From Dictyoglomus sp. NZ13-RE01 (GTDB lineage Bacteria; Dictyoglomota; Dictyoglomia; Dictyoglomales; Dictyoglomaceae), in the NCBI GenBank assembly GCA_002878375.1, contig NIRF01000003.1, forward strand, positions 62,001 to 126,000: DNA of 64,000 nt, in the 5' to 3' direction. The notes below the pieces were generated by a model. That model saw only the letters and a program-made list of their open reading frames with translations. It did not search any database and was not told the origin of the DNA. This document shows, one piece after another, positions 1-64,000 of this stretch (its first letter is position 1; every line of letters begins with the position of its first letter). The position numbers were made by a program, and so were the translations under genes.

Positions 1-1
1 A

Positions 2-214
2 TTTCCATTAATACACCCTCAAGAGATTAAAACATGTGAAGAGTATGATAATTTAGTAGAAACTATTCATTTTGAAATGAATTTAAGAACTATTTTAAGA
101 TATAAATTTAGAAATTTCCTGGATTCTAATGCATTTACTAGAAAAACTTTTTTGCCCGTGTTTACAAGTATTTATAGAGGTTATAAATATCTAAAATTAA
201 AATTAAAAAGGTAA
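2..214 (+). CDS. C-terminal end of an unrecognised protein (5' end outside window)
   Basis: An open frame runs in from the left edge and ends at TAA after 70 residues. The tail is basic and aromatic (RGYKYLKLKLKR at the very end) and contains the stretch FEMNLRTILRYKFRNFLD. I do not recognise the family from this fragment. The gene reads on the + strand toward the decayed region that follows. A short inverted repeat (ATCTGA...TCAGAT, 7-base loop) begins at the stop codon but has no T-tract. Confidence 0.5.
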   Translation, partial: FPLIHPQEIKTCEEYDNLVETIHFEMNLRTILRYKFRNFLDSNAFTRKTFLPVFTSIYRGYKYLKLKLKR

Positions 215-372
215 TCTGAAAATAATCAGATATGCAACTTGGTTAGTTTCAGAGTAGATTCATTGGCTTATATTACACACTCATGAAAAACAGGTTTCTG
301 ATCGATGTGAACATTTCACTAAAAACAGTAAAAACCTCACAAGAACAAGGAATAAGCTAAAATAATAAGATA

Positions 373-438
373 TTAGGATGAGAATGATAGATATTGATAC
401 TTTTTTCCTGTACCTCCTGCTAGTATTACTCCCTTCAT
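373..438 (-). pseudogene. N-terminal remnant of a sugar-1-phosphate nucleotidyltransferase
   Basis: On the minus strand an ATG preceded by a good Shine-Dalgarno (GAGGTGA) opens a 21-codon frame beginning MKGVILAGGTG. This is the start and the nucleotide-binding G-G-T-G loop of glucose-1-phosphate thymidylyl/uridylyl-transferases (RmlA family). Homology then stops and TAA follows. The body of the gene (about 290 codons in the family) is gone; nothing downstream to position 215 looks like it. The promoter upstream still looks intact, so this is a deletion remnant, not chance similarity. Confidence 0.7.
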
Positions 439-476
439 CTGTTCACCTCAAATAATCAAAATATACCATTGTTTTT

Positions 477-505
477 ATCATATATTGATATCTAATTTAT
501 TTCAA
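477..505 (-). promoter_or_regulatory. Sigma-A type promoter upstream of the nucleotidyltransferase remnant
   Basis: A -35 box TTGAAA (505-500) and a -10 box TATGAT (482-477) are separated by exactly 17 bases. The predicted start site near 470 leaves a leader of about 32 bases before the remnant ATG at 438. Confidence 0.6.
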
Positions 506-507
506 CA

Positions 508-537
508 TTGACAATCTCTAAAATTGAAAACTAAAAT
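508..537 (+). promoter_or_regulatory. Promoter of tRNA-Leu(CAG)
   Basis: A consensus -35 TTGACA (508-513) is followed after 18 bases by TAAAAT (532-537). The predicted start lies about 13 bases before the tRNA. Its -35 box is only two bases from the -35 box of the divergent promoter at 477-505. Confidence 0.65.
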
Positions 538-557
538 ATAACTTAGAGTTATTTTAT

Positions 558-645
558 GCGGATGTGGCGGAATGGCAGACGCGCAAGACTCAGGATCTTG
601 TGGGGTAAACTCCCCGTGGGGGTTCAAATCCCCCCATCCGCACCA
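558..645 (+). tRNA. tRNA-Leu (anticodon CAG), CCA encoded
   Basis: The acceptor arms GCGGATG (558-564) and CATCCGC (635-641) pair, followed by discriminator A and an encoded CCA. The anticodon stem CAAGA/TCTTG closes the loop CTCAGGA with anticodon CAG, reading CUG leucine codons. The long GC-rich variable arm and the TGGCGGAATGGCAGACG D-region are typical of class II tRNA-Leu. The T-arm GGGGGTTCAAATCCCCC is perfect. Confidence 0.97.
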
Positions 646-650
646 ATCTT

Positions 651-1513
651 CTATTTTATTTCCTCTATTCTTACTGGTCTTTTCTCTACATAACCTTTCT
701 TGGCAGCTAATGAAACTTTTAAAGACTCTATAGCATCTCTTGATCCTAGAGAGGGTTTTTTTCCTTCAAAAATCGCTTTAAAGAATGCTTCTTTCCCCAT
801 GAATTTCTGCCCTTATATCATAGCCATATACCGCTCTTCTTGAGTTTTCAATTACCCCTAAAGCTCCATTTTTAAATCTCAATAAGATTACTGCCGTATC
901 TACATCTTCTAATTCCCCAATTCTCGTATTAATTTAAAACATTACCCCACACCATTACCTCTTCGATTTCTCCCATAAAAAACCTTGCTACATCAAAATC
1001 ATGTATTGCCATATCCACAAAGACACCCTAAGAAACCTTTAAATATTCAATAGAAGGAGCTGGATCTCTTGTCAGACTTGAAAATTGTTCTAACCTTCCC
1101 TCTTCAATTAATTCCTTAGCTTTTGAATAAGAAGGATCAAATATTCTCTAAAAACCAATTTGGAAAGGAACATTCATTTCTTCAACAACTTTTAATGCCT
1201 CTTCAGTTTCAAAAAGATTTAATGCTACTGGTTTTTCACAAAAAATTGCCCTTTTGTTCTTTGCAGATAATTTTATATAGTGAGCATGGGTGTTTGTTGG
1301 CATTACAATTATCACTGCTTCCACATTAGGATCTAAAATAGCAGATTCAGGATCACCAGAATCTTTTTCTGCTTTTGCTAAAAATTGTGCTTTCTTTGCG
1401 GATTCTATTATAGTATCTTCCACAACAACTACTTTTACATGTGAAAGACAACTAAGATTTTTAGCAAGCTCCTGTTCTATCCTTCCTGCCCCTAAAAGGG
1501 CAACTCCAATTTT
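651..1513 (-). pseudogene. Decayed Gfo/Idh/MocA-family dehydrogenase (inositol 2-dehydrogenase-like)
   Basis: Reading down from 1513, the frames give KIGVALLGAGR (Rossmann start), then NPNTHAHYI-type and IFCEKPVALN motifs typical of the family, then VDMAIHDFDVARF, GELEDVDTAVILLRFKNGALG and a C-terminal KKGYVEKRPVRIEEIK. The gene is broken many times. The start codon is lost (TAG precedes KIG), in-frame TAG stops occur at 1148-1150 and 1028-1030, the frame changes after VWGNVL, and part of the C-terminal domain is deleted with another frame change. It directly follows the isomerase-like gene, so the two were probably an operon of sugar or cyclitol catabolism. Confidence 0.85.
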
Positions 1514-1519
1514 CTATAT

Positions 1520-2329
1520 CTAAGATTCCTTCCTTAAAAATTTTTTCAAAAAATCAAGATTCCTTTTTACTGTTTCCTCTATACTTAAATTAGATACACA
1601 TTCTAATGATACAAATCCATTATAATTTATTTCTCTTAGAGCTTTAAAAACTTCTGAAAAATCTAAATTTCCTGTACCTGGAATTCCTCTATTATCATCT
1701 GCAACATGAACATACCAAATTTTATCTCTATATTTTAAAATAGTCTCATAAATACTTTCTTCTTCTTTATTCATATGATATGTATCTGCAAGAATCCCCA
1801 AATTATCCAAACCTAAATCTTCTATAAACTCGTAAGCCTCGGAAAATTTATTAAGAAGGGTGGTATTTAAAGAATTTATAGGTTCTATCAAGATCTTAAC
1901 TCCTAAACTTTGAGCGTATTCACCACATTCTTTTACACTATCCTTTAAAATTTTCAAAGCTAACTCTTTGTTTTCAGGTTTTCCCCTTATTAGTCCAATT
2001 ATTACAAAAGAGTTAAAAAATTTTGCAAAATTTATATCTTCTTTTATCCTTTCTATAGCCCTATTTCTTATCTCAGCATCAAGACTACTTAAAGATAAAC
2101 CTTCTTCTGTAAAGGCTCTACCTGTTCCAATAGCAGATATCTCAATATTCTCTTCTTTTAAAACATTTAAGATCTCATCATAATCAATTATTTTTGGATC
2201 TCTAATTGCCAATTCTACAGCAGAATATCCCAACTTTTTAGCAATTTTTATTCCCTCTAATAGATTTCCTTTGTAAGTCAATGTATTAAATTCAGTATCT
2301 TTAGTTGTAATTACTATAGAAAATTTCAT
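1520..2329 (-). CDS. Sugar phosphate isomerase/epimerase family protein (TIM barrel, IolE-like)
   Basis: This 269-residue protein has the xylose-isomerase-like TIM-barrel pattern. An early strand and helix segment (YSAVELAIRDP) is followed by a metal-ligand glutamate region ILIEPINS, then DTYHMN, then HVADDN.G.PGTGNLDF and the final GFVSLE. These match AP-endonuclease-2/IolE-type isomerases and epimerases that bind a divalent metal. Start is ATG with AGGAGG a few bases upstream. It is the only undamaged gene between two pseudogenes (a dehydrogenase downstream and an ABC ATPase upstream), so its original pathway is probably non-functional here. The substrate cannot be told from sequence. Confidence 0.8.
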   Translation of the reverse strand: MKFSIVITTKDTEFNTLTYKGNLLEGIKIAKKLGYSAVELAIRDPKIIDYDEILNVLKEENIEISAIGTGRAFTEEGLSLSSLDAEIRNRAIERIKEDINFAKFFNSFVIIGLIRGKPENKELALKILKDSVKECGEYAQSLGVKILIEPINSLNTTLLNKFSEAYEFIEDLGLDNLGILADTYHMNKEEESIYETILKYRDKIWYVHVADDNRGIPGTGNLDFSEVFKALREINYNGFVSLECVSNLSIEETVKRNLDFLKKFLRKES

Positions 2330-2344
2330 ATTTCAAACCTCCTA

Positions 2345-2636
2345 TACTATTACTCCACCAGCTTTTGCAATCATACTATACTCATAATTTCCTGAGAATT
2401 TACCTACTTCTTTTCAAAATCTCCAACTTTAATTACTTTTTTTAACATTACAAACCTATAAGTAACCACATAAACACGATAAATATTATGAGTAATAAAA
2501 ATAACTGAAATCCTTCGCCCTTTCATATATTACCAAAATCTTTATAAGTGTTGATTTTCCTACCCCATTATCTCCAAGAAGTCCTGCAATCTCCTCTCTC
2601 CTGCAATATCTTCTATTGTTACCTTCCTTTTCATAT
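2345..2636 (-). pseudogene. Decayed sugar ABC-transporter ATPase
   Basis: An ATG at 2634 gives MKRKVTIEDIAG. A neighbouring frame then reads EIAGLLGDNGVGKSTLIKIL, which contains a complete Walker A. The first frame later resumes as ISVIFITHNIYRVYVVTYRFVMLKK and VGDFEKK, the H-loop segment and the tail of monosaccharide/inositol ABC ATPases. Everything between Walker A and the H-loop, including the signature and Walker B, is deleted, and several stops and frame changes interrupt the rest. Confidence 0.75.
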
Positions 2637-2786
2637 TTTTCCCCTCAACACTTTATTTTGTTTTATTTAGTTAAGTAATATTATAATTATCTTTTTTTGT
2701 AGCGATATTTCAAATTAAAAAAGAGTTTTAGTAGCTCATTTTCCATGATAAAATAGAAAAACAGAAATTTTTAGGAGTATTTTGTT

Positions 2787-3944
2787 ATGGAGGAGCTAAA
2801 AAGAGAGGTAATTGAGCATTTAAATAACAAAATTATTCCTTTCTGGGAAAGCTTAATCGATAAAAAATATGGAGGATTTATAGGTTTTGTTGATTTTGAC
2901 CTCAATAGATATCCATATGCCCCTAAGAGTTGTGTTCTCCAAACAAGAATTCTTTGGTTTTTCTCATCCGCTTATAATTTCAAAAAAGATGAATCTTTAT
3001 TAGAATATGCAGAGCATGCCTATGAATTCGTTATTAATCATATATGGGATAAAGAAAAAGAGGGTTTGTTTTGGATGGTAAATCATGATGGTAGTTCATT
3101 GGATACAAGGAAGCATGTTTATGCACAGGCTTTTGGCATATATGCTCTCTCTGAGTATTATTCAGCAGTAAAAGATAGTAAAGCCTTAGATCTTGCCATT
3201 AAGCTTTTTGAGATTTTGGAGAATAAATGTAGGGATGATTATGCATATTGGGAAGAGTTCGAAAGGGATTGGACTAAAAAAGAAAATATTATTTTAGGAG
3301 AGTATAATGTAAAACCTATAAGAAGTATGAATTCTTTATTACATATATTAGAAGCCTATACAAATCTATACAAAGTGTGGAAGGATCCATTTCTTAAAGA
3401 AAGACTCATAAATATTATAAATTTATTTAAGGATAAGATTTATAATTTTGAGAGTAACCATTTTGAGGTCTTCTTAGATAGTAATTGGACACCTCAGATA
3501 CCTGCAATCTCCTATGGACACGATATAGAAGGTACATGGCTTTTGGATTTAGCCTTAGAGACTATTGGAGAGATGAGAAGTGATATAGATGAAATGAATA
3601 TAAAGATAGCAGAAACAGTATTAAAAGAGGGGTTTGAAAAATCCAGTCTTATTAATGAAAAAGCAGGAGACAAGATTGATAAATCAAGAGTGTGGTGGGT
3701 ACAAGCGGAGGCACTGGTTGGATTTTTAAACGCCTATAATAAAACCAAGGATCAAAAGTTTTTAAAGGCTGTAACTAATTTATGGGATTTCATAAAAAAC
3801 AACTTAGTAGATAAAAGGGAAAATAGTGAATGGTTTTCAAGATTAGATGAACATTTAAAACCTGTAAAGCTACCTATTGTTGAGCCCTGGAAGTGCCCTT
3901 ATCATAATGGTAGAATGTGTATAGAAGTTGGGAGAAGAATATAA
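2787..3944 (+). CDS. Cellobiose 2-epimerase / N-acylglucosamine 2-epimerase family
   Basis: At 385 residues this is the usual length for the family, an (alpha/alpha)6 barrel. It would reversibly epimerise the reducing-end glucose of cellobiose (or lactose) to mannose. Family residues are in place: the early KYGGFIGFVDFD strand, Q52-R54, the RSMNSLLHILEAY helix with H186, YGHDIEGTWLL with H245, RVWWVQAE at 301-308, and PYHNGR with H373. H245 and H373 match the two histidines used as acid/base in cellobiose epimerases. AGGAG lies about 10 bases before ATG. It converges on two GH94 phosphorylases, which supports cellobiose over N-acetylglucosamine as substrate. No signal peptide, so cytoplasmic. 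Confidence 0.85.
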   Translation: MEELKREVIEHLNNKIIPFWESLIDKKYGGFIGFVDFDLNRYPYAPKSCVLQTRILWFFSSAYNFKKDESLLEYAEHAYEFVINHIWDKEKEGLFWMVNHDGSSLDTRKHVYAQAFGIYALSEYYSAVKDSKALDLAIKLFEILENKCRDDYAYWEEFERDWTKKENIILGEYNVKPIRSMNSLLHILEAYTNLYKVWKDPFLKERLINIINLFKDKIYNFESNHFEVFLDSNWTPQIPAISYGHDIEGTWLLDLALETIGEMRSDIDEMNIKIAETVLKEGFEKSSLINEKAGDKIDKSRVWWVQAEALVGFLNAYNKTKDQKFLKAVTNLWDFIKNNLVDKRENSEWFSRLDEHLKPVKLPIVEPWKCPYHNGRMCIEVGRRI

Positions 3945-3958
3945 TCTTCTCCCAACTT
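3925..3958. terminator. Perfect 14-bp hairpin at the 3' ends of two convergent genes
   Basis: AAGTTGGGAGAAGA (3925-3938) and its exact complement TCTTCTCCCAACTT (3945-3958) flank a 6-base loop that holds the epimerase TAA. The phosphorylase stop on the other strand is only 6 bases away. Neither side has a clear T-tract, so it may protect 3' ends or act as a weak two-way terminator. Confidence 0.6.
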
Positions 3959-3963
3959 ATGAA

Positions 3964-6399
3964 TTATCCAAGTTCCACATAAACCTCATGAATTTTTCCA
4001 TCTGAGAAAACAGGAATTAAATTTCCATCTATTTCTTTTCCATCAACTAAAATTTTTCTAACTCCCTTAGACACATGATTAGGATTTTTTACAACTATTT
4101 TATATTTTGCTCCTCGAAATTCTCTAAGAATCTCGTACCCATCCCAATCTTTTGGTATACATGGATCTATTCTTAGACCATCAAAATCTGGTTTTATACC
4201 TAATATCCATTGGGATATGACAGTAAAAGCCCAGGATGCTGTTCCTGTAAGCCAGGAATTTTTCCCCTCACCATGTCTTTTTGCATCCTTTCCAGCTACC
4301 ATCTGGCAATATACATAAGGTTCTACCTTGTGAATTTCACTTTCTTCTTCAAAATATGCAGGAGTTATTTTTCTGTAAACCTCAAAGGCTCTATCTCCTC
4401 TTCCAATAACAGTCTCACCGGCTGCAACCCAAGGATTATTATGGCAGAAAATACCTGCATTTTCTTTATATCCTGGTGGATAAGAAGATATTTCTCCAAG
4501 TTCTACATAGTATCTGGAATAGGCAGGCTGTTGCAAAACCATGCCATACTTCGTATCTAAATATTTAATACATGAATCAAGAGCAAGTTTTGCCTTGCCG
4601 TCATCCACTCCTATCCCTGCCATCGTACATATTCCTTGCGGTTCTATAAATATTTTTCCTTCTTCACACTCTTTGCTTCCAACCTTTCTTCCAAAGTCAT
4701 CGTATGCCCTAAGGAACCATTCTCCATCCCAACCATATTTCAATATTCTATCTACCATTTCTTTACTTGCCTTTTTAGCAAATTCCGCTTCCTCCATATC
4801 CCCCATCTTTTCACACAACCTTATATAATCTGGAGTTACATATACAAACAGACCTGCAATAAAAATAGATTCAGCGGTTTTTCCATCCTTATTTGTGGTA
4901 GTTTGGAAAGACTCATCAGGATTTGTAGAGAAGGCGTTTAAGTTTAAACAGTCGTTCCAATCCGCCCTCCCAATTAATGGAAGACCATGGGGTCCTAAAT
5001 TATTTGTAACATGATGGTAGGCTCTTTTTAAATGCTCAAATAATGTTCCTTTAATATTTTCATCATTATTAAAAGGAATTACCTCATTTAGTATGGACCA
5101 ATCTCCAGTTTCTTTTATATATGCAGAGGTTGAAAGAATGATCCATAAAGGATCATCATTAAAGTTTCCACCTATCTCATTATTTCCTTTTTTTGTTAGA
5201 GGCTGGAACTGATGATAGGCTCCTCCATCTTCAAACATTGTAGCAGCAAGATCCAATATTCTTTGTCTTGCTCTATCTGGCACCATATGAACATAACCTA
5301 AAATATCTTGGTTAGAATCTCTAAATCCAATTCCCCTACTTATGCCAGATTCAAAATAGGAGGCACTTCTTGATAAGTTAAAGGTAACCATACATTGATA
5401 TTGGTTCCATATATTAACCATTCTACTTAGTATCTCATCCTCATGATTTAGTTGATACTTTGACAAAAGGTTATTCCAATAACTTTTGAGATTTTCAAAG
5501 GCTATTTCTACATCCTTTACTGTACTAAAACTATTTATAATTTCTTTTGCTCTCTTTTTGTTTATTATATTTTTACCTTCCCATTTTTCTTCCGGTGGAT
5601 TTTCTACATATCCCAAAACAAATACAAAATCTCTAACCTCTCCAGGCTCTAAAGATACTTCCAGATAGTGAGACGCAATAGGAGCCCAACCTTCTGCTAA
5701 CGAATTATAGGCTCTTCCTTCTAAAACAGCCCTCGGTGCTTCAAAACCATTATATAAACCTATAAAAGTATCTCTATCGGTATCAAATCCATTAATAGGA
5801 ACATTTACAGAATAAAAGGCATAATGATTTCTTCTTTCTCTATATTCTGTTTTATGATAAATAACTGACCCTTCAACCTCCACCTCACCAGTAGAGAAGT
5901 TTCTTTGGAAGTTTGTTTGATCATCCCATGCATTCCATAAACACCACTCTATAAAAGAGAAAAGTTTAATATTTCTTTTTTTGCGGGTTTTGTTTTCCAA
6001 AGTTAACCTATGAATCTCCGCATTATATCCAAGAGGAACAAAAAATAGAATCTCTGCACTTAATCCATTCTTTTCTCCCTTAATCTTTGTATATCCTAAA
6101 CCATGTCTACATTCATAATAATCTAAATCCTTCTTTGTAGGCTTCCAGGAAGGATTCCAAAAATCTCCATCCTCCCAAATATAGAAATATCTTCCACCAT
6201 TATCAATAGGAACATTATTATACCTAAATCTTATAATCCTACGTAATCTTGCATCCTTGTAGAAACAATAACCCCCAGCAGTATTAAAAATAAGGGAATA
6301 AAAATCTTCACACCCTAAATAATTAATCCAAGGATATGGAGTTTGTGGAGTTGTGATCACATATTCTTTATTTTCATCATCAAAATAACCAAATCTCAT
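3964..6399 (-). CDS. Cellobiose phosphorylase (GH94)
   Basis: The 811-residue length matches characterised cellobiose phosphorylases. It would split cellobiose with phosphate into glucose 1-phosphate and glucose, saving ATP. The family start [16 protein letters not shown], the substrate loop [10 protein letters not shown] (356-365) and the catalytic motif RADWNDCL with general acid Asp483 are all present, as is the C-terminal [13 protein letters not shown]. No signal peptide. The start ATG is preceded by GGAGGAG. It follows the paralogous GH94 gene with a gap of about 28 bases and is probably cotranscribed from the promoter near 8920. Confidence 0.9.
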
Positions 6400-6427
6400 A
6401 AATTTCTCCTCCCCCGTATTGTTTTTT

Positions 6428-8857
6428 TTAGCCCATAATTACAGTAATATTATTAACATCCTTTAGCTCTTCAATTGGAATGTAATTCCCTTCTATCTCT
6501 TTTCCATTCAAAATTATCTTCTTAACACCCTTTTGCACTCTACCTACATTTTCTACTTTTATAAATAGCTTTTTCCCTCTAAATATTCTTTCTACACTAA
6601 ATTCTTCCCAATCCTCAGGAATACAAGGATCAATTCTCAATCCAAAATAATCAGGCTGAACTCCAATAATTCCTTCAACTGCTGCTACCATCATTGTGGA
6701 TGCTGTTCCTGTTAGCCAATGCACATGAGCCCTTCCAGCAAATGGACTATCCTTACCTTCTACGAATTGACAAAATACATATGGTTCTGCCTCTCTAATC
6801 TCCGCCTTATCATTCATATTTACAGGATTGTTCTCCTGATAATATTTAAAGGCTCTATTGCCATTACCAAGAAGCGTCTCCGCCCTAACCAACCAACCTT
6901 GGGTATGACAAAATATTCCTGAATTTTCCTTCATGCCAGGCAAGAATAGTATCATTCTCATGGTAGGTAAGCCAAAATTAGTTACGGGAGGCCACATAAT
7001 CATTGCGCCATAATCAGTATTCAATATCTTCTCTACATTATCCATAATTATCTTTTTCTGATCATCCTTAGCAACTCCACTTAATACTGCCCATGATTGA
7101 GTATTTAACCAAAAGCTTGCCTCTTTACTATCTTTACTTCCAATAACTTTATCTCCCATAAAACCTCTTACAAACCTATCTCCATCCCATGCATACTTTT
7201 GTATATTCTCATATAGTTTCTGAGCTTCCCTTTCTGCCCATTCTTTGTCTTTATCAATCTTCTTCAATTCTGCAAACTCCGCAAAAATCTTTAAAGCATA
7301 ATAAAGTTGCATAGAAGCAAACACACTTTCTCCTTCTTCACCAAGACGCAAACAATCATTCCAATCTGCATCTAAGCCCAACGTAAGTCCGTGCTTCCCC
7401 AATTTACTAAGACTAAAATTAAGAGCTCTTCTTAAATGTTCATAAACTGTATCTTCCCCTTTATCAGAATATGGAATAACCTCATCCAAGAAGGCAATAT
7501 TTCCACTTTCTCTTAGATACTGTCTTATAGTAAAGAAAGGCCATAAATGATCATCACATCTATATTCTGTATATCCTGTTCTCTTTACATATTCTGGATT
7601 TTCTAAGGATAAATTTAAGTTTGGTTTTGGCTCATGATCAAAAAATACAAGGGGAAGAGCTGCACCAGAAGATGTTTGACCAGATAACATAATTCTTAAT
7701 CTTTTCAAAGCAGACTCATGATCGAGATGCATTATACCTTGTATATCCTGAACAGTATCTCTGTAACCATAGCCATCTCTTAATCCTACATATATCATGG
7801 AGGCAGCTCGAGACCAGAAGAAGGTTATAAAACACTGGTATGCATTCCAAATATTGACCATCGTATTAAAAGCTTCATCCTTTGTTTTAACCTTGAAATT
7901 CTCAATTTTTGAGTGCCAATACTTTTTTAGTTCTTCAAATTCATAATCAACTCTCTTAACATCCTTATACTTCTCCATAACTCTTCTGGCTTTTGCCTCT
8001 CCACCATCTCCAAGGAGATAAATAACTCTTTTTTCCTCACCAGGCAAAAGTTCTACTTCTACATGCATAGCGGAACAACTATTCTTCCCATAATTAAGAC
8101 TATTACTGCATCTACCTTTTTCTACAGCTATTGGATTTGAGTAATCCCTATAACTTCCAATAAACACGTCCCTATCACCATCAAAAGATAAGACTTTCTC
8201 CCCTACCACTCCAAAAAATCTATTAAATCTTCTCCCCTCAATCCCTGGCTCTCGCTTAATTTCCTTTCCTTCCTCTGTATAATTTTCATTTATGGTTTGT
8301 ATAATCAAGTTATCTTTATAATATGTTCGTGAAATAAAAAGGGTATATTGCATATTAACCAGGTCTTGGTTTTCGTTGGGCTCATTTGTAAACTCTGCAA
8401 AACTAAATAAAGCCAACCTCCTTTTGCTATTTGAATTATTTTTAATTTTCAAAGCCCAAACCTCATAGAGCTCATTCAAAGGTACATAAAATAATGTCTC
8501 TGTTTCTATTTCCTTGTATTTTGAGGTGATTATGGTGTATAAAATGCCATGCCTACAAATACTTTCATATAGAGTTAAATCCTTTTTAACAGGAAGCCAT
8601 GAGGCAGACCAATAATCCCCATCATCTAAATCCTTTATATAGATATAACGTCCGGGGGCTGTAGCTGGAGGTACATTAAATCTTCCCCTTAAAATCCTAC
8701 CCCCTGCCCCAGATTTAACGAAACTATACCCTTGAGCATTATTCGTTATTATTGCTCCATATTCAAGAGAACCTAAATAATTTGCCCATTCTCTTGGTGT
8801 ATCAGGTCTCACAATAACATATTCCTTCTTATCATTGTCAAAATAGCCAAATCTCAT
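6428..8857 (-). CDS. Second GH94 disaccharide phosphorylase (cellobiose/chitobiose-type)
   Basis: This 809-residue paralogue has the same architecture: [16 protein letters not shown] at the start, YGYRDTVQD, and DADWNDCL with the catalytic Asp at residue 501. A TTG start 15 bases upstream would place the strong GGAGGAG inside the reading frame, so the ATG at 8857 is chosen. Features such as CDDHLW and HWLTGTAS resemble N,N'-diacetylchitobiose and related phosphorylases more than classical cellobiose phosphorylase. The acceptor and substrate are therefore uncertain; cellobiose, cellobionate or an epimerised disaccharide are all possible. First gene of the two-gene phosphorylase unit. Confidence 0.82.
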
Positions 8858-8917
8858 AAGTTCTCCTCCCAACTTTTTGATTATTTTATAATTTCAAATA
8901 GAAACTTAAAATTGTGT

Positions 8918-8934
8918 ATAGTATAATATACTAT
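8918..8934. promoter_or_regulatory. Candidate operator palindrome over the GH94 promoter
   Basis: ATAGTATA-A-TATACTAT is a perfect 8+1+8 palindrome that overlaps the -10 box and the proximal spacer. A protein bound here would block RNA polymerase. It could also be A/T-rich chance symmetry around a -10 box; no regulator gene is adjacent. Confidence 0.4.
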
Positions 8935-8948
8935 GAACTATAGCGCAA
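8920..8948 (-). promoter_or_regulatory. Promoter of the GH94 phosphorylase pair
   Basis: TTGCGC (8948-8943) and TATACT (8925-8920) are separated by 17 bases, with a predicted start near 8912. The leader to the ATG at 8857 is about 55 bases. It begins right behind the HD-GYP stop codon. Confidence 0.5.
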
Positions 8949-8958
8949 GTTGATGTTA

Positions 8959-9480
8959 TTATTCTAATGCACCAGATTCTAAAAGTTCTATCAATTTTTC
9001 CGCAATTTTAGGGTCAAATTGCTTTCCCATATTTCTTTTTATTTCTTCAATTGCTTCTTCTTTTGATAATGCTTTTCTATATGGTCTATCACTCCTCATT
9101 GCAGAATATGCATCAGCAACGGCAAGAATCCTAGCAAAAAGTGGTATTTCTTCCCCTTTTAATCCTTGTAAATATCCTTTACCATCATATCTTTCATGGT
9201 GGTATAAAATGGCTTTTAATAATTCTTGCATTGCTGGGAGTTGTTGAAGTATTAAATATCCTAAACGAGGGTGTTCTTCAATTATTTTTCTTTCTTCCGG
9301 AGTCAATGGCCCCGGTTTTTTCAAAATCTCATCTGGAATCCCTATCTTTCCTATATCATGCAACTTTCCTGCTAATTCCAAAGCCTTTAATTGCTCTTCA
9401 GATAATCCTAAGGATTTCCCAATTAATACTGCTACTTCAGCTACTTTGTTCGAATGCTTTATAGTATATTTGTCCTTCAT
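8959..9480 (-). CDS. HD-GYP domain protein (cyclic-di-GMP phosphodiesterase), detached from upstream GGDEF gene
   Basis: The 173-residue product is almost only an HD-GYP domain. It has KHSNKVAEVA, LHDIGKIGIPDEIL with the HD pair at 41-42, HHERYDGKGY and FARILAVADAYSAM. The GYP triad reads GYL (102-104). These enzymes hydrolyse cyclic-di-GMP. No convincing Shine-Dalgarno precedes the ATG. The upstream frame continues unbroken (SFDAVSGLLSAID) back to the TAA that ends the GGDEF gene, which is in the same frame. It therefore looks like the C-terminal third of a GGDEF-HD-GYP protein cut by a nonsense codon. Expression would need reinitiation or readthrough. Confidence 0.8.
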   Translation of the reverse strand: MKDKYTIKHSNKVAEVAVLIGKSLGLSEEQLKALELAGKLHDIGKIGIPDEILKKPGPLTPEERKIIEEHPRLGYLILQQLPAMQELLKAILYHHERYDGKGYLQGLKGEEIPLFARILAVADAYSAMRSDRPYRKALSKEEAIEEIKRNMGKQFDPKIAEKLIELLESGALE

Positions 9481-9519
9481 ATCTATAGCGGATAAGAGTC
9501 CTGAAACAGCATCAAAAGA

Positions 9520-11688
9520 TTAAGTTATACCCTTTTCTTCCACTTCTTGGGAAACAGTAGCATATTTATTTCCTCCTGCCAATTTTGCCTTATACATAGC
9601 AGTATCCGCTAAGGAAAATAGTTTATCAGGATCATTACTATCATGAGGATAAACTGCAATCCCTATGCTTATGCTTAGAGGTATTTTTGTCCCTTGGGGA
9701 GTTATTAAAAAAGTATCCTTTAAAATACCCAATACTCTTTCTGAAAAAGAGATGGCTCCCTTTAAACCTGTTTCCGGCAATATAACTGCAAATTCGTCTC
9801 CTCCATATCTTCCTACAGTATCTATTTTCCTACAAGACTCTTTTAAAATACTTGCTACCTTTTTAATTACCTTATCACCAAATAGGTGACCATAAGTATC
9901 ATTAAAAAGTTTTAGATTATCTACATCTACAACCAAAAGAGATAAATTATGGTTAAATCTTCGGGCTCTTTCTGTCTCCTTTCTTATGGTTTCTTCTAAA
10001 TATCTTCTATTCCATACTCCTGTAAGGGGATCGATAGTTGCAAGTCTTTTTGTCTCCTCAAAAAGAATCGACCCATAAATAGCTCCACTTATTTGAGCCC
10101 TTAAAGTCTCATAAAGACTTGGAGATTCTGGACCAAGTTCAAATATAATGTAACCAATGTCTTTATCTTCATAATAAAGGGGCTCTACTATCAAAGAATT
10201 TTCTTTCTTATTCAGGATATTTCCAGGAAGAAGATTTTTTGAATGAAACTTTTCATAAAGCTCGTGTATATCCAAATCAATTTTATCGTAGCTATATATA
10301 ACTTTTGCATAATTTTCATTCTCATATAGTGCTATATAACAGCTTGGTATATTTAATCTTTTCAATTCTTGAGTAAGTATATTTCCAAGTTTTTGGATAT
10401 CGAAGGTTGATATAAGCATTTGTTCTACTTCACTAATAATATATGCTCTATCTTCTAACTTAATTTTTGATAATGCCTCTTTCCTATTTAAATTCTCGCA
10501 TATCAGAAAATAGCTATTAAAATAAAGTTCATAGGCTTGTTCATTTTTGTAAATATAAGGGGATAAATATTTTTTCATAGTTAGCAAAATTTCTTGCAAA
10601 ATATCTATGGGAATTTCTTCTTTTAGTATTATTCTGTAAAGATGCTCTAAAAAACTTTGATTACCATTAGCAATAGAATCTATAAAGTTTTTTACAAAAG
10701 ACCTCACAAATCCCTTATAATTTTCTTCCAATTTTAAATCCTGATAAATTCTTTGAATAATTTCTTCAAAATCTTTTGAATAATCCTTTTCATTCTCAGA
10801 GAGCAATATGAGCTGAGGTCTACATCCACAAGATTCTCTTACAACAAGTTCAACCGGAAAAGTAATTTTATTGGGAACATTCTTTTTGTTTATTAAATCC
10901 AGAATAAGCTCTATGGCTTTTCTTCCAATATTCTCTAAGGGTTGTCTAATAGTTGTTAAAGATGGAGTTACTACCTTTGATTCATTTATGTCATCAAATC
11001 CAATAATAGCTGTGTCAAAAGGCACATAATATCCTAATTCTCTTAAAGCTTCCCATGCTCCTAAAGCCATGGCATCATTAGAGGCTAATATTGCATCAAA
11101 GTTAATTGAATGTTCAATTATGAAATCTTTTACTATCTTCTTAGCTAAGTCTCTATCAAAATCACCTACCAAAACTAAATCTGGGTTAAAGGGGATGTTG
11201 TATTTTTTTAGAGATTCTACATAAGCTTGGAATCTTTCCTCTGCTTCACTATTATTAATTGGTCCTCTAAGGAATAGTATTCTTTTATAATTATGAGTCT
11301 TAATAAGATGTTCAACTGCTTTCTCTATACCCACTCTATTATCAACTAATAGACTGGGAATTTCTTCTATTTCTGTACCTATACTTACCAACGGAATATC
11401 TTTATATCTTTTACAAAACTCAATTGTATCTGAATATCCAATATGAGAGGATAAAGCGGATGAAAGAATTATAAGCCCATCCAAATATTTCTTACTAACT
11501 AAGTCATATAACTTGCTTTTTAATATATCAAAATGATAAGTTCCAAAAACTCTTTTCCCCAGATAAGTTATTATTTTTACACCCAGATTATTTGATTGTG
11601 AAATTACCCCTCTCCAGATTTTTTCTTGATATTCTGAGGAAATATTATCTGTCAAAAATCCAATAGTTTTTTTCATTGTGTTTTTCAT
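9520..11688 (-). CDS. Diguanylate cyclase with N-terminal LacI-like sugar-binding sensor
   Basis: The 722 residues fall into three parts. Residues 1-290 are a periplasmic-binding-protein fold as in LacI-family regulators (GVISQSNN, ILASNDAMALGAWEAL, IIGFDD, LTTIRQP, VVRESCGC) but without a DNA-binding helix-turn-helix. Residues 300-545 are a helical and GAF-like linker. Residues 550-710 are a GGDEF domain with DPLTGVWNRR, GGDEF at 629-633 and an inhibitory RxxD site (RKID, 620-623). It should make cyclic-di-GMP in response to a small cytoplasmic ligand, possibly a sugar. It follows the sigma factor by 14 bases. Its TAA is in frame with the HD-GYP gene. Confidence 0.85.
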   Translation of the reverse strand: MKNTMKKTIGFLTDNISSEYQEKIWRGVISQSNNLGVKIITYLGKRVFGTYHFDILKSKLYDLVSKKYLDGLIILSSALSSHIGYSDTIEFCKRYKDIPLVSIGTEIEEIPSLLVDNRVGIEKAVEHLIKTHNYKRILFLRGPINNSEAEERFQAYVESLKKYNIPFNPDLVLVGDFDRDLAKKIVKDFIIEHSINFDAILASNDAMALGAWEALRELGYYVPFDTAIIGFDDINESKVVTPSLTTIRQPLENIGRKAIELILDLINKKNVPNKITFPVELVVRESCGCRPQLILLSENEKDYSKDFEEIIQRIYQDLKLEENYKGFVRSFVKNFIDSIANGNQSFLEHLYRIILKEEIPIDILQEILLTMKKYLSPYIYKNEQAYELYFNSYFLICENLNRKEALSKIKLEDRAYIISEVEQMLISTFDIQKLGNILTQELKRLNIPSCYIALYENENYAKVIYSYDKIDLDIHELYEKFHSKNLLPGNILNKKENSLIVEPLYYEDKDIGYIIFELGPESPSLYETLRAQISGAIYGSILFEETKRLATIDPLTGVWNRRYLEETIRKETERARRFNHNLSLLVVDVDNLKLFNDTYGHLFGDKVIKKVASILKESCRKIDTVGRYGGDEFAVILPETGLKGAISFSERVLGILKDTFLITPQGTKIPLSISIGIAVYPHDSNDPDKLFSLADTAMYKAKLAGGNKYATVSQEVEEKGIT

Positions 11689-11702
11689 AAAGTTTCCTAC
11701 TG

Positions 11703-12422
11703 CTAAAAAATCTCCTTCGTTAAAATTTCCTTAAGCTTTTTTAAAGCTATTTTTAGAAGTTTAGACACTTGGGCTTGGGAAATCTGCAATTTCTTAGCAA
11801 CTTCAGATTGGGTAAGATCATAATAAAAAATATAGTAGATGATCTTTCTTTGAATTTCTGGAAGAGAATTTATTGCAATCTCCAATTGTATTTTATCCTC
11901 TATTGGAAGTTGAAAGGATTCCAATCTTTCACTTCTAATTTTTGTCCAATCTATATAAAAATCTTCATCATCAACAGATTGTACAAAAAAGTTTTCTCTC
12001 AATTTCATAAGTTCTTCAACAGATTCCTTTTTCAGATTTAATTTTTTAGATATTTCTTCAATGCTTGGAACCCTATTTTCTTTTTGAAAAATTTCTTGAA
12101 TATAGCTTTCCATTTCAAAAAACAATTTTCTAATAGTTTTTGGAAATTTTATAATGCTTCCTCTATCTCTTAGGTAATGAGAGATTTCTCCCATAATACA
12201 ATAGGATGCGTAAGTAGAAAACTGCCCCTTTTTAGGATCGTAATTTTTTATAGCCTTTATCAATCCAATATACCCAACTTGAATTAAATCTTCAATCGGC
12301 TCTCCACTTTTAAGAAACTTATTTGCCCAATAGAAAACAAGATTACTATTATTAAGTACCAACTCCTCAAGAATACGAGGGTCTTTTGTTTTTTTATACT
12401 CTAATATCCTTTGGAAATCCAT
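11703..12422 (-). CDS. RNA polymerase sigma factor, sigma-70 family (SigB/F/G-like group 3)
   Basis: The 239 residues hold region 2 (EDLIQVGYIGLIKAIKNYDPKKGQFSTYASYCIMGEI in outline, followed by HYLRDRGSIIKFP), region 3 (VPSIEEISKKLNL) and region 4 with a helix-turn-helix (LTQSEVAKKLQISQAQVSKLL). Region 1 is absent, as in alternative sigma factors for stress, motility or development. Its ATG overlaps the pilC stop by one base (TAATG), so the two are translationally coupled. The context suggests a link to pilus or surface behaviour; the target promoters are unknown. Confidence 0.88.
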   Translation of the reverse strand: MDFQRILEYKKTKDPRILEELVLNNSNLVFYWANKFLKSGEPIEDLIQVGYIGLIKAIKNYDPKKGQFSTYASYCIMGEISHYLRDRGSIIKFPKTIRKLFFEMESYIQEIFQKENRVPSIEEISKKLNLKKESVEELMKLRENFFVQSVDDEDFYIDWTKIRSERLESFQLPIEDKIQLEIAINSLPEIQRKIIYYIFYYDLTQSEVAKKLQISQAQVSKLLKIALKKLKEILTKEIF

Positions 12423-13648
12423 TACTTAATATATTGGAACATGGTAAATATAGGTAGATAGAGAGAGATCAATATTCCACCAGCAATACCACCAATAAAG
12501 ATAAGCATAAATGGCTCAATAAGAGATGTTAAGCTTTCTATTGTATTTTCTACTTCTTTTTCGTAAAAGTCTCCAATCTTATTTAACATTACTTCTAAAT
12601 TTCCTGCCTCTTCACCTACAGATATCATATGTACTACCATGGGAGGAAAAACATTTAAGCTCTTTAAGGTAGGAGCAATTCTTTCTCCTTCTCTAATACT
12701 TCTTATGGACTTTTTTATAGCATTAGAAATTACAGAGTTTCCTACTGTTTGAGATACTATTTCCAAGGCTTGCAGAATAGGAACTCCAGTCTTTATTTGG
12801 GTTGCAAGTACCCTTGAAAAATTAACTATGGCATTCTTTCTAACAAGAGAACCTATAATAGGTATTTTAAGTATAAACTCATCGATTTTTTCCTTAACCT
12901 TAGGTATCTTTCTTGCCCTTGATCCTCCCATAATAAGTCCCACAATTATTAGAAGAATCAATAGAGCATTTTTCCTAATTGCATTGCTTAATTTTAAGAT
13001 GATGGCTGTAGGAAGAGGAAGTGGTGCTCCAAGACTCTCAAACATATTAGCAAAAGTTGGGACCAAAAATATCAGTAATGCTGCAGTAATTAGCAAAGAG
13101 AATATTAAAATGGCAACAGGATAAGTCATTGCGGATTTTATTTTCCCTCTCAACTCTTGCTGTTTTTCCAAAGATGTAGCTAATCTCTCAAGGGTTTGAT
13201 CTAAGGTACCTGAGCTTTCTGCTGCCCTCACCATATTCACATATAAATTTGAAAAAACATTTGGAAATTTTTCTAATGCCTCTGAAAGGGGAAGTCCTTC
13301 TGAGACATAATTTTGAATCTCTTGAACCACTTTTCTTAGAGGTTTGCTTTCTGTCTGCTCCGCAAGGATTCTCAATGCGTTTGCTAAGGATATTCCTGAG
13401 TTTATCATAGTGGCAAATTGTCTTGTAAAGACTACTACATCCTTTAGCTTTACTTTACCCTTTGCAGTTCCTCCTCCCAGGCTCAAAGTAAGAAAACTTC
13501 TTGTTCTTTTTTTCTCTTCAATTCTTACAGGAAAATATCCTCTTTCTCTAAGTTTGTTAGCTACTTCTCTAATGCTTTCAGCCTCTATCTCTCCTGATAT
13601 CAACTCCCCCCTAATACTCCTTGCTTTGTACTCGAAGGACTTTGCCAT
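12422..13648 (-). CDS. pilC: Type IV pilus inner-membrane platform protein PilC/GspF
   Basis: The 408-residue protein contains two GspF repeats. The first is around FTRQFATMINSGISLANALRIL, the second around FSRVLATQIKTGVPILQALEIV. Three hydrophobic segments are visible (near residues 175-200, 225-245 and 375-400). The N-terminal FEYKARSIRGELISGEIEA is typical. It anchors the PilB and PilT motors. GGAGGTGAT precedes the ATG. It lies 5 bases after pilT. Confidence 0.94.
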   Translation of the reverse strand: MAKSFEYKARSIRGELISGEIEAESIREVANKLRERGYFPVRIEEKKRTRSFLTLSLGGGTAKGKVKLKDVVVFTRQFATMINSGISLANALRILAEQTESKPLRKVVQEIQNYVSEGLPLSEALEKFPNVFSNLYVNMVRAAESSGTLDQTLERLATSLEKQQELRGKIKSAMTYPVAILIFSLLITAALLIFLVPTFANMFESLGAPLPLPTAIILKLSNAIRKNALLILLIIVGLIMGGSRARKIPKVKEKIDEFILKIPIIGSLVRKNAIVNFSRVLATQIKTGVPILQALEIVSQTVGNSVISNAIKKSIRSIREGERIAPTLKSLNVFPPMVVHMISVGEEAGNLEVMLNKIGDFYEKEVENTIESLTSLIEPFMLIFIGGIAGGILISLYLPIFTMFQYIK

Positions 13649-13653
13649 TTAAA

Positions 13654-14733
13654 TCACCTCCGAGGTTCGCCTTGTAAAAGTCTAATAAGCTCCTCTCGAT
13701 TAATAGCTCTCTCTAAGGCAACCTCCTCTGAAATAAGTTTCTTTTTCACAAGCTCAGCTAATGCCTGATCCATTGTTTGCATTCCGTACTTTCCACCAGT
13801 TTGAATAACATTATATATTTGAGGAGTCTTTGCCTCTCGGATAAGACTTCTGATGGCTGGAGTTGCGATCATTATTTCTACCGCAACAACTCTTCTTCCG
13901 CCATCTCGAGAGGGTAAAAGTTGTTGGGAAATAACCCCTTGAATTACACCAGAAAGTTGAAGTCTAATTTGTTGCTGTTGATGAGATGGAAATTGGTCTA
14001 CTATTCTTTCAATACTCTGTACAGCATCTACAGTGTGTAATGTTGCCATAACCAAGTGTCCAGTTTCAGCTGCTGTTAAGGCTATTGCAGTAGTCTCTAA
14101 ATCCCTCATCTCTCCAACTAATATAACATCTGGATCTTCTCTTAAGGCTGATCTCAATGCATTTGCGAAAGAACGAGTGTCCGCTCCTACCTCTCTTTGA
14201 TTCACAATAGACTTTTTGTGAGTATGCAAATACTCAATAGGGTCCTCTATAGTAATAATATGTTTACTAAAATTGGTATTGATATAATCAATCATGGCAG
14301 CAAGAGTGGTTGATTTTCCAGATCCCGTAGGACCAGTAACTAAAATTAATCCTCTTGGAAGACTTGCTAAATCTTTTAAAATCGGGGGCAGTCCCAGTTC
14401 TTGGAAACTGGGAATAGTCCAAGGAATAAGCCTAAAGACTGCAGCTACACTATTTCTTTGCCAAAAAGCATTCACTCTAAATCTACCAGAACCGGCAAGT
14501 CCTACCGAAAAGTCAAGCTCTTTATTTTCCTGCAGTTTTTGTTTATTTTCCTCCGTAAGGAGGCTAAAGATTAAATTCATAGTGTCTTTCGGAGTTAAAA
14601 CGGGGTATTGGGTCTGAGGTATCAAATTTCCCTTTATTCTAAATACCGGGTGACTTCCTGTAGTTATATGAACATCAGAAGCCCCTCTTTTTATTGCTTC
14701 CTGTAAAATATCTACCATCGTAAATTCTTTCAT
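13654..14733 (-). CDS. pilT: Twitching motility / pilus retraction ATPase PilT
   Basis: The 359 residues carry Walker A GPTGSGKST (134-142), the Asp box IITIEDPIEY, Walker B DPDVILVGEMRD, the His box ETGHLVMATLHT, and the PilT-specific AIRSLIREAKT near the C-terminus. That last motif separates it from PilB. It powers pilus retraction as a cytoplasmic hexamer. It sits between pilB and pilC in one operon. Confidence 0.95.
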   Translation of the reverse strand: MKEFTMVDILQEAIKRGASDVHITTGSHPVFRIKGNLIPQTQYPVLTPKDTMNLIFSLLTEENKQKLQENKELDFSVGLAGSGRFRVNAFWQRNSVAAVFRLIPWTIPSFQELGLPPILKDLASLPRGLILVTGPTGSGKSTTLAAMIDYINTNFSKHIITIEDPIEYLHTHKKSIVNQREVGADTRSFANALRSALREDPDVILVGEMRDLETTAIALTAAETGHLVMATLHTVDAVQSIERIVDQFPSHQQQQIRLQLSGVIQGVISQQLLPSRDGGRRVVAVEIMIATPAIRSLIREAKTPQIYNVIQTGGKYGMQTMDQALAELVKKKLISEEVALERAINREELIRLLQGEPRR

Positions 14734-14753
14734 GACCCTATAACCTCCCTTTA

Positions 14754-17330
14754 TTAGTCTGCAGCTGTAACTCTCATTACCTCCTCAATAGTAGTTATGC
14801 CTGCTAATACCTTCTGCAATCCATCCTCTCTTAAAGTCGTCATTCCTTTCTTTCTCGCCAAATCCCTAATGGTATCCTTAGATACTTTCTTAAGTATTTG
14901 CTCCCTTATCTCATCATCTAAAAGCATGATCTCATGAATTGCTGTTCTACCTTTATATCCTTTATTATTACAAAAACTGCATCCGCTTCCTTTGTAAAGG
15001 ACAAGATTATCGAAATCTATCTCTTCGTTTGGTAAATTATTTTTAAGAACCTCTATTTCTTCTTTTGTTGGTTTATAAGGAGTTTTACATTGAGGACAAA
15101 TTTTTCTTACAAGTCTTTGAGCAACTGCTCCTAATAGAGATGATGCTATTAGGAAGGGCTCAATCCCCATATCAATAAGACGGGTAACTGCAGATGGGGC
15201 ATCATTGGTATGCAAAGTTGAGAGAACCAAGTGCCCTGTTAAAGCTGCCTGAATAGCTATTCTTGCAGTTTCCTCATCTCTAATCTCACCTACAAGAACC
15301 ACATCAGGGTCTTGTCTTAAAATTGATCTTAAGGCACTTGCAAAGGTTAAGCCTGCCTTTGGATTAACCTGTACCTGATGAATTCCAGGCAATTGATACT
15401 CCACCGGATCTTCAACAGTTATAATATTTATGTCAGGTGAATTAATCATATTTAGAGATGCATACAATGTTGTTGATTTTCCACTCCCTGTAGGACCTGT
15501 TACTAATATTATTCCGTATGGACTTCTCAACATTTTCACATATCTTTGATAATTATGTTCACTAAACCCCAAACTCTCTAAGGATAAACCTATCTCACTT
15601 CTTCCTAATATACGTAAAACCACCTTCTCACCAAATATTCCAGGTAATGTGGAAACACGAAAATCGTAAGTTTGCCCCTTAACGACCATCTTAATTCTTC
15701 CATCTTGAGGTATTCTTCTTTCTGCTATATCCATATTACTAATAATCTTAACACGAGATATAATTGAAGCTTGTAAGTTCTTAGGAATTCTCTGAGCCTC
15801 ATGTAAAATGCCATCAATCCTATATCTTATTCTAAACTCCTTTTCCAAAGGCTCCATATGAATATCACTAGCTCCTTTTGTTACTGCATCTATCAAAATA
15901 CCATTAACTAACCTTGCAATCGTTCCCCCTTCTTCTGTAACATCTTCGGTTGGTTCTTGAGGTGGTTGCTCTTCTTCTTTTACCCACTGAACTTCCGCTA
16001 ATAACTCTTCTGTCTCCTTGGATAAGGTTAATTTTTCAATAAATTCAAAGAATTCCGACTTTGGTACTATCACTGGTTCAATCTGAGTTTTTGCTATAAG
16101 TTTTATATCATCTAAGGCGGTTATATTTCTTGGATCAACAATTGCCACGTATAATTTGTTATTTTCTTTATATAAAGGTAAAATCATGTCCTGCTTTATC
16201 TTTGTCATATTTATAAGTTTTGTTACTTCTGGATCCACCTTTATATCTTTTAAAGATTTAAAGGCAAATCCTAATTGGATACTTAAAGCTTTAGCAAGCT
16301 GATAATCATTAATATATTTTAGCTCTAATAAAATATCTCCCAAAGACTTTCCAGATTTTTGGGCTTCTTCTAACGCCTTATTTAATTTTTCTTCATCAAT
16401 AAAACCTTCTTCTAAGAGAATCTCTCCTAATTTTCTTCTTGTAACTCTTTTTACCCTCTCACCTTTTGTTCCAGCAGTTGGTAGCTTATCCTTAACTGCA
16501 CCAATTATTTTCTCTGCAATTAAATTAGCCCTCTTTTCCTCTTTTTTCTCTTCTTCTTTAAGCTCTTCAGTTTCTTCTCTCTTTACCTCAATGATCTCCT
16601 CTTGTTTTTCCTCCACTGCTTCAGCTATAAGTTTTGAGAGATCCGCAACCTCTTCCTCCTTTATCTCTAACACACCTTCTTGCTTAACCTCTTCTTTTTC
16701 TTCTTTCTTTTCTTCTGCAATTTCACTTACAAGTTTCTCAAGTTCTTCAATTTCTTCCTCTTTTATTTCTATAATACCCTCTTGCTCTTCTTCTTCGGTT
16801 TTTACAACAAGCTTTTTATTGTCTTCTTCTAATTCTAAATTAACTTCTTCATTTGGAATTATTATTGTTCCTGAATTATAGGACTCTTCTACAATGACAT
16901 CTTCTACTTCTTCTTCCTCGGCATATTCTCCGCTTCTTCTTATAATGTATGGAACCACAGAATATCCCGTCATCAAGGTTATATCGTCAATAGCTGATGG
17001 TTTAATAGGTATAAAAAATCCAATATGTATTGAGTTATCTTCTATTTTTATGGGGATAAAATTGTAAAATTTTTTCAAGAATGGAGGAATGATTTTAGAA
17101 ACCGCTGGGTCTGGCTTTATATCCTCGTAATTTATAACTTCCCACCCTAATAGATCCTTCAAGATTTTTATCAAATTTTCTTCGGTAAAGATTTTCTCAT
17201 TTAAAAGAAAGGTTTGTGTATCTACATTCGGATCTTGCAAAGCGTTTTTAGCTTTTTGATAAATTTCCTCGGAAATAAGTTTTTTATCTCTTAAATAATT
17301 AAGTATCTTTTCATCAAAAGCACGAAGCAA
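14754..17330 (-). CDS. pilB: Type IV pilus extension ATPase PilB, with duplicated N-domain and acidic linker
   Basis: At 858 residues it is much longer than typical PilB (about 560). It has an N-terminal GspE/MshE-like domain (1-135), an acidic Glu/Lys repeat linker (about 140-270), a second such domain (about 298-435), then the motor. The motor has Walker A GPTGSGKST at 612-620, Walker B DPDVVLVGEIRD at 674-685, and a zinc site CPQC (745-748) plus CSFC (784-787). MshE-type N-domains bind cyclic-di-GMP in some homologues, which would fit the cyclic-di-GMP genes downstream. Start is TTG with AAGGAGG. Confidence 0.93.
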   Translation of the reverse strand: MLRAFDEKILNYLRDKKLISEEIYQKAKNALQDPNVDTQTFLLNEKIFTEENLIKILKDLLGWEVINYEDIKPDPAVSKIIPPFLKKFYNFIPIKIEDNSIHIGFFIPIKPSAIDDITLMTGYSVVPYIIRRSGEYAEEEEVEDVIVEESYNSGTIIIPNEEVNLELEEDNKKLVVKTEEEEQEGIIEIKEEEIEELEKLVSEIAEEKKEEKEEVKQEGVLEIKEEEVADLSKLIAEAVEEKQEEIIEVKREETEELKEEEKKEEKRANLIAEKIIGAVKDKLPTAGTKGERVKRVTRRKLGEILLEEGFIDEEKLNKALEEAQKSGKSLGDILLELKYINDYQLAKALSIQLGFAFKSLKDIKVDPEVTKLINMTKIKQDMILPLYKENNKLYVAIVDPRNITALDDIKLIAKTQIEPVIVPKSEFFEFIEKLTLSKETEELLAEVQWVKEEEQPPQEPTEDVTEEGGTIARLVNGILIDAVTKGASDIHMEPLEKEFRIRYRIDGILHEAQRIPKNLQASIISRVKIISNMDIAERRIPQDGRIKMVVKGQTYDFRVSTLPGIFGEKVVLRILGRSEIGLSLESLGFSEHNYQRYVKMLRSPYGIILVTGPTGSGKSTTLYASLNMINSPDINIITVEDPVEYQLPGIHQVQVNPKAGLTFASALRSILRQDPDVVLVGEIRDEETARIAIQAALTGHLVLSTLHTNDAPSAVTRLIDMGIEPFLIASSLLGAVAQRLVRKICPQCKTPYKPTKEEIEVLKNNLPNEEIDFDNLVLYKGSGCSFCNNKGYKGRTAIHEIMLLDDEIREQILKKVSKDTIRDLARKKGMTTLREDGLQKVLAGITTIEEVMRVTAAD
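16536..16784 (-). repeat. Acidic repeat inside pilB
   Basis: The linker contains a repeated unit of the form QEGxxEIKEEExxxLxKLxxExxEEKxEE at residues 183 and 217 (34-residue spacing), with a third shorter copy from about 244 (EEIIEVKREETEELKEE). Alternating Glu and Lys suggest a charged single helix or flexible tether between the two N-domains. Confidence 0.75.
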
Positions 17331-17333
17331 ATT

Positions 17334-17852
17334 TTATTCCTCCTTTAAAATTTTCTTACTTAACCAGTATTTAATAAGAAGATTTTCAAATAGACGCACT
17401 GTCCATCTTTTTATCCATAACTCATTTTTATTCAATGGCGATACTAAAATGGTATACATTCCTAATCTATTACCTCCCCATACATCTGTTAATATTCTAT
17501 CACCAATTACTAAGGTTGTCTCGGGGGTAGTTTGAAGAATTTTTAAAGCCTTTTTAAAGGCTCTATTTCTGGGTTTTAAAGCTCCTCCAATAGCAGGAAT
17601 GTTTGTAAGAGAAGAATAAAAATTAATTCTTTTAAAGGACAAGTTATTAGATACAATTATTATTCTAAATCCTATTTTCTTTAAATAATCTAAGAATTCT
17701 AAAGTTTTTTGATCTATCTTGTGCTCATTCCATGGCACAATAGTATTATCAAGGTCAAAAATAATTCCCCTATAACCCACATTATATAATTCTTCAAATT
17801 TAATTTTAAAAATCGAATGTACGTATTTCTGAGGTTTCAGCTCCCTCAACAT
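17334..17852 (-). CDS. YqeG-type HAD-superfamily IIIA phosphatase
   Basis: The 172 residues include HAD motif [13 protein letters not shown], motif II VSNN, and motif III around RDRILTDV-like [15 protein letters not shown]. This is the short YqeG family of putative phosphatases with unknown substrate. The frame extends to a TTG at 17885, but the ATG at 17852 has GGAGAG at good spacing and gives the family-like start [15 protein letters not shown]. It overlaps the end of udk by 47 bases. Confidence 0.85.
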
Positions 17853-18474
17853 AACTCTCTCCAAGAATACTTTTAATCTTAGCAATAATTAATTCTATAG
17901 CAACCTTATTAAATCCCCCCTCGGGAATTATTATATCCGCATATTTTTTTGTAGGTTCTACAAATTGTAAATGCATTGGTCTTACAGTATTAAGATATTG
18001 TTCAACAACCTGTTCTACATTTCTACCTCTCTCCTTTATATCTCTTAAAAGCCTCCTTATAAACCTAACATCAGGATCGGAGTCCACATATAATTTAATA
18101 TCCAATAGATTTCTAAGCTCCTCATCAATCAAAACCAATATCCCTTCCAAAATTATTACAGGCTTAGGTTCTATTAAAATTTTCTCTGGAAGTCTGATAT
18201 ACTCTGAGAAAGAGTATGTTGGGCAAAGTATAGGTTCACCCTTTTTTAGCTTCTTTAAATGCTCAATAAGAAGAGGAAAATCAAAAGCTAAAGGATGATC
18301 ATAATTTATCTTTCTTCTTTCTTCCAAAGGAAGATGACTTTGATCTAAATAATAAGAATCTTGTGAAATAACCACAACTTCCCCTTTTGGGAAAAATTCC
18401 AAAATTTTTTCTGCTAATGTGGTTTTTCCAGATCCTGTTCCACCAGCTATTCCAATTAATACAGGTGTCTTCAT
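17806..18474 (-). CDS. udk: Uridine kinase
   Basis: This 222-residue P-loop kinase has GGTGSGKT at 11-18, [30 protein letters not shown] (shortened here: SQDSYY and NYDHP motifs), ILEGILVL, and [12 protein letters not shown]. It would phosphorylate uridine and cytidine in pyrimidine salvage. The C-terminus is about 15 residues longer than usual and overlaps yqeG. The ATG overlaps the mltG stop by four bases. Confidence 0.93.
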
Positions 18475-19541
18475 TTTTCATTACTCCTTTGAAATCTCAA
18501 ATGTTCTTCATAAGTCTTTGAAAAGTAATGTCTTCCATCCCCTTTTGAGACAAAAAATAAATAATCTCCTTGGGGATATAATACGGCTTTTAAGGAATTA
18601 ATTGAAGGAGAACATATAGGGGATGGGGGAAGCCCATAATAGATATATGTGTTGTATGGAGAGTCAATTTTTAGATCATTATAAGAGAGTACTGGTTTTT
18701 TGAATTTGTATATGTATTCTACTGTAGCACAAGATTGCAGTTTATAGCCTAATTTGATTCTATTTAAAAAAGTGCCTGCAATTAATGGTCTTTCGTCGTC
18801 ATATTTTGCTTCTTTCTCTACAATAGAAGCTAAGGTTACCCATTCCTTCAATGTCATATTTCTCTTTTTTAATTCTTCCCTCCAATTGGGAATCTCAATA
18901 TCTAATTTATTAAAAAAAGTTCTTAGTAAGATATAAATAATATCTTCCTCTTTTAAATCAAGAGGAACATCATATGTGGCGGGAAATAGATAACCTTCTA
19001 AGGTCGTAGGTATTTCATCCTTAAAATAATCTTTTATTTTTCCTAAATTTTTAGGATTTTCTGCTAATTTTAAAAAGGTTTCTTTTGAAAGATGAAGTTT
19101 ACTCTCAAGGATATCCGCAATATTCTCTAAGGTAGAACCTTCCGGAATTGTAAACTTTAGAGTTTCTACCGTTCCTTTTATAAGCTTATTAATTATTTCA
19201 AATAGATCCTCTTGGGGGGAAAGTTTGTAATATCCAAACTTCAATTTCCTTTCCACCCCAAGAATCTTGCACCAAAGCCAAAACCCATAATCCCAATTTA
19301 TTATTCCCTTTTTGCTTAGAATCTTCCCAACTTCTAAGGAAGAACTTCCTTGGGGAATATAAACCAAAATAATATCTTTAGAATTTAAGTTTTTTGGAGC
19401 AAAACTTAAAAGAACTAAAAATATGAAAACTGATAAAAAGGCAAGAAAAAGAAGAAAACTACTCTTCTTCCCAATCTTCGTCTTCCCAATCTTCTTCTTC
19501 AGCTTCTGATTCCAAAGCTTCCACAACTCTTTCAAATTCAT
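18471..19541 (-). CDS. mltG: Endolytic murein transglycosylase MltG (YceG family)
   Basis: After a basic cytoplasmic start, one membrane helix (about residues 28-48) leads to a LysM-like region ([16 protein letters not shown]) and the YceG domain. The catalytic glutamate is in [14 protein letters not shown], followed by IAGTFLNRI and the conserved [11 protein letters not shown]. It cuts nascent glycan strands. The start is uncertain: ATG at 19541 (used here) or at 19586 both overlap the DUF1292 gene, and neither has a strong ribosome site. Confidence 0.88.
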
Positions 19542-19767
19542 CTTCGTCTTCAATTTCTTCAAGAGCGGAGATATATAATTCTCCATTTTCTTCCGTTAAT
19601 TTGCAACGAAAGATGTAAATTTCATCAGTATCTTCCGAAGATTTTGGAGTTAGTAGAACATACGTATTTTCATCTACTTCTATAAAATCTCTTATTATAT
19701 ATTCGTACTTTTCTCCATTTTCATCTTCAAGAATTAAAATGTCTTGGTCATGTCTTTCTTCTGCCAT
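19459..19767 (-). CDS. DUF1292 family protein
   Basis: This small acidic protein of 102 residues fits the DUF1292 pattern: ILILEDENGEKYEYIIRDFIEVDENTYVLL, then DEIYIFRC and a Glu/Asp/Trp-rich tail ([12 protein letters not shown]). Its function is unknown. The ATG at 19767 has GAGGTGG at ideal distance; the frame is open further upstream but runs into the tRNA. It is the first protein gene after tRNA-Leu(TAA) and overlaps mltG by at least 83 bases. Confidence 0.8.
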   Translation of the reverse strand: MAEERHDQDILILEDENGEKYEYIIRDFIEVDENTYVLLTPKSSEDTDEIYIFRCKLTEENGELYISALEEIEDEDEFERVVEALESEAEEEDWEDEDWEEE

Positions 19768-19806
19768 AATCCACCTCATCATATAAAAATTAAGGGGACT
19801 AAAAGA

Positions 19807-19895
19807 TGGTGCCGGAGGCCGGACTCGAACCGGCACGGGTATCGCTACCCTCTGGATTTTAAGTCCAGTGCGTCTGCCAATTCCGCCACTCCGGC
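19807..19895 (-). tRNA. tRNA-Leu (anticodon TAA), CCA encoded
   Basis: Acceptor arms GCCGGAG and CTCCGGC pair, followed by A and CCA. The anticodon stem CTGGA/TCCAG closes CTTAAAA with anticodon TAA, reading UUA codons. A long variable arm (GGGTAGCGATACCC) marks class II. It lies just upstream of the DUF1292 gene and may be cotranscribed with it. Confidence 0.97.
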
Positions 19896-19923
19896 GGTAT
19901 CTTTAATCCTCTTTCAAGAAAGA

Positions 19924-19952
19924 AGTTTACCATAACTTTTTTTAATAGTAAA
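19924..19952 (-). promoter_or_regulatory. Promoter of tRNA-Leu(TAA) and possibly the mltG-pil operon
   Basis: TTTACT (19952-19947) and TAAACT (19929-19924) are 17 bases apart, with TGG directly before the -10 box (extended -10). The predicted start is about 22 bases before the tRNA. Confidence 0.5.
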
Positions 19953-19966
19953 GAGTCATTTTAATA

Positions 19967-19975
19967 TGGTAGAAT
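19967..19975 (+). promoter_or_regulatory. Extended -10 element upstream of the aldo/keto reductase
   Basis: TGG-TAGAAT forms an extended -10 about 33 bases before the ATG. I see no good -35 box. Confidence 0.35.
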
Positions 19976-20007
19976 AATATAGAAAAATTTAATACGGAGG
20001 GAAAACC

Positions 20008-20856
20008 ATGGAAAAGAGAGAATTTAAAGATGGAATAAAATTATCTATTATAGGATTTGGTGGTGTTTTAGTAATGAATGAAGATCAAGAAACTGCAAAC
20101 AAAAGAGTATCTTATGCTATAGAAAAGGGAATTAATTATTTTGATGTAGCACCCACCTATGGAGATGCGGAAATTAAATTAGGACCAGCACTAAGAGGAA
20201 AAAGAAAAGAAATATTTCTTGCCTGTAAAACAGGAGAAAGGACAAAGGATTCTGCTTGGAAACAACTTCATGAATCATTAAAAAATTTAGAGACAGATTA
20301 TTTTGATTTATATCAACTTCATGCTATGACTACCATGGAAGATTTTGAAAAAGTAATAGGTCCAAATGGAGCATTATCCGCTTTTGTTAAGGCAAAAGAG
20401 GAAGGATTAATTAGATACATTGGCTTTTCAGCCCATTCTGTAGAGGTAGCACTAAAACTTTTAGATGTTTTTAATTTTGATTCAATTTTATTTCCTATAA
20501 ATTTTGTAGAATTTTTCAACACCAATTTTGGTCCACAGGTTATAGAAAAAGCAAAGGAGAAAAATGTGAAAATATTAGCTATTAAAGCATTAGCTAAAAC
20601 AATTGTTCCTGAAGGGCAAGAAAGACCGTATAAAAAGGCATGGTATGTACCTATTGAAGATTATAAAATAGCAGAATTAGCCCTAAGGTTTACCTTATCC
20701 CAACCTATAACATCCGCTATACCCCCCGGGGAATATAAATTCTGGGAATGGGCTTTAAACATTGCGGAGAACTTTAAACCTATTACGAAGGAAGAGGTTA
20801 ATTATTTGAAAGAGGTAGCAAAGGGAATAGAGCCAATTTTCAAATTAGCTGTTTAA
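20008..20856 (+). CDS. Aldo/keto reductase
   Basis: The 282-residue NAD(P)H-dependent oxidoreductase has the full catalytic tetrad: D46 and Y51 in FDVAPTYGDAE, K74 in LACKTGER, and H105 in LYQLHA. It lacks the Cys-rich ferredoxin tail of longer relatives. The physiological substrate is unknown. GGAGGG lies before ATG. It is a single-gene unit divergent from tRNA-Leu. Confidence 0.9.
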   Translation: MEKREFKDGIKLSIIGFGGVLVMNEDQETANKRVSYAIEKGINYFDVAPTYGDAEIKLGPALRGKRKEIFLACKTGERTKDSAWKQLHESLKNLETDYFDLYQLHAMTTMEDFEKVIGPNGALSAFVKAKEEGLIRYIGFSAHSVEVALKLLDVFNFDSILFPINFVEFFNTNFGPQVIEKAKEKNVKILAIKALAKTIVPEGQERPYKKAWYVPIEDYKIAELALRFTLSQPITSAIPPGEYKFWEWALNIAENFKPITKEEVNYLKEVAKGIEPIFKLAV

Positions 20857-20929
20857 CATAATTTTAACCTATAATTATTATCTTTTTGGTATACTTAACA
20901 TACCTTATGTAGTATATTGAGAAAGGTAG

Positions 20930-21916
20930 GTGGTAAAAATTTTAGAATTTTCTTTTAAAAAGGTTGAAGAGGAGGCTATTGATGAGGTCCAAGATGTTAT
21001 AATTATTGGTGGTGGACCTGCTGGTTTAACTGCAGGAATTTATGCAGGAAGGGCAAGATTAAAAACCTTATTATTAGAGGAATCCTTAGTAGGAGGACTT
21101 GCTGCATTGACTGCTGTAATTGAAAATTATCCAGGATTCCCAGAAGGTATAACAGGAGAAGAGCTTTCAAAAAGATTAGAACAACAGGCAAGAAAATTCG
21201 GGACAAAGATAATAGAAACAGGAGTAACAAGTATAAAGCTCGATGGAGACTGGAAGATAGTAGAAACGCCTTTAAGAACCTTTAGAGCTCTTGCACTTAT
21301 TATTTGTGTAGGAACAAAGCCCAAAAAGTTAGGTGTTCCTGGAGAAAATGAATTCTTAGGAAAAGGAGTTTCTTATTGTGCTGTATGTGACGGAGCCTTT
21401 TTTGTAGGGAAAAAAGTGGCAGTTGTTGGAGGTGGAGATTCTGCATTAGAAGAAGCTTTATACCTAACAAGATTTGCAGAAGAAGTTATTATTATACATA
21501 GGAGGGATCAACTAAGAGCAGAGAAAATAACCCAAGAAAAAGCCTTTTCAAATCCTAAAATAAAGTTTCTATTGAGCCATGTAGTAGAAGAAATAAAAGG
21601 AGACAAAAAAGTGGAAGGTTTAGTATTAAAAGATGTTAAAAGTGGTGAGGTTAAAGAGATACCTATCGATGGGGTTTTCATATATATAGGACTTACCCCA
21701 CAAACAGAGCTTTTCTCCTCCCTATTGAAACTTGATCCAAATGGTTTTATTATTACTGATGAAAATATGCAAACATCAGTTCCTGGGATTTTTGCAGCAG
21801 GAGATGTTCGAGTAAAAAGTTTGAGACAGATTGTAACTGCATTAGCAGATGGAGCCATTGCAGCTACTTCTGCAGGAAAATATTTAGATGAAATTAAGAT
21901 TAAAGGAGGATTGTAG
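20930..21916 (+). CDS. trxB: Thioredoxin reductase
   Basis: The 328-residue flavoprotein has FAD motif GGGPAG (27-32), the redox pair CAVC (150-153), NAD(P) motif GGGDSA (167-172) and the final FAD motif GIFAAGDVR. An N-terminal extension of about 20 residues precedes the usual start. The start is GTG with a modest AAGG. It lies one base from the protein disulfide oxidoreductase gene, which is its likely electron acceptor. Confidence 0.93.
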   Translation: MVKILEFSFKKVEEEAIDEVQDVIIIGGGPAGLTAGIYAGRARLKTLLLEESLVGGLAALTAVIENYPGFPEGITGEELSKRLEQQARKFGTKIIETGVTSIKLDGDWKIVETPLRTFRALALIICVGTKPKKLGVPGENEFLGKGVSYCAVCDGAFFVGKKVAVVGGGDSALEEALYLTRFAEEVIIIHRRDQLRAEKITQEKAFSNPKIKFLLSHVVEEIKGDKKVEGLVLKDVKSGEVKEIPIDGVFIYIGLTPQTELFSSLLKLDPNGFIITDENMQTSVPGIFAAGDVRVKSLRQIVTALADGAIAATSAGKYLDEIKIKGGL

Positions 21917-21917
21917 T

Positions 21918-22601
21918 ATGGCACTTTTAAGAGATGAGGATAGAGAGTATTTAAAAAATTTATTTAATGAGAATCTAAAAGATAAGGTAAAGATTATATT
22001 ATTTAGTGAAAGATCTGCAGGAAGTAAACTTGTTGTTCCTGGAAGAATTGAATGTCAATATTGTCAACAAACAAGAGAAATATTAGAAGAGGTAGTAGGT
22101 CTTTCTGACCTATTAGAGCTTGAGGTTTATGACTTTTTAGCTAATGAAATTTTAGCCAAAAAGTATAATGTGGATAAAATACCAGCTATATTATTTGAAA
22201 AAAATGGAGAAGTTCTAAATCTTAGGTACTTTGGTATTCCATCAGGTTATGAATTTTCCTCTTTAATTGAGGATATAATAGATGTATCAAGAGGGGAAAC
22301 AGGACTTTCTCAAAATACAAAAGCTTTTCTTCAAACAATAACAAGTCCTGTCCATATTCAGGTCTTTGTTACTCCAACATGTCCCTATTGTCCAAGAATG
22401 GTAAGACTTGCCCACCAAGCAGCATTAGAAAACAAATTAATTACTGCGGACATGATAGAAGCTATTGAGTTTCCCCATTTAGCTGAAAAATATGAGGTTT
22501 CAGGTGTCCCCAAAACAGTTATTAATGATAAAGTAGAAGTAGAAGGGGCTGTTCCTGAAAACATATTCTTAGAATATCTAAAGTCCGCTTTAAAGAGCTA
22601 A
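21918..22601 (+). CDS. Protein disulfide oxidoreductase (double-thioredoxin/glutaredoxin fold)
   Basis: At 227 residues this has two thioredoxin folds, each with a redox motif: CQYC (46-49) and CPYC (155-158), and cis-Pro loops KIPAILF and GVPKTVI. This is the Pyrococcus-type enzyme that forms and shuffles intracellular disulfides in thermophiles. The ATG is chosen because GGAGG stands just before it, overlapping the end of trxB. Pairing with trxB supports a shared redox system. Confidence 0.92.
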   Translation: MALLRDEDREYLKNLFNENLKDKVKIILFSERSAGSKLVVPGRIECQYCQQTREILEEVVGLSDLLELEVYDFLANEILAKKYNVDKIPAILFEKNGEVLNLRYFGIPSGYEFSSLIEDIIDVSRGETGLSQNTKAFLQTITSPVHIQVFVTPTCPYCPRMVRLAHQAALENKLITADMIEAIEFPHLAEKYEVSGVPKTVINDKVEVEGAVPENIFLEYLKSALKS

Positions 22602-23920
22602 TCAACCTTTCCAAAAAAGTAATCACGAGCCTCACCTGCAAGATATAAGGAACCTGTTATTAAGATAAGATCTTCAGGTGAGGCTTTTTTATATACATCT
22701 TCAAAGGCTGAAGGAAAGTCCTTATAAGTAAATACAGGCTTTTCTCTGTTATTCAGTAAACCAGCAAGTTCATCCGCATCTCTTGTCCTACTACTGGGAA
22801 GAGGTAGGAAATGAAAACTATGAACTAATGGTTCTAAGGTATTTAAAAAGGCATAAGCATCCTTATCCTTCATCATTCCACATATTAGGAATAATCTTTT
22901 ATATCTAACATAATCTTCTAAGGTTTCTCTTAAAGCTATTGCGGAGGATAGGTTATGAGCACCATCTATAATAACCAATGGATCTTTTTGAACAACTTCA
23001 AACCTTCCATGCCACTCTACTTCTGAAAAACCCTTTTTATAATCCTCCAATGAGATATACCATTTCAGATTTAGGTTTAAGGCAGAAAAAGCACATACCG
23101 CATTAACCAATTGATGTTCTCCTAATAGAGGAATGCTAAAAATATAATCTGTATTATCCTTAGATATTGTAAAAATTTGCTCTTTTAAATTTGAAACTAC
23201 TTTTTTCCAAGAATAAACCTCATCTATTTTTATATATGGTGCTCTTTTTAATAGAGCCTGTTTTTTAATCTCTTCCCAGGCAGAAGGATCTTGAGGGGCA
23301 CAAATTAGAGGCACATTATATTTTATTATTCCTGCTTTTTCTCTTGCTATTTCTGGAAGTGTATTCCCTAATATATGCATATGATCAAATCCTATTGGAG
23401 TTATTATAGATACTAATGGAATGATGGTATTTGTAGCATCCAATCTCCCTCCCAATCCTACCTCTATGACTACAAAATCTAATTTTTTTCTATAAAAATA
23501 AAGAAAGGCGGATGCCGTTAAAACCTCAAAGAATGTTGGTGCACCATAGACTGGATGTTTGCTCGCAAAATCCACATACTCCTTCACTTCTTCCATTAAA
23601 CCTGTAAATTCTTCTTTACTAATTAATCCTTCATGAGTAACAATTCTCTCTCTAATACTTTGTAAATGAGGGGATGTGTATAAACCCACTTTATATCCTG
23701 CAGACTTTAGAATAGAAAAAATCATTGCGGATGTTGAGCCCTTTCCTTTTGTCCCTGCAATATGAAAGGCTTTTAATTCTTTTTGGGGATTCCCCATAAT
23801 ATCCAAAAGATATCTCATTCTCTCAAGATAAAACTTTTTCTCATCATAATTTAGTTTATCAAGCTTTCTCTCATAATTTATAAGCCCATATATATAATTA
23901 AGAGCATTAACATAATCCAT
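22598..23920 (-). CDS. folC: Folylpolyglutamate synthase / dihydrofolate synthase
   Basis: The 440-residue Mur-ligase-like enzyme has the ATP loop GTKGKGS (56-62), YTSPHL, VIEVGLGGRLDATN, ITPIGFDHMHILG and IIDGAHN. It adds glutamate to folates. GGAGGAGG precedes ATG. The stop codons of folC and the convergent disulfide oxidoreductase gene overlap. Confidence 0.94.
   Translation of the reverse strand: MDYVNALNYIYGLINYERKLDKLNYDEKKFYLERMRYLLDIMGNPQKELKAFHIAGTKGKGSTSAMIFSILKSAGYKVGLYTSPHLQSIRERIVTHEGLISKEEFTGLMEEVKEYVDFASKHPVYGAPTFFEVLTASAFLYFYRKKLDFVVIEVGLGGRLDATNTIIPLVSIITPIGFDHMHILGNTLPEIAREKAGIIKYNVPLICAPQDPSAWEEIKKQALLKRAPYIKIDEVYSWKKVVSNLKEQIFTISKDNTDYIFSIPLLGEHQLVNAVCAFSALNLNLKWYISLEDYKKGFSEVEWHGRFEVVQKDPLVIIDGAHNLSSAIALRETLEDYVRYKRLFLICGMMKDKDAYAFLNTLEPLVHSFHFLPLPSSRTRDADELAGLLNNREKPVFTYKDFPSAFEDVYKKASPEDLILITGSLYLAGEARDYFFGKVD
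22629..22690 (+). terminator. Intrinsic terminator of trxB operon, lying inside folC
   Basis: GCCTCACCTG (22629-22638) pairs with CAGGTGAGGC (22675-22684) and is followed at once by six T. AAGAT/ATCTT extends the stem inward after a one-base bulge. It lies 28 bases after the disulfide oxidoreductase stop. The same bases code folC residues on the other strand. Confidence 0.75.
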
Positions 23921-23955
23921 CTTTTAATCCTCCTCCAGGCCTTAGTTAGCAATTG

Positions 23956-23964
23956 ATTATAACA
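23956..23964 (-). promoter_or_regulatory. Extended -10 element upstream of folC
   Basis: On the minus strand TGT-TATAAT is a consensus extended -10 about 35 bases before the folC ATG. The -35 region (TTTTAA) is weak. Confidence 0.4.
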
Positions 23965-23990
23965 TCTTTAATATCTTTTTAAAATTTATA

Positions 23991-23999
23991 TGATATACT
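23991..23999 (+). promoter_or_regulatory. Extended -10 element upstream of the Na/Pi cotransporter
   Basis: TGA-TATACT lies about 34 bases before the ATG at 24033, with GGAGGAAG as ribosome binding site. No clear -35 box. Confidence 0.4.
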
Positions 24000-24032
24000 C
24001 CATCAGTAAAATACTAATATGGAGGAAGAAGT

Positions 24033-25680
24033 ATGCAGAATTTTCCTCTTAATGCTGATAATATAGGGCTTTTATTGGCAGGACTTTCTCTTTTCTTATA
24101 TGGAATTATACAGATGAGTTCAGGTTTAGAGAAAGCTGCAAGCTCAAGGTTGAGAGACATTTTTGAAAAAAATCACAAACTCTCCCTGGAAAGGTTTGAT
24201 TATAGGTACTTTGACTACAGCCATCGTTCAAAGTAGTAGTGCAGTAACTGTTTTAACTGTAAGCTTTGTTAATGCAGGATTAATCACACTGGAGGGCTCC
24301 TTAGGAGTAATTTTTGGTGCAAATATCGGAACTACAATTACCGCTCAACTTGTTGCCTTCAAACTTACTTACCTATCTCCTTATTTCCTTTTTATAGGAT
24401 TCTTATTTCTCTTTTTTGGAAAAAGAAAGTATGTAAAGTATATAGGTGAGGCTTTATTTGGTTTTGGTGTTCTATTTTTCGGACTAAAACTTATGGATGA
24501 CTCCCTAACTTCTTTAAAAAATTGGACCTATTTTCGGGAACTTATGATATCGATGAGTAAATATCCTCTTTTAGGTATTCTTGTGGGTGCGGGTGTTACT
24601 GCTATTATTCAGAGTAGTAGTGTAACTACAAGCATAGTTGTTGCTTTAGCAAACAAATCATCTATACCTATCACATCCGCTATTCCACTAATCCTGGGAG
24701 CAAATATTGGAACATGCGTTACAGCTTTAATAGCATCCATAGGGACAAGACTTTCAGCAAAAAGAACCGCTCTTGCCCATCTCTTGTTCAATGTGATTGG
24801 AGTAACTTTAATCTTTCCATTCTTAGGGATATTTACGAATATAGTAATGAAAACTTCTTTAGATCCTGCAAGACAGGTAGCTAATGCCCATACATTATTT
24901 AATGTTTTTTGGAGTTTTATATGGATTTGGTTTACAAAACCTTATGCATTTATCGTTAAAATATTGCTTCCAGGAGAAGAAAAGATCATTTACAAGAAAC
25001 CACTTTTCCTAAATCCTCTACTTTTGGATACACCTACAACTGCATTAGAGGGTGCAAGAAAAGAATTAGCTCGAATGGCGGATATATCTGAGGATATGTT
25101 CAATATGGTTTTTGATTCTTTGAAAAGTAATGGGTTAGAAAAACAAAAAGAGATTCTTGATATGGAAGACATTACAGATTATCTAAAAATAACTCTTATT
25201 AACTATTTAACAAAACTATCCTCACGCCCTCTTTCAGAACAAGAGGCAAAAGAATTAAATGCAATTTTGAGAAGTGTTGATGATGTGGAAAGAATTGCAG
25301 ACCATTTAACTAATATCATGGAAAAAATAGAAGATAAGATATCAAATAAAGTTGAATTCTCTGAGTTTGCTCAAAAAGAATTAGAAGAGTTAAGAGAGCT
25401 GGTATATAAAAATATGAAAAATGCCTTTGAGATGATAAAAGAAACTCATGTTTCCCGATTAAAGGATGTACTAAGAATTGAAGAGGAGATAGATAAACTT
25501 GTTAAGGAACTAATTGATAATCATATAGTAAGGATGAAGATGGGAGTATGTAATCCTATTGCAGGCTTAGTATTCTCTGATATACTAACTAATCTTGAAA
25601 GAATAGGTGATCATTCTGTAAATATAGCTCAAAACTTTGAGGAAGTTAATCTATTAAAGAAGGAAGCTCTTGTTGGATGA
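24033..25680 (+). CDS. Na/Pi cotransporter family protein with PhoU-like tail, frameshifted
   Basis: The first frame gives MQNFPLNADNIGLLLAGLSLFLYGI and LEKAASSRLRDIFEK. The second frame continues ITNSPWKGLIIGTLTTAIVQSSSAVTV, which is the expected continuation of the family. The switch needs removal of one A from the A7 run at 24166-24172. The remaining frame holds two QSSS transport repeats (AIVQSSSAVT and AIIQSSSVTT), about eight membrane segments, and a helical PhoU-like domain over the last 170 residues. Intact, it would be a phosphate transporter. A TTG at 24163 could start the second frame, but it would lose the first helix and has no ribosome site. Confidence 0.82.
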
Positions 25681-25720
25681 GTAAAAAAAATTTTTAATAA
25701 TAATTTTTTAAATTTTGGGG

Positions 25721-25726
25721 TATAAT
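25721..25726 (+). promoter_or_regulatory. -10 box upstream of the pilin gene
   Basis: A perfect TATAAT lies 28 bases before the pilin ATG, with AAAGGAGGTGA between them. The upstream region is A/T-rich without a clear -35 box. Confidence 0.4.
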
Positions 25727-25753
25727 ATTTATAAGAAAGGAGGTGAATAAAGA

Positions 25754-26191
25754 ATGAGAAGAGAGAAAGGTTTTACCTTGATTGAACTAATGGTGGTCAT
25801 CGTAATCATTGCCATCTTAGCTGCAGTAGCATTACCAAACTTTATGGGGGCAACTGAGAAAGCAAGGGAGTCTGCAGTAAGAAGCGCAGTAAAAACAATT
25901 CAAACTGCCATTGAAATGTATGCAACAGAGCATAGCGGAACATATACTGATGATCTTAACGCTTATACTGCATACCTACCTGGCAATCAGTTCCCAAAGA
26001 GCCCTGCTACAAATCAGCCATATAAGGTAGGCGAAAACCTCTTTGATTCAGATAGTCCTATAAAAGATAATCCAACAACAGCACAACAATACGCTATAAC
26101 TTATCAGTATGATCCTGTTACTAACTCCTATACTTTAAAAGGCTACAACAGAACCAATACCACTGCTGTTATCGAACTTTCCAACAGATAG
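25754..26191 (+). CDS. Type IV pilin / type II pseudopilin (major pilin candidate)
   Basis: The 145-residue precursor begins MRREKG^FTLIELMVVIVIIAIL, a class III signal with cleavage after Gly6, N-methylated Phe and Glu+5. The hydrophobic helix and a small beta domain follow (YATEHSGTYTDDLNAY; Tyr-rich tail NSYTLKGYN). The strongest ribosome site in the window (AAAGGAGGTGA) and a downstream terminator suggest high expression. It is not next to the pilBTC genes but would be their natural substrate. Confidence 0.9.
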   Translation: MRREKGFTLIELMVVIVIIAILAAVALPNFMGATEKARESAVRSAVKTIQTAIEMYATEHSGTYTDDLNAYTAYLPGNQFPKSPATNQPYKVGENLFDSDSPIKDNPTTAQQYAITYQYDPVTNSYTLKGYNRTNTTAVIELSNR

Positions 26192-26213
26192 TTGACTAAT
26201 CCAAATCCTTATA

Positions 26214-26257
26214 TTTAAAATAAAGGGCAAGTGTAAAAGCTTGCCCTTTATTTTAAA
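26214..26257. terminator. Strong intrinsic terminator after the first pilin
   Basis: An 18-bp perfect stem (26214-26231 with 26240-26257; core AAAGGGCAAG/CTTGCCCTTT) encloses an 8-base loop and has A- and T-runs on both sides, so it can work in both directions. It separates the two pilin genes. Confidence 0.85.
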
Positions 26258-26274
26258 AAATAAAAGGAGAGCTT

Positions 26275-26700
26275 ATGAAGAAAAATGGTTTTACTCTTAT
26301 AGAGCTTATGATTGTTTTTATAATTATTGGGATATTATCATTTTTCATATACAATATTTATTTTTCAACAATTGAGAGGGCAAGAGAAACGTCCGCAAGA
26401 GCAAATCTTAGGCTTCTTCATGTGGCAGTAGAAGCTTATGCTACAGATCATGAAGGAAGATATCCTACCGCAACAACCCTCAACGATCTATATTTAAACT
26501 TGAAAAAATACATTCCTAATGGCACATTCCCTGAAAATCCTTATAATAATAAGCCATATAGTGACGAAAATAATGAGCATTATAAAATAACATATACTTA
26601 TGATCCATCTCTAAACTCATATACCCTATCGGTTATGGACCGATTTAACCAAAAAGTGCTTCTTCTTTTATCAAATAGAATTGTATTAGAAGGAAGGTGA
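26275..26700 (+). CDS. Second type IV pilin-like protein
   Basis: The 141-residue precursor starts MKKNG^FTLIELMIVFIIIGIL with prepilin cleavage after Gly5 and Glu+5. It aligns with the first pilin along its length: RARETSARANLRLLHVAVEAYATDHEGRYP, NKPY, ITYTYDPSLNSYTL and a final LSNR. The tandem pair arose by duplication. Lying after a strong terminator, it is probably expressed less and may be a minor pilin. AGGAGAG precedes the ATG. Confidence 0.87.
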   Translation: MKKNGFTLIELMIVFIIIGILSFFIYNIYFSTIERARETSARANLRLLHVAVEAYATDHEGRYPTATTLNDLYLNLKKYIPNGTFPENPYNNKPYSDENNEHYKITYTYDPSLNSYTLSVMDRFNQKVLLLLSNRIVLEGR

Positions 26701-26704
26701 AAAA

Positions 26705-27094
26705 ATGGCGGAGGATAGATGGAAAAAAATTTGGGAAGATTTGAAACCACAAATTGGCTCCTTTGCTAAAAAGGCAGGAGATGCCATTACAGATCTTGCA
26801 AAAACCTTGGGGAAGGAATCTGTAAAACTGGCAAAGATTGCGGGCTTGAAAGCGGAAATCTTGTCCTTAGAAGGAGATAAAAGGGAGTATTTAAGAAGGC
26901 TTGGAGAGGAGATTTATAAGGGTTATAAAGAGGGTAGAGATTTGACAAAGGAAGAGATACAAAAGTTTATTGAGGAGATTGAGAAAATAGAAAAAAGTAT
27001 TGATGAAAAACAGGAAGAAATAAAGAAAATTGCAGAGGAAGAAAAATTAGAGCCTGAGGATGTAGAGAAAATCCCTCCATCTCAGGATGAGTAA
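26705..27094 (+). CDS. Small helical/coiled-coil protein of unknown function
   Basis: I do not recognise this 129-residue protein. It is highly charged and predicted helical throughout. It has an amphipathic N-terminal half (FAKKAGDAITDLAKTLGKESVKLAK) and a Glu/Lys coiled-coil (IEEIEKIEKSIDEKQEEIKKIAEEE). No signal peptide or membrane segment. It is 5 bases after the pilin and overlaps radC by 8 bases, so it is translated with both. Confidence 0.65.
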   Translation: MAEDRWKKIWEDLKPQIGSFAKKAGDAITDLAKTLGKESVKLAKIAGLKAEILSLEGDKREYLRRLGEEIYKGYKEGRDLTKEEIQKFIEEIEKIEKSIDEKQEEIKKIAEEEKLEPEDVEKIPPSQDE

Positions 27095-27767
27095 GATAAA
27101 AAATTTACCAGAAAATGAAAAGCCTCGTGAAAGGCTTATAAATCAGGGAAGCCAAAGCTTATCTGATATAGAACTGCTCGCTATTATTCTAAGAACAGGA
27201 ACTAAAAATTTATCTGTTCTTGAGCTTTCCGAAAAGATATTAAAGGATTTTGGAAGCTTAAAAAGACTCTTTGAAGTAGGTATTGGAGAATTAATAAAAT
27301 ATCCAGGTATTGGAGTTACAAAAGCCATTCAGATTAAAGCAAGCATTGAATTAGGTAAAAGAATTTTCTTAGATAAAAGGGAGTATTTTCAAGAGAGTAT
27401 TCAGAATCCGCAGTCCGCTTATTTAATTTTTCAAGAGGATTTTCTAAATCTTTCTGAAGAACATTTATTTTGTGCCTATTTGGATGTGAAGAATCGATGT
27501 TTAAGTAAAAAATTAATAGCGAAGGGAAATCTAAATGTGGTATATGCACAGCCAAGAGAAATCTTTCGTTATGCTCTTCAAGAAAACTCTGGGAAAATAA
27601 TATTAGCTCATAATCATCCTTCTGGAGATTTAACACCCAGCGAGGAAGACATAATCTTTACTAAGAGGCTAATTGAGGCAGGAAAAATTATTGGTGTAGA
27701 GGTTTTGGATCACTTGATAATCTCTGATGGTAGATATTTAAGCTTAAAAGAAAATAAATACATTTAA
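27087..27767 (+). CDS. radC: RadC-family JAMM-domain protein
   Basis: The 226 residues combine an N-terminal helix-hairpin-helix (YPGIGVTKAIQIKA) with a JAB/MPN domain carrying the metal motif HNHPSGDLTPSEED (His-x-His, Ser, Asp). The starting motif PRERLINQGSQSLSDIELLAIILRTG is typical. It was historically called a DNA repair protein; its true role is unclear. Its stop overlaps that of proB on the other strand. Confidence 0.92.
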   Translation: MSKIKNLPENEKPRERLINQGSQSLSDIELLAIILRTGTKNLSVLELSEKILKDFGSLKRLFEVGIGELIKYPGIGVTKAIQIKASIELGKRIFLDKREYFQESIQNPQSAYLIFQEDFLNLSEEHLFCAYLDVKNRCLSKKLIAKGNLNVVYAQPREIFRYALQENSGKIILAHNHPSGDLTPSEEDIIFTKRLIEAGKIIGVEVLDHLIISDGRYLSLKENKYI

Positions 27768-28870
27768 TCGTTCTTTATAACTACTAAATTATCCCGATGT
27801 ACAACTTCTTCATAGGAAAGCTCCATTTGGTTTTCTATTTCCTCTTTTGTTTTTCCTATTATCTGGGAAAGTTCAAGACTACTATAATTTGATATGCCTC
27901 TTCCTATCTCCTCCCCTTCAAGGGTACAAATGGAGACTACATCACCACTTCCAAAAACTCCCTCAATCCTTTTAACTCCTACAGGAAGCAGACTTTTTCC
28001 TTTTTTTAGAATGGCTGTTATTGCCCCATCATCTATGTAGACCTTTCCTTCAGGTTTTGTTATAAATAGAAGCCAATGTTTTTTTCTTTGGGTATGCTCT
28101 TTTTTAGGTATAAAAAGAGTTCCAATTCTTTCTCCATTTATTATTCTAATTATTACATCTGGAATATCTGACTTTGCTAAAACCATGGGAATTCCAGCGG
28201 ACATTACAATTTTAGCAGAAGAAATTTTTGTATACATACCGCCAGTACCTTTGCCAGGTCCTGCCAACTTTTCTATCTCCTCATCTATCTCATAAATCTC
28301 GGATATAAGTTTTGCGTTTGCATCTTTATGAGGATCTTTTGTATAAACACCCTCTACATCAGACAAGATAATGAGTAGATCCGCATTTACAGCACAAGCA
28401 ACTTTAGCAGAAAGAGTATCATTATCACCTATTTTTATCTCTTCTACTGCCACAGTATCATTCTCATTAACTATTGGAATTACTCCCTCTTTTAATAAAA
28501 TGGTAAAGGTGTTGGATATATTTAAATACCTTTTTCTATCATAGAGATCTTCCGCAGTAAGCAAGATTTGAGCTATTGGTTGATGGAATAGGGAAAAGAG
28601 CTGAGAATAGTACTGCATTAATCTAACTTGTCCTACCGCTGCCAAAGCTTGTTTTGCAGGTAAATCTCTTCTTCCTACTAAGCCCTTTATTATCTCCCTA
28701 CCTGATGCAATCGCTCCAGAAGAAACAAGAATTACTTCTTTCCCTAATCTCTTAAGTTTTACACATTGTTCTACAATTCTAAGAAGTTTTTCGGGAGATA
28801 GGGACCCCATATCATCTACAAGGCTTGAGGTCCCTATCTTAACTACAATTCTTTTATAATTCTGCTCCAT
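27764..28870 (-). CDS. proB: Glutamate 5-kinase with PUA domain
   Basis: The 368-residue enzyme phosphorylates glutamate in proline synthesis. The kinase domain has VVKIGTSSL, VSSGAIASG, VNENDTVAVEEIKIGDNDTLSA and GTGGMYTKISSAK. A C-terminal PUA domain starts near residue 275 (LLPVGVKRIEGVFGSGDVVSI). The frame opens at a TTG (28894), but the ATG at 28870 gives the family start. It overlaps the DUF951 gene. No proA lies within the window. Confidence 0.92.
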   Translation of the reverse strand: MEQNYKRIVVKIGTSSLVDDMGSLSPEKLLRIVEQCVKLKRLGKEVILVSSGAIASGREIIKGLVGRRDLPAKQALAAVGQVRLMQYYSQLFSLFHQPIAQILLTAEDLYDRKRYLNISNTFTILLKEGVIPIVNENDTVAVEEIKIGDNDTLSAKVACAVNADLLIILSDVEGVYTKDPHKDANAKLISEIYEIDEEIEKLAGPGKGTGGMYTKISSAKIVMSAGIPMVLAKSDIPDVIIRIINGERIGTLFIPKKEHTQRKKHWLLFITKPEGKVYIDDGAITAILKKGKSLLPVGVKRIEGVFGSGDVVSICTLEGEEIGRGISNYSSLELSQIIGKTKEEIENQMELSYEEVVHRDNLVVIKND

Positions 28871-29066
28871 AGGATTCAATTTCCTTTTTCCCAACCTTTT
28901 TTGCCTTGTTTCTTATTTTTATCCTTGGAATCATTATAATATGTCCACATTTTTCGCATTGCAGTTTTATGTCTGAGCCTACATACAATACTACCCAGGT
29001 CTTTCCACCACAAGGATGGGGCTTTGGCAGTTCTATTATATCTCCTACTTCAAACTTTATTATCAT
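28854..29066 (-). CDS. DUF951 family protein
   Basis: The 70-residue protein matches DUF951: GDIIELPKPHPCGGKTWVVLYVGSDIKLQCEKCGH in outline, with PHPCGG and CEKCGH as likely zinc ligands, and MIPR. Function unknown. Its ATG overlaps the EF-G-like stop by four bases, and its end overlaps proB. Confidence 0.85.
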   Translation of the reverse strand: MIIKFEVGDIIELPKPHPCGGKTWVVLYVGSDIKLQCEKCGHIIMIPRIKIRNKAKKVGKKEIESYGAEL

Positions 29067-31153
29067 TCTTCCTCTTCCTCTGCTCTTGGTTTTGCCTTAG
29101 CAATAATCTCCTCTTGTATCTTTGCAGGAACTTCCTCATAATGGGAGAATTTCATCGTATATGAGCCTCTACCTTGCGTAATTGATTTCAAAGTAGAAGA
29201 ATATCTCAACATTTCCGCAAGAGGTACCAAAGCCTTTATAACCTGCATTTTTCCTAAGGACTCTATCTGAGTAACCCTTCCTCTCCTCCCATTAAGGTCA
29301 CTTATTATATCCCCTGTATAGGTATCCGGCGCAGTTACTTCTACCTGCATTATAGGTTCCAGTAGGACAGGTTTTGCCTCTAAAAATCCTTTTTTAAAAG
29401 CTTTTGCAGCTGCCACTTTAAAAGCCATATCAGAGGAGTCCACTTCATGGTATGAACCATCAAATAATGTAACCCGAACATCTACTATTGGATAACCAGC
29501 CAAAATACCCTTCTCCATAGTTTCCCTTATACCCTTTTCTACTGCAGGTATGTAGTTCTTTGGTACTACACCACCCACAATTTTATCTACAAACTCAAAT
29601 CCCCCACCTCTTGGAAGGGGTTCAAGTTCTAACCAAACATGTCCATACTGACCTCTTCCACCTGTCTGCTTCTTAACCTTTCCTTCCGCCTTTGCTGTCG
29701 TCCTTATAGTCTCTCTATATGCCACTTGAGGTGTACCTAAAGTAACATTTACCCCAAATTTTCTTTGCATTCTTTCCACTACTACCTCTAAATGGGAATC
29801 TCCTAATCCATAAATTAAGGTTTCATTAGTCTCAAAATTCCTTTGTACCCTTATTGTAGGATCTTCCTCTACTATTCTTGTCAGGGCAGTACTCATTCTA
29901 TCCTCGTCCGCTCTTGATTTTGGTATAACGGAGACTGAGAATACTGGCTCTGGGAATGGTAGTGGCTTAATTTTGTAAGAATTTTCTTTGCTTGATAAGG
30001 TATCATTTGTGGCAGTTTCCTTTAGCTTTGAGACTACACATATATCGCCAGTAGTAACCTCAATAGCTTGTTCTTGGTTTTTGCCTCTTTGATAATAAAT
30101 TTGGGCAATCTTTTCTTGAATATCTTTATTTAGATTGTATAAGTTTGAGTCAGGTCTCAAACTTCCTGATATTATCCTTAAATAATTGAGTTTTCCTACA
30201 AAAGGATCTGCGGAAGTCTTAAATACAAAAGCCACCACACCATTATTTTCCCCTATTTTAACTTCCTTTTCTTCACCTGTCTTTACATCTTCAACCTTAA
30301 TAGGAGCTCTCTCCTTAGGATTTGGAAACATCTGAATTACATAATCTAAAAATTTAGATACTCCAACATTCTTAGTGGAAGATATGGCAAAAACAGGGAA
30401 TATCTCTCTATTAATAAAAGCTTTTCTAAGGGTATCCACAATTAGATTGGCTTCTATTTCTTCCCCCTCTAAATATCTTTGCAAAAGTTCCTCATCAAAC
30501 TCTATAATAGTTTCAATGAGATTTTGTCTCCATTTATTTACTTCTTCCTTCAACTCTGAAGGAATACTTGTCTCTTTTTCTTCTCCTTTATCATCAGGAT
30601 AAATATAAGCCTTTTCGTTAAGTAGATCAACAATTCCTTGGAAACTTGCCTCTTTTCCGATAGGCAAAACTATTGGTAAAACTTTATTTCCAAATCTTTC
30701 TTGTAAAGTCTTCAAAGTTTCAAAAAAGTCCGCATTTTCTCTATCCAACTTATTTATGATAAATGCGGAGGGTAAAGAGTATTCCTGTGCCATGCTCCAG
30801 ATTCTCTCATGTTGAACCTGAATACCTGAGATTGCATCCAAGACCAACACCACAGTATCTACAGCCATAAGAGCACTAATTACTTCTCCAATAAAATCCG
30901 CATATCCAGGAGTATCCACTAAATTTATCTTCTTACCTTTCCATTCAAAAGGAAGAAGGGATAAACTAAGAGAAATTCCTCTTTTTACTTCTTCAGGCTC
31001 AAAATCAGAAACCGTATTCCCACTCTCAACTTTTCCCATTCTATCTATAACTTTAGCGGTGTAAAGAATTGCCTCCGATAATGTAGTTTTTCCAGAACCT
31101 CCATGACCAAAAAGTCCTACATTTCTTAAATCTTCAGTGGTATATTGTTTCAT
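29063..31153 (-). CDS. Elongation factor G-like GTPase (EF-G paralogue)
   Basis: The 696 residues have all EF-G domains. The GTPase has GHGGSGKTT (16-24), DTPGYADF and NKLDREN. Domains III to V follow, including GRGQYGHVWLELEP and SDLNGRRGRVTQIES. Switch I reads EEVKRGISLSLS instead of the ERGITI of canonical EF-G, which marks the EF-G-like branch seen beside a normal EF-G in many thermophiles. Its role may be recycling or stress rather than bulk translocation. It lies apart from ribosomal genes. Confidence 0.88.
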   Translation of the reverse strand: MKQYTTEDLRNVGLFGHGGSGKTTLSEAILYTAKVIDRMGKVESGNTVSDFEPEEVKRGISLSLSLLPFEWKGKKINLVDTPGYADFIGEVISALMAVDTVVLVLDAISGIQVQHERIWSMAQEYSLPSAFIINKLDRENADFFETLKTLQERFGNKVLPIVLPIGKEASFQGIVDLLNEKAYIYPDDKGEEKETSIPSELKEEVNKWRQNLIETIIEFDEELLQRYLEGEEIEANLIVDTLRKAFINREIFPVFAISSTKNVGVSKFLDYVIQMFPNPKERAPIKVEDVKTGEEKEVKIGENNGVVAFVFKTSADPFVGKLNYLRIISGSLRPDSNLYNLNKDIQEKIAQIYYQRGKNQEQAIEVTTGDICVVSKLKETATNDTLSSKENSYKIKPLPFPEPVFSVSVIPKSRADEDRMSTALTRIVEEDPTIRVQRNFETNETLIYGLGDSHLEVVVERMQRKFGVNVTLGTPQVAYRETIRTTAKAEGKVKKQTGGRGQYGHVWLELEPLPRGGGFEFVDKIVGGVVPKNYIPAVEKGIRETMEKGILAGYPIVDVRVTLFDGSYHEVDSSDMAFKVAAAKAFKKGFLEAKPVLLEPIMQVEVTAPDTYTGDIISDLNGRRGRVTQIESLGKMQVIKALVPLAEMLRYSSTLKSITQGRGSYTMKFSHYEEVPAKIQEEIIAKAKPRAEEEEE

Positions 31154-31231
31154 TTTATCTTTTAAAACCCCCTTCTACAAATTTTAATATTCTTTTAGTG
31201 AAATTTCCTAAAAAAGTTAAATCCTTTTATT

Positions 31232-31237
31232 ATTATA
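31232..31237 (-). promoter_or_regulatory. -10 box between dut and the EF-G-like gene
   Basis: TATAAT directly follows the dut stop on the minus strand; a start near 31225 would leave a leader of about 70 bases. No recognisable -35 box. Confidence 0.25.
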
Positions 31238-31687
31238 TCAAATTCCTGTGCTTCCCAGCCCCCTCTCTCCTCTTTCAGTTTCTGGCAATTTATCCATTTC
31301 CTTCCATAAAACCTTAGGATAAGATAGAATTAACAACTGGGCTATACGCATTCCCCTTTTTCCATAAAAGGTTCTGTTGGAAAAATTAATTAAGTTAACC
31401 AATATCTCGCCTCTATAATCACTATCTATTAGTCCTGGAGTGTTTAAGACTGTAATCCCTTCCTTTGCAGATAAACCACTCCTTGGTAGAACTAAAGCTA
31501 AGAATCCCAAGGGCAGAGCTATTCTAATTCCCGTAGGAACTATTATTCCTCCATTTATTTCATTAAAAGGAGGAAGTATAAAATCCTCCCTTGCAAAGAG
31601 ATCAAGAGCGGATGCCCCCTCTGTAGCATAAAAGGGGAGAGGTAAATTTTTATCTAATCTCTCAATTAAAACCTCTACCTTCTCCAT
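31238..31687 (-). CDS. dut: dUTP diphosphatase
   Basis: The 149 residues contain the trimeric dUTPase motifs in order: [41 protein letters not shown] and [10 protein letters not shown]. It removes dUTP and supplies dUMP, which the ThyX encoded far upstream in the same gene string would methylate. It is 12 bases after proS. Confidence 0.95.
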
Positions 31688-31699
31688 AATCTTTTATCT

Positions 31700-33145
31700 T
31701 TAGTAGGCTTTGGCAAACAAAGCTTTTATATTTGTTTCTTTACCACAATAGATACATTTTCCTTTTTCTTCTTTCCAATCAAAAGGTATGTTTCTTATAG
31801 TAGCAGAAGTTAGCTCTTTAATTTTTAACTCGCATTCTCCACTTCCACACCAACTGGCTTTAATAAATCCTCTTTTTTCCTCTATTATTTTCTTAAATTC
31901 TTCAAAGGATTCTACCTCATAAGTATTTTCTTCTCTAAATCTCAAAGCTTTTTCAAACATACTCCTTTGAATGTTATTTAAAAGATCTCTCAAGTTATCC
32001 ACCATATTTTCCTTTTTGAAAGAAGTTTTTTCTCTTTTATCTCTTCTTGCTGTAAAGATCTCTCCTTTTTCTACCTCCTTAGGTCCTATTTCAATTCTTA
32101 CTGGAACTCCTTTCAACTCCCACTCATTAAACTTCCATCCTGGAGTATGTTCTTCATCCTTATCCACAAAAACCCTAAAATGCTCCCTTAAGATAGAGTA
32201 AATTTCATCCACATATCTATATACCTTTTCCTTATCTTTATCTTCCCTCCATATTGGAATGATAACTATCTGATAAGGTGCTACCTTTGGAGGTAGGACA
32301 AGACCATAATCATCTCCATGAGTCATAATTAGTGCTCCAATGGAACGTGTAGAAACTCCCCAACTGGTTTGCCATACATACTTTCTTTCCCCATCTATAT
32401 CTTGAAAGGTAATATCAAAGGCTTTTGCAAAATGTTGACCTAAATTGTGTGAAGTTCCAGCTTGAAGAGCTCTACCATCCGCTAACAATACTTCTACAGA
32501 ATAGGTTCTAAGCGCACCAGCAAACTTTTCATTCTCCGTTTTTACTCCAGCAATCACTGGTATAGAAAGATCTTCCTCAAAAAATTCTTTGTAAACATTT
32601 AACATCTTTAAAGCCTCTTCTTCTGCTTCCTCTAAGGTTCTATGTGCAGTGTGTCCTTCCTGCCATAAAAATTCTGTTGTTCTTAAGAAAAGCCTTGTTT
32701 CTTTTTCCCATCTTACCACATTTGCCCATTGATTTATGAGTACGGGTAAGTCTCTCCATGATTGAATCCACTTTGAAAACATACTACAGATGATAGACTC
32801 TGATGTAGGTCTTACTGCAAGAGGTTCTACTAAATCTTCATCTCCTCCTTTTGTTACCCATGCTACCTGTGGAGAGAATCCCTCTACGTGTTCTGCTTCT
32901 TTTTCAAGGAAACTTTTAGGAATAAACAAGGGGAAATATGCATTTTCATGACCTGTTCTTTTTATTTTTTCATCCAGCAATCTTTGCATATTCTCCCACA
33001 GAGCAAATCCATAAGGTCTAATTACCATGCAACCTTTAATTGGAGCATAATCTGCAAGCTTTGCTTTTAAAATTACATCAGTATACCATCTTGAGAAGTC
33101 TTCCTTTTGAGAAGTTATACTTTCTACAAATTTTTTCTCCTCCAT
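31700..33145 (-). CDS. proS: Prolyl-tRNA synthetase, short eukaryote/archaea-like type
   Basis: The 481-residue class II synthetase has motif 2 (LFLRTTEFLWQEGHTAH) and motif 3. The C-terminal domain has a cysteine cluster (CGSGECE...CIYCGK). It lacks the YbaK-like editing insertion of ordinary bacterial ProRS, so it belongs to the short form also found in thermophiles. An ATG six bases upstream touches the GGAGGG site, so the second ATG (33145) is the better start. Confidence 0.94.
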   Translation of the reverse strand: MEEKKFVESITSQKEDFSRWYTDVILKAKLADYAPIKGCMVIRPYGFALWENMQRLLDEKIKRTGHENAYFPLFIPKSFLEKEAEHVEGFSPQVAWVTKGGDEDLVEPLAVRPTSESIICSMFSKWIQSWRDLPVLINQWANVVRWEKETRLFLRTTEFLWQEGHTAHRTLEEAEEEALKMLNVYKEFFEEDLSIPVIAGVKTENEKFAGALRTYSVEVLLADGRALQAGTSHNLGQHFAKAFDITFQDIDGERKYVWQTSWGVSTRSIGALIMTHGDDYGLVLPPKVAPYQIVIIPIWREDKDKEKVYRYVDEIYSILREHFRVFVDKDEEHTPGWKFNEWELKGVPVRIEIGPKEVEKGEIFTARRDKREKTSFKKENMVDNLRDLLNNIQRSMFEKALRFREENTYEVESFEEFKKIIEEKRGFIKASWCGSGECELKIKELTSATIRNIPFDWKEEKGKCIYCGKETNIKALFAKAY

Positions 33146-33157
33146 TATCATACCCTC

Positions 33158-34351
33158 CTATAATTCAAATCTTACTTTTAAAGGACCACTATTATAAGTA
33201 TCCTCGTCTGCAACTATACTTAAAATAACCTTTTTACCCTTTGATTTTATAGCATAAACTACGTTATAGAAATCTTCCAAGGATATATCTCCTACAGTAT
33301 TAGTAAGTGGATCTGGTAATATCCCCCTAAGTTGGACAATCTTATTCACTTCTGATAATATTTCTAATAGTCTTGCTTCAATCTTATCCTTTGATTCACT
33401 TCCATCCACAACTCTTGTTAAAATCACTTCATTCTTTTTAAATACGAGAAAATAAGGATGTATATCTAAGCTAACAAGCACAGGTTCTCCTTCAAAGGTG
33501 TTTACCATGGCTATGGTACGGATTAATTTATCTCCAGGAGACATTAAGGAATTAATGAGCTTTTCCCATTCCGATTTTGGTAGCCATACTGTTCCCTTAT
33601 TATTCTGAGAGCCTGCTCCTTTATTAGTAGCAATCTGCTCCAATAAACTAAGAAGGGTCTTTCCCTCTTTTATAGCCTCCTCTTCTGAAAGTCCTCCTCT
33701 ACTAACCCAATTTAAAATTAATTCTCCCCTTCTAAAAACCAATCCCTCACTTCGGATAAGGTTAATTGTATTGGTTAAGAAATCCAGCTCCTCAACTAAT
33801 CCTTTTTTGTCCTCTAACAATTTATTCTTTTCCTTTTCTAATATGGCTATTCTTTTTGACATATCATAGAGTGCCCTTTGCATATTTTCCTTATCCTTTA
33901 CCAGATCTTCCTTCTCTTTTCTCAATTTGATTAGTTCTTTTTCTAAATTATCCTTTGTGCTTTTAATATTTTCAAGTTCTTTTCTAAATTTTTCCACCTC
34001 TTCTCTTAGCATTTCCTTCTCTTCAGATGCTTCTTTGAGTTTTTGATTAACTTTTGACAACTCTTCATTTTTGATATTCACTGCTATCTGTAAAGAACTT
34101 AATTGTCTTTTTAGTCTATCCAAGCCAAATATGGCAGTCCTTACATTCTCTGAAAAGAAAGTAAGGATTAGCAATGTGGAAACCATAATTAAAATACCTG
34201 TGATAACGCTTACTAAACGTGATGTATATTTGGGACGAAGATTAAAAAGTGAAAGTTTTTTCTTCCCTACTTTTCTTCCAACATAGTCACCTAAGTAGGC
34301 TATTACACCACTTAGAATAATTAAAATGATAATAAGTAAAAATCCAGACAT
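33158..34351 (-). CDS. DUF3084 family membrane-anchored coiled-coil protein
   Basis: The 397 residues begin with two membrane helices around a conserved loop (GDYVGRKVGKKKLSLFNLRPKYTS in outline). A long coiled-coil (about residues 75-190) and a C-terminal globular domain follow. The loop matches DUF3084, known in cyanobacteria and some thermophiles, of unknown function. It overlaps the lptB stop by one base, which suggests an envelope role. Confidence 0.8.
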   Translation of the reverse strand: MSGFLLIIILIILSGVIAYLGDYVGRKVGKKKLSLFNLRPKYTSRLVSVITGILIMVSTLLILTFFSENVRTAIFGLDRLKRQLSSLQIAVNIKNEELSKVNQKLKEASEEKEMLREEVEKFRKELENIKSTKDNLEKELIKLRKEKEDLVKDKENMQRALYDMSKRIAILEKEKNKLLEDKKGLVEELDFLTNTINLIRSEGLVFRRGELILNWVSRGGLSEEEAIKEGKTLLSLLEQIATNKGAGSQNNKGTVWLPKSEWEKLINSLMSPGDKLIRTIAMVNTFEGEPVLVSLDIHPYFLVFKKNEVILTRVVDGSESKDKIEARLLEILSEVNKIVQLRGILPDPLTNTVGDISLEDFYNVVYAIKSKGKKVILSIVADEDTYNSGPLKVRFEL

Positions 34352-35070
34352 TATATATTAAACCTCTCCCCTAAGAAAAACTTCTTGGCTAAGTCATTAT
34401 TCACAATCTCCTCTGGAGTTCCAGAGATCAAAATCTCTCCAGAATATATTATATAGGCAAAATCAGTAATGGCTAAGGTGTCTCTTACATTATGATCTGT
34501 AATTAAGATTCCTAAATTTTTACTTCTCAAGTAATGAATGGTCTCTTGCAAGTTTTGTACCGTTAAGGGGTCAACACCTGCAAAGGGTTCATCAAGAAGT
34601 ATATATTTAGGGGAAAGAGCCAAGACCCTTGCTATTTCTACTCTTCTCCTTTCCCCTCCTGATAAAGTGTATCCATAATTTTTCCTTACTTTTTGAAGTT
34701 GAAACTCTTCTATTAACTCTTCCAATTTCTTTTTTTGTTCTAAGGGAGTTAAGTTTGTAAGTTCCAAAACTAATCTTATGTTATCCTCAACAGAAAGCTT
34801 TCTAAATATAGTTGGATCTTGAGCCAAATATCCTAAACCCTTTTTTGCCCTTTTTGGCATAGAAAGATAGGTTATATCTTCCCCCTCTAAAAGGACCTTT
34901 CCAGCATCCGCAAAGACCTCTCCCATGATTGTATAGAAGGTGGTAGTTTTCCCAGCTCCATTTGGACCCAATAATCCTACCACCATTCCAGGTTCAACCT
35001 GCAATGTTACATTCTTTACTACACACCTTTTACCATAATATTTATAGATTCCAAGTGTTTCTAAAGGCAT
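34351..35070 (-). CDS. lptB: LPS export ABC transporter ATPase LptB
   Basis: The 239 residues show Walker A GPNGAGKTT (35-43), LSGGERRRVEIAR, ILLDEPFAGVDPLTV and the LptB-like YLAQDPTIFRKLSVEDN. It energises lipopolysaccharide extraction from the inner membrane. LptF/G/C/A are not in the window. No Shine-Dalgarno precedes the ATG; the promoter lies very close. Confidence 0.92.
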   Translation of the reverse strand: MPLETLGIYKYYGKRCVVKNVTLQVEPGMVVGLLGPNGAGKTTTFYTIMGEVFADAGKVLLEGEDITYLSMPKRAKKGLGYLAQDPTIFRKLSVEDNIRLVLELTNLTPLEQKKKLEELIEEFQLQKVRKNYGYTLSGGERRRVEIARVLALSPKYILLDEPFAGVDPLTVQNLQETIHYLRSKNLGILITDHNVRDTLAITDFAYIIYSGEILISGTPEEIVNNDLAKKFFLGERFNI

Positions 35071-35081
35071 TTATATGCATA

Positions 35082-35110
35082 ATGTTAAAGAAAAATGTAA
35101 TGAATGTCAA
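35082..35110 (-). promoter_or_regulatory. Promoter of lptB, possibly giving a leaderless message
   Basis: A perfect -35 TTGACA (35110-35105) and TAACAT (35087-35082) are 17 bases apart. The start would fall near 35075, only about 5 bases before the ATG, and no ribosome site is visible. Confidence 0.45.
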
Positions 35111-35114
35111 TTTA

Positions 35115-35726
35115 TTAATGAGCTAACCCTCTTAAGAGTTGCCATAACTCACTATAGCCTTTCTTTTGAAGTATACTTAGAGTAATAAAATATTCTTTTA
35201 ACGCCAATAAATAGTTACCCTTTCTATAGTAGATTGCACATTTTAGAGCATGTAAAGCCTCATTATTAGAGTTAATCTTAATTCCTTCATCTACTAAACT
35301 TTCTGAGGATTTTATATTACCCATTTCATAATGGAGGTAAGCCAAGTAGGCAATTACCCAGTCATCCTGCGGGTTTACATTATAAATTTTATTGAAATAA
35401 AGTAGTGCCTTTTCTTTGTTTCCACTAAAGTAATTAGCAAAAGCAAGCTGATAATAAGAAAAAATATTTTCCTCTTTTATCTCTTTAGCCTTTTTATAGA
35501 ATAGGTTTGGCTCTAATTTTTCTATCTTTTTATATATATCATAGGCTTTATCTAATCTACCCTCTGCCATATAAATTACGAAAAGATCAAAGAGTAAATC
35601 TAAATTATTAGGGTCTTTAATAAGCAAGTTTTCATAATTTTGAGAAAGGCTTTTCCAGTCATAAGAAAAGGAGACAAAAGTCAGTATTAAATTAAAGATT
35701 AATATTTTGAAGAATAAATTTCGCAA
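35115..35726 (-). CDS. TPR repeat protein with signal peptide
   Basis: The 203 residues start with a hydrophobic signal (LFFKILIFNLILTFVSFS) followed by about four tetratricopeptide repeats: LDLLFDLFVIYMAEGRLDKA, FANYFSGNKEKALLYFNK, AYLHYEMGNIKSSESLVDEG and ALKCAIYYRKGNYLLALKE. Probably exported or periplasmic and used in protein contacts. Start is TTG with AGGAG. It overlaps the preceding gene by 35 bases. Confidence 0.75.
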   Translation of the reverse strand: MRNLFFKILIFNLILTFVSFSYDWKSLSQNYENLLIKDPNNLDLLFDLFVIYMAEGRLDKAYDIYKKIEKLEPNLFYKKAKEIKEENIFSYYQLAFANYFSGNKEKALLYFNKIYNVNPQDDWVIAYLAYLHYEMGNIKSSESLVDEGIKINSNNEALHALKCAIYYRKGNYLLALKEYFITLSILQKKGYSELWQLLRGLAH

Positions 35727-36777
35727 TATTATCCGCTCCTTTTCTCCCTAACCTTTCCTTTCCAGAAAACGCTCTACTTTTTTTCTCTTCAGGATGCTCA
35801 ATAAAATAGATGATTTTTTCCCCTGCCTCCTTAAAGTCCTTTGCCAGTTCTAATCCTTCCCCTAAAAGAGCCTTCTGCATTTTTAAAAATCTTTGGGTAA
35901 TTTGAGGTCCTTTTCCTGGGAATGAAACCACAAGCTTTCCCATATAAACTGCCTGTTCATTAGCAGTGCCTGCTAAACCAAGCACTAAATAAGCCCTTTT
36001 AACTACATTATTAAATTCTCCACATGTTATATTTACTGGAAAATTATAGCTTTTAACCAATTTTTCTATTATATCTTTTCTTTCTATGGGTAGATAAGGG
36101 GATAAAACAATTTCAAAGGAAAAATCAGGATAACTTCTATAAACTATTTCACAAGTTTTCAGCATTAATTTTAAATTTTCAATTGCTTCCGTCCTACTTC
36201 CAGGAAGAAGTACAATGACCTTTTGCCCATCACTATAAAATTCATCATCTAAACCATCAAACATGGGATTTCCCAGATAATAGGTCCAAGGTATGTATTT
36301 TCTTAAATATTCTGAAGTGGGATTATCTCTTGTGAAAACAAATTTTGTTAATTTTTTCATAAGGTATATTTCAGGATAGTAAAAGGAAGAATTTAATACT
36401 GATTTTGCGGTGGGAAGAAAGAAGGCTTTTTTCTTAGTTAAAGAGCCCATAATAAGGTTGTAAGTATCTCCAACACAAATAAGCTCCATTTTTAAGCCTT
36501 GCATCTTCCTTAAAGTTTTCAATTGTTCTTTGAAAAAGGGGATAAAACCAGATTTTAAATCTGAAAACAAACCTCTTCCTAAGGCTCTTATACTAAATCC
36601 TCCGCTTGGAAATTCTTTTCTTGGATCGAGAAGTTCTACAGGAAGATCTATAAAGGCTTTTCCAACCCCTACTAAAGGATAAACAAATATTTTTATATCC
36701 TTGAATTTTAAGATCCTTTCAATTATTCTTCTTGCAATTATATCTTCTCCAATTCCATTACTTATAAAGAGCAACAT
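35692..36777 (-). CDS. Lipid-A-disaccharide synthase-related protein (LpxB-like, third copy)
   Basis: This 361-residue protein has a GT-B fold like LpxB: SNGIGEDIIARRI at the start, VGDTYNLIMG, VLLPGSRTEAIENLKLML, and LVLGLAGTANEQAVYMGKLVVSFPG. It resembles the LpxB-related family known from cyanobacteria and thermophiles. Acceptor and donor are unknown. Position in the lipid A cluster suggests glycosylation of lipid A or a lipid precursor. Confidence 0.75.
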   Translation of the reverse strand: MLLFISNGIGEDIIARRIIERILKFKDIKIFVYPLVGVGKAFIDLPVELLDPRKEFPSGGFSIRALGRGLFSDLKSGFIPFFKEQLKTLRKMQGLKMELICVGDTYNLIMGSLTKKKAFFLPTAKSVLNSSFYYPEIYLMKKLTKFVFTRDNPTSEYLRKYIPWTYYLGNPMFDGLDDEFYSDGQKVIVLLPGSRTEAIENLKLMLKTCEIVYRSYPDFSFEIVLSPYLPIERKDIIEKLVKSYNFPVNITCGEFNNVVKRAYLVLGLAGTANEQAVYMGKLVVSFPGKGPQITQRFLKMQKALLGEGLELAKDFKEAGEKIIYFIEHPEEKKSRAFSGKERLGRKGADNIAKFILQNINL

Positions 36778-36778
36778 T

Positions 36779-37720
36779 TTATATCCTATAGATCTCTATC
36801 TCTTTTAAAATTTCTGTTGCTAAAGCAACAGCTAATTTTCCATCCTCTAAAGTAACTAAAGGACTTTCCCCTTTAATAATACAATTTATAAACTGCTCCA
36901 GCTCAAGTTTTAGAGGCTCCTCCTTTTCAAAGACAGGACTTTCTACACTGGGATCAACTACTCTATTGGAAAGGCAGGTTATAGTTATACTTTGATTTAT
37001 ATAATCTACTGTTATATAGGTACCATCTTTCTCTTGAATATCTAACTTTCTAAATTTTTTAGAAGAAACCCTGCTTGCGGTAAGATTTGCTAAAATTCCT
37101 CCCTCAAAAAGAATGGAGACATTAACAAAATCCTCAAAAGGAGTAACAATAGAGTAGCCTACACCATGGATATCTTTTATTATTTTATCCTTTCCAAGCA
37201 AGTAAAAGAGGATATCTAAGTCATGAATCATTAGATCCAAAACTACTCCTACATCATCTGGCTTTCCACTATAATAACCCATTCTATGAGCTTCAATATA
37301 TAGAGGATCTTTAATATATTTTTTCAATTCCTGTATAGCAGGATTAAATCTCTCTATATGTCCAACCTGAAAAACTAAATCCTTTCCTCCAGCAAGATCT
37401 AAAAGCTCTTCTACCTCCCATAAGTACTGAGTAACTGGTTTTTCTACAAAAATATGAATACCTCTTTCCAAAAAATCTTTAGCTATACTAAAATGAGTTG
37501 AAGTAGGAGTGACAATACTGACAGCATCAATCTTATCCATTAATTCCTTATAATTAGTAGTATAAAAGGGAATCTGATAAAGGGATGCTATCTCACGGAC
37601 CCTCTTTTCATTTATGTCCGCAATACCAACCAAATCAACCTTCTCAAGCTCACTCAAGATTCTTACGTGATGTTGTCCTAAAGAACCAACTCCAACTACA
37701 CCCATTCTAATTTTTTTCAT
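36779..37720 (-). CDS. Gfo/Idh/MocA oxidoreductase in the lipid A cluster
   Basis: The 313 residues have the NAD(P) motif GVVGVGSLGQHH, VSIVTPTSTH, IFVEKPVT and a catalytic-region lysine, then GHIERFNPAI and VVLDLMIHDLDIL. Relatives next to lpx genes include GnnA, which oxidises UDP-GlcNAc at C3 on the way to a diamino sugar for lipid A. No GnnB-type aminotransferase lies in the window, so that assignment is an inference from context. Confidence 0.8.
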   Translation of the reverse strand: MKKIRMGVVGVGSLGQHHVRILSELEKVDLVGIADINEKRVREIASLYQIPFYTTNYKELMDKIDAVSIVTPTSTHFSIAKDFLERGIHIFVEKPVTQYLWEVEELLDLAGGKDLVFQVGHIERFNPAIQELKKYIKDPLYIEAHRMGYYSGKPDDVGVVLDLMIHDLDILFYLLGKDKIIKDIHGVGYSIVTPFEDFVNVSILFEGGILANLTASRVSSKKFRKLDIQEKDGTYITVDYINQSITITCLSNRVVDPSVESPVFEKEEPLKLELEQFINCIIKGESPLVTLEDGKLAVALATEILKEIEIYRI

Positions 37721-39452
37721 GGCTCAATTCTCCTTCTTCTAATTGCCAATGGATTAACCTTGCATAAACTCCCTTCTTATTAATTAACTCTTCATGGGTC
37801 CCGTCCTCTACAATTTCTCCTTGATCTAAAACAATTATTCTATCCACCCATCTAATAGTAGACAACCTATGAGCAACTATGAAGGTGGTTTTTCCTTTTA
37901 TTAGATTTTCTAAAGCTTCTTGAATCAAAGCTTCCGATTCTGCATCTAAAGCAGAAGTTGCCTCATCTAAGATGATTAATCGAGGATTATGTAAGATAGT
38001 TCTTGCTATAGCAATCCTTTGAGCTTGACCTCCAGAAAGTCCTACTCCTCCTTCTCCTATGATAGTGTTGTATCCATTAGGTAAAGTCATAATAAAATCA
38101 TGAGCTTTTGCCATCTTTGCTGCTTCAATTACCTCATCCAAACTTGCATTTGGTTTACTATATGCAATATTATCTCTTACTGTACCATGAAAAATAATGG
38201 TTTCTTGAGTAACAAAACCAATTTGACTCCTCAAAGAACTTAATTTTACTTCCCTTAAATCGTAGCCATCAATTTTTACCCTACCCAAGGTAGGATCTAT
38301 AAAGCGCGGGATAAGATTAACTAAAGATGTCTTTCCTGCCCCACTAATGCCTACTATGGCAACTTTTTCTCCCTCCATTACTCTTAAATTTATATTTTTC
38401 AAGACCCAATTTTTGTTATCATAGGTAAAATAAACATTCTCAAATTCAACCCTACCCTTTATAGGAGGAAGAACAATTGCATTAGGTATCTCAACAACAT
38501 CCTTACCTTGTTCTAAGATCTCAAAAATTCTTTCAAAAGAGGCAGAAGCTTGCTTTATCCCAGAAAAGACCCTTAAAAGAGTTAATGCAGGATCAAGAGC
38601 CATACCTACATAAGTTAGAAAGGCAATAAATGATCCAATAGTAAGAGTTCCTTGTGCAATCTTTCTACTCCCTAACCATATAAGAAAAACAATGGCAAGA
38701 GCACTTAGAAAACTTGCAAGAGGAATCTGGGTTGCAGTAAGTTGAACAATTTTTATATTTCTCCAAAAATTCTTTTCATTTTCTTTCTTAAACCTGTTTA
38801 TTTCCTCATTCTCTTTTACAAAAATTCTTACCACTCGAGCACCCTTTATACTTTCCTGAATAATAGTTGTTAAATCTGCAATCTTTCTCTGAACAGCTAA
38901 GGACCATTTCTGTATCTCTTTTCCAATTCCCGAAACTGATAGTGAAAATAAAGGAATAATAATAAGGGTTGCTAAGGCAAGTTCCCATTGAGAAATGAAA
39001 AGAATTATTATAATTCCAGTAAGAAGAATAATAGAATAGAAAAAGTCAGAAAGACTTGATAAAAAAGATGTTTGGATGAGTTGGGTATCTTGGAGAGTTC
39101 TTGATATAAGTTCACTACTTGACCATTTATTAAAATATTCCAAAGATAGATATTGGATCTTTTCAAAAAGTTTGTTTCTTAGATCTGCTACTAATCTATG
39201 CCCTACAAAGGATAATAAATAAATTTGTCCATATAAAAATAGGCTTCTTAAAAATAGAAGCAAAATTATAATTAGAGCAATACGATTTAAAGAGGCAATA
39301 TCTTTTGTTTTTGCGAGCTGATCAATAAGCTCCCCAACAAATTTAGGAGCATATAACTGAGTTGAGTTAACAATCAGTATACATATAAAACCGCCCAATA
39401 AATAAATCCAGTATCCTTTTAATAAATTAAAAATTTTTTTCCAAAATTTCAT
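37707..39452 (-). CDS. MsbA-type ABC exporter (probable lipid A flippase)
   Basis: The 581-residue half transporter has six membrane helices (1-310) and an ATPase with Walker A GISGAGKTS (368-376), LSGGQAQR and LIILDEATSALD. It would flip lipid A core across the inner membrane as a homodimer. Its place between lpx-type genes supports that role over drug export. It overlaps both neighbours. Confidence 0.85.
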   Translation of the reverse strand: MKFWKKIFNLLKGYWIYLLGGFICILIVNSTQLYAPKFVGELIDQLAKTKDIASLNRIALIIILLLFLRSLFLYGQIYLLSFVGHRLVADLRNKLFEKIQYLSLEYFNKWSSSELISRTLQDTQLIQTSFLSSLSDFFYSIILLTGIIIILFISQWELALATLIIIPLFSLSVSGIGKEIQKWSLAVQRKIADLTTIIQESIKGARVVRIFVKENEEINRFKKENEKNFWRNIKIVQLTATQIPLASFLSALAIVFLIWLGSRKIAQGTLTIGSFIAFLTYVGMALDPALTLLRVFSGIKQASASFERIFEILEQGKDVVEIPNAIVLPPIKGRVEFENVYFTYDNKNWVLKNINLRVMEGEKVAIVGISGAGKTSLVNLIPRFIDPTLGRVKIDGYDLREVKLSSLRSQIGFVTQETIIFHGTVRDNIAYSKPNASLDEVIEAAKMAKAHDFIMTLPNGYNTIIGEGGVGLSGGQAQRIAIARTILHNPRLIILDEATSALDAESEALIQEALENLIKGKTTFIVAHRLSTIRWVDRIIVLDQGEIVEDGTHEELINKKGVYARLIHWQLEEGELSHEKN

Positions 39453-40527
39453 TCAAATCACTCCATATAACCTCTGATGGATTTATTTCCATCAGAGGAA
39501 AGGTCTCCTCTAAGTCTTTATGCATTTTATAAATGACATTTCTATCATTTAATATATCCAATAGATATTTTAGCACATCCTGAAAATTAAATTTACCAAC
39601 AATCTCCTTTACAATACCTTCTTTATATCTATTTGGAAGAGCCAAATATGGGTTTTTTTTAAGGTAAAAATCAACTAACTTATTTCTAACTTTTCCCTTT
39701 AAGAAATGAGCAATACCTTCTAAAGGCAAGTACTCGGGTCTATGTAAAGGTAAAATTACAAGCATAGGAATTCCGGAGTAGGCAAGCTGTATTGTTGTAG
39801 TTCCAGGCAAAGTTATACTAAAGAGGATATCTTTTATATCCTCCTCCCAATCTTTCAGTATTTTTATTTCAATAGGCAGATTTTCCATTATAGGACTCAA
39901 TCTTTTCAAGTAATAATTTATTACTTCACTCCTTAGGAATGGAGAAAAAAAGAATGTAAAGGAAAGATTAGGGTAAAATCTATTAATTTCTTTGATCAAA
40001 GCCATATAAAAAGGCAAGTAAAATCTTAATGCATAATCTCTACTACCTGGAAATAACGCAATTTTATTGCTATGAACAGAGAAAGCATTTCTATTTAGAT
40101 TCTCAAATCTTAGATCTCCAACACATTTTATCTTTTGAGATAAAAACCTTGAAGAATATACTTTATCAAAGAAGAAATCCCAAAAATATTTCTTCTCTAT
40201 ATAGGCAATTGAATAGGCATTCCATATTTTACTCAATATACCGTTAAAAAATAAATCTCCCCCTAAATGAAAAACAATAGTTTTTCCCTGTTTTTTCCTT
40301 CTGAAAAGACCATAGTATTCTTCAGGAGTAAAGATTCGTTTAAAGAAATTGAAACTTTCAACAACTTTCTTTTCTTCCCCTGTTGCAAATTGGCATGGCA
40401 CTAAGACACAATAAAAATTAGTATCTTTTATCCAATTGAAACTTTTTCTCTTTAGAGTTTTTACTAAAGGATAAAGCCAACCTGCAATCTCTCCAGGACC
40501 GTTAACCAAAAAATAAAAATCATTCAT
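39427..40527 (-). CDS. Divergent LpxB-like glycosyltransferase (second copy)
   Basis: The 366 residues keep landmarks of the LpxB fold. GPGEIAGWLYPLVKTLK matches the SVGEVSGDLHGS start of LpxB, and IALFPGSRDYALRFYLPF and LPGTTTIQLAYSGIPMLVI match the donor-binding region. Overall similarity to the neighbouring LpxB is low. It starts within the end of lpxB (8-base overlap), so they are cotranslated. The product is unknown. Confidence 0.7.
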   Translation of the reverse strand: MNDFYFLVNGPGEIAGWLYPLVKTLKRKSFNWIKDTNFYCVLVPCQFATGEEKKVVESFNFFKRIFTPEEYYGLFRRKKQGKTIVFHLGGDLFFNGILSKIWNAYSIAYIEKKYFWDFFFDKVYSSRFLSQKIKCVGDLRFENLNRNAFSVHSNKIALFPGSRDYALRFYLPFYMALIKEINRFYPNLSFTFFFSPFLRSEVINYYLKRLSPIMENLPIEIKILKDWEEDIKDILFSITLPGTTTIQLAYSGIPMLVILPLHRPEYLPLEGIAHFLKGKVRNKLVDFYLKKNPYLALPNRYKEGIVKEIVGKFNFQDVLKYLLDILNDRNVIYKMHKDLEETFPLMEINPSEVIWSDLNEILEKNF

Positions 40528-41617
40528 AGGCTCTACTTATAATAAATTTAGCTATTTTATCAAGAACTCCTTCCTCTCCAAGAGTACTCCTTATCTCCCC
40601 AAGCTCCCTTATCATATTCTCCCTTTTATTAGGATTTTTCAGAAATTCTTCCACATCCGTAATAATCTTTTTAATATTAAACTTCTGAATATACTCAGGA
40701 TATATTTCCTTTCCAGCCAAAATATTAGGTAAAGATATGTATTTGTGATGAACAAGCCTTTTAGCAATCATATAAGTTATAAAAGAGGTTTTGTAGAATA
40801 CAAATAGTGGAGAAAGAAGAAGAGTTGCCTCAAGAGTTATGGTGCCAGAAGAGGCAAGCCCCAAGCTTATCCTCTGCAAAGCTGAATAGCTTTGTTTTCC
40901 AGAAATTACCTCAATATCTATATTTTTATCCATAAACTTCTCAATCAAAGGTTTAAATTTATCGGAGGATATAGGTAGAATAAATTTAAATCCTTGCTTA
41001 GAAAAATGATCCGCAATATTCATAAATAGAGGCATTAGACTTTTTATCTCATGTTTTCTACTTCCAGGAAATAACCCTATAAGATTTTCTTCTCTTTCTC
41101 TCCTTTCTAATCCCGATAAATAATCTACTAAGGGATGTCCAAAATAAACTATGTTATCAGTATAGTTTTTGTAAAGAGAATATTCTTGAGGAAATGTTGC
41201 TATTATCCAGGTAATATGTTCCGCTATCTCTTTTACTTTATCCTTATTTCCCCATAACCAATATTGGGGAGCAAAATAGTAAATAGTAGGAATATCAAGT
41301 TTTTTTGCTATTTTGGCTAAGAGTACGTTAAAGCCTTGAAAATCAATAAGAATAAGTAAATCTGGTTTTTCTTCCCTTAAAATCCTTTCAAGCCTTTTTA
41401 GCAAAAATAGAAATTTGGGAATGTAAGGAAGCGGTTCTACAAAACCAATAGTGCTATACTCCGTAACATCATCTATTATTTCAACCCCCTCTTCCCTCAT
41501 CCTGCTTCCACCTAAGCCGAAAAAGTAAATGTTAGGATTGTATTTTTTTAAGGTTCTAACCAAATAAGAACCATGCAAATCCCCAGATACTTCTCCTACC
41601 GAAAACATTATCTTCAT
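40520..41617 (-). CDS. lpxB: Lipid-A-disaccharide synthase
   Basis: The 365-residue GT19 enzyme has SVGEVSGDLHGS, FGLGGSRMREEGVE, LIDFQGFN, APQYWLWG, FPQEYSLY, GHPLVD and LFPGSRKHEI. It joins UDP-2,3-diacylglucosamine and lipid X. The ATG at 41617 has GGAGGG upstream and overlaps the lpxA stop as ATGA; a TTG 15 bases earlier is rejected. Confidence 0.95.
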   Translation of the reverse strand: MKIMFSVGEVSGDLHGSYLVRTLKKYNPNIYFFGLGGSRMREEGVEIIDDVTEYSTIGFVEPLPYIPKFLFLLKRLERILREEKPDLLILIDFQGFNVLLAKIAKKLDIPTIYYFAPQYWLWGNKDKVKEIAEHITWIIATFPQEYSLYKNYTDNIVYFGHPLVDYLSGLERREREENLIGLFPGSRKHEIKSLMPLFMNIADHFSKQGFKFILPISSDKFKPLIEKFMDKNIDIEVISGKQSYSALQRISLGLASSGTITLEATLLLSPLFVFYKTSFITYMIAKRLVHHKYISLPNILAGKEIYPEYIQKFNIKKIITDVEEFLKNPNKRENMIRELGEIRSTLGEEGVLDKIAKFIISRAYE

Positions 41618-42405
41618 TCTTCTTCCCTCCAAGATGAAGCGGTAATGCCTCTTTTTGATCCCTTCACAAAATTTACTATTTCTTTAGCAGATTCATCCTC
41701 ATACTTTAATAATTCTTCAAGCCTTTTTTCAAAGGGTAGATTTGAATAAAGTATATGGAAAAGTTTTTTAATAAGATTTCTTTTCTCTAAGGGATAATTT
41801 GATCTTTTCAAGCCAACAGTATTTATTCCATAAACTCTGGCAGGGTTTCCATCTGCAAGAGCATATGGAGGTATATCTTTGACTATCTTTGAGGATGCCC
41901 CCACCATAGCAAGTTTTCCAATTCTAACAAACTGGTGGATACCAACGAGCCCACTGATAAAAGCTTGATCATCGATCTCTACATATCCTGCAATTTGAGT
42001 GGCATTGGCAATTATTACTTTTCGCCCTAATTTTACATTATGGGCTAAATGGGAATAAGCCATAATATAGCAATCATCTCCTACTATAGTAGCAGTTCCT
42101 TCCCCACTCGCCCTATGTAATACACAATATTCTCTAATAGTTACATTATTTCCTATGATTAGATAGCTCTTTTCTCCTTTGAAATTAATATCTTGAGGAA
42201 CATCCCCTAATATTGCTCCAGAATGTATATGACAGTTTTCCCCAATAATTGTCCCCTCTTTAATAACTACCCCACTTTCAATTATTGTATTTTTACCAAT
42301 CCTTACATTCCTTTCTATTATCGAAAAGGGACCAATAATAACATTTTCTCCTATCTCGGCGGAAGGATGAACAAAAGAAAGGTTTTTATGCTCCTCCCAA
42401 AGCAA
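41614..42405 (-). CDS. lpxA: UDP-N-acetylglucosamine acyltransferase
   Basis: A left-handed beta-helix of hexapeptide repeats (IGENVIIGPFSIIERNVRIGKNTIIE in outline) includes the catalytic-His segment YSHLAHNVKLG, and ends in the helical C-domain. It adds the first acyl chain of lipid A. The start is hard to place: a TTG at 42405 stands 8 bases after a perfect AGGAGGTGA inside fabZ. A GTG at 42417 overlaps that site. No ATG lies near the family start. Confidence 0.93.
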   Translation of the reverse strand: MLWEEHKNLSFVHPSAEIGENVIIGPFSIIERNVRIGKNTIIESGVVIKEGTIIGENCHIHSGAILGDVPQDINFKGEKSYLIIGNNVTIREYCVLHRASGEGTATIVGDDCYIMAYSHLAHNVKLGRKVIIANATQIAGYVEIDDQAFISGLVGIHQFVRIGKLAMVGASSKIVKDIPPYALADGNPARVYGINTVGLKRSNYPLEKRNLIKKLFHILYSNLPFEKRLEELLKYEDESAKEIVNFVKGSKRGITASSWREEE

Positions 42406-42814
42406 GTGTAATCTCACCTCCTGCTACTACCTCATCCCCTACTTTAGCTACGCCGTCAAACTTAAATATGTTCTTAAGGCTTTTTTTAAGAGTTACTTCT
42501 AAGGTTAGCACATCTCCTGGGGTTACTTGTTTTCTAAATTTTACTCCATCCACTCCTGTCAAATATGCTATATATTTCTTTCCCTCTTCCCCAAAGGATA
42601 AAAACAAAAGGATACCTGCGGACTGAGCTAAAGCCTCAATTATTAATACTCCAGGGAAAATAGGATATTCAGGGAAGTGTCCTTGAAAAATCTGTTCATT
42701 GTAAGATACATTTTTAATTGTTTTTATGCTTTCACCCTTCTTAAATTCTATAACCCTATCCACCATTAAAAAAGGATATCTATGAGGTAATATCTTTAAA
42801 ATATCCACATTCAT
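42386..42814 (-). CDS. fabZ: 3-hydroxyacyl-ACP dehydratase FabZ
   Basis: The 142-residue hot-dog enzyme begins DILKILPHRYPFLMVDRV and has the active-site pair H46 (GHFPEYPIFPGV) and E60 (IIEALAQ). It supplies fatty acids by dehydrating 3-hydroxyacyl-ACP and competes with LpxA/LpxD for the same substrate, hence the usual lpxD-fabZ-lpxA order. It overlaps lpxC by ATGA. Confidence 0.95.
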   Translation of the reverse strand: MNVDILKILPHRYPFLMVDRVIEFKKGESIKTIKNVSYNEQIFQGHFPEYPIFPGVLIIEALAQSAGILLFLSFGEEGKKYIAYLTGVDGVKFRKQVTPGDVLTLEVTLKKSLKNIFKFDGVAKVGDEVVAGGEITLALGGA

Positions 42815-43638
42815 TCCTTATTACTCCCCCTAAAGAACTCTTTTAGTCTTCTAACCATCTTAATATGAAGAGTATGACCTGAGGAAAGAGCAAAAATGTG
42901 AGCATTTAAATACCTTCCAAGCAAGCAAAAATCACCAATAATATCCAAAATTTTATGTCTTACAGGTTCATCCTCAAATCTTTCTTTATTCACATACCCT
43001 TCTTTCCCAACAAGAACAGCATTTTCTAAGCTTGCTCCCTTTATCAGTCCATTCTTTTCAAGTTCTTCCAATTCATACCAAAAACCAAAAGTTCTTGCAG
43101 GTGCAATATCTTTTTCATATTTATCAAGATCAAAAAATTCGTATCTTTGCCACAGAATAGGTGTTCCCGGAAAGGAAAGTACGCAGTGAATCTTAAAAGA
43201 ATTAGAGGGAAACAGGATGATCATTCCTTTGCCTTCTTTTTCTACTAACGGAAAATCTAAAGAAAAATAATCTATAGGTGCTTTCTGTACCTCTATTCCT
43301 GAATTTTTAATAGCTTCTATCCAAGGAAAAGAACTTCCATCAAGAATGGGTATCTCATCACCTTCCACAAGAACATATAAATTTGTTATTCTTAAGGAAT
43401 AAAGAGCAGAAAGAAGATGCTCAATAGTTAAAATTTCTATACCATTATATCCTAAACTTACATTTCTTTTAGTATCCACTACATAATCAGCTAAAGCTGG
43501 AATTTGGCAATTATTTTTTATAAAGATTATTCCTTTGTTTTCCTCGGATGGGATAAGAGTAATCCTCGAAAATTTACCTGTATGAAGACCTACGCCTTCT
43601 ATAGTAATTTCTCTCTTAATTGTTCTTTGAAATTCCAT
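42811..43638 (-). CDS. lpxC: UDP-3-O-acyl-N-acetylglucosamine deacetylase
   Basis: The 275 residues have the zinc ligands H74, H228 and D232, the catalytic E73 (TIEHLLSAL) and H255 (SSGHTLH). This is the committed step of lipid A synthesis. GVGLHTGK at the start is conserved. It overlaps lpxD by one base (TAATG). Confidence 0.96.
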   Translation of the reverse strand: MEFQRTIKREITIEGVGLHTGKFSRITLIPSEENKGIIFIKNNCQIPALADYVVDTKRNVSLGYNGIEILTIEHLLSALYSLRITNLYVLVEGDEIPILDGSSFPWIEAIKNSGIEVQKAPIDYFSLDFPLVEKEGKGMIILFPSNSFKIHCVLSFPGTPILWQRYEFFDLDKYEKDIAPARTFGFWYELEELEKNGLIKGASLENAVLVGKEGYVNKERFEDEPVRHKILDIIGDFCLLGRYLNAHIFALSSGHTLHIKMVRRLKEFFRGSNKE

Positions 43639-44618
43639 TATAACTTTTTAAGTTTCTCCCAAATTTCAGGAAGTTTTTTCAAGATAGCCTGTATCTTTAA
43701 TTCTTCAGAATGGGGTCTTGCGGGAAATCCAGAAACTACTAAGTTATCTGGTATGTCCTTTGTAACACCTGTTCTTGCAAGTATTACTACATTATTTCCA
43801 ACTTTTACATGATCAGAAACTCCACTCTGTCCTGCAATGATTACATTGTTACCAATAGAACTACTTCCAGCAACCCCACTCTGTCCTACAATAATGCAAT
43901 TTTCTCCAATTTTAACATTATGGGCAATAGTAACTAAATTGTCTATTTTTGTGCCTTTTCCAATTACTGTCTCATCTATGGTTCCTCTATCGATGGTACA
44001 ATTTGCTCCAATCTCTACATCATCCTCAATAATAACCTTTCCAATATGAGGAATTTTTACATGATTATTACCATCCCAAACATATCCAAAACCATCACTT
44101 CCTATAACACTTCCCGAATGTATTATTACATTATTTCCTATGATACAATGGTCATAGATAGATACGTTCGGATAAATAGTAACATTACTTCCTATTATTA
44201 CATCATTACCAATAGTGACATGGGGATAAATTTTTGTGTTATCTCCTATTATCACATTGTTACCAATAACTGTATAAGCTCCAATACCTACATCTTTCCC
44301 AATCTTTACATTTTCACCCAATATACTTGTGGGGTGGATATGGGAGGGGAAAAAGTGCCAGTCAAAGTATCTTAAAATCTTGGCAAAGGCGAGTTTTGGA
44401 TTATCCACTAATACAAGAGATTTTTCTGAAGAATAAGATATCTTAGGGATAACCATCGCCTTTGCCTTACTTTTTTCACCATCTTTTATGCTCTTCTCTT
44501 CAAAGACAAAAATTAGATCCCTTTCCCCTGCCCTATCCCATGTAGAAACCTTCTCTATCCACAGATCTTCTCCCCTCAATTCTCCCCCTATAATCTCAGC
44601 AATCTCTCTAAGCCACAT
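43638..44618 (-). CDS. lpxD: UDP-3-O-acylglucosamine N-acyltransferase
   Basis: The 326 residues have the N-terminal uridine-binding domain ([12 protein letters not shown]...[15 protein letters not shown]) and a long hexapeptide-repeat beta-helix. The catalytic-His segment reads [12 protein letters not shown]. It adds the second acyl chain. First of the five core lpx/fabZ genes. Confidence 0.95.
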
Positions 44619-44628
44619 TTACACCCCT

Positions 44629-45051
44629 CTACTTATTAAGATTATTCAAAACATCCTTGGTTATGTCTACTCCTCCCCAAACTCTCGCTCCCTTTTCCAA
44701 AACTACAGATAAATTTTTGCTTTTTGCTACCTTTTCAACCTCAGCTAATATCTTCTTTCTCAGACTATCTCTAATCTTAGATACTAAATCACCCAACTCC
44801 TTTTCTTTGTCTGATTTTAGCTTATTTAAATCTTTTTCACTTAAACCCTTCTTTTTTGCATCCTCAATAATTTTATTTATCTCTGTTTGCTTCTGCTGAA
44901 TCTGAACTTGCATATTCTTCGTCTCTTTATATTCACTGAAAACTTTAAGATAATCCACATATCCAATACTGTTGTTCTGAGAAAGAACAAAGGATAAAAT
45001 TCCCATTAAGACAGAAAGAGAAAAAAGAACAAGTAAAATAATTTTTCTCAT
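44629..45051 (-). CDS. OmpH/Skp-family periplasmic chaperone (second copy)
   Basis: The 140 residues begin with a signal peptide (IILLVLFSLSVLMGILSFVLS). A Skp-like strand (SIGYVDYLKVFSEY), two long charged helices and a closing strand (LSVVLEKGARVWGGVDIT) follow. It would carry unfolded outer-membrane proteins to BamA. It is paralogous to the gene before it. Confidence 0.85.
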   Translation of the reverse strand: MRKIILLVLFSLSVLMGILSFVLSQNNSIGYVDYLKVFSEYKETKNMQVQIQQKQTEINKIIEDAKKKGLSEKDLNKLKSDKEKELGDLVSKIRDSLRKKILAEVEKVAKSKNLSVVLEKGARVWGGVDITKDVLNNLNK

Positions 45052-45062
45052 ATAGTATCACC

Positions 45063-45503
45063 CTACTTTTTGCCAGTAAGTTGAGAAATAACTTTATCTG
45101 TTATATCTACTCCACCCCAAACTACCGCATTCTTATCTAAAACTACACTATACCCCTCTTTTTTAGCTAAATCTGAAAAGGCATTCTCAACATCTTTCAT
45201 TAAAGCATCTACTGCTTGTTTATATGGGAGAAGCTCCTTATCATACTGATCTGCTAATTTTTTAATCTCATCTTGAGATTTTCCTTGCTTTTGAGCTTCT
45301 TGTAGTTTTGAAAGTCTTGTATTGTATTCCTGTTGTAACTTAGTATATGCATTGAATAGAGGTGTATAACTTTGAATAATCTTCTGTTGATCCACATAAG
45401 CAATCTTAACTATAGCTGTTGTTTGAGCATTTACAAATTTTAACCCTACAAAAAGAAAGACAAAAGATAAAACTAAAATCAAACCTACTAAATACCTTTT
45501 CAT
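45063..45503 (-). CDS. OmpH/Skp-family periplasmic chaperone (first copy)
   Basis: The 146-residue protein has a signal peptide ending near VNAQ, IAYVDQQKIIQSY, two helices and VVLDKNAVVWGGVDITDKV. The shared ending VWGGVDIT shows recent kinship with the next gene. Placed between Omp85 genes and lpxD as in many Gram-negatives. Confidence 0.87.
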   Translation of the reverse strand: MKRYLVGLILVLSFVFLFVGLKFVNAQTTAIVKIAYVDQQKIIQSYTPLFNAYTKLQQEYNTRLSKLQEAQKQGKSQDEIKKLADQYDKELLPYKQAVDALMKDVENAFSDLAKKEGYSVVLDKNAVVWGGVDITDKVISQLTGKK

Positions 45504-45525
45504 CTTCTTTACCTCCTAAAATTTT

Positions 45526-46992
45526 TTAAAAATTATATGTTGCTGAAAACTCTAAGTGCGTTGCTCCCTTATAGGTAATTGAAGAATTTAACAGCAAATT
45601 ATCCTTCTTCCATAACCAATTAAGGGTACCAAGTAAATTTACCTGAATATCATTTATGTTACTTATTTCTCGCCATCTTAAATTACTCTCACCTCCTATT
45701 CCTAAGAACATATAGCTATCCTTAAAGACTGGAAAACCGTAAGAAAGTTTTATATAAAAACCTTCCTTCTCCAAAGCATTGCCGATTATATAATTTACAT
45801 AACCTTGAAGAGATAATATCCTCTCCTCAAGCTCCTCTCCGTAGCTCCAATAACTTTCAAAAGAAAATCCTATATTTGAATAATTCTCTGTAGAGCCTCC
45901 TCCTGCAAATTGAACCATTAAATTTTCCTTATCCCCTTTAGTATATAAATAGTCCCTTTTAACCAGATTATTTCTCTCTAAGGAGAAATCCAGATATTTG
46001 TTTCCATCTTGAAAGTTTAAATTATATCCTATCTCTGCATAAAGGCTATTTGAAAATTCTTTTCTAAAAGATAAAGAAAGATAGCTGTTAGAGACTTTGA
46101 GATTAAAGGGATAATATTGCCATGAAAGAACATATGAAGGTATCCGATCCTTGGATATCATGGTAGAAAAAGAAATCAATCCTAAATTTGAGTTAAAAAG
46201 TTTATAATCCATTAAAAGATTTAATGGAGAAGAGAATGTTAAGTTTACCGAGTTATTATAAAGAGGTTCCAAATAAAGATGAATAATACTCCCATCATTT
46301 TCTATATCAATCTTATAGCTAACTTTTAAGGGGATATTTCTTTTCTCCAAAATCTGGTTCTCCACATCTATCTTATTAACATTAAAATCTCCACCAATCC
46401 TAAGGTCTATCTCTTTTAGTATCTCATATTCCCTCTGATTTTTTGTTTCATAAACAATATCTTTTATGGGTGGAAGCTCTTCCCAATAGAAGTAAAGAAC
46501 ATTATCCTTAAAGGAGAAAGTAGGAGATGTTTTTAGTATATATCCTTTATCTTTATAGAGTTTGATAATTGTCTTAATATCTTCTTCTACATTCTCCTTT
46601 ATGAAAAAACCGCCTTCTTTTGAACCGATTTTATTAAGAATTTCATCAACATTAAGCTGTCTTATGCTTGGAAATTGAATCTTACTAATCACAGGAAATT
46701 CTTTTACCTCAATTATTAATTCATACCCACCATCTAACTTGTTTAGGGAATATTTTACACTTTCAAATATTTTTAATTCCTCAATTTTTTTGATATTTGC
46801 TTCAATATCCTCCAATGTAACCTTCTGAAAGGGCTTTATAGTTAAAAGATCTGATATCTTCGAGTAAGGTGTATATTTTAATCCCTTAAAAACAATTCCC
46901 TGAATAAGATATTCTTCTGCAAAGGCAAAATTTATGATCCCTATTAACAAAACTAAAATAAATATGACTCTTCTCAACTTCTTTCCCTCCAT
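45526..46992 (-). CDS. Miniature Omp85-family protein (three POTRA-like repeats and barrel)
   Basis: The 488 residues start with a signal peptide (RRVIFILVLLIGIINFAFA). Three POTRA-like units follow (YLIQGIVFKGLKYTP, ISKIQFPSIRQLNVDE, IKDIVYETKNQREYE), then about 240 residues of alternating beta-strands ending in Phe (LEFSATYNF), a typical outer-membrane signature. It is too short for a normal 16-strand Omp85 with long loops. ATG at 46992 is used; an earlier GTG lies inside bamA. Confidence 0.75.
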   Translation of the reverse strand: MEGKKLRRVIFILVLLIGIINFAFAEEYLIQGIVFKGLKYTPYSKISDLLTIKPFQKVTLEDIEANIKKIEELKIFESVKYSLNKLDGGYELIIEVKEFPVISKIQFPSIRQLNVDEILNKIGSKEGGFFIKENVEEDIKTIIKLYKDKGYILKTSPTFSFKDNVLYFYWEELPPIKDIVYETKNQREYEILKEIDLRIGGDFNVNKIDVENQILEKRNIPLKVSYKIDIENDGSIIHLYLEPLYNNSVNLTFSSPLNLLMDYKLFNSNLGLISFSTMISKDRIPSYVLSWQYYPFNLKVSNSYLSLSFRKEFSNSLYAEIGYNLNFQDGNKYLDFSLERNNLVKRDYLYTKGDKENLMVQFAGGGSTENYSNIGFSFESYWSYGEELEERILSLQGYVNYIIGNALEKEGFYIKLSYGFPVFKDSYMFLGIGGESNLRWREISNINDIQVNLLGTLNWLWKKDNLLLNSSITYKGATHLEFSATYNF

Positions 46993-46994
46993 TC

Positions 46995-49871
46995 TTAAAA
47001 AACATCTCCAAAACTGAAGTGAACTCTCCACTTAGTATTAGGATCAGCAGGATCTTGACCAAAATTGTATCCAAAGTCAAGCCTTATAGGTATAAGTATA
47101 GTCTCGTATCTCAATCCTAACCCAACTCCTGTATAAAGCTTAATATCATTAAAAGAACTTAAAGATTTCAAATTAAAGGTGCCTCCAGAATCTAAAAAGG
47201 CAACTCCATAAAGCCCACTTCCCAGTGGCATTCTATACTGCAGATTAAATAAAACATAAGAATCTCCAGAAAATTCATTATCCAAATAACCTCTTATGGA
47301 ATTTGCCCCTCCAAGAGTAAAAAACTCTGTGGAGGGAATGTCTCCTTCCGAAAGACCTATAGATGCCTTCAGAGATAAAACTTGCCTATCCTTCATTTGA
47401 GAGATGGTCAAGGCATTTATATTTGTTAAAGGAATATGCCACTGAAACTCACCTTGGTACTTAGCAAAATTAGAGGCACTACCTCCCCCTGCAAATTCTA
47501 TAGTTAGTGAAGACCTCGTCCCTTGGGTTGGACTTAATATAAAGTCTCTTGTATCCCTGGAAACACTTAACATAACACTTGCTATATTTGTATGGGTATA
47601 TGTAGCACCTAAGTATGTCTGCCACACATCCTCATATTTAAAGCCCAATCCTAAATTTATAGATCTTCCCAATGGATAATAGAAGGAAAAGCTTCCTCCT
47701 GTTCTCTCTTCATCCAAACTTTTCGTTCCCTCTTCGGTGGTAACACTTACTGTAGATTTTTTATCATAGATATCTAATTCAAAATTATTTTTACTTCCCA
47801 AGAACCATGGGTCATTAAACTTCAACGTGTAGTTTGCTTTTGCCCCACCAGATAGCAAGAAATTAAAGGATAATTTTTGAGCCTTTCCAAGAAAATTATC
47901 TTCTCTGTACTCAATAAAACCATAAAGTCCTGAAGAGCTTGAATAGCCCCCACCAAAATTTATAGATCCTGTCAATTTTTCTTTTGCTACATATATAACC
48001 TTAATCTTATCTTCATCAGAACCCTGCTCAAGCCTTATCGCTACATCATCAAATACTCCAGTATTATATATGTTCTGCAAATCCTGCTTCACCCTCTCCC
48101 AATTGAAAGGTGCTCCAATCTTTAAAGATATCTCTCTTCTTACCACATTTTCTTCCGTTGGTCTCCTCAAAAATGCCATAAAACCAAGAACAGATGTTTC
48201 TGTGGTCTTTTGTATCTCAACCTTAATATCTTCCACTATATACTCTTTAAATATCAAGGTTAACTCACCATCCACAAATTTGAACTCTTTAAGGGTAGTA
48301 AAAACAAACCCTATATTTTGCAAATATTTTTGTATATTTTCAAAATCTTGGCGCAATAAAGAATAGTTGATTGGCATGCCCTCTTTAACCTGCATAATTT
48401 TCTTTATATTTTCGGAAGGAATGCTCTGAAGTCCTTCAAAGGATATTCTCTTAACTTGAGGATTCTCTTTAAACTCAAAAGTAAGTTTTACACCATCCCC
48501 CATTATATCTTTCTTAACATTAACACTCTCAAAGAAGCCAGAGCCTTCTAATTTCTTTATCTGCTCCTTTATCATCTCATCATTTATAAAGTCCCCTATT
48601 TTTAAAGTTATATAATCCTTTAAAGATTCAGGCTTAATCAGATTGAGACCTTCAAAATTAACCTCCAAAAGGATAGGGTTTTCTTTAACTTTAAAGGTAA
48701 CATAGACTCCAGAAACACTACTTATCTTTTTAACCTCAACACTCTCAAAATATGGGGAATTAAGAAGCAAACTCTTTTTCTCCTCTAAAAATTTATCACT
48801 ATAAAATTCCCTACCCCTTAAAGCCAACATCTTTAATATATTCTCTTTCGACAAATTTCTATTTCCTTCTATGAAAACTGCAAGAATAATAGGATTTTCC
48901 TTAAACTTTAAATTAACTACTACATTTTCGACATTGTCACTAATATCCCAATCTACTCTCTCAAAATATCCAGTATTTAGTAACTTATTCTCCCAAACCT
49001 CTTTTAAATAATCTGAATAAAATAACTTTTCTTCTGGTTTAATTTTATTTTCAACAATTTCCCCCTTAATGCCTAATACATTTCTGACTTCATCTATCTT
49101 TACATTATTTAAGCCATATATGTTTATTTCGGAGATTAATGGATTTTCTACAAAATAGAAGGATACATATGCATATCCTTTATCTTCTGTTAAAGAGTAA
49201 TCTACCTTAGAGAATAAACCACTCTCTTCTAAGTTTTTCTTTTTTTCATCTAATATGGAAGATGAAATGAAATCATCCACTTTAAGATTTATAATACCTT
49301 CTACTTTTTCCTTAGATACATTTTTGAGACCAAAGTAATCTAAACGCTTAATAATTGGCATTTCTTTAAAAATAAAGTTTAATAAAATTCCACTCTCTGT
49401 ATTCTCCTCTTGAATATCTATATCCTCAAAAAAGCCTGTTTCAAGAAAGGCTTTTCTTTGATCCCAAATCTTCTTTTCTGTTGTCCATCCAATATTAGGA
49501 AGAAATAAAGATTTACTTAATGTATTTACATCCACCTTACTTAATCCTAAAAATCTAATCCCTGATATCCAGATTAAAAATGGGGTTTCTACAAGTTGAA
49601 AAGAAAGCTCAATGCCGTCCTTTGTGGAATTTTTAATTACATTTACAGATAAGAAAAATCCTGTATTTTCTAATCTCTTTTTCAAATCTTCCAACTTTCC
49701 GTCATCTATAGTATCTCCTACCTTTATCCCTATAATCTTCAAAATCTCATCCCTACTAATTTTCTGATTTCCCTCAATAATTATTCCAGAAACTTTATAT
49801 GTAGCCTGCTGTGAATATATTACATTTATCAGAAAAACACTGATTAAGATTATAAACACAAACTTTTTCAA
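46995..49871 (-). CDS. bamA: Outer-membrane protein assembly factor BamA with eight POTRA domains
   Basis: The 958 residues begin with a signal peptide (KKFVFIILISVFLINVIYS). Eight POTRA units lie at about 24-97, 98-172, 173-243, 244-326, 327-399, 400-471, 472-544 and 545-632, each ending in a TGFF/SGFFESV-like turn and a KENP-type strand. A C-terminal barrel follows, with GGANSIRGY as the VRGF/Y-type lid motif and a final Phe. Usual BamA has five POTRA. Start is TTG after AAGGATGGTGAT; an ATG at 49904 would overlap tamB and displace the signal. Confidence 0.92.
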   Translation of the reverse strand: MKKFVFIILISVFLINVIYSQQATYKVSGIIIEGNQKISRDEILKIIGIKVGDTIDDGKLEDLKKRLENTGFFLSVNVIKNSTKDGIELSFQLVETPFLIWISGIRFLGLSKVDVNTLSKSLFLPNIGWTTEKKIWDQRKAFLETGFFEDIDIQEENTESGILLNFIFKEMPIIKRLDYFGLKNVSKEKVEGIINLKVDDFISSSILDEKKKNLEESGLFSKVDYSLTEDKGYAYVSFYFVENPLISEINIYGLNNVKIDEVRNVLGIKGEIVENKIKPEEKLFYSDYLKEVWENKLLNTGYFERVDWDISDNVENVVVNLKFKENPIILAVFIEGNRNLSKENILKMLALRGREFYSDKFLEEKKSLLLNSPYFESVEVKKISSVSGVYVTFKVKENPILLEVNFEGLNLIKPESLKDYITLKIGDFINDEMIKEQIKKLEGSGFFESVNVKKDIMGDGVKLTFEFKENPQVKRISFEGLQSIPSENIKKIMQVKEGMPINYSLLRQDFENIQKYLQNIGFVFTTLKEFKFVDGELTLIFKEYIVEDIKVEIQKTTETSVLGFMAFLRRPTEENVVRREISLKIGAPFNWERVKQDLQNIYNTGVFDDVAIRLEQGSDEDKIKVIYVAKEKLTGSINFGGGYSSSSGLYGFIEYREDNFLGKAQKLSFNFLLSGGAKANYTLKFNDPWFLGSKNNFELDIYDKKSTVSVTTEEGTKSLDEERTGGSFSFYYPLGRSINLGLGFKYEDVWQTYLGATYTHTNIASVMLSVSRDTRDFILSPTQGTRSSLTIEFAGGGSASNFAKYQGEFQWHIPLTNINALTISQMKDRQVLSLKASIGLSEGDIPSTEFFTLGGANSIRGYLDNEFSGDSYVLFNLQYRMPLGSGLYGVAFLDSGGTFNLKSLSSFNDIKLYTGVGLGLRYETILIPIRLDFGYNFGQDPADPNTKWRVHFSFGDVF

Positions 49872-49887
49872 AATATCACCATCCTTT

Positions 49888-52800
49888 CTAAAATTTAACC
49901 CCATATTGGAAAGAGAAGAAGTTAACTCCCTCTGTATTAAGCCATTTTATATTTAATCCACTTCTAAGTAAATATTCTAACTCCCACCCAGAAAAACTTC
50001 CTTTTTCAAGAGAATAATCTAACCTGAATATTATATTATCAGATAATTTTTTTTCAAAGGTTATTTTACTGAAGGTAGGTATGAAATAACTTAGATTGTA
50101 TTGTACTTTAATAGATTCCAAATTTAAAACCCTACTTATCTCGGAGAATAATGGACTAATAAGATACTCTATTAAAGTAGAACTAATAATATTTTGAACC
50201 CCAATAGGAATATTTTCAAGAAAAGAGTATAAAGGAAAGGTCTCCTCCTTAGCAAAAGTCAATCTCTCCTGTCCTAAAAGAAGAAAGAGAATCTCTTTCA
50301 ATGATAAAGGAGGATCAGAGGTAAAGTTTATAGATGATTGTCCCATAAATCCATATCCTGTTAAATAAACTACGTAATTTTGAATGGTTGTTTTTGCCAT
50401 AATTTCCCAAATATTCTCTGTATAACTTAAACCTAAAAATTTAATGTACCCTGAATAAATAGAAAAATTCCTATTTACTATATTGATATTTCCTTTTGAA
50501 AAATCAATTTTTCCTAATAGTAATGGTTTTGATAGATCTCCCGATACATATACTCCCCCCTTTAAACTCAAGCTAAGCCCCATATCAGGAAGGTAAAAGA
50601 CTACATTGTCACCTAAATTCAAATTTAGTGACAGACGAATCTTTGGAAGCAAAGTTTCTTCTCCTTTTGTCTCCTGTTTTGGTATAGACAATACCGCATT
50701 ATAGAGGGTTACATCTCCCTTTACTATTGGACTCTTAAGATCACTAATATTTATATCTCCATCGAAATATGATTTTGCCAGATCTGGTACATTAAGGACT
50801 AAGTTCTTTATCTTTAAATTTACATCTAAATTAGGATATATAAAGCCAGTTCCTGAAACTTTTGAAGAGGCAAAAGGAATATCAAGCTTTTCTAATTTAA
50901 TATTACTACCATCTGCTTCTATTCCAAAGCCCAAAGAATTGACTTTTTGCATTATATAAACGAACTCTAAAGGCTCAGAGAAATCAATATTTCCCTCTAA
51001 ATTCCATTTAGAAAGATTCCCTTCTATTTTTATACTTACTTTTCCTTTCTCAATATTCTTAGCTATTTGAGAAGGAATAATATAGGTTAAAAATTCAGTA
51101 TTATCAAATTTTAATGACAAATCAAAATTATCCCCTTTTATAAATCCAGAAATTACACCCATTGCCATATCTCTGATAGTGCCATTTAATAAATATCCAT
51201 CATTACCTTGAAAAATATTAGCATTAATCACTAAATTTCTATTTAAGTTAAATAGATTCAAAACAGAAATTAAATTTCCATCTTTAATGGCAAAAGAAGC
51301 TAAATTAACAATTCCCCCAAAGATTCCAGAAATCTCAGGCAAATTAATAATCCTAAGCATTTCTAAAGGAACATTTCGTAAAACTAAAGTACCTTTTCCT
51401 TGTGCATCTAAATCAATTTTAATATTCCCATCCTTTTCAAAATTGAAAGTGCCTTTTAATAAGTCTTTATCTTTTAAATTCATTAGAATATTACCCCTTA
51501 TAAGCTTCGGAATCTTTGTTTCCTTACTCTCAAGCTCTACAACCATTTTTTTATAATCTACACTACCTTTCCATAAGCTATCCATCATAGGATATTTAGA
51601 AGAAGATAACTTTAAGTCAAAGAGAAAATCTTCCTGAACTTCTCCTCTTAACTGCCATAAAAACTCCCAAAGCTCACCTTTAACATTTAGACTTAATTTG
51701 TCTTTATAAATTCCGTCTAAGGATAAATTCTTTATAGAAAGGTTAGTGAAATTTATCTCATCAGAAGAAAGGTTAAAAACTATCTCAGAGGGTAAGAATT
51801 GAATATTTAAATCTTTAACTATGCCTTTTAAACCACTAACTATATTATTCTTTTCAAGATTTATATTCTTTCCTATTATGTTTAATTTATTACTATAATA
51901 TTCTCCTTTTATTTCCCCCTCCCATATATTTCCAGAAATAGAAATGTGATCTATTTCTCCGCCCAAATTAACAATACCTAAATCTGAGTTCTCATATGAT
52001 ATCTTTATAAATCCATCCAAATACTTGAAATAATTTAAGGAAAGAATAGAAGATAATCTAAGCTTATCAAAAAGTAAAAATTCTATTTTTTCGAAATGAA
52101 GTCCGTTATTAACTGTTCCAAGAATACTTAAGTTTCCTATATTTACTCCTTTAAAAACTAACTTCTCCGAATTTATTTTAAAACCTATGTCTTTATCTAA
52201 GATTATCTCTCCATCAAGTTTACCATTAATCTCTTTTATAAGAGAATTAATACTTAATCCGATTAAATAGATAGCGCCAGAATTATTAGAAAGATTGTAA
52301 TTTCCCTTGATACTTCCCCCAAGAATCTCTCCACTTATGTAAACATTCTCATCTTTCCAATCAAAATCTAATTCTCCAATACTAATATCTTCATAGCATA
52401 AATCCTTCAGTCTTAAAGAATTTTTTAAATCGAATATAAATTGAGCTTTTATTGGGAAAGAGCCATATATTAAAGTTACTTCTCCATTCATATTTTCTTC
52501 CTTTAGAGTTCCCAAAATATTTATACTAAAGATATCTCCCATATATTTAGCCTTTAAAATGCCATTAAAGGATAAATCATCATTGATATTTAATGTTAGC
52601 TCTTCAAGTTCATTAATTAAATTTTTAGCATAGATAAAAGCCCTCCACTTCCAATTCTCACCTAAGACTTCAATATCAAAAATCCTTCCAGAGGATGTGG
52701 ATGAAAATCTCCCTTTTATGTTCCCAAGATTATTAAATTCTAATTTTCCTCTAAAATCATTTAATATAATATTTCCTATCTTTATAAAATTATTTCTGGA

Positions 52801-54747
52801 AGTAATTTCGCCCTTCCAATCATTCATATCTCCTTTTACAGAAAAGATAAGGGGAATACTTACTCCACTGTCAATAATTATGTTCCCTTTCAGATCTATC
52901 TTTTTCTCCGCAACATTCAAAATACCATTTCCAGCTAAATAATTTCTACCAATCTTTGCACTTACACTCCTTATAAGAATTTGAGATAGATTATTCCCTG
53001 ATAAAAATAGATTTACCCTCTCAAAAGAAAGACCATTATATTTTATATCTCTTCCAGCAATACTTGCTTCTATATATGGCTCTTTTAAAATATTTCCTTT
53101 TACCCTTACCTCTCCAAATAGATTCCCATTTAAATTCTCCATCTGTAATAAAGTGTTTGGAATAGATATTTTTAAGTTTGCGTTTTCAAATTCTGGATCA
53201 CATACTCCTGAAATGAAAAATGGGTTGAAAGGAGTGATTAACTTTCCAGAAACTTTATAATTCCCAAAGAAATAAGTTAGATTTAAAAAGAGATCAAAAG
53301 AATAACCATAAAGATTTATTCCACTACCCTTTATATTTACTTCTTTGAGGAAAAAAAAATTTAGATCAGATTCTCCTTCTACAGAGAAATCAACTTTTTC
53401 CGCAGAATACTCTCCTAATTTACCATTTTGTAAAGTTCCAGTTAAAAGGAGTTTCCAAGTTTTTTCGCCACTACCTTTCAAGCTAAAATTAGCAATTCCT
53501 TCTATAGGGGGTAAATTAAAAGATTTTGCAATATTTTGGATTGGTATATTCTCTCCATTCAATAATAATTCCCCTTTTTGCTTATCCATGTTGTAGGTAA
53601 GCTTTCCAGTCATTTTACCGCCTAAAAATAATGCGGAAAGGTCTAAGTTTAGGTTTGGTAATGTTGAAGAGGAAGTAATATCAAGGGTATCAAAGGATAA
53701 TCTAAAAATCTCACCATTTTTTACACTAATTTTCCCCAATATACTTGGTGTCTCATATTTTCCCTCTATTTTAAAACTGCCATTTCCAATTCCTTTTAAT
53801 CCAAAATTATTAGATAAATATTTTTCATCAATATTAGAGATATCTAAATTTTTGATATTCAAATCTAAGAGTAGATCAGGTGTAAATCTACCTGATAAAT
53901 TGATTTCAGATGTCTCCCAATACCCTTGCCCATTCTTAAGAATGATATTATTTTTATCAATTACAATATTAGCAGTAATCTTTTTAATAGAAAGATTAAA
54001 ATCCTTTAATGATATGGTTGTATCCTGGATAGATAAGTTTCCATTCACATACCATTCTGCACCTTTTCCTGCTATTGAAAGACTTCCTGTAAAAGTACCA
54101 TCCTCGGTAACAAAAAGATCTGGCAAAAATAAATGCGCCCAATCTTTTGCCTTTGCATTTTTAAAACTAAAATTCAAAACTCCCGAACTTTCTGAGAAAT
54201 TATAGGTTCCTTGACTGGACAAAGTTTCTTTAGAAGAGGTAGATGTTGCAGTATAGGAAATAACTTGGTTCTTATAATTAAACTCTCCACTCACATTAGA
54301 AACATTCGTTTCTTTTTTTGTCTTTATATCTCTAACTATTACGACGCCTTCTTTTACCTTAGCCCTTATTTCAATATTAATAGTAGAGGTAGAAGTGCCA
54401 CCACTTATATTTCCAAGACCAGGTATTTCTGGAAAAACCCATTCCCCTTTTTCATTATGAATTATAATTATCTTTGGCTTTGTTAATTCTAAATTAATAG
54501 GAGAAAGCTTTAGGACATTTTCCACAGAGACTCCTACATTGGCAAGAAATATTCTATTTCCAATACTCAAATCTCCTGCATATATCTTATTTGGAAATAC
54601 AAACCTTACATCTCCACATTTAACGCTTCCCCCAAAAGTCTTCTCAAGAGCATATTTAATTATAATTCTTCCCCATAAAGGAGAAGTTAAAAGAAGTACT
54701 CCAAATAGAAATAAAAATACACTTAAGATAGTAAGAAGTTTTTTCAC
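49888..54747 (-). CDS. tamB: TamB-family translocation/lipid-transport protein (DUF490)
   Basis: The 1619 residues have an N-terminal membrane anchor (LLTILSVFLFLFGVLLLTS). A very long stretch of short amphipathic beta-strands follows, as in AsmA-like bridge proteins. The C-terminal DUF490 domain (INFTSDPPLSLKEILFLLLGQ) ends in Phe. It probably spans the periplasm as a lipid-conducting groove and works with the Omp85 proteins next to it. Confidence 0.9.
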   Translation of the reverse strand: MKKLLTILSVFLFLFGVLLLTSPLWGRIIIKYALEKTFGGSVKCGDVRFVFPNKIYAGDLSIGNRIFLANVGVSVENVLKLSPINLELTKPKIIIIHNEKGEWVFPEIPGLGNISGGTSTSTINIEIRAKVKEGVVIVRDIKTKKETNVSNVSGEFNYKNQVISYTATSTSSKETLSSQGTYNFSESSGVLNFSFKNAKAKDWAHLFLPDLFVTEDGTFTGSLSIAGKGAEWYVNGNLSIQDTTISLKDFNLSIKKITANIVIDKNNIILKNGQGYWETSEINLSGRFTPDLLLDLNIKNLDISNIDEKYLSNNFGLKGIGNGSFKIEGKYETPSILGKISVKNGEIFRLSFDTLDITSSSTLPNLNLDLSALFLGGKMTGKLTYNMDKQKGELLLNGENIPIQNIAKSFNLPPIEGIANFSLKGSGEKTWKLLLTGTLQNGKLGEYSAEKVDFSVEGESDLNFFFLKEVNIKGSGINLYGYSFDLFLNLTYFFGNYKVSGKLITPFNPFFISGVCDPEFENANLKISIPNTLLQMENLNGNLFGEVRVKGNILKEPYIEASIAGRDIKYNGLSFERVNLFLSGNNLSQILIRSVSAKIGRNYLAGNGILNVAEKKIDLKGNIIIDSGVSIPLIFSVKGDMNDWKGEITSRNNFIKIGNIILNDFRGKLEFNNLGNIKGRFSSTSSGRIFDIEVLGENWKWRAFIYAKNLINELEELTLNINDDLSFNGILKAKYMGDIFSINILGTLKEENMNGEVTLIYGSFPIKAQFIFDLKNSLRLKDLCYEDISIGELDFDWKDENVYISGEILGGSIKGNYNLSNNSGAIYLIGLSINSLIKEINGKLDGEIILDKDIGFKINSEKLVFKGVNIGNLSILGTVNNGLHFEKIEFLLFDKLRLSSILSLNYFKYLDGFIKISYENSDLGIVNLGGEIDHISISGNIWEGEIKGEYYSNKLNIIGKNINLEKNNIVSGLKGIVKDLNIQFLPSEIVFNLSSDEINFTNLSIKNLSLDGIYKDKLSLNVKGELWEFLWQLRGEVQEDFLFDLKLSSSKYPMMDSLWKGSVDYKKMVVELESKETKIPKLIRGNILMNLKDKDLLKGTFNFEKDGNIKIDLDAQGKGTLVLRNVPLEMLRIINLPEISGIFGGIVNLASFAIKDGNLISVLNLFNLNRNLVINANIFQGNDGYLLNGTIRDMAMGVISGFIKGDNFDLSLKFDNTEFLTYIIPSQIAKNIEKGKVSIKIEGNLSKWNLEGNIDFSEPLEFVYIMQKVNSLGFGIEADGSNIKLEKLDIPFASSKVSGTGFIYPNLDVNLKIKNLVLNVPDLAKSYFDGDINISDLKSPIVKGDVTLYNAVLSIPKQETKGEETLLPKIRLSLNLNLGDNVVFYLPDMGLSLSLKGGVYVSGDLSKPLLLGKIDFSKGNINIVNRNFSIYSGYIKFLGLSYTENIWEIMAKTTIQNYVVYLTGYGFMGQSSINFTSDPPLSLKEILFLLLGQERLTFAKEETFPLYSFLENIPIGVQNIISSTLIEYLISPLFSEISRVLNLESIKVQYNLSYFIPTFSKITFEKKLSDNIIFRLDYSLEKGSFSGWELEYLLRSGLNIKWLNTEGVNFFSFQYGVKF

Positions 54748-56012
54748 TCTTTTCTTACCCTCCTAATTTTTGCCCCTAAAGCATTTAATTCTTCATCTAA
54801 CCTCACATATCCTCTATCTATATGCTCTCCTGCATCTATAACTTCGGTCTCTCCTTGTGCACATAATCCTGCTATAACTAAAGCAGCTCCAGCTCTTAAG
54901 TCTGTTGCCTCAACTGGTGCTCCCAAAAGTTTTGGAACTCCTTGTATAAAAGCAGTTCTTCCTTCTATACTAATTTTTGCACCCAATCTCAATAACTCAC
55001 CTACATGTGAAAATCTATTTTCAAATATATTTTCTACAATGACACTATTTCCCTGAGCAAGACATGCAAAAACCATAATTTGAGGCTGTAAATCAGTTGG
55101 AAAGCCTGGATATGGCATTGTATTAATCTCAATTCCTTTCCATTCCTTTGCCCCTTTAACTAATACTTCATTTCCCAAGACCTTTATTGTATCAACTCCT
55201 GCCTCCTTTAACTTTACTAACAAACTTTGAATATGTTCAATCTCGACATTCTTAATCAAAATTTCCTTGCCAATCATCACTCCCGTTATTATAAAGGTAC
55301 CTGCCGCTATTCTATCAGGTATTACCTTATAATAATCAATACTTTTTAATTTTTCCCTTCCCACAATATGTATAGTTGAAGTTCCTAATCCTTCTATCTC
55401 TGCACCTAATAATTTTAAAAAATTCCCTAAATCAACAACTTCTGGCTCACAAGCTGCGTTCTCAATAATAGTTTCACCCTTAGCCAAAACTGCTCCCATC
55501 ATAATATTTCTTGTAGCTCCCACACTTGGCTTGTCCAAATATATTTTTGCACCCTTCAACCCCTTTTTTGCTCTGGCATGTACAAAACCACTTTCTACAT
55601 TTATTTCTGCACCCAAATTTTCAAAGCCTTTTATGTGTAAATCTACAGGTCTTATGCCAATTCTACATCCTCCAGGATATGGGATCTTTGCCTCTCCAAA
55701 CCTGGCTAAAAGTGGACCTAAGATCTCAAAGGAAGCTCTCATTTTTGATACTAATTCATAAGGTGCCTCAAAGGATTTAGGCTCTCCTCTTATAGTTACC
55801 TTTTGGTCATCAATAACTACTTCTTTCCCTAATAGCCTCAAAATTTCTGCCATCGTTAGAATATCATTTACTGGGGGAACATCATCTAAAATGACTTCAT
55901 CATCTAATAATAGAGATGCAGCCATTATTGGAAGAGAAGCATTTTTGCTCCCAGATACTCTAATCTCTCCTTTTAACTTATGTCCACCTTCTATAATAAA
56001 ACTGTCTCCCAA
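54744..56012 (-). CDS. murA: UDP-N-acetylglucosamine 1-carboxyvinyltransferase
   Basis: The 422-residue enzyme has the active-site Cys116 in PGGCRIG, GSKNASLP with Lys23, and VRLDEELNALGAK near the end. It makes the first committed peptidoglycan precursor. The TTG at 56012 is preferred: it follows GGGAGG by 5 bases and gives the family start GDSFIIEGG. An ATG at 56060 lies inside upp. The Cys makes it sensitive in principle to fosfomycin. Confidence 0.94.
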   Translation of the reverse strand: MGDSFIIEGGHKLKGEIRVSGSKNASLPIMAASLLLDDEVILDDVPPVNDILTMAEILRLLGKEVVIDDQKVTIRGEPKSFEAPYELVSKMRASFEILGPLLARFGEAKIPYPGGCRIGIRPVDLHIKGFENLGAEINVESGFVHARAKKGLKGAKIYLDKPSVGATRNIMMGAVLAKGETIIENAACEPEVVDLGNFLKLLGAEIEGLGTSTIHIVGREKLKSIDYYKVIPDRIAAGTFIITGVMIGKEILIKNVEIEHIQSLLVKLKEAGVDTIKVLGNEVLVKGAKEWKGIEINTMPYPGFPTDLQPQIMVFACLAQGNSVIVENIFENRFSHVGELLRLGAKISIEGRTAFIQGVPKLLGAPVEATDLRAGAALVIAGLCAQGETEVIDAGEHIDRGYVRLDEELNALGAKIRRVRKE

Positions 56013-56028
56013 AGGAGCCTCCCTTCCT

Positions 56029-57904
<1,876 letters not shown>

Positions 57905-57908
<4 letters not shown>

Positions 57909-58351
57909 AATAACTCCTCCTCATACTTTGAGATTTTTTGCAGTCTTAATTTATGTCTTCCACCTGAAAATTCAGTATTCAACCAAACCCTCACAATTTC
58001 TTTAGCTAAATCTTTTCCTAATATTCTTCCCCCTAAAGCTAAAATATTTGCATCATTATGTTCTCTACTCATTCTTGCCTCATAAGGATCTCTACAGAGA
58101 GCAGCTCTAATACCCTTTACTTTATTTGCAACTATACTCATACCAATTCCTGTTCCACATATTAGTATGCCTTTATCAAAACCACCCTTTGCAACAGCTT
58201 TTGCAACCAAAATTGCATAATCCGGATAATCCGCCCTCTCAGGAGAGTAAGTCCCAAAATCATGATAACTAATATTCCATTCCTCCAACCACTTCTTAAG
58301 TTCCTCTTTTAACTCATATCCAGCATGATCTGAACCTATTGCTATCTTCAT
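57905..58351 (-). CDS. rpiB: Ribose 5-phosphate isomerase B
   Basis: The 148 residues have [10 protein letters not shown] with D8-H9, the catalytic C65 in [10 protein letters not shown], and [14 protein letters not shown]. It links ribulose and ribose 5-phosphates for nucleotide synthesis, next to upp and glyA. Confidence 0.95.
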
Positions 58352-58354
58352 AAA

Positions 58355-59380
58355 TTATTCTCCTTCAAGATTTTTGGATGCTCTTATTAATCTGTCCATT
58401 ATAGCAAGACCAATCCCTTCTAAGGGATATGATTCACTCAAAATTATATCCACTTCATCCTCCAACATTCTCATTCCACTAAACAAATTAACTGCAATAC
58501 TTGGCAAATTTTTCCTACTACCTACTACTAATAATTTTACACTATTAGGATAAAAACTTCTATACTCTTCTGAAACTAATGCACCAACCTTTTTTCCTTC
58601 TTCAAGCCACTTCAATATTCTATTTTTCCATGTATCGTTAAATTCATCAATTATGTACAAAGGTACTTTGGGAGCATAATGCCTATGTTTCAATCCAGGT
58701 GATGGAACCTTCTCATTTTTATCACTTCTTCTCCAAACATTAATTTTTTTTCCCAAAACTTTCTCTATATCCTCCTTTGTACAAGCACCAGGACGCAAAA
58801 TAATAGGCTCTTCTTCTGTTAGATCCAATACTGTGGATTCCAATCCATAAACAACCTCCCCTCCATCTAATATCACATCTATTCTATCTCCTAAATCCTC
58901 TAAAACATGCTCCGCTTTTGTTGGGCTTGGTCTTCCTGATAAATTAGCTGAAGGAGCAGGGATTGGTCTACCAAATGCTTTTAAAAGGGCAAGAGCTACA
59001 GGATGAGAAGGCTGTCTTATAGCTACTTTTTCACTTCCTGCCGTAATAATATCGTTTACTAATGAGGATTTGTAAAATATCAATGTAAGTGGACCTGGCC
59101 AAAATTTTTCTATTAGCTTTTCTGCGTCTTCAGAGACTTCCTCCGCAAGAGAATATATTTCATCTTTTCTTCCCACATGAACAATCAAAGGATTATCTAT
59201 TGGTCTATTTTTTACCATAAATATCTTTTTTATAGCGGACGGATTAAAGGCATCTGCTCCCAAACCATATACTGTTTCAGTGGGAAAAGCTACAAGCCCT
59301 CCCTTTTCCAAAACCTTAACCGCATAATCTATGGCGGACATAGAGATATTATTAGGATCTACTTTAAAATACTTCCCCAT
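58355..59380 (-). CDS. Threonylcarbamoyl-AMP synthase, Sua5 type
   Basis: The 341 residues have the YrdC/TsaC domain (KGGLVAFPTETVYGLGADA, KNRPIDNPLIVHV, PAPSANLSGRPSPT) and a C-terminal Sua5 domain (SPGLKHRHYAPKVPLYI). It starts synthesis of the t6A base in tRNAs. The longer Sua5 form is common in thermophiles. It begins within the end of prmC. Confidence 0.93.
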   Translation of the reverse strand: MGKYFKVDPNNISMSAIDYAVKVLEKGGLVAFPTETVYGLGADAFNPSAIKKIFMVKNRPIDNPLIVHVGRKDEIYSLAEEVSEDAEKLIEKFWPGPLTLIFYKSSLVNDIITAGSEKVAIRQPSHPVALALLKAFGRPIPAPSANLSGRPSPTKAEHVLEDLGDRIDVILDGGEVVYGLESTVLDLTEEEPIILRPGACTKEDIEKVLGKKINVWRRSDKNEKVPSPGLKHRHYAPKVPLYIIDEFNDTWKNRILKWLEEGKKVGALVSEEYRSFYPNSVKLLVVGSRKNLPSIAVNLFSGMRMLEDEVDIILSESYPLEGIGLAIMDRLIRASKNLEGE

Positions 59381-60213
59381 TCCAACTTCACTATCCTATC
59401 TTTTCCGAAATAGTCTTTATAAATTTCAAAAGAAAAATTATTAAAATAGGATTTTACTAAATTTTCTATCTTCTTTCCAATAAATTCAGATATCTCAGCC
59501 AAAAAAATACCTCCAACTAAACTTTTCATCTCTCTAAAAATCTCTTTGTAAAATTTGCAACCATCAAATCCTCCATATAATGCTTTCCATGGCTCTCTTT
59601 TAACTTCTTGGGGTAGAAATACCATTTCCCTTGCACTTACATAAGGAGGATTTGTAATAATTAGTTGAAAATCAATCTTTCTTAAAAAGAATGGATAAAG
59701 ATAGGGACCTAAGTAAAAATTAATTTTTTCAGCAACTTTGTATTTTTCAGCATTTCTTTTTGCTATTCTAATTGCAGATGGCGATATATCGCAAGCATAT
59801 ATATTCAAATGAGGGAACTTCCTTGCCAAAGGAATTACTATATTTCCACTTCCAACTCCTATCTCAACAACAGAATTTATACTTTTCCTTTCTATTAAAT
59901 CAAAAGCAATTTCCAACAAAACTTCTGTTTCAGGACGTGGTATTAACACATTAGAATCCACAACCAACTCAAGATCATAAAAATATTTTTTCTTCATTAT
60001 GTATGCTATTGGATATCCTTGCAGTCTCTTCTTGAGTAGGTTATAAAAGAGAATTTCTTGTTCTTCATTCAAATAATCAAACTTATAAATATCTACCCTA
60101 CCTACCCCTAAAGTAGTAGCAATAATAAGTTCTGCTTCTAAGTAAGACTCAGAACAACCAATTTTTTCTAATTCCTTTTTTGCCTTGTTTAAAGCGTCAC
60201 GTAGTGGTAGCAA
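59359..60213 (-). CDS. prmC: Release factor glutamine methyltransferase
   Basis: The 284 residues have the SAM motif [16 protein letters not shown], the glutamine-binding NPPYVS and [10 protein letters not shown]. It methylates the GGQ glutamine of release factors. TTG start inside the end of prfA. The prfA-prmC order is conserved in bacteria. Confidence 0.93.
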
Positions 60214-61300
60214 CTTCTTCTAAAAGTTTCTTTATCTGTTCTTCTTTTTCCGCAAGTATTAATCTATCAATAAATTCATCAAGTTCTCCTGAAAGTACCT
60301 CTTCTAATTGAAAGGACGAATAGTTTATTCTATGATCAGTAACGCGTCTTTGAGGGAAATTATAAGTTCTAATTTTCTCGCTTCTCTCTCCTGTACCTAC
60401 TTGAGATTTTCTTTTTTCCGCAATCTCCGACTCTTTCTCCTGCTTGTAGTATTCATATAATCTTGATCTAAGAACTCTCATTGCCTTTTCCTTATTCTGA
60501 TGCTGAGATCTTTCATCCTGACACTGCACCACTATTCCTGTAGGAATATGAGTAATCCTAACTCCTGATTCTGTTTTATTTACATGTTGTCCGCCCGCAC
60601 CACCAGACCTAAAAGTTTCAATTCTTAAATCTTTTGGATCTATATAAATCTCTACTTCTTCCATTTCAGGAAGTACAGCCACAGTAGCAGTAGACGTATG
60701 AATTCTTCCTGAGGACTCTGTTACAGGTACCCTTTGAACTCTATGTACCCCACTCTCAAACTTTAATCTGCTATAAGCTCCTTTTCCTTCGACCAAGAAA
60801 ATTATCTCTTTAAAACCACCAAGTCCTGTTGGATTAGAGCTAACAATATCTATTTTCCATCCCTTTTTCTGAGCATATCCTACATACATTCTGAAAAGAT
60901 CTGCTGCAAAAAGAGCTGCCTCCTCTCCACCTGTACCTGCCCTAATTTCCATTATGATATTTTTCTCATCATTAGGGTCTTCTGGAAGAAGGGCAGCTTT
61001 CAAAGAAAACTCCAGCTCCTCCAATCTTTTATTAATCTGTTCTAATTCTCCCTCTGCTAAACTCCTTAATTCTTCATCCTTTTCTTCTTCTAAGAGTGCC
61101 TCTATTTCCTCTTTTTCTTTAAGAAGTTTTTTATACTCCCTAAACTCATTAACTACATCCTCAATTTTTCCTCTTTCTTTTAACAAGTTTTGATATTTTT
61201 GAATATCACTCACTATTTCAGGACTTGCCAAGAGCTCTTCTAATTCATTAAATCTATTCTCTATATCCTGCAATTTCTGAAAGAAAATTTCATTCAGCAT
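60197..61300 (-). CDS. prfA: Peptide chain release factor 1
   Basis: The 367-residue factor has GGQ at 236-238 and the stop-codon tripeptide PVT at 192-194 (RF1 class, UAA/UAG). The [18 protein letters not shown] helix is conserved. It overlaps both neighbours. Confidence 0.96.
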
Positions 61301-62156
61301 CTTCTTCTAACACCTCCTTAAGAGCTCTTATAGCTACCTCCAACTGAGAATCATCTGGCTCCTTTGTTGTTAAATACTGCATCCATAACCCAGGTAAAAT
61401 TACAGCTCTCCAAAATTTCGAATGATAATGTTTCGATCCTAGTCTTATTATCTCATAGGATAGACTAAAAATTAAGGGTATTAATAAAACTCTTGAGAAA
61501 ATCCTCTCTATAAAGCCTTGTTTACCTAAAAAAGCATAAATAACTACGCTAATTATCATTACTACAAGTAAGAAGGATGTACCACATCTTGGATGAAATC
61601 TTGAATATTTTCTACAATTCTCAACTGTAAGTTCTTCTCCTGCCTCATAACAGAAAACTGTTTTATGTTCAGCCCCATGGTATTGGAAAACTCTTTTTAT
61701 CTCCTTAATATTAGTGACAAGCACAAGATAAGCAATAAAAATGATAATACGTATAAGTCCTTCAATCAATCTAAGAATTATTTGAGAAGAAACGTAACTT
61801 TCAATTGGCTTAACGATAATTAATGGTAATACTATAAATAGTGCCACAAAAAGGGCAAAACTAAGAACCAATGCAAAGAAAATTCCCCACCCACTATCTA
61901 TTTTCTCCTCTTCAGGAAATGCCACATTTGTAGAATAAGTTAAAGCTTTTATACCCCAAACTAATGAATCCATTAATATTAATAATCCTCTCAAAAAGGG
62001 AATTTTTGCCCATTTCTTAAAGACTGGCTGAAGCTTATACTTGTCGACAACAATCTCTCCCATGGGATTTCTGACTGCAACAGCAAGATTGATCCCCTTT
62101 CTCATCATTACTCCTTCATACACTGCTTGTCCACCTACATTCTCTTCTCTTTTCAT
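61290..62156 (-). CDS. DUF1385 (YqhQ-like) membrane protein
   Basis: The 288 residues have [14 protein letters not shown] at the start, four or five membrane helices, and the motif [21 protein letters not shown] with [10 protein letters not shown]. The conserved His, Glu and Cys residues suggest metal binding. This family is often upstream of prfA in thermophiles and Firmicutes. Function unknown. Confidence 0.9.
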
Positions 62157-62743
62157 TTTTCATCCCTTCTTAGAACAACATGACATTTTCTACAACGAGC
62201 CTCATAAGTCTCAAAGGCTCCTACTAAGATTATAGGATCATCATAATAGGCTGGTTTACCATTTACAATCCTTTGAGTCCTACTTGCAAGATTACCACAT
62301 TTCATACAAATAGCATGTAGCTTATCTACATACTCAGCTACCGCAAGAAGATAAGGCATAGGACCAAAAGGTTCTCCTCTAAAATCTTGATCTAAACCTG
62401 CCACTATTACTCTTTTCCCCTCATCTGCCAACTTTTGGCAAACTTTTACAAGCCCCATATCAAAAAATTGTCCTTCCTCAATAGCAACTACCTGTGTATC
62501 CTTTTCAACTAATCTTTCAATCTCTGAACTATTAGAAACCAAAATTGCCTCTATTTTTAGACCTGTATGAGAGGTTACATAATCCCTTTCATATCTGTTA
62601 TCTAAGCTATGTTTAAATACTTGGACCTTTTGTTTTGCAATTTGAGCTCTTCTAACCCTTCTTATTAATTCTTCACTCTTTCCACTATACATTCCACCAC
62701 ATATAACCTCTATCCACCCTGAGGGATTATTAATATATTCCAT
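62153..62743 (-). CDS. tdk: Thymidine kinase
   Basis: The 196-residue kinase has the P-loop GGMYSGKSE (16-24), [19 protein letters not shown] and four zinc Cys (CMKC and CRKC). It salvages thymidine. The ATG at 62743 is used because AAGGTGAAAG precedes it and the protein then starts like the family. Nearly touches thyX. Confidence 0.95.
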
Positions 62744-62747
62744 TCTT

Positions 62748-63404
62748 TCACCTTCTTTCTGGAATACATTTTTTTCCTTCAGGACATGGACCTCTAAAAC
62801 AAGGAGGTCCAGCATCCTCAAAAATAATAGGGGCAACTTTCTTTACCTCTTCTAACATAAGCCATGCCATCTCTCTTATTTCCCATTGAGCATTATTACA
62901 TGTTCTTAGCGTAAAAAAATGCATAAGTTCCCGTGCATTCATAGTAAGAATAATTTTCGTCTCAACAGCCTGTGGTAAAACATACCTTGCATCTTCTTTT
63001 GGAATTCCCATTTCTATCAACTTTTGGTAGTTTTCAAAAGCAAATTTGATAAATTCTTTATAGAGTTTTTGAGCCTCTTTGTCTTCATTAACCAAAGGTG
63101 GAGTTATAAATTCATCCTTTAGATTTACATACCTCTGACTCTGTTGAGAATAGGAAGCTATTCTATGCCTAACCAATTGATGGGATGTTACTCTGGATAT
63201 TCCATCTATATAAAAAGTAAAATTAGCATGCTCAAAAATAGATAGATGCTGAAGCTTCTTTGCCTTTTTAAGTAATCTCTCTATCTCAGAAGAATCTATT
63301 TCCTTTTCTAATTCTTCTAAGCTTCCTCTAAAATGACAAAGACGCATCGCCAGAGCACAAACCTTTTCCGGCTCTGGCGTATAGGCTATTAATTTTACCC
63401 TCAC
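62748..63404 (-). CDS. thyX: Flavin-dependent thymidylate synthase ThyX
   Basis: The 218 residues have the ThyX signature RHRx7S (R79 to S89: [11 protein letters not shown]). It makes dTMP from dUMP using FAD and methylene-tetrahydrofolate. Thymidine kinase next door gives a salvage alternative. Confidence 0.96.
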
Positions 63405-63406
63405 TT

Positions 63407-63613
63407 TTATTTAACTTCCCAGTTATATTTTTTAGCAAATTTCTCTACTCTTCTTTCTGTATCTACAAACTTTCTTTGACCAGTAAAGAATGGATGACAT
63501 TTCGCACAAATTTCTGTAGTCATATACTCTTTTGTGGACAAAGTTTCATAAACTGCTCCACAAGCACAAACAATTTTAGCTTTTTTCATCTCAGGATGTA
63601 TACCCTTTTTCAT
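63407..63613 (-). CDS. rpmE: Ribosomal protein L31 (zinc-binding form)
   Basis: The 68 residues have [13 protein letters not shown] and [17 protein letters not shown], the zinc-binding form. First gene of the long minus-strand string, with its own extended -10 promoter and a strong AAGGAGG. Confidence 0.96.
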
Positions 63614-63650
63614 TTTTTTACTCCTCCTTAAGAAATATATAGTCCTATCA

Positions 63651-63659
63651 ATTATACCA
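63651..63659 (-). promoter_or_regulatory. Extended -10 promoter of rpmE and the downstream string
   Basis: On the minus strand TGG-TATAAT is a full extended -10. The start near 63644 gives a leader of about 31 bases. The -35 region falls in the spoVS terminator stem and is not consensus, as allowed for extended -10 promoters. Confidence 0.55.
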
Positions 63660-63698
63660 TAAAAATTAAAGAAGGCGGAGAATTAATTCTCCGCCTTC
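63660..63698 (-). terminator. Intrinsic terminator of spoVS
   Basis: A 28-base perfect palindrome (63671-63698; GAAGGCGGAGAATT and its complement) folds into a strong GC-rich stem. On the minus strand it is followed by TTTAATTTTT. It separates spoVS from the rpmE promoter. Confidence 0.85.
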
Positions 63699-63723
63699 CA
63701 AAAATCTTTCTCCTAATCAAATA

Positions 63724-63984
63724 TTAGCGAGGCTCTACAATAAATCGGATAGCTGTTCTTTCTTCTCCATCAATCTGCACATCTGTGAATGCTGGTATAC
63801 AAATTAAATCTATGCCACTTGGAGCTACATAACCCCTTGTTATAGCTATTGCTTTTACCGCTTGGTTAACAGCTCCAGCCCCTATAACTTGAATTTCTGC
63901 ACGTCCTCTTTCACGAATAACACCTGCTAATGCTCCTGCAACTGCATTAGGATTTGATTTAGCTGAAACTTTCAAAACTTCCAT
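63724..63984 (-). CDS. spoVS: Stage V sporulation protein S (SpoVS)
   Basis: The 86 residues match SpoVS almost throughout: EVLKVSAKSNPNAVAGALAGVIRE at the start, VIGAGAVNQAVKAIAI, and the ending ERTAIRFIVEPR. It is an Alba-like small protein needed for sporulation in Bacillus but also present in non-sporing thermophiles. AAAGGAGG precedes the ATG. Single-gene unit. Confidence 0.95.
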   Translation of the reverse strand: MEVLKVSAKSNPNAVAGALAGVIRERGRAEIQVIGAGAVNQAVKAIAITRGYVAPSGIDLICIPAFTDVQIDGEERTAIRFIVEPR

Positions 63985-64000
63985 AATTTTACCTCCTTTA

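Follow-up and report, generated by a model that had tools for sequence, protein, structure and literature searches.

The locus considered here raises the question of why a gene that reads in a single frame from a GGDEF domain into an HD-GYP domain is interrupted between the two by one TAA codon, and of which proteins are made from it. It lies in a stretch of 64,000 nucleotides (the window) from the draft genome of the hot-spring bacterium Dictyoglomus sp. NZ13-RE01 (G000; 1.93 Mb, 34 contigs), which was compared with six relatives from the Dictyoglomaceae (G001-G006), two in the same genus and four more in the family. The window carries, on its minus strand, a 722-codon ORF from ATG 11688 to TAA 9522-9520, beyond which the frame is unbroken for 186 codons until the next stop, which ends at 8959 (minus), giving a read-through frame of 722+1+186 = 909 positions. 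By Pfam, this frame contains a LacI-type periplasmic-binding fold (residues 8-287), GGDEF (550-708) and HD_5 (HD-GYP; 734-895), with the TAA (codon 723) between the last two domains. A preliminary description of the locus had placed the TAA at 9520-9522, with the HD-GYP continuing in frame to about 909 residues, and proved exact in both coordinates and frame. The features of the locus are:

11703..12422, minus strand: SigB/SigF/SigG-like sigma factor gene, the upstream neighbour
9520..11688, minus strand: short ORF of 722 aa, with a LacI-type fold without HTH (8-287), a GAF-like region (~300-545) and GGDEF (550-708), from Pfam and the translation
9520..9522, minus strand: in-frame TAA, next base T, in a column that is proline in 7/7 fused relatives, from the alignment
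9481..9519, minus strand: 13 linker codons, SFDAVSGLLSAID, from the TAA to the first ATG, with no in-frame ATG, GTG or TTG, from the alignment
8959..9480, minus strand: HD-GYP domain, 173 aa from ATG 9480, signature residues present, from Pfam and the alignment
6428..8872, minus strand: large gene, the downstream neighbour and first of two tandem homologues (814 and 811 aa)

An open run of 186 codons would arise by chance with p ~4e-6, given the base composition. Elsewhere in the window a stop is followed by an open run of at least 60 codons in the same frame in five cases; three of these (stops at 58357, 33160 and 17336) are clearly adjacent genes that begin with ATG or TTG 1-3 codons past the stop. 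Genes next to each other in operons often use one frame, as happens at other places in the window, and the length of the open frame taken alone is therefore weakened evidence; what is unusual at TAA 9520 is a homologous linker without a start codon, rather than the open frame.

This linker was found in all the HD-GYP-bearing homologues of the subfamily, which are fused at the same point in 7/7 cases, distributed over the six relatives. Their linker reads P[KN]FDxFLGL[IV][NT][AG]ID, and the window carries the stop in the proline column followed by SFDAVSGLLSAID. Between the TAA and the ATG, the protein sequence of the 13 codons is conserved, with 7/13 residues identical to G003, which indicates that they were once translated as linker. 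A TAA occurs at the aligned position in 0/7 fused homologues, a single genome carries the stop, and the proline codon of the relatives is more than one step from TAA. The earlier proposal that the two halves were once one protein is therefore borne out by the seven fused homologues, whose linker aligns through the stop; neither a separate HD-GYP gene with its own start and ribosome site nor a linker failing to align, the two observations that had been named as contrary to it, was found in the relatives.

Two types of related gene, referred to here as gene 1 and gene 2, stand in tandem in G003, G004 and G005, followed by an iron-alcohol-dehydrogenase-like gene. Gene 1 encodes LacI, GAF-like and GGDEF domains without HD-GYP, in open frames of 722-725 aa in G003 and G004, the contig of G005 carrying only the 3' part, while gene 2 encodes LacI, GAF, a second GAF, GGDEF and HD-GYP (1082-1093 aa in G003-G005). 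Fused genes of the gene 2 type are also present in G001, G002 and G006, in G001 with a partial gene 1 at the contig end. Gene 2 (1077-1093 aa; e.g., L136:7594-10842, and L138:1279-4560 = JAPYWU010000075.1) has the domain order and linker of the window gene, to which it is 64-72% identical in HD-GYP and 56-62% in GGDEF. Unlike the window gene, it has no stop at the fusion and carries the second GAF, and in G003-G005 it precedes the dehydrogenase-like gene, whereas the window gene adjoins the sigma factor gene. Gene 1 (e.g., L136:5412-7580) matches the short ORF of the window in architecture and length, neither of them having the second GAF, with 37% identity over the whole length; however, it stops 8-19 residues past the GG at the end of the GGDEF domain, has no HD-GYP behind it, and its GGDEF forms a separate clade. 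Among solved structures, HD-GYP chains (4mcw family, 5z7c) and GGDEF chains (PleD 1w25, 3ign, 6d9m) are homologous over each catalytic domain, and none of the matches listed was a solved chain matching both domains plus the LacI-type sensor.

In an unrooted tree, the GGDEF domain of the window joins the fused type, apart from gene 1 (99/98). When outgroups are included, the first branch within the subfamily is that of the window sequence, though weakly supported, and gene 1 lies nested among the fused genes. In the HD-GYP tree, the seven fused genes form one clade (95/92) with the window sequence among them. Both trees have as their closest outgroup a GGDEF-HD-GYP fusion on contig C9 of G000, a placement that is weakly supported. 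Based on these trees, on the fused relatives and on a linker that lacks a start but looks translated, sequence comparison indicates an ancestral fusion and a derived stop. As a separate observation on contig C9, a GGDEF-HD-GYP protein of 475 aa adjoins an HD-GYP protein of 1176 aa (L161 3139-6669 and 6636-8063).

The same comparisons bear on the idea that two originally separate genes are seen here, namely a gene 1 ending at its own stop and a gene-2 tail brought behind it by a deletion between tandem paralogues. The tandem of G003-G005 and a gene-1/gene-2 chimera in G002 lend this idea some substance, but the GGDEF of the window is not of the gene 1 type in the unrooted tree and falls outside both types when outgroups are added (weak support), and the length and register of its linker match those of the fused genes within a few residues on both sides of the stop, which makes the probability of such an origin next to negligible. 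The G002 gene itself (G002:C11, L143 1330-4563; 1077 aa) combines a LacI part of the gene 1 type (100/100) with GGDEF and HD-GYP parts of the gene 2 type (99/98), sits where G003-G005 carry both tandem genes, and appears to have arisen by recombination between the two paralogues.

Gene order around the locus has also changed. In the relatives, prepilin genes come after the sigma gene, and an aldolase-like or divergent regulator-like gene precedes the large-gene pair. The window instead has the c-di-GMP gene between the sigma gene and this pair, both members of which we take, by recognition, to be glycoside-phosphorylase-like, an NCBIfam match being absent. On the opposite strand of the window, prepilin-like genes occupy 25.8-26.3 kb, some 13 kb away, and the pilus/sigma block is rearranged relative to the relatives (window 8872-12422 and 25769-26400). 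No LacI-GGDEF gene adjoins the dehydrogenase-like locus of G000. Because the flanks here are the sigma gene and the large pair, against a dehydrogenase-like neighbour in the relatives, gene order indicates that the c-di-GMP gene changed place in the G000 lineage by rearrangement. A search for repeats round the locus gave short weak matches only, and a promoter/terminator scan gave sites no more numerous than in shuffled sequence. On contig C7 of G000 (C7:35800-37374; L008 1441-3015), a histidine-kinase-like ORF (HEFRNP motif, 455 aa) ends in a stop and is followed by an ORF of 63 aa matching the C-terminal part of an HD-GYP domain, which may represent another eroded HD-GYP gene of this genome.

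The first possible start past the TAA is ATG 9480, 13 codons downstream, for which the preliminary description had seen no convincing ribosome site. Indeed, its best Shine-Dalgarno pairing (-3.5 kcal/mol, with a spacer of 13 nt) is at the background level of internal ATGs, 43% of which have a site at least as good; the median is -3.25 for internal ATGs and -8.7 for 47 window genes. The start of the 722-codon ORF is also weak (-4.2), and weak sites are therefore not unknown here. Relatives mostly carry Asn in the column of ATG 9480, and M was found in 2/78 aligned HD-GYPs. These data are relevant to a working split gene, in which translational coupling or re-initiation at ATG 9480, with the TAA 39 nt upstream, would yield HD-GYP as a protein separate from the cyclase. 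Such an arrangement is compatible with an HD-GYP that is fully constrained and open, with a break exactly between domains and with an ATG placed where most relatives have Asn, but it would have to operate from a background-level Shine-Dalgarno sequence with a long spacer, it has no counterpart in the relatives (a separate HD-GYP of the subfamily occurs in none of G001-G006), and it departs from the true same-frame neighbours in the window, which start 1-3 codons past the stop. We therefore regard a working split gene as rather unlikely.

The integrity of the HD-GYP half is central to the age of the stop. The domain (PF13487) scores 157 bits against a Pfam cut-off of 27.2, keeps the family residue in 40/40 columns with >90% conservation among 79 HD-GYP homologues, including the metal-site signature (HD and HHERYDG), and shows no extra stops, frameshifts or indels; it matches the phosphodiesterase family, with c-di-GMP hydrolysis as its putative activity. 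The GYP motif reads GYL, and the third letter is P in 63/79 homologues and another residue in 16/79; since these 16 HD-GYPs also lack the proline, so that the family tolerates variation at this position, the degenerate motif was ruled out as proof of decay. Differences from the fused relatives at codon positions 1/2/3 of HD-GYP amount to 0.29-0.36/0.12-0.17/0.53-0.58, a pattern that is, by codon position, one of purifying selection. Sites invariant in the relatives are changed at 17/109 positions in HD-GYP and 9/77 in GGDEF (p=0.52), the two domains thus being similarly constrained, and at 34/97 in the LacI part. In neutral simulations, retention of the 40 residues without any new stop had p ~0.06 at 0.02 substitutions per site and p ~0.017 at 0.03 substitutions per site, and any loss of constraint is accordingly recent. 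The substitution pattern thus indicates that HD-GYP was constrained over nearly all of its long branch. When the locus is considered as a pseudogene, the frame is disabled by one nonsense codon in comparison with 7/7 fused relatives and signs of decay are absent, and it follows from this lack of decay that the stop arose very recently or, alternatively, that the cell continues to make some HD-GYP.

An undecayed HD-GYP is also what would be seen if the TAA were a consensus error, or a minority-strain allele or polymorphism, and the real gene were fused. A single codon decides the matter in a draft of 34 contigs, with one genome representing the species in the comparison. However, there is no homopolymer or second lesion nearby, the frame is kept on both flanks, and the surrounding linker is itself diverged, so that the TAA is not one altered base within an otherwise relative-like sequence; an artefact or polymorphism of this kind appears unlikely.

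Read-through of the TAA, programmed or natural, would let one gene encode both a short cyclase and a longer, bifunctional enzyme, and the preserved frame and constrained HD-GYP are in line with it. The stop itself gives little encouragement, since TAAT ends more genes in the window than any other stop context (14/47), ARAGORN called no stop-reading anticodon among 47 tRNA hits in the genome (one weak Rfam hit was uncalled), RNA folding round the stop resembles that of shuffled sequences (z -0.63 to +0.40), and the stop is conserved in 0/7 fused homologues. We thus consider read-through very improbable. Frameshifting past the stop was rejected, as the -1 frame meets a TGA and the +1 frame a TAA within a few codons and HD-GYP is unreachable by either route. 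A broader possibility, that one gene supplies two enzymes, mostly the short cyclase together with some HD-GYP, free or attached, through read-through or re-initiation, is improbable as well; if true, the ratio of c-di-GMP synthesis to hydrolysis would be set by translation termination.

At the sequence level, the short product retains the motifs of a diguanylate cyclase. Its GGDEF domain (PF00990) reaches 163 bits against a Pfam gathering cut-off of 23.8, the active-site motif GRYGGDEF is intact in the translation (RKIDTVGRYGGDEF), and the RxxD inhibitory site is kept five residues ahead of GGDEF (RKID-TVGRY-GGDEF). The domain search matched no DNA-binding HTH, and the LacI-type region starts at residue 8. 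Because the GGDEF and RxxD sites are kept and the architecture equals that of gene 1, the short protein is expected to be an active, ligand-responsive diguanylate cyclase. Sugars are candidate ligands, since many LacI-type domains bind them and the adjoining large genes are glycoside-phosphorylase-like. Identity to the relatives is lower in the sensory parts (LacI 34-41%, GAF 25-38%) than in GGDEF (49-62%) and HD-GYP (64-72%), and this strong divergence of the LacI and GAF parts suggests that the input signal may have changed.

Altogether, the explanation we favour, and hold to be probable, is that the sensor enzyme was fused in the ancestor and that a nonsense change arising recently in the linker ends translation after GGDEF. 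The ancestor would have combined a LacI-type ligand-binding domain, a GAF-like region, a GGDEF cyclase and an HD-GYP phosphodiesterase in one protein. With efficient termination after GGDEF, as we infer, the cell would mainly make a soluble, ligand-regulated diguanylate cyclase of 722 residues with its product inhibition intact, and probably little or no HD-GYP from this locus. The module would then have shifted from two-way to synthesis-only control of c-di-GMP, a state held stably by the cyclase-only paralogue gene 1, and the HD-GYP remnant would be intact only because the stop is young. Against a nonsense mutation stand the position of the stop at the one spot that spares both domains, the absence of HD-GYP decay, the distance of more than one step between the relatives' proline codon and TAA, and the restriction to one genome; a random nonsense hit would fall in the linker (codons 709-733) in ~3% of cases, or in ~12% if the cyclase must be kept. 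Of the two explanations offered in the preliminary description, nonsense mutation agrees with the fused ancestry and derived stop, while nothing specific speaks for read-through. Its wording that synthesis was separated from hydrolysis was half right: an HD-GYP without a start site is probably hardly made, and hydrolysis would therefore have been lost rather than separated.

A literature search on Dictyoglomus and GGDEF gave, judged by title and abstract, no report about this split, and none was found combining HD-GYP with 'in-frame stop codon'. If real, the stop would represent a clean natural case of a bifunctional c-di-GMP enzyme turned into a synthesis-only one by a single codon, with the resulting domain arrangement matching one that related species keep stably in a sister paralogue. 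Resting on one stop codon in one genome, it is otherwise ordinary gene wear. Moreover, the locus points to little-studied soluble enzymes of the Dictyoglomaceae in which a LacI-type ligand sensor is placed on c-di-GMP turnover.
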